NCBI GenBank assembly: GCA_027021085.1
Contig: JALUVB010000024.1
Location: forward strand, 1 to 17,801
Length of the DNA: 17,801 nucleotides
Reading direction: 5' to 3'
Source of the DNA: a bacterium
GTDB lineage: Bacteria > CAIJMQ01 > JAADFP01
Shown: positions 1 through 17,801 of the stretch, piece after piece
Position numbering within the stretch: the stretch's first letter is position 1
Layout of the letters: every line of letters begins with the position of its first letter
Notes under the pieces: generated by a model
What the model was told of the DNA's origin: nothing
Seen by the model: the letters and a program-made list of their open reading frames with translations, nothing else
Database searches by the model: none
Made by a program: the position numbers and the translations under genes

Positions 1-1917
1 CGGCTCTGGATGCTTAGATTTATTTCTTTCCTTCTCCTGTTGATACTTATTCTATCGCCCATTTTTATTTTTGAGAGGAAAAGCAAGGGAAAGTTAGCAG
101 TTCTCATTGATAATTCCTTGAGCATGTCTATTAGAGACCCGGAGTTTCCCGGGAGCAGGTTCTTTACCGCAAAAAAATTTTTGCAGGAGATGCTTCCTTC
201 TCTGAGGAAGAGATTCGAGGTGCATCTCTTCACTATTTCTCCCGGGTTGAAAGAGGTAAAAAAAGAAGAGTTAAAAGATTTACAGGCCACAGGGAAGGAG
301 ACAGATATTGACAGTGCCCTGCGTAATGTGGGAAAAAACAACGTTGATGCAGTGTTCCTTATTTCCGATGGTAATGCCACCTCTCCCATTAAGGATTCTC
401 CCTCTTTTCCCGTCTATACTCTGGGAATAGGAGGTAACGAGAATTATCCAGACATCCGCATTGAGGCGATTAGCGGCAAGAGGATGGTTTCTCCGGGGGA
501 AAACTTTACCCTGGAGGTACAGGTGGCTAATTCCCTGGGCAGGAAAGTTTCTACCGCGCTAATAGTAAAAGAGAAGGACAAAGTTATAGCAAAAAAGAAG
601 GTAGAGCTTGGCAGGGGGAAAAACAATTTACTCTTCAATCACACGTTTTTTAAGCAGGGCAAGCACTTATTGCAATTTGAAGTTTCACCCGTGGCAGGAG
701 ATTCTCTTCCGGATGATAACCGGAGAAATTTTCATCTGCTGGTGATGAGGGAAAGGGCAAAAGTATTTCTTATGGCAGGCAGAATCTCCTGGGAGGTGAA
801 ATACTTGAAAAAACTGCTGGAAGATAATCCCTCTTACCAACTAAAGTATTATATCCGCGCCGGGGAGAAGGTGTTCCTGGGGGAAAAGTTTCCCGGCACA
901 GAGGACCTCTCGCTTCTGATAATTTGTCAGCTTCCTTCTCCCTTACTCCCTCCCTGGGAGAGAGTAAAGAGTTGGCTGGAGGAAGGAGGAGGCGTAATAA
1001 TTATAGGGGATAATAATTCGTTCCCTTTGCAGGCACCATCTCAATGGGAGAAGATTCTGCCTTTGCAGGGATTGAAAGGATGGTCTCCCCGCCAATTTCC
1101 CCTTGCTTTCACCCCGGAAGGCAAGAATCATCCCATGTTTTCTGCTTTAAGTAGCAGCAACCTGCCTCCTGTCCAGGGGGCCTTGCTCTTTACCCGCATT
1201 TCCCCGGGTGGATTACCTCTCTTGAAGATTTCTTACCAGGGTAACAGGTTACCCATAGGGGGACTGTTGCGATACGGAAAAGGCAAAGTCTTTTTGCTGG
1301 GCACCCCTTCCACCTGGAGATGGAAATTGAAAGAAGAAGTTCCCTACTCTACATTCTGGCTCTCTATATTCGAATACTTTGTGCCCGCGCGAGAAAACAT
1401 AGAAGAAGGCTACATTGTTTACACTGATAAGGATTACTACTTGAAAGGAGAGAAAGTTAAGGTAATGGTAAAAGCGGGGAAAAAGGAAAGAGGTGGTGCT
1501 TCCCGGGATTTAAAAGGAAAGATTCTGCAAGGGAAGAAAAGTTATCCTTTTCGACTTCTCCCTTCTGCCCCCTATATGTTTTCTGCTGTCTTTTCTCCCC
1601 GGCACACAGGCAAATATACCTTTCAGGTAATTACTCCGGAGGGGGAAAGAAGTGGGGAATTTTATTACGGGGACCCTTTCATAGAATGGAAAGACACCTC
1701 GTTAAAAGAGGAATTCTTGCGGGAACTTGCGCTTCAGACCGGGGGGGAATATTTTTCTCCGGCTGCTTCGCCGGATTATGTGGATGCCCGGATAACGACA
1801 AAAAAAGGGAAAAACGTCTTTAGTACGCCGAGAGCACCCGCCCTCCTCTTCTATCTCTTAATTCTCCTGTTTCTTACCTTAGAATGGTTTCTCAGGAAGA
1901 GGTTTCATCTTCCCTGA
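1..1917 (+). CDS. BatA-like VWA / GATase-like membrane protein, probably 5'-partial
   Basis: Inner-membrane protein of the type with a VWA domain followed by a class I glutamine-amidotransferase-like domain; the role in this family is poorly known. Numbering from the first ATG at 10: hydrophobic segment at residues 4-21; VWA metal site DNSLS (D34, S36, S38), T98 in a TDIDSAL stretch and an SDG motif at D120; beta-rich middle; GATase-like fold near 300-340 with a GGGVIIIGD stretch; C-terminal membrane helix about 610-629 followed by basic residues. Relatives normally carry another membrane segment and more sequence before this point, and the frame is open to base 1 (Arg-Leu-Trp before the Met). 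I therefore think the true start lies upstream of the window. The 3' end overlaps the convergent isomerase gene by 26 bp, leaving no room for a separate terminator. Family call is firm; the start is not. Confidence 0.85.
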   Translation, partial: RLWMLRFISFLLLLILILSPIFIFERKSKGKLAVLIDNSLSMSIRDPEFPGSRFFTAKKFLQEMLPSLRKRFEVHLFTISPGLKEVKKEELKDLQATGKETDIDSALRNVGKNNVDAVFLISDGNATSPIKDSPSFPVYTLGIGGNENYPDIRIEAISGKRMVSPGENFTLEVQVANSLGRKVSTALIVKEKDKVIAKKKVELGRGKNNLLFNHTFFKQGKHLLQFEVSPVAGDSLPDDNRRNFHLLVMRERAKVFLMAGRISWEVKYLKKLLEDNPSYQLKYYIRAGEKVFLGEKFPGTEDLSLLIICQLPSPLLPPWERVKSWLEEGGGVIIIGDNNSFPLQAPSQWEKILPLQGLKGWSPRQFPLAFTPEGKNHPMFSALSSSNLPPVQGALLFTRISPGGLPLLKISYQGNRLPIGGLLRYGKGKVFLLGTPSTWRWKLKEEVPYSTFWLSIFEYFVPARENIEEGYIVYTDKDYYLKGEKVKVMVKAGKKERGGASRDLKGKILQGKKSYPFRLLPSAPYMFSAVFSPRHTGKYTFQVITPEGERSGEFYYGDPFIEWKDTSLKEEFLRELALQTGGEYFSPAASPDYVDARITTKKGKNVFSTPRAPALLFYLLILLFLTLEWFLRKRFHLP

Positions 1918-2902
1918 GCAACTTTTCTTCCCGCAAGATAAGTTCCAGTACCTTTTTGCCGATATCTGGCAGCAGTTTATACTCGGGGAGCAATTCTATC
2001 TGGGAAAGAGGGACTTTCTCCTTTATTTGTCCCAGCAAGTTTTCCACCTTTTTGAGGTAAGCAAACTCGGGTAAATCGTAGAGAACCGGGGGCTTGCCAT
2101 GGTTCGCCATCCCCCAGCCGTAGATTATATCTGAAACGGGAGAAGCTACTACCGGATGACAACCGCCCGGTAAGACAATTATGCTTTTATCTCTCACTAT
2201 AAAGGAAAGCCAGATGTCCAGGTCTTTGTCAAATACCAGCTGCACAGGATAAGAACCTATTTCTTCGCCTTTGAAGCGGGAAATGTGGTAGTAAACCTCC
2301 TCGTGGTCTGACTGGTTACCGGATGGGTCATCAAAATCGTGTATATGCAGAGGGGTGCCTGACCATAGGCCGGGAGGGGAATAGGTTTCCCCTACGGTAA
2401 GATTGCTTGTTTCATTACCCGGGGTTACCAGGGTTACCACGTCTCTTCTCCAGAAGGCTTCTCCCCGGGAAGCGTATTTTTTACTCCCCTTGGGAACAAA
2501 GCAGGCCGGGAGGTCTTTTAAAGCGGGTGCACTATAAAATATCACCTCTCCTTCTCCGCTCAGGGTAAAGCGGGAATCACTTCCCACGTAAATGGCAGAA
2601 GCATTGCTTTCTCCGTAGGGAGGGGAAAACGGCCCTCCCTTCCTGTCTCCTTCCCATGCCTTACCCTCCACCTCTATCCTGAAAAACCCTTCCTGTGGCA
2701 CCAACACTATTTCCCTGTCCCCCGTTTCCCTTTGGAAGGGTCCTTCCTTGAGGTCATAGATACCAAATCCCAGTATGTCAAGCGGTACTTCCGGCGAGGA
2801 GGGGTCAAGAATTGTGCCTTTGCCGCCTCCCTGGTAGGGGAAGAGTAATTTTGCCTTGCCTGACTTAATTTCCCGGGCATACTTTTTAATTGCAGTTGCC
2901 AT
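1892..2902 (-). CDS. iolB: 5-deoxy-glucuronate isomerase family protein (IolB/KduI cupin)
   Basis: Cytosolic bicupin of the KduI/IolB family. IolB interconverts 5-deoxy-glucuronate and 5-dehydro-2-deoxy-gluconate in inositol breakdown. Seen: a conserved block near residues 164-205 with ETSNLTVGE, then HIHD (H186, H188) and EEVYYH (E201/E202), and GGCHPV (H249). These match the three-His/one-Glu metal site of the family. The first about 270 residues cover the usual IolB length. A further about 65 residues, predicted mostly helical, extend the C-terminus and are not typical. The start ATG at 2902 has an AGGAGGG ribosome site just upstream and an extended -10 behind it. No other inositol or uronate catabolism gene is in the window, so the exact substrate (IolB versus another KduI-like reaction) is open. 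It is transcribed opposite to all its neighbours and converges on the VWA gene. Confidence 0.8.
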   Translation of the reverse strand: MATAIKKYAREIKSGKAKLLFPYQGGGKGTILDPSSPEVPLDILGFGIYDLKEGPFQRETGDREIVLVPQEGFFRIEVEGKAWEGDRKGGPFSPPYGESNASAIYVGSDSRFTLSGEGEVIFYSAPALKDLPACFVPKGSKKYASRGEAFWRRDVVTLVTPGNETSNLTVGETYSPPGLWSGTPLHIHDFDDPSGNQSDHEEVYYHISRFKGEEIGSYPVQLVFDKDLDIWLSFIVRDKSIIVLPGGCHPVVASPVSDIIYGWGMANHGKPPVLYDLPEFAYLKKVENLLGQIKEKVPLSQIELLPEYKLLPDIGKKVLELILREEKLLREDETSS

Positions 2903-2921
2903 GGCTTAACCCTCCTGCCGA

Positions 2922-2930
2922 ATTTTAACA
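2922..2930 (-). promoter_or_regulatory. Extended -10 promoter for the iolB-type gene
   Basis: On the minus strand the bases read TGTTAAAAT, an extended -10 (TGn plus TAAAAT). No good -35 is seen at the usual distance. Transcription would start about 13 bases before the ATG, right at the ribosome site. It lies back to back with the promoter of the CBM9-like gene. Confidence 0.4.
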
Positions 2931-2934
2931 CAGG

Positions 2935-2962
2935 TTGAAAAGAGAAAAAAAGCGGCTATAAT
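2935..2962 (+). promoter_or_regulatory. Sigma70-type promoter for the CBM9-like gene
   Basis: TTGAAA (2935-2940), 16-base spacer, TATAAT (2957-2962). The predicted start, about 2969, lies just ahead of the strong ribosome site AAGGAGGG (2975-2982) and the ATG at 2988. The -35 is only a few bases from the -10 of the divergent gene, so the two promoters may interfere with each other. Confidence 0.6.
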
Positions 2963-2987
2963 ATTAGAAGAAACAAGGAGGGATGAA

Positions 2988-3782
2988 ATGAAAAAAGAAA
3001 AGTGGGTTTTTATTTGTTTAATTGTGGGTGTTTCTTTATTTAATCTTGGTTTTATTAAAATCTTTCGGCCCCCTACTCCCAAGCAAGAAGAAGGGAAAAA
3101 ACCGTATCTTTGCCGCAAAGTGACAGGCAAGATAACAATAGACGGCAAGCTGGATGAAAAAGCGTGGAAATCCGCGGACGTTATAGATACTTTTTACCTT
3201 TTGCGAAAAAGTCCCAAGGATGAAATCAAGCCGGCTGTATCCAGGACCGTGGCACGCTTATTATGGGATGACGAGTTTCTCTACATAGGAATAGAGGCCC
3301 AGGATAAGGATATCTGGGCGACAATTACGGAACACGACGGAAAACTCTGGACAGAAGATGTGCTGGAATTATTTATCAAGCCGGACAAGAATAACCCTGC
3401 TTATTATGAATTCGAATTCAGCCCTAAGAATGTGGTCCTGGACTTGATAATACCCCGGAGAGGTTCCCGTTCCTTTGCCTTTTCCAAGAGGTACGAGTCT
3501 AATCTTAAAAGCGCGGTGAAAGTGTATGGAACCCTGGAAAACTGGAAGGATAAGGATGAAAAATGGGTTCTGGAGGTAGCCATACCTTTTACTGCTTTTA
3601 AAGAAACAGTACCGCCGCCCCGGGTAGGCAGCGAGTGGACTTTTGCCGTATGCAGGTATAACTACTCAGTTTATCTCCCGGCGAGTTACACTAATGCAAA
3701 AGAACTCTCCACTTCCACGCCTTTTTCCGCTTATTCCTTCCATCGCTACGAGGATTATGCTCCCCTGAAGTTTGTGGAATGA
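2988..3782 (+). CDS. CBM9-like (carbohydrate-binding family 9-like) membrane-anchored protein
   Basis: Exported or membrane-anchored protein with one family 9-like carbohydrate-binding domain. Residues about 6-24 form a hydrophobic N-terminal anchor or signal after a KKEK start. From about residue 45 the typical opening ITIDGKLDEKAWKSAD is followed by RLLWDDEFLYIGIEAQD, EDVLELFIKP and a YYEFEFSPKNVVLD stretch, which is the standard order of conserved blocks in this domain. No catalytic domain is attached. Such stand-alone proteins are common in bacteria that handle polysaccharides, but their ligands are mostly unknown. Start chosen for its strong AAGGAGGG site and the promoter directly upstream. 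The stop overlaps the next start as ATGA (3779-3782), so the AcpS-like ORF is probably translated by coupling. Confidence 0.8.
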   Translation: MKKEKWVFICLIVGVSLFNLGFIKIFRPPTPKQEEGKKPYLCRKVTGKITIDGKLDEKAWKSADVIDTFYLLRKSPKDEIKPAVSRTVARLLWDDEFLYIGIEAQDKDIWATITEHDGKLWTEDVLELFIKPDKNNPAYYEFEFSPKNVVLDLIIPRRGSRSFAFSKRYESNLKSAVKVYGTLENWKDKDEKWVLEVAIPFTAFKETVPPPRVGSEWTFAVCRYNYSVYLPASYTNAKELSTSTPFSAYSFHRYEDYAPLKFVE

Positions 3783-4129
3783 AGATAGAAGATGTGGGAA
3801 TATTTATCGTAGAAGTAGCACGTATAGAAGATACCATCAAAAAGTTCGGCAGAAAGTTTATTGAAAGAATTTTCCGCCCCGGAGAACTTCTCTCTCTTAA
3901 TCCCGTACATGTCTCAGGCAGACTGGCAGGGAAAATAGCGGTGAGCAAAGTTATCGGAACCCTATGCTATAAAGACATAGAAATTATTTCCCGGGGAGGC
4001 AAACCGGAAGTAAATCTGAAAGGCAAAGCCAGGGCCATGGCGGAGGAGAACAATATTTGCTCCATTAAGCTGAGCATTTCGCACGAAAAAAAACGAGCCA
4101 TAGCCGTGGCAGTGGGAATTGGACAATAG
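3779..4129 (+). CDS. AcpS-like protein (4'-phosphopantetheinyl transferase fold) lacking catalytic residues
   Basis: Length (116 residues) and sequence follow holo-ACP synthase AcpS, which moves phosphopantetheine from CoA to acyl carrier protein. Conserved pieces: VGI-IVEVARIED at 6-18, KKFGRKFIERIF at 21-32, RLAGK at 48-52, YKDIEI at 64-69, GGKPEV and SISHEKKRAIAVAV near the end. The acidic Mg/catalytic Asp of the GIDIVE motif is Phe here (F9). The AAKE block that supplies the second acidic residue is missing: the sequence runs RLAGKIAVSKVIGT, as if about four residues were deleted, with another short deletion after GT. The reading frame is otherwise intact and coupled to the gene before it. 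I read it as a degenerate or non-catalytic AcpS paralogue; a decaying gene is possible. I withhold the symbol acpS because activity is doubtful. Confidence 0.7.
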   Translation: MKIEDVGIFIVEVARIEDTIKKFGRKFIERIFRPGELLSLNPVHVSGRLAGKIAVSKVIGTLCYKDIEIISRGGKPEVNLKGKARAMAEENNICSIKLSISHEKKRAIAVAVGIGQ

Positions 4130-4321
4130 ACTGAGAAAGCAGTGAACAGTAGCGGGTGTAGATAGTGGTGAGTAGTTAGGGAGGATATGAGATAGATGTG
4201 GAGTGATAGGCGCCCCGACATGCCTCGGGAACAATGGAGATCAGGAGGGACGGGCAGGGCATTTTCCGGACAGTCAACCTTAAAAGTTGCACATGGTGTT
4301 GTGTTTAGAGCTTAAAACAAT
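4130..4321 (+). other. 192-bp intergenic region, C-poor, with a small hairpin
   Basis: The first about 80 bases are rich in G, A and T with very little C, and are built of short GTAGATAG/GTGAGTAG-like words. At 4214-4229 CCCGA and TCGGG flank a six-base loop (five-pair hairpin, no T run). A weak promoter may lie just ahead of dnaG: TTGCAC at 4287-4292 and CTTAAA at 4311-4316, 18 bases apart. I see no gene or RNA family. Confidence 0.35.
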
Positions 4322-6001
4322 ATGCCTTCAATAATAGATGAGATACTTGCCCGGGCAGATATAGTGGAGGTGATTTCCTCCTACTATCCCTTGAAGAAAG
4401 CGGGCAAGAATTACAGGACAAACTGCCCTTTTCACCTGGAAAAAAAGCCTTCTTTTACCGTATCTCCTGAAAAGCAGATATTTCACTGCTTTGGTTGCGG
4501 AGCAGGAGGAAATGTTATCAACTTCATCATGCTGCAGGAGAAAGTGGAGAGAAGGGAAGCCGTAAAAATCCTGGCAGAAAGACTGGGAATAAGAATGGGG
4601 AGAGAAGATATCCGAACTCTTTCCCTTTACAAATTGTTGGGTGAGGCCTGCCGGATGTTTCATAATTTTCTTCTTTCCCCCCCGGGAAAAAGAGCATACG
4701 ATTACCTGAAAGAAAGAGGGATAACCCCGGAAACGCTGAAAAAGTTTTCTCTGGGATACGTACCCTCCGGAAGAGCCTGGTTCAACGAATTGAGGAAAAA
4801 GGCAGGAAGTGATGCCAATCTTCTCAAGACCGGGTTAGCCCTGGAGAAAGAAGGAAGAATATTTCCCTACTTCTGGGATAGGGTAATGTTCCCCATTTTT
4901 AACCTTTCAGGAAAAGTTACCGGTTTTGGCGGCAGAATGCTGAGGGAAGGAGAACCGAAATACTTGAACTCTCCTGAAACTCCTATATTTGAGAAGGGTA
5001 CGATTCTCTACGGACTGAATATTTCCCGGGGAGAAATTGCAAAAAAGAAAACAGCCATACTCGTAGAGGGGTACATGGATTTGTTGGCCCTGTACCAGGC
5101 AGGGATTGAAAATGTCTGTGCTTCTCTGGGGACTTCTTTTACTCCCTATCAGGCTTCCCTCCTGCGGAGATTTGCGGAGAGGGTGATTATTCTCTACGAC
5201 CCGGATGAAGCAGGACAGGATGCCAGTTTAAGAGCCCTGGAATCCCTCTGGAATGAGGGGATAAAGGTAGGAGTGGTGGTGCTCCCTTCCGGCGATGACC
5301 CGGATTCCTATCTCAAACACAAGGGCAAAGATAAACTCCTGCAACTTCTGGAAAGTGCCCAGGATGGTTTCGAATTTTACTTTAACAGGCTGAAAGAAAA
5401 AGAAGGGGGAAATACGAGAAAGATTATGGAACGATGTTTTTATTTCTGGCAGGACCTGAAGGATGTATGGATGCGGGATACCCTGATTCAGCGGGGGGCA
5501 GAATTATTGAATATTGATGTCTCCGTTCTCAAGGATGCCTGGAAGAGTTTCAGAAAGAAGAAATGGTCTGCTGTTACCGAATCTTTCACCTTGCTGGCCA
5601 ATCCGGAGGAGCAATATCTCCTTTCCCTCTTTTTAAATTTCCCTTCTGTCAGAGATAAAATTTTTGCCGAGTTGCCCCTGGAGGAAATAGAAGACCCGGC
5701 TATTTCCCGCATTTTTGCCCTGCTTAAGGAAAAAAGAGAAAGCACCTTTTCCCTCTCCGCTTTTTTAGAGAGCCTGGAAGAGAAAGAAAAAAAATACGTA
5801 TCTGCACTTCTATTGAGGGGCATTCCCCACTCTGACCCGGAGAAGGAATGCAATGATTGCCTGAGAAAGATAAAAGAACAGCGCACCCGTAAAAAAATCA
5901 GAGAACTGCAGGAAGAAATAAAGCGTGTGGCAAAAGGGAGTGAAGAAGAAAAAAACCTGTTGAAGAAACTACAGGAATTAATGAGAAGAGATACAACATA
6001 A
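4322..6001 (+). CDS. dnaG: DNA primase DnaG
   Basis: Makes RNA primers for DNA replication, working with the replicative helicase at the fork. N-terminal zinc-binding domain of CHC2 type with C35, H38, C56 and C59. A primase core follows, then the Toprim domain with LVEGYMD (E249, D253) and LYDPDEAG (D293, D295), the acidic metal-binding set. The C-terminal region from about 360 is helix-rich, with a lysine/glutamate coiled stretch at the end, and corresponds to the helicase-interacting part. 559 residues is at the short end of the normal range. The start is set by homology: the DIVEVISSYYPLKKAGKNY stretch before the zinc site is in place. No clear Shine-Dalgarno precedes this ATG. The usual partner rpoD does not follow. 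Confidence 0.95.
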   Translation: MPSIIDEILARADIVEVISSYYPLKKAGKNYRTNCPFHLEKKPSFTVSPEKQIFHCFGCGAGGNVINFIMLQEKVERREAVKILAERLGIRMGREDIRTLSLYKLLGEACRMFHNFLLSPPGKRAYDYLKERGITPETLKKFSLGYVPSGRAWFNELRKKAGSDANLLKTGLALEKEGRIFPYFWDRVMFPIFNLSGKVTGFGGRMLREGEPKYLNSPETPIFEKGTILYGLNISRGEIAKKKTAILVEGYMDLLALYQAGIENVCASLGTSFTPYQASLLRRFAERVIILYDPDEAGQDASLRALESLWNEGIKVGVVVLPSGDDPDSYLKHKGKDKLLQLLESAQDGFEFYFNRLKEKEGGNTRKIMERCFYFWQDLKDVWMRDTLIQRGAELLNIDVSVLKDAWKSFRKKKWSAVTESFTLLANPEEQYLLSLFLNFPSVRDKIFAELPLEEIEDPAISRIFALLKEKRESTFSLSAFLESLEEKEKKYVSALLLRGIPHSDPEKECNDCLRKIKEQRTRKKIRELQEEIKRVAKGSEEEKNLLKKLQELMRRDTT

Positions 6002-6005
6002 ATAA

Positions 6006-6014
6006 TGGTATAAT
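6006..6014 (+). promoter_or_regulatory. Extended -10 promoter ahead of exbB-exbD-tyrA
   Basis: TGGTATAAT is a perfect extended -10 (TGn plus TATAAT) five bases after the dnaG stop. No good -35 is seen. The start site would be about 6021, at the GGAGG of the small leader ORF, so the transcript would have only about ten bases of leader. Confidence 0.5.
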
Positions 6015-6031
6015 TTGGAGGAAAGTAGAAG

Positions 6032-6064
6032 ATGAGAACCCTAAATAAGATAGTGAGTATTTAA
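6032..6064 (+). CDS. Possible 10-codon leader ORF upstream of exbB
   Basis: ATG at 6032 reads MRTLNKIVSI and stops at 6062-6064. A GGAGG site (6017-6021) lies ten bases before it, and the exbB ATG starts two bases after its stop with no ribosome site of its own. This arrangement suggests that ribosomes load on the leader and restart at exbB. The peptide has no run of rare or amino-acid-specific codons that would point to attenuation. It could be chance, with the GGAGG merely left over from an earlier start. Confidence 0.35.
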   Translation: MRTLNKIVSI

Positions 6065-6066
6065 AA

Positions 6067-6684
6067 ATGTGGGATTTTATTGTAAGGGGAGGATACCTTA
6101 TGTATCCTCTTCTTTTCTGCTCAATCTTATCTCTTGCCGTTATCATTGAGAGAGTAATCTCCCTTTCCCAGAAAGCGATTTACCGGCTGCCTTTCATTGA
6201 AAAAATAAAAGAATTTATTACCCGGGGCAAGATTCTTGAAGCCATAGAATTCTGCGAGAACTATAATTTGCCTCTTTCCCGGGTAGTAAAAGCAGGTCTT
6301 ATACACCATGACCGCAGCAGGGAAGTGATAAAAGAAGCGATGGAAACCCAGATAACCGAGGAAATACCGCAGCTTGAGAAATTTCTGGGTGTTCTGGCTA
6401 CGCTGGCTGCCATATCTCCCCTTCTCGGTCTTCTGGGCACCGTATCAGGGATGGTGCGCGTATTTGCTGCCATAGAGAGTGCAGGGGGGCAGGTTGACCC
6501 GGGCACCCTGGCAGGTGGTATCTGGGAGGCTCTTCTCACCACTGTTTTCGGGCTGCTGATTGCCATTCCCTCCCTGGTAGCCTATAACTATTTTACTGCC
6601 CGGGTACGGGCCCTGGTGCAGGAGATGGAGCTTGCCTCTAGAAATGTGGTGGAGATAATAGAAACTTCGGAAGGCCCCGTATGA
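6067..6684 (+). CDS. exbB: ExbB/TolQ/MotA-family proton channel protein
   Basis: Inner-membrane subunit of an ExbB-ExbD or TolQ-TolR type motor, which uses proton flow to energise outer-membrane or periplasmic processes. 205 residues, with a membrane helix near 10-30 (GGYLMYPLLFCSILSLAVII), a cytoplasmic loop, and two helices near 115-140 and 155-180. The signature ISPLLGLLGTVSGMVRVF and the GGIWEALLTTVFGLLIAIP stretch are the conserved channel region. The next gene, exbD, overlaps it by four bases (ATGA, 6681-6684). No in-frame start exists upstream because a stop lies at 6046-6048. Which system it drives (TonB-like, Tol-like or other) cannot be told: no tonB, tolA or receptor is in the window. 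Confidence 0.9.
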   Translation: MWDFIVRGGYLMYPLLFCSILSLAVIIERVISLSQKAIYRLPFIEKIKEFITRGKILEAIEFCENYNLPLSRVVKAGLIHHDRSREVIKEAMETQITEEIPQLEKFLGVLATLAAISPLLGLLGTVSGMVRVFAAIESAGGQVDPGTLAGGIWEALLTTVFGLLIAIPSLVAYNYFTARVRALVQEMELASRNVVEIIETSEGPV

Positions 6685-7082
6685 GAGAGAGGCGCAATTT
6701 TATTATCTGGCCTGAGCTCACTCCTTTAGTGGATGTAGTCTTTATCCTGCTGATTTTCTTCGCGCTTTCCTCTTCTTTTCTTATCCTGCCCGGGGTAAAG
6801 ATAAAACTGCCTGCCTCAGGGTTTGCCTGGAAGAAAGAAAAAAGCGAGATTCATATTACTCTTACATACGACAACCTGCTTTTCCTGGAGAATAAGCCAA
6901 TCTCCTGGGACCAGCTTCCCCTTATCCTGCACCGGGAGTCGCTTCGCTACTCTTCGCCGCTTCTCATTATCCAGGCGGACAAGGATGTGCGGTATGGCAA
7001 AGTGGTGAAGGTAATGGACCTGGCCAGAGAGGCGGGGATAAAAAGATTTGCTATTGCCACGGAAAGAAAAAAAGAAAAATGA
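6681..7082 (+). CDS. exbD: ExbD/TolR-family protein
   Basis: Partner of ExbB: a single-pass inner-membrane protein with a periplasmic domain. 133 residues. The membrane helix at about 14-33 holds the key proton-carrying Asp (D18, in ELTPLVDVVFILLIFF). The periplasmic part contains the usual PLLIIQADKDVRYGKVVKVMD block, typical of ExbD (ADKxVxYGxVVxVMD). The start overlaps the exbB stop and the stop overlaps the tyrA start, both as ATGA, so the three genes are one translational unit. Confidence 0.9.
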   Translation: MRERRNFIIWPELTPLVDVVFILLIFFALSSSFLILPGVKIKLPASGFAWKKEKSEIHITLTYDNLLFLENKPISWDQLPLILHRESLRYSSPLLIIQADKDVRYGKVVKVMDLAREAGIKRFAIATERKKEK

Positions 7083-7891
7083 AAAAAGTGGCCATCTTTG
7101 GTGTGGGTTTTATGGGAGGCTCCCTGGCGCTTGCCTTGAAAAGAAAATCCCCGCGTATAAAAATCTTGGGCCTGGGAAGAAACAAGAAAAAGCTGCAGAC
7201 CGCAGAGAGCCTGGGCATAATCGATGAGGCAGTAGAGTACCCCCCCGCCGATACTGACATTTTAATCCTTTCCATTCCCGTACGAAGTATCCCGGGGGTG
7301 TTGAAAGCTCTGCTTCCCCGTCTTTCCCCTGCTATCCTTATAACAGATATGGGAAGTACCAAGTCCTGGTTAGCGGAAGAGATAAGCGGTTTTCTCCCGC
7401 CTTCTTACACCTTTATCGGCAGCCATCCTTTCTGTGGTTCGGAAAAGCAGGGAATGGAAGCAGCTAAGCCGGACATTTTCCCTGGTTCTATTTGTTTTAT
7501 TACTCCTGCCTGCCAGGAAAAGGAAGAAAACATAGATTTCTTGAAGAAGTTCTGGGAAAGTGTGGGAATGAGGGTAATCTCCACTTCCCCGCAGGAACAT
7601 GACCATATAGTTGCCTACACCAGCCACCTCCCGCATTTTGTTGCCTTTACCTTGACCAACTCTCTGCCTGATAAATTCTGCTCTCTGGTTGGAGAAGGTT
7701 TTTTAGACACCACCCGTATAGCCAGGGGTGGGGTAGAGATATGGGAAGATATTTTTCTCACCAATAAAAAAGAAATGCTAAAAGCCATTACTGCTTTTGA
7801 AAAAGAGTGGGAGGACTTCAAGAAGAAATTGCAGGAAGAAAAGGGCTTAGGCGATATAATCAGTAAAGCGAGAAGCAAGCTTAAAAGGTGA
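7079..7891 (+). CDS. tyrA: Prephenate/arogenate dehydrogenase TyrA
   Basis: NAD(P)-dependent oxidative decarboxylation of prephenate (or arogenate) in tyrosine synthesis; cytosolic. 270 residues, a mono-functional form with no chorismate mutase domain and no ACT domain. Seen: N-terminal Rossmann loop GVGFMGGS (8-15), DMGSTK near residue 91, then SHPFCGSEKQGMEAAKPDIF, the counterpart of the SHPMAGSE block of the family, and the helical domain motif HDHIVAYTSHLPH with its conserved His residues. It is translated by ATGA overlap with exbD, an unusual partner for an aromatic amino acid gene. Prephenate versus arogenate preference cannot be decided from the sequence. Confidence 0.88.
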   Translation: MKKVAIFGVGFMGGSLALALKRKSPRIKILGLGRNKKKLQTAESLGIIDEAVEYPPADTDILILSIPVRSIPGVLKALLPRLSPAILITDMGSTKSWLAEEISGFLPPSYTFIGSHPFCGSEKQGMEAAKPDIFPGSICFITPACQEKEENIDFLKKFWESVGMRVISTSPQEHDHIVAYTSHLPHFVAFTLTNSLPDKFCSLVGEGFLDTTRIARGGVEIWEDIFLTNKKEMLKAITAFEKEWEDFKKKLQEEKGLGDIISKARSKLKR

Positions 7892-7903
7892 CTGGGACAG
7901 GGA

Positions 7904-7917
7904 AATTGTATACAATT
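7904..7917. promoter_or_regulatory. Perfect 14-bp palindrome, possible operator
   Basis: AATTGTATACAATT is fully self-complementary. Its TTGTATACAA core resembles sites bound by some GntR-family regulators, but no regulator gene is in the window. It is about 90 bases upstream of the nearer promoter candidate. Confidence 0.35.
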
Positions 7918-8006
7918 ATGTATTGGAATCCTTCAAATGATCACCTCTGGTATTTTCCGGCCTCCCTTATTTTTATCCGCAATTGGGGAAAATGTGATTG
8001 CACCTC

Positions 8007-8035
8007 TTGACAAAAGACCTGATTTGAGTTATCTT
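8007..8035 (+). promoter_or_regulatory. Promoter candidate P1 of the export operon
   Basis: Perfect TTGACA (8007-8012), 17-base spacer, TATCTT (8030-8035). A transcript from here would have a leader of about 80 bases. Confidence 0.5.
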
Positions 8036-8070
8036 AAGGGTTGAGGGATTCTGAAAAGAGCGTTCAATTT

Positions 8071-8098
8071 TTGGATTTTAGAGTGGATGTGGTATTAT
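8071..8098 (+). promoter_or_regulatory. Promoter candidate P2 of the export operon
   Basis: TTGGAT (8071-8076), 16-base spacer, TATTAT (8093-8098) preceded by TGG, giving an extended -10. The start at about 8105 would lead into the AAAGGAGGG ribosome site (8108-8116) and the ATG at 8122. Confidence 0.5.
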
Positions 8099-8121
8099 TG
8101 TCTTGAGAAAGGAGGGACACG

Positions 8122-8514
8122 ATGCGAAGCGGTGTAATTTTAGGGTTAGTTTTATTTCTGCTGGGTACGATAATAGCCCCGGCTTTTTCAGCCGAAAAAA
8201 TTACTCAGGGCGAGTTTGCTATGCTTCTGGTAAGGGTGCTCGGGATGGAAGGTGACCTGCCTCCTGCAGCTACCGTGGAAGATTACGGCAGTTTGCTGTC
8301 TTCATTAGGCATGGAGCCGGCATACGGCTGGGATTACGAATTTCCTCTTACCCTGGGTGATCTCTATGATGTGCTTGGCATCGATGGCAAAGGAAATAGG
8401 AGCAAAAAGTTGACTCTGGAAGAGGTTTTGAGGATTCTTGAGAAATGGGTGGGAGAGACTCCTACCTACGTGCCAGAATCAACTCCAGTGAGTGCGGTGT
8501 CTCCTATATTTTAA
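8122..8514 (+). CDS. Small exported protein with SLH-like sequence, first gene of the export operon
   Basis: 130 residues. A clear signal peptide (residues 1-24, cleavage after AFSA) is followed by a mature part of about 106 residues. ITQGEFAMLLVRVLGMEG, an LSSLGMEPAYGWDYEFPLTLGDLYDVLGI stretch (given here only as landmarks near residues 56-91) and LTLEEVLRILEKW recall the helix-loop pattern of S-layer-homology repeats, although the match is loose. The C-terminus is proline/serine/threonine rich. It has a strong ribosome site and follows the two promoters directly, so it is probably the most highly translated gene of the operon. A cell-wall or polymer-binding periplasmic role would fit SLH-like folds; this is inference. 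Function unknown. Confidence 0.75.
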   Translation: MRSGVILGLVLFLLGTIIAPAFSAEKITQGEFAMLLVRVLGMEGDLPPAATVEDYGSLLSSLGMEPAYGWDYEFPLTLGDLYDVLGIDGKGNRSKKLTLEEVLRILEKWVGETPTYVPESTPVSAVSPIF

Positions 8515-8530
8515 ATTTTAAGGATGGGAA

Positions 8531-8539
8531 AAAGGAGGG
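8531..8539 (+). promoter_or_regulatory. Ribosome site that fixes the start of the barrel gene at 8545
   Basis: AAAGGAGGG lies six bases before ATG 8545 and inside the ORF that would begin at ATG 8524. The upstream ATG has no comparable site, so 8545 is the likelier start. Confidence 0.7.
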
Positions 8540-8544
8540 AAAAA

Positions 8545-9765
8545 ATGGGAAAGAAAGGGAGAACAGGTGTTCTGTTAGGCTTATGTCTCCTTCTGGTATC
8601 TTTTTATGCACAGGGGGCAGGGCTTAAGATAAAGCCTTCGCTTAATATATCTTCGGAGTATAACACAAATATTAACCTGAGTGCTGATGACAAGGAGAGC
8701 AGCTGGATTACTTATGTAAGGCCGGGGCTTTCCATCCAGGCACCGCTGGAGAACTTTTACGCAGAGTTGTCTTATATGCCTACTTTTGCTTACTTCAGCA
8801 AAGACAAGGACTACAATTACAAGGCTGACCTGGCAAAGGGTGTTCTCAGGTACAATATTGGCCCCCGCTTTTCCATCGGGATCAAAGATGACTACGAAGA
8901 AACAGCTCTGCCGGATAAAAGCCGGGTGGAGAATGAGGGACGCGTTTACAGAAAGAACACAGCATCCGCTGCCTTAAAATATCAGGTGGAAAATAATTGG
9001 AGCGTGGAAATGGGTTATAAGGTGGATAGATTTAAAGACCCTACCGATGACCCGTTTGCTGATTATAAAGGCCATACTACCTACTTAAAGTTGAAGAACA
9101 ACTTTAGCCCCAGAACTTACCTGGCCATAAATCCTTCCGTCAGGAAGCGCGATTTTAAGGACTCGGAAGCCAAGGATTACGACTCCCTAAGTTTGGGGCT
9201 GGAACTGGGCCATAAGCTGAGTGATGTATGGAAGTTGAAGATAGCACCCTCCTGGGAGTACAGGAATTATACAGAAGCAGAAAGAGATACGGTAAAAAAT
9301 GTTGATTGGAATGTTAACCTTACTGCTAAGTCAGGTAAGGGGAAACTTAGTTTCGACTACTCTAAGAGCATACAGGATACCTTCCGGGATAAATACGCAG
9401 GTGTTGCCTTCTACAACTATTCTGAATTAAGAACCCTGGAGACAAATTATAGGTATGCAACCGTGGAGAGAGTTGGCGTTAACTATGACTATAAGCTAAG
9501 CAAGCTTTTCAAAATAAACCTGGGTACTTTTTATCAGAGAAATGTATACCCGGACGAGATTGTTCTCACCAATGACAAACTGGCAGACAGAGATGAAAGG
9601 TGGAGGTCCAATTTCTACGTTTACCAGGCTGGCTTTGATTACCGGTTAAGCAAGTGGGTCTCAGTGGGCATTACTTACAGATACGTAGATGTAAAGAATA
9701 AACCAGGGGATGATTTCCACTACTCTACTGTTGCCGGTGGTTTGAAGGCAAGCGTTAGCTTTTAG
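8545..9765 (+). CDS. Outer-membrane beta-barrel protein of the export locus (BBP2-like)
   Basis: 406 residues from ATG 8545. The signal peptide is about residues 1-25. The remainder alternates polar and hydrophobic residues in about 10-residue strands with many Tyr, Phe and Trp, and ends in ASVSF, the C-terminal Phe signal used by the outer-membrane insertion machinery. The opening LKIKPSLNISSEYNTNINLS resembles the putative beta-barrel porin 2 family that accompanies exopolysaccharide genes. Position between the SLH-like gene and the Wza-like gene suggests a role in taking polymer across the outer membrane. Strand number is not certain from reading alone; the length fits a barrel of about 16-18 strands. 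Confidence 0.8.
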   Translation: MGKKGRTGVLLGLCLLLVSFYAQGAGLKIKPSLNISSEYNTNINLSADDKESSWITYVRPGLSIQAPLENFYAELSYMPTFAYFSKDKDYNYKADLAKGVLRYNIGPRFSIGIKDDYEETALPDKSRVENEGRVYRKNTASAALKYQVENNWSVEMGYKVDRFKDPTDDPFADYKGHTTYLKLKNNFSPRTYLAINPSVRKRDFKDSEAKDYDSLSLGLELGHKLSDVWKLKIAPSWEYRNYTEAERDTVKNVDWNVNLTAKSGKGKLSFDYSKSIQDTFRDKYAGVAFYNYSELRTLETNYRYATVERVGVNYDYKLSKLFKINLGTFYQRNVYPDEIVLTNDKLADRDERWRSNFYVYQAGFDYRLSKWVSVGITYRYVDVKNKPGDDFHYSTVAGGLKASVSF

Positions 9766-9803
9766 GTAATACACAGATTCATATTTGATTGCAGGGATAT
9801 AAG

Positions 9804-10625
9804 ATGAGAAGAAAAGGGACATGGGGGGTAATTTTGTTAATTGCTCTCCCCCTGTTCCTTTTTGCCTCTGCCTACAAGGTAGGCAGCAAGGACGTACTGC
9901 AGGTTACTGTCTGGAATCATCCCGAACTAAGTATGGAAGCTACTGTAAACAACGAGGGTAATATTCAGTTGCCTCTTCTGGGAGAAGTGAAGGTTGCCGG
10001 GTTAACCTGTGAGGAAATCAGGAAGCTGATTACAGAGAAGTATCAAAAAGACTTTATTAAAGACCCCCAGATTTTCGTCGCGGTCAAGGAATACAATAGC
10101 CAGAAGGTGATGGTTCTGGGAGCAGTGAATAACCCGGGTGATTACGTATTGAAGGGAGAAACCCGTTTATTAGAAATTCTTTCCCAGGCAGGGGGAGTGT
10201 CTTCTGAAGGTGGTAAAGCAAAAATAATAATAATGAGAAAGCCGCAGGAAGGAAAGGAAAGTTCCCCCTTGACCGTAGACCTTTACAATGTACTGAGAAA
10301 GGGTAACTGGAAGGGTAATATCCTTCTTAAACCGGGGGATGTAATTTACGTAAGCGGTGAAGAAGTTCCCAGTGTACATGTGATGGGGGAAGTAAAGAAG
10401 CCCGGCTCCTATGCCTGGAAAGAAGGTTTGACGGCTTTTGAGGCAGTACTCCTGGCGGGAGGTTTTGCCGAGGGAGCTTCCAGGAAAATTAAGGTTATCA
10501 GGGGGAAGGATGACAAGGAACAAAATATTATTATTAATGTAAAGGAGATACTCAGGGGGAATAAAGAGAGCGATATTTTGCTTAAACCCGGTGATATAAT
10601 TTATGTTCCCACCTCCTGGTTTTAA
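9804..10625 (+). CDS. Wza-like polysaccharide export (OPX) protein with two SLBB domains
   Basis: Periplasmic channel component for polysaccharide export. Signal peptide about residues 1-23 (MRRKG, then a hydrophobic core ending ASA). The poly-export domain follows: YKVGSKDVLQVTVWNHPELS, then NIQLPLLGEVKVAGLT. Two SLBB domains follow: KVMVLGAVNNPGDYVL with LLEILSQAGGV, and VHVMGEVKKPGSYAW with FEAVLLAGGF, each ending in an LLKPGDxIYV block. There is no lipobox Cys and no C-terminal amphipathic helix of the kind that lets E. coli Wza cross the outer membrane; it ends soon after the second SLBB domain (TSWF). At 273 residues it is shorter than Wza (about 380). ATG 9804 is chosen over TTG 9789 because CAGGGA lies just before it. 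Confidence 0.88.
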   Translation: MRRKGTWGVILLIALPLFLFASAYKVGSKDVLQVTVWNHPELSMEATVNNEGNIQLPLLGEVKVAGLTCEEIRKLITEKYQKDFIKDPQIFVAVKEYNSQKVMVLGAVNNPGDYVLKGETRLLEILSQAGGVSSEGGKAKIIIMRKPQEGKESSPLTVDLYNVLRKGNWKGNILLKPGDVIYVSGEEVPSVHVMGEVKKPGSYAWKEGLTAFEAVLLAGGFAEGASRKIKVIRGKDDKEQNIIINVKEILRGNKESDILLKPGDIIYVPTSWF

Positions 10626-10633
10626 AACTTGAA

Positions 10634-12043
10634 ATGGAAAATTTTGTAACACCCGACGAATACCTCAAGGTACTTTTGAAAAGGAAGTACTATTTTATTA
10701 TTCCTGTTATAGTAGCCCTGATCCTTGGTTTTACAATCAACAGAATGCAGAAGCCGTTATATAAGGCTACCTGCCGGATTCTTATTGAGCCACCTTTACC
10801 AAAAGTTACTTTAGGAGAGGAAATAATAAGAAGTGGTTACTATAATTATTATTATTTCCAGAATCAGACAGAGGTTATCCGGAGTATGAGTGTGGCCAAG
10901 AGGGCTGCCCAGATGCTTTATCCAGAAGCAAAAGGAGAAAAGCTGGCCAGGTTGGCGGCAAGGATAAAGAATTCTGTGAGTGTAGCCCAGGCAGGAGAAA
11001 GACAGCCGGGAATAGTATTTATTACTGCCTATAGTTCTGACCCAAAGATGACGGCAAAAATTGCCAATACCATGGCGGAAGCATACGCAAAAGAGAACCT
11101 GTACAGCAGAACAAAGAATTTCCAGGATACATACGCATTTCTTACCAATAAACTTTTTAAATTAAAGAAAGAGTTAACAGATTCACGCAGAAAACTGGAA
11201 GAGTTCAAGAGAAAACGCAACGTTGTCTTAGTAGGCAATATGGATATTGACATGGAGAAGCTTTCAGAATTCAATGCTCAGCTTATCTCTACCAAGGCAG
11301 AGCGATTAGGGCTGGAGGTGAAGCTGCAGGAGATAAAGAAGCTTTCGCCGGAAGAAAAGCTTGTAGCAGCTTCTTCCTTTTTCCCGGATAATTCTGTGAT
11401 TCAGGACCTGAAAACGCAGCTTACCAATAAAAAAATAGAACTTTCCGGGCTTCTTCAGACCTACAAGGAAAACTATCCGGCAGTAAAGCAGTTGAGAGAA
11501 GGAATCGAATTACTGAAAAAGATGCTGGAGGAAGAGATAAACAAGAGTGTCGTTAACCTGGAAACGAATATCCGTGCTTTGCAGGCAAAAGAGGAAGCCC
11601 TGAGTAGGGCCATAAAAGACTACCGGAAAGATGCGCAGGACTTTAGCGAAAAGCAATCAGAATATAACCTGCTGCAGCAGGAGGTGAAGACCAATGAAGA
11701 GATATACCTCCTGCTCACCAAGAAGTTAGCTGAGGCGGATATTTCCAAGGGGCTGGAAGAAAATAATGTACGGGTGATTGATCAGGCCAGGATACCCGGG
11801 GCACCGGTAAGACCCAAGAAGACTATGAATTTACTTTTCTCTCTGGTAGTGGGGCTGGTGCTGGGGGTGGGTTTGGCCTATGTCAGAGAGTATATGGATA
11901 TCACAATAAGGGATTCTGAGGAAGTGGAAAAGTATTTCCATGTGCAGGTTCTGGGAAGGATTCCTAAAGTGAAGGATATAAAGGATTTTTGGGATAGAGA
12001 AAATAATAATAAGGAAGACGACAACCATGAAGAGAAGAGCTAA
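10634..12043 (+). CDS. Wzz/GNVR-family polysaccharide co-polymerase (chain length determinant)
   Basis: Inner-membrane protein that governs polymer length and links synthesis to export. 469 residues: short cytosolic start, membrane helix 19-36, a Wzz domain with YYNYYYFQNQTEVIRS, a long coiled-coil periplasmic part (about 165-370), the proline-rich IPGAPVRPKK before the second helix at about 398-417, and a charged cytosolic tail ending in Asn/Asp/Glu-rich sequence. It carries no ATPase domain: the kinase is a separate ORF that overlaps its 3' end by 17 bp in another frame. This is the two-protein arrangement, rather than the fused Wzc form common in Proteobacteria. No clear ribosome site precedes ATG 10634, eight bases after the previous stop. 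Confidence 0.9.
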   Translation: MENFVTPDEYLKVLLKRKYYFIIPVIVALILGFTINRMQKPLYKATCRILIEPPLPKVTLGEEIIRSGYYNYYYFQNQTEVIRSMSVAKRAAQMLYPEAKGEKLARLAARIKNSVSVAQAGERQPGIVFITAYSSDPKMTAKIANTMAEAYAKENLYSRTKNFQDTYAFLTNKLFKLKKELTDSRRKLEEFKRKRNVVLVGNMDIDMEKLSEFNAQLISTKAERLGLEVKLQEIKKLSPEEKLVAASSFFPDNSVIQDLKTQLTNKKIELSGLLQTYKENYPAVKQLREGIELLKKMLEEEINKSVVNLETNIRALQAKEEALSRAIKDYRKDAQDFSEKQSEYNLLQQEVKTNEEIYLLLTKKLAEADISKGLEENNVRVIDQARIPGAPVRPKKTMNLLFSLVVGLVLGVGLAYVREYMDITIRDSEEVEKYFHVQVLGRIPKVKDIKDFWDRENNNKEDDNHEEKS

Positions 12044-12734
12044 GAAAAAGGATAAAGGCGGATACTACTACGGATACGGTGAGGGAGCTGTGGAGGAGGC
12101 ATTTAGAACCCTGCGCACTAATTTCTTCTCTGCTATAAAGACTCCCGAAGGTAGTTTAAATACTTTCCTGGTGACCAGTCCTGCTCCCGGCGATGGTAAA
12201 ACCAGTATCCTTCTCCTTCTGGGTAAGTACTGCGGGGAAATAGGGAAGAAAATTTTGCTTATTGACACGGATTTGCGGAAACCCGCCGTACATAGATACC
12301 TAAATATTTCACCCGAAAAGGGTGTGGTGAAGTTTCTCAGGGGAGAAATGAGTATAGAGGAGGTAATTCATCCTACTCCCCTGCAAAATGTCTCGGTAAT
12401 TCCTTGTGAAGAGACTACCTCCAATCCTGGTACACTATTGACTACTCCTCGTTTTAGAGAGTTACTCTCATATGCGCAAAAACATTACGATTTTGTTTTT
12501 CTGGACTCGCCTCCCGTACTCTTGGTCTCTGATCCCGGAATATTGGCGCAGGAGGTGGGAAGTGTTATTCTTGTAGTCTCTCAGGGGCAGACTTCTCGCC
12601 GTGCCGGGATGCAGGTGAAAAACCACCTGGAACGGCTTAATGCGAAGATAATAGGGGTGATATTAAACAGGGCAGAGAGAAGTGAGGGGGGATACTATTA
12701 CTATCGTTACTATTCTTCCAAGAAAGAAGAATAA
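12027..12734 (+). CDS. Bacterial tyrosine kinase of CpsD/CapB type
   Basis: Cytosolic ATPase that autophosphorylates on tyrosine and cycles with its Wzz partner. 235 residues. EEAFRTLRTN (24-32) supplies the E-x2-R-x2-R oligomerisation motif. Walker A is APGDGKT with K58; Walker A' is LLIDTDLRKP with D80 and D82; Walker B is FVFLDSPP with D160. The C-terminus holds the expected tyrosine cluster (GGYYYYRYY, Y223-226 and Y228-229). A second tyrosine cluster, GGYYYGYGEG (11-20), sits before the first motif. Start 12027 has AAGGAAG upstream and overlaps the wzz-type gene by 17 bp. It is the last gene before a 144-bp spacer. Confidence 0.92.
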   Translation: MKRRAKKKDKGGYYYGYGEGAVEEAFRTLRTNFFSAIKTPEGSLNTFLVTSPAPGDGKTSILLLLGKYCGEIGKKILLIDTDLRKPAVHRYLNISPEKGVVKFLRGEMSIEEVIHPTPLQNVSVIPCEETTSNPGTLLTTPRFRELLSYAQKHYDFVFLDSPPVLLVSDPGILAQEVGSVILVVSQGQTSRRAGMQVKNHLERLNAKIIGVILNRAERSEGGYYYYRYYSSKKEE

Positions 12735-12878
12735 TCTACATTTTCTACCCCTGACAGCGAAATATTCCTATCTCCAGGTGAAGTATGGGGATACTTTTAG
12801 TCAGGATTCTGCTCCGCGGAAGGATGTGGGAAAAGTGGTGCCGCTTCCCCGCCTGTGGAGCGCTACCTCTCTGCGAGA
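12735..12878 (+). other. 144-bp spacer with possible RNA structure before the ABC exporter
   Basis: CCTGAC (12750-12755) pairs with GTCAGG (12800-12805). Inside, AAGTAT and ATACTT (12781-12796) flank GGGG, followed by TTTAG. A competing pairing joins TATCTCC (about 12769-12775) with GGGGATA (one G-U). The hairpins are too weak for a confident terminator. One plus-strand frame stays open through the spacer and ends in a TGA overlapping the ABC start as ATGA (12879-12882). It could hold a 34-codon ORF from GTG 12778, or it could be chance. Confidence 0.3.
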
Positions 12879-13865
12879 ATGAATCCAGTAGTATGTGAAG
12901 GAGTGGTAAAGGATTATCCTTTGCCCAAAACTTTCAAACAGTTTTTTCTTTCTCCCTTCAAAGAGAAGTACACGAGGGCTTTAAAAGGCATAAGTTTCGA
13001 AGTGGGCAGGGGGGAGATATTTGTATTAATAGGCCCAAACGGAGCGGGGAAGACTACCCTGTTCAAAATAATCGCCACCTTACTTCTTCCCGATAAAGGC
13101 AGAGTTACAGTAAATGGTTTTGACGTGCTCAGAGAAGAAAACAAGGTAAGGAAGAGTATAGGGTACGTGGTGAATGAAGAAAGGAGTTTTTACTGGAGAC
13201 TCTCGGGGTGGGAGAATTTAAAGTTTTTTGGTGTGTTGAATAATCTTTCCGGGAAAGAATTGAGAGAGAGAGTTAACCAGGTGGTAGAATTAACCGGGTT
13301 GGAAGATTGGATATATCGTCCTGTGAAAGACTATTCTACCGGGCTAAGGCAGCGATTATCCCTGGCCAGGGGGCTCCTGGTTTCTCCTTCCCTGCTCATT
13401 CTCGATGAGCCTACCCGTAGTCTTGATCCTATAATGGCGAAAGAATTGAGGGCATTTGTAAAAGAGCGGGCCTCGCAGGATGGTTTGACCGTGCTTCTGG
13501 CCACCCACAATTTAAACGAGGCAGAAGAAATGGGAGGAAGAATTGCCATTATAGATAAAGGGGTAATTAAGAAAGTAGGGAAAGCAGGAGAAATAAAAAA
13601 GGATATCACCAGGGATAAAAGGTACTATTTAGAATTTAGTATTCCGGGGGGGATTTCTTCCCTGAGCATAACAAAGCTTTCCATAATCGAAAGCGAAGGG
13701 GAAAAGTACAGGGCAGAAGCGATTCTTCCCGAGGAAAAGCTTAATAAACTTTTGCGGAAAATACTTGATAAAGGGGGGAAGATTTCTGAGGTAAGGAAAA
13801 AAGAGTTGACGCTGGAAGAATCCTTCTCACGTATTATTGAAAAGGATAAGGGCTATGGTGATTAA
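12879..13865 (+). CDS. ABC-2 type exporter, ATP-binding subunit
   Basis: Drives an ABC-2 exporter together with the next gene. 328 residues from ATG 12879. Walker A GPNGAGKTT (52-60, K58), signature YSTGLRQRLSLARG (S153-G155, the variant usual in the NatA/CcmA type), Walker B LLILDEPT (D176, E177), and H-loop ATHN (H210). A C-terminal accessory domain of about 90 residues follows (KYRAEAILPEEKLNKLL). The N-terminus, with YPLPKTFKQFFLSPFKEKYTRA, is the extended form found in a group of uncharacterised exporters. GTG 12855 would add eight residues but has no ribosome site. ATG 12879 also has only a weak site. The permease start lies within its 3' end (11-bp overlap). The substrate is unknown. 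It is not clearly a polysaccharide exporter, because it lacks a recognisable sugar-binding extension. Confidence 0.88.
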   Translation: MNPVVCEGVVKDYPLPKTFKQFFLSPFKEKYTRALKGISFEVGRGEIFVLIGPNGAGKTTLFKIIATLLLPDKGRVTVNGFDVLREENKVRKSIGYVVNEERSFYWRLSGWENLKFFGVLNNLSGKELRERVNQVVELTGLEDWIYRPVKDYSTGLRQRLSLARGLLVSPSLLILDEPTRSLDPIMAKELRAFVKERASQDGLTVLLATHNLNEAEEMGGRIAIIDKGVIKKVGKAGEIKKDITRDKRYYLEFSIPGGISSLSITKLSIIESEGEKYRAEAILPEEKLNKLLRKILDKGGKISEVRKKELTLEESFSRIIEKDKGYGD

Positions 13866-14658
13866 AAAAGCTCTCTATTTCTTAAGGAGAGATTTCCTGG
13901 AGGCATTGAGTTACCGTTTTGCCTTCTTTTTGCAATTAGGGGGAGTATTTTTCTCTATTCTTACCTTCTTTTTCCTTTCCCGGCTCTTTGGTAAAAATAT
14001 TCCCCTGCTTCAGCCATACGGGGGGAATTATTTTGCCTTCGCTCTCATTGGCATTGCTTTCTCTACTTACCTGGGAGTATCTCTGGGCAGTTTTTCTTCC
14101 AGTATCCGGAGAGAACAGATAATGGGCACCATAGAATCCATCCTGGTTACGCAGACCCCTATTCCCTTGCTCATACTGTTTTCTTCTTTATACAACTTTT
14201 TGTTCTCTTCTTTCCACGTCATTTTATACATATTGATAGGCGGGCTTTTCTTTAATGTGCACCTGACAGTAAATTTTATTGCTGCTTTTGTTTTCCTTTT
14301 CCTGGCCATCACATCTTTTGCGAGCGTAGGGATAATATCGGCTTCCTTTATTATGGTATTCAAAAAGGGTGACCCTTTTACCTGGGTGTTTTCCACGCTT
14401 AACGGACTGTTGGGAGGAGTGTTGTATCCGGTGAAGGTTCTTCCTCAAGGCCTTCAGAAAATAGCCTATTTTCTCCCTACTACCCACGTCCTGGAGGGAA
14501 TGAGAATGTCGCTTCTAAAAGGGTATTCTCTGAAAATGTTGATGCCAGAGTGGGCTTTTCTGGTGGTGTTTTCTCTGATTATGCTTCCTTTAAGCATATA
14601 CCTATTCGGGAAAGCAGTAAGAAAGGCCAAGAAAGATGGTACACTTATACAATATTAA
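13855..14658 (+). CDS. ABC-2 type exporter, permease subunit
   Basis: Inner-membrane partner of the preceding ATPase. 267 residues from ATG 13855, with about six hydrophobic segments. The cytosolic start ALYFLRRDFLEALSYR is the usual interface helix, a family EQIMGTIESILVT block follows the second segment, and LPTTHVLEGMRMSLLKG near the end is the conserved ABC-2 loop. ATG 13855 is preferred over TTG 13837 because AAGGAT lies before it. The stop (14656-14658) shares a base with the ATG of the next gene (TAATG), so the ATPase, the permease and the phosphoesterase are likely translated as a set. Confidence 0.88.
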   Translation: MVIKKALYFLRRDFLEALSYRFAFFLQLGGVFFSILTFFFLSRLFGKNIPLLQPYGGNYFAFALIGIAFSTYLGVSLGSFSSSIRREQIMGTIESILVTQTPIPLLILFSSLYNFLFSSFHVILYILIGGLFFNVHLTVNFIAAFVFLFLAITSFASVGIISASFIMVFKKGDPFTWVFSTLNGLLGGVLYPVKVLPQGLQKIAYFLPTTHVLEGMRMSLLKGYSLKMLMPEWAFLVVFSLIMLPLSIYLFGKAVRKAKKDGTLIQY

Positions 14659-15665
14659 TGCTTAATGGTTGGATGGACGGAGTTAATTTGCATAAAACAG
14701 GGCTGCACAGGCAGACCCGTGCTGCTAATTCAAAAGCCCCAATGGGAATGGTATTCGTCCACGGCAAATGCTGCGGTATCCTTTTTCTCGGGATAAAAAG
14801 GTGGATACTGCTTATCTTTTTATTATTTTCTCCTCTTGTATTTCTTGGGGAGAACCTGCCTGTTCTGACCATTGTCCAGATTTCTGATACCCAGGTATCA
14901 CTGGTTGCCCCCTCTTCTGTCCCTCCTCCCTTAATTTATTTGCATCTGGGACCCTACCGCCGGCACTGGCTTGACCTAAAGAATTCAGAAGAAATCCTGA
15001 AATACACGGTGGAATTTATAAACAAAATAAAGCCTGATGTGGTTGTGCATACAGGTGACCTGACCCAGAATGGAAGCCGGGGGGAGATGAAAAAAGTTGC
15101 TGAAATACTCTCCTCACTCAACTCTCCCTGGTATGTGCTTATGGGGGACCACGATTATGACGAGAACCAGGGTAAATATTATTACGAAGTTTTTAAAAAC
15201 AGGAATAATCTTGTAGAAATCAATGGCTGGACGCTCATGACCTTTTCCATTTACCCTTCCGGGGAAGAGTGGCAATTTATGAAAGAAGGGTTAAAAAACG
15301 GGAATCCTGCTATTCTCTTTACCCATAGGCTTATATATGCTTCCCCCTTAGCCAAAAGAATAGCGATGTTGTTTCGTGATGTTACTCTTCTTTCCCCCCA
15401 GTGGAAAAACTTTGCCTACCGTATCCAGAAGAATCCCCAGATTAAAATGGTAATAAGCGGGCATGCACATTCTAACTTTCTCTGGAAAAAGAAAGGAGTC
15501 TATTATATCACCACCTCCTCCTTGACCGAAGTGCCGCACCAGTTCCGGGTGGTAGAAATATACCCGGAAAGGGTGAAAACCTATCTTTATACGGCGCGTA
15601 CCTTTCAAGAGGTAAAGGAGGGGAAATGGAAGAAAGGAAAACCTAAAATTCTTCCTCTCCCTTGA
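14658..15665 (+). CDS. Membrane-anchored metallophosphoesterase with altered metal-site motifs
   Basis: Calcineurin-like phosphoesterase fold, probably anchored by a hydrophobic segment near residues 50-66 (KRWILLIFLLFSPLVFLG) with the catalytic domain outside the inner membrane. 335 residues from ATG 14658, which overlaps the permease stop as TAATG. Other starts (14673, 14742, 14751) are possible, and an earlier one at 14550 is unlikely because it would overlap the permease by 109 bp. Motifs: VQISDTQ (D77, with Q79 where His is usual), HTGDLTQNG (D134), MGDHDYD (D164-H165-D166, where GNHD is usual), FTHR (H223), SGHAHSN (H269, H271). Most metal ligands are kept, so activity is likely, but the first His and the Asn are replaced. 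Substrate unknown; cyclic nucleotide, lipid-phosphate or polymer-linked substrates are all possible. Confidence 0.78.
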   Translation: MLNGWMDGVNLHKTGLHRQTRAANSKAPMGMVFVHGKCCGILFLGIKRWILLIFLLFSPLVFLGENLPVLTIVQISDTQVSLVAPSSVPPPLIYLHLGPYRRHWLDLKNSEEILKYTVEFINKIKPDVVVHTGDLTQNGSRGEMKKVAEILSSLNSPWYVLMGDHDYDENQGKYYYEVFKNRNNLVEINGWTLMTFSIYPSGEEWQFMKEGLKNGNPAILFTHRLIYASPLAKRIAMLFRDVTLLSPQWKNFAYRIQKNPQIKMVISGHAHSNFLWKKKGVYYITTSSLTEVPHQFRVVEIYPERVKTYLYTARTFQEVKEGKWKKGKPKILPLP

Positions 15666-15678
15666 AAGAAAATTTTTA

Positions 15679-15687
15679 TGCTATTAT
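15679..15687 (+). promoter_or_regulatory. Extended -10 promoter of nrdJ giving a leaderless mRNA
   Basis: TGCTATTAT is an extended -10. The start would fall about six to seven bases after it, at or next to the A of ATG 15694. No Shine-Dalgarno lies before that ATG. The alternative reading, TTGAAA (15662-15667) with TATTAA (15685-15690) and a 17-base spacer, would put the start inside the codon region, so it fits less well. Confidence 0.45.
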
Positions 15688-15693
15688 TAATAT

Positions 15694-17772
15694 ATGGTGA
15701 AAGAGGTTATTAAAAGGGACGGAAGAATTGCTGACTTTTCCCCTGCACGTATTGAGAATGCTTTAAAAAAAGCTTTTGTATCCACGCAAAATAGATCGGA
15801 TGAACAGGCAATAAGAAGCCTGTTGCAAAAGATTATCTCCTGCCTGCACCGGAAAGAAACCAGGAGGATTCACGTGGAGGAAATCCAGGATGTGGTGGAA
15901 GAAGTTCTGATGGAATCAGGTTTTAAGGATATTGCCCGTGCCTACATCCTCTACCGGGAAAAAAGAAGGGAGCTGAGGGAATGCAAAGAAATTCTGGGGG
16001 TAAGGGATGACCTTAAACTCTCCTTCAATGCACTGCGTGTCTTACAGAAGAGGTATCTGAGGAAAGATGAAAAGGGGAAAATCGTGGAAACTCCCGCGCA
16101 GATGTTTGAAAGAGTAGCTGGAACAATAGCAGAAGCGGAAAAGGAGTATGGAGAAGATGCGAAAAAATGGGAGGAAACTTTCTTTGAGGTCATGCGTAAT
16201 TTAGAATTTCTTCCCAACTCTCCTACCCTTATGAATGCGGGCACTCCCCTTGGCCAGCTCTCTGCCTGTTTCGTAATACCGGTAGAAGATTCTATGCAGG
16301 GAATATTCCGGGCACTGCATCATATGGCTCTTATACACCAGTCAGGCGGGGGGACCGGCTTCTCGTTCTCTTCCCTGCGTCCCCAGGGAGATGTAGTGCA
16401 GTCTACGGGTGGGATTGCCTCAGGCCCTGTCTCTTTTATGAAAATATTTGATACAGCCACCCAGGTAATAAAGCAGGGAGGAAGGAGGAGAGGGGCAAAT
16501 ATGGGTATTCTTTCCGTACACCATCCCGATATCCTGGACTTCATAACTGCAAAAGATACGCCGGGAATGCTGGAAAACTTCAATATTTCAGTAGCTGCCA
16601 CGGACCAATTCATGCAGGCCGTAGAAGAGGGCAGGGATTACCCTTTAATAAATCCCCGTACCGGCAGGGAAGTGAGAAAGTTAAAGGCCAGGGAGGTAAT
16701 CAACCTTATCTCCTACCATGCCTGGAAAAACGGTGACCCGGGGATAGTATGGATAGACGAGATAAACCGGTACAATCCCACCCCCCACCTGGGAAGGATA
16801 GAGGCGACTAATCCCTGTGCGGAGCAGCCCCTGCTCCCCTACGAGTCATGCAATCTTGGCTCCGTAAACCTTTCTCGTTTGTACAGGGAGGGAGGGATAG
16901 ACTGGGAAAGAATGGAGCAGGTGGTGGAAATAGCAGTGAGATTTTTGGACGATGTAATCGAAGTAAATAAGTTTCCCATCCCTGAGGTGGAAAAAATAAC
17001 CCGTGCTAACCGGAAAATAGGGTTGGGGGTTATGGGCTTTGCCGATTTGCTCATAAAGATGAATGTACCCTATGATAGCGAAGAGGCAGAAAAGGTAGCC
17101 GGCGAGATTATGCGGTTCGTGCATAAGGTAGCCGTGAGGACTTCTGCCACTCTGGCAGAAAAAAGGGGTAATTTCCCCAATTTTAAAGGCAGTCTCTGGG
17201 AGAGGAACGGTTTCAGGCATATCAGGAATGCCACGCTGACTACCATAGCTCCCACTGGCACACTTTCCATAATTGCGGGAACTACCAGCGGGATTGAACC
17301 CCTCTTTGCCATTGCCTACACCAGGGAAGTAATGGAAGGTAGCAGGTTGCTGGAGGTAAACCAGGATTTTCTCCGTGTAGCCAGGGAAAAAGGCTTTTAT
17401 TCCCGGGGAATAATAGAGGAAGCTTCTCGTACCGGCAGTTTAAAAGGGATAAAAGGCATTCCTGAGAGTATTAAAAGGTTGTTTGTTACTTCCTTTGATA
17501 TTTCCCCCGCCTGGCATATAAGAATCCAGGCGGCATTCCAGAGGCATACGGATAATGCAGTCTCTAAAACAATAAATTTTCCCCAGGAAGCAACTTCCGC
17601 CGAAATCAGGGAATCCTTCCGTCTTGCCTACACGCTGAAATGCAGGGGCCTGACTATTTACCGGTATGGCTCAAAGAAAACCCAGGTGCTTTACCGGGGC
17701 GCCTCTCTGGAGAGAGATTTCTTGCGAGTAGGTCCTGAGTTTACGGGCGAGTGCCGGGCGTGCGAAGTTTGA
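15694..17772 (+). CDS. nrdJ: Adenosylcobalamin-dependent (class II) ribonucleotide reductase
   Basis: Reduces ribonucleotides to deoxyribonucleotides with a B12-derived radical, so it works with or without oxygen. 692 residues. ATP-cone at 1-95 (KEVIKRDGRIADFSPARIENAL). The catalytic barrel follows with C192 (SACFVIP), NPCAEQ with the thiyl-radical Cys C375 (N373, E377), C386 (ESCNLGS) forming the redox pair with C192, and PTGTLSIIAGTTSG. The spacing C375 to C386 is eleven, as in class II enzymes. It ends in GECRACEV: a terminal CxxC (C687, C690) that would re-reduce the active site, without the longer zinc-like tail of many relatives. The class is assigned by sequence pattern and by the absence of an R2 partner in the window. 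It has its own promoter and is not coupled to the phosphoesterase gene. Confidence 0.93.
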   Translation: MVKEVIKRDGRIADFSPARIENALKKAFVSTQNRSDEQAIRSLLQKIISCLHRKETRRIHVEEIQDVVEEVLMESGFKDIARAYILYREKRRELRECKEILGVRDDLKLSFNALRVLQKRYLRKDEKGKIVETPAQMFERVAGTIAEAEKEYGEDAKKWEETFFEVMRNLEFLPNSPTLMNAGTPLGQLSACFVIPVEDSMQGIFRALHHMALIHQSGGGTGFSFSSLRPQGDVVQSTGGIASGPVSFMKIFDTATQVIKQGGRRRGANMGILSVHHPDILDFITAKDTPGMLENFNISVAATDQFMQAVEEGRDYPLINPRTGREVRKLKAREVINLISYHAWKNGDPGIVWIDEINRYNPTPHLGRIEATNPCAEQPLLPYESCNLGSVNLSRLYREGGIDWERMEQVVEIAVRFLDDVIEVNKFPIPEVEKITRANRKIGLGVMGFADLLIKMNVPYDSEEAEKVAGEIMRFVHKVAVRTSATLAEKRGNFPNFKGSLWERNGFRHIRNATLTTIAPTGTLSIIAGTTSGIEPLFAIAYTREVMEGSRLLEVNQDFLRVAREKGFYSRGIIEEASRTGSLKGIKGIPESIKRLFVTSFDISPAWHIRIQAAFQRHTDNAVSKTINFPQEATSAEIRESFRLAYTLKCRGLTIYRYGSKKTQVLYRGASLERDFLRVGPEFTGECRACEV

Positions 17773-17785
17773 GTTTTGCAGATTT

Positions 17786-17801
17786 CTGGCCCACTGGCCA
17801 G
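17786..17801 (+). terminator. GC hairpin after nrdJ, possible terminator cut by the window edge
   Basis: CTGGCC and GGCCAG pair perfectly around the loop CACT, 13 bases after the nrdJ stop. The window ends exactly at the last base of the stem, so the required T run cannot be seen. Confidence 0.4.

Follow-up and report, generated by a model that had tools for sequence, protein, structure and literature searches.

Composite translocons that combine an export (OPX) protein with a separate beta-barrel have already been published (Schwabe 2022, PMC9601211; Saidi 2022, PMC9603273), including forms with a D1D2D2 domain architecture. Schwabe describes short OPX proteins as having at most 280 aa, no terminal helix, and a coupled barrel with 16 or more strands encoded within five genes of the OPX gene; that survey counts 453 such cases, places barrel-coupled short OPX proteins in 10 phyla, reports that modelled short OPX proteins of more than 250 aa show the D1D2D2 architecture, and used a second search model made from VpsM (PMC9601211). 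Saidi et al. refer to such OPX proteins as class 3 and to the barrels as Wzp, and assign about 30% of class 3 to a secreted, non-lipid kind; barrels resembling TIGR03016/BBP2_2 are not among the barrel queries of that study (PMC9603273). Described examples are EpsY/EpsX of Myxococcus xanthus (WzaX/WzpX) and VpsN/VpsM of Vibrio cholerae, the latter named in PMC9601211. In Wza itself, the D4 helix comes after the end of D3, as is generally known and also stated in PMC9601211.

The stretch of DNA analysed here (the window; 17,801 nucleotides of contig JALUVB010000024.1, assembly GCA_027021085.1) carries five closely packed genes on the + strand, which encode a small secreted protein, a barrel, an OPX protein, a co-polymerase (PCP), and a tyrosine kinase. 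They are separated by 30, 38, and 8 bases, and the co-polymerase and kinase genes overlap. The 230-base gap upstream of the small gene contains a sigma-70-like promoter pattern, TTGACA-17-TATCTT (8007-8035, + strand, 10 of 12 matches), which may mark the start of the operon; the pattern is weak, as three such sites were found versus 1.0 expected in shuffles. The assembly comprises 1.93 Mb in 307 contigs and is 94% complete, and it encodes an Omp85/BamA protein, which supports a diderm envelope with an outer membrane. A scan of genome contigs with the OPX protein returned three loci, only one of which was a close relative: the genus-mate, deposited as 'Caldisericota bacterium isolate M_MaxBin.041'.

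The OPX gene (9804-10625, + strand) begins with ATG at 9804, has a stop codon ending at 10625, and encodes 273 aa, or 278 aa from an alternative TTG, so that either form lies within the short-OPX limit of Schwabe. Its Pfam domains are PF02563 (Poly_export or PES; E 7.8e-28, 96.9 bits against a gathering score of 28), SLBB_2, and SLBB, and there was no Pfam match to Wza_C or GfcC. This D1D2D2 arrangement falls under the class 3 definition, which is Poly_export-SLBB(1-7) only. The sole cysteine is residue 69 and the N-terminal hydrophobic stretch is cysteine-free, so the protein lacks a lipobox. It aligns to residues 60-324 of Escherichia coli Wza (2J58), which correspond to D1-D3, and ends three residues later; the membrane-crossing D4 helix is therefore absent. 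An earlier note, made from the DNA letters, had described exactly these features, namely two SLBB domains with neither a lipobox nor a C-terminal outer-membrane helix, and they hold up in the domain searches and the Wza alignment. The protein also matches the solved chain 9n9a, a short OPX protein of 186 aa, and ends in VPTSWF versus VPESFF in 9n9a. An AlphaFold model of low confidence, built from a four-sequence alignment, is good in D1 and weak in the rest; it shows no terminal helix, and a transmembrane helix in a predicted structure is what the earlier note had named as speaking against its reading.

Several described systems share parts of this organisation. Both EpsY/EpsX and the window pair consist of a short helixless OPX protein encoded beside a barrel, in a polysaccharide operon with a PCP. 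EpsY, however, is a D1D2 protein of 217 aa that is described as lipid-anchored, whereas the window OPX is a D1D2D2 protein of 273 aa without a lipobox. EpsX/Wzp homologues occur in myxobacteria only, according to Saidi (PMC9603273), whereas the window barrel is of the TIGR03016/BBP2_2 kind. It has been argued that D1D2 systems have an extended PCP; a D1D2D2 protein should equal the height of Wza minus D4, and an extended PCP may thus be unneeded here. VpsN/VpsM likewise comprises a short OPX protein with a coupled barrel, but a small upstream protein, which is present in the window, goes unmentioned in the available VpsN/VpsM account (PMC9601211). In the alignment, Wza D1-D3 cover almost all of the mature window OPX, but Wza possesses a D4 helix and an N-terminal lipid and the window protein has neither. 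A further system for comparison is the XrtA/PEP-CTERM set (TIGR03016 barrel, TIGR03027 OPX, TIGR03007 PCP, and TIGR03018 kinase; EpsE/EpsF/EpsG). Its models are the best for the window barrel and among the best for the OPX protein, PCP, and kinase, yet all score below their cut-offs, and an exosortase (PF09721) had no match in the 94% complete genome, so we do not class the locus as PEP-CTERM. The window pair fits the published composite-translocon kind and is a new member of it in a Caldisericota-labelled lineage.

The barrel gene (8545-9765, + strand) begins with ATG at 8545, downstream of AAGGAGG, has a stop codon ending at 9765, and encodes 406 aa with a signal peptide recognised by eye and a C-terminal Phe. 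PF13505 (OMP_b-brl) matches it above the cut-off (36.7 bits against 28.7), and the nearest named model is TIGR03016 (E 1.3e-18), with 67.2 bits below a cut-off of 90.85. A leave-one-out profile of 12 related barrels, from which the window sequence was excluded, finds it at E 1.8e-45, and the 12-barrel profile had no matches in seven E. coli barrels, 200 shuffles, or the other ORFs of the window. The product of 8545-9765 is, by these profile matches, clearly a beta-barrel, as was proposed for this signal-bearing, Phe-terminated protein from its sequence. The label BBP2-like, which had also been proposed, fits its relatives but not the window barrel itself: PF10082 (BBP2_2) matches other members of the family at up to E 3.9e-25 and has no match in the window barrel up to E 0.1. 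Such relatives are nevertheless part of the leave-one-out profile that detects the window barrel. A sequence search of the PDB returned no meaningful match, plasmid records returned no match to the barrel, and a single-sequence AlphaFold model of the mature protein (pLDDT 29.5) was unusable.

Topology modelling suggests a barrel of about 18 strands. The barrel scored -1 in a first model, versus -30 (sd 4) for shuffles; this model allows a long free N-terminus and thereby undercounts strands, and a second model was used instead. The second, crude model gives its best score to 18 strands, and counts of 14 and 16 come within about 1 nat of it; in trials on known barrels, it returned the correct count for those of 8, 10, and 14 strands and too low a count for those of 12, 16, and 18. 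With 18 strands, the residues that face outward are apolar with few exceptions (no Asp/Glu, four Lys/Arg), and those that face inward are polar and include 19 positive and 12 negative ones. The pattern fits a predicted 18-stranded barrel as a matter of consistency rather than proof, given that inward and outward positions were assigned by hydrophobicity itself.

The barrel family recurs beside OPX genes. We searched 117 genomes with TIGR03016 and read the barrel loci. With the window, the genus-mate, and a contig-end fragment set aside, 14 distant loci could be assessed, and the barrel adjoins an OPX gene in 11 of them, counting G091, in which the two lie within some 2 kb of each other. The three loci without an OPX gene (G005, G063:C198, and G104) all have FecR genes adjoining the barrel; the barrels of G005 and G063:C198 carry or seem to carry TPR repeats, and CHASE2 genes then follow. 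In the genus-mate, the gene order is kept over two contig ends (small gene-barrel and OPX-PCP-kinase-ABC), with the barrel at the end of one contig and the OPX gene at the start of the other; a relative with the operon kept and the barrel lost, which the earlier note had listed as contrary evidence, was not encountered in this nearest relative. The five other genomes of the window's class had no Poly_export match and a single weak, unrelated-looking barrel match. A barrel match in G003 (E 0.007) was judged unrelated by eye. Judged by gene order, the pairing of barrel and OPX is not chance.

Some barrels of the same family lie apart from OPX genes, with FecR and/or CHASE2 genes or with an O-antigen polymerase-like gene. 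A three-gene set of TPR-barrel, FecR, and CHASE2, away from OPX, is found in two distant genomes (L066 1-6507 in G005, which belongs to the window's class, and L070 6922-11580 in G063), and the TPR repeats have Pfam support in L066 only. In G104 (L057 1698-10104), a TIGR03016-like barrel gene lies by a FecR gene and a cluster with an O-antigen-type ABC transporter and an aminotransferase, with no OPX gene within 18 kb.

Together, the OPX protein and the barrel very probably constitute a composite outer-membrane outlet for exopolysaccharide. We infer that the OPX protein would assemble into a ring in the periplasm; this ring, with its stacked D1-D2-D2 domains, would take the polymer from the co-polymerase (10634-12043, + strand). 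The co-polymerase has Wzz and GNVR domain matches, two predicted membrane helices at 20-38 and 399-417, and a periplasmic part of about 360 aa, and no other Wzz-type protein turned up in the genome. It would be regulated by the BY-type tyrosine autokinase (12027-12734, + strand), which is encoded by a separate gene, matches TIGR01007 above the cut-off (141.8 bits), and has terminal tyrosine clusters (YYYGYG at the N-terminus and YYYYRYY at the C-terminus). As the OPX ring has no membrane helix or lipid anchor, it would dock under the barrel, which would span the outer membrane and release the polymer. The window OPX is the only Poly_export protein found in the 94% complete genome, which makes the barrel the natural exit.

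Two other roles for the barrel have to be weighed. It could be an accessory surface protein like Wzi, with the OPX protein making its own passage or using another pore. Wzi, a barrel with 18 strands that belongs to capsule clusters, organises capsule on the cell surface and is dispensable for export (PMC9601211, PMC9603273), and barrels of the Wzi type adjoin OPX genes of all classes according to Saidi (PMC9603273). The window OPX, however, is missing the one domain by which OPX proteins are known to cross the membrane, and barrels of the present family accompany helixless rather than helix-tailed OPX proteins. The latter emerged from a reverse test of 32 OPX places in 41 genomes, located by the OPX domain alone and excluding truncated and contig-edge cases, with a tail taken as at least 25 residues and the barrel sought within 6 kb. 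After hand correction of three gene models (G034:C49, G031:C77, and G031:C130), a family barrel was near five of the seven helixless OPX genes, two of these five barrels being members of the profile's training set, versus none of the 17 helix-tailed ones (Fisher p about 0.0005, or 0.0004 with 18 helix-tailed genes instead of 17). The two helixless OPX proteins with no barrel detected nearby (G034:C27, 595 aa; G010:C22, 386 aa) may be served by a barrel of another kind, invisible to the profile used. We thus regard an accessory role as improbable. That the barrel is a general porin with no connection to the OPX protein, beside its gene by coincidence, is more improbable still: its nearest Pfam match is indeed the generic PF13505, but the family adjoins OPX genes in many distant genomes, and the order small gene-barrel-OPX-PCP is repeated in G225, G315, and G083. 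The reading of a helixless OPX protein served by a separate barrel, as put forward in the earlier note, is supported by the truncation of the OPX protein and by the adjacency of barrel and OPX genes in distant genomes.

The nature of the polymer is less direct to read, as no glycosyltransferase is encoded in the operon, and polymer and pathway have to be deduced from other genes. Downstream of the OPX gene are the Wzz gene and the ABC_tran and ABC2_membrane genes of an ABC transporter pair, which begins 120 bases past the kinase gene and may have a role in the pathway: a putative DrrA-like ATPase (12855-13865, + strand), which adjoins the operon in both genus members, and its partner, an ABC-2 membrane subunit identified by domain matches (13837-14658, + strand). 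The outlet could serve an ABC-dependent polymer of this pair (12855-14658) in place of a Wzx/Wzy product; in favour of this, both genus members carry the pair downstream of the kinase gene in the same orientation, and no terminator-like site separates pair from kinase. This is unlikely in our view, since the ATPase looks like that of DrrA drug exporters, the match of the membrane subunit to KpsM is very weak, and Wzx/Wzy is the usual setting for a separately encoded BY-kinase and a PCP of the Wzz type. Moreover, other parts of the genome yielded five matches to Wzy_C and encode one initiating transferase and a flippase-like protein, which makes a Wzx/Wzy pathway possible. The polymer exported by the OPX-barrel outlet is thus probably made by a Wzx/Wzy pathway with genes elsewhere in the genome.

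The locus had been described as a two-part channel. The pair is real and recurrent, but the description may be incomplete, as the barrel gene is repeatedly preceded by a gene for a small secreted protein. In the window, the candidate third component (8122-8514, + strand) is a protein of 130 aa that ends in PVSAVSPIF, has no Pfam or NCBIfam match, and is kept in the genus-mate (83%). A reading as S-layer homology, prompted by the sequence pattern, found no support, with no SLH match in Pfam up to E 5 or in solved structures. We ran a profile of four members, assembled from searches and the reading of neighbouring genes, on 386 genomes. The small gene lies immediately 5' of the barrel gene in G225 (followed by OPX, PCP, and kinase), in G315 (followed by OPX and PCP; profile match E 0.007 only), and in two genomes that contributed training members, G083 (followed by OPX) and G094:C71 (OPX absent). 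It is one gene from the barrel in G362, where OPX is absent, and a longer version lies two genes 5' of the barrel in G026. Under the assumption that about 1% of genes are so close to such a barrel, chance would put four of five places near one with p about 5e-8. Family members are encoded at 8122-8514 of the window and at L155 7965-8873, L158 7536-7991, L065 10331-10858, L136 6375-7025, and L156 7929-8465, and several of them terminate in S-x-S-P-[I/V]. A match in G194 (E 0.006) was judged unrelated by eye.

The small gene is missing from many barrel-OPX loci, and in G041 and G050 a different protein stands in its place. The small protein thus appears, from gene neighbourhoods, to be a recurrent but optional partner of barrel-OPX loci. 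The secreted pair in its place in G041 and G050 (L068 7257-7928 and L069 7899-8429) is mutually related (E 5e-7) and has no Pfam match. In G234, with no barrel detected nearby, the small domain is fused to FecR (L154 6246-9525) and a gene for a CHASE2-adenylate/guanylate cyclase follows, which hints at a common role in regulation or on the peptidoglycan side. It is quite possible, if somewhat short of probable, that the outlet has an undescribed third component in this small secreted protein, which would work with the barrel, e.g., as a periplasmic adaptor, an assembly factor, or a gate.

These results add a little-studied lineage to those with a ring-plus-barrel outlet, and the barrel here resembles TIGR03016/BBP2_2. 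The new element is the small gene upstream of the barrel, whose product is not named as a translocon part in the available text of PMC9601211 or PMC9603273 and which provides a specific third-part candidate that can be tested.
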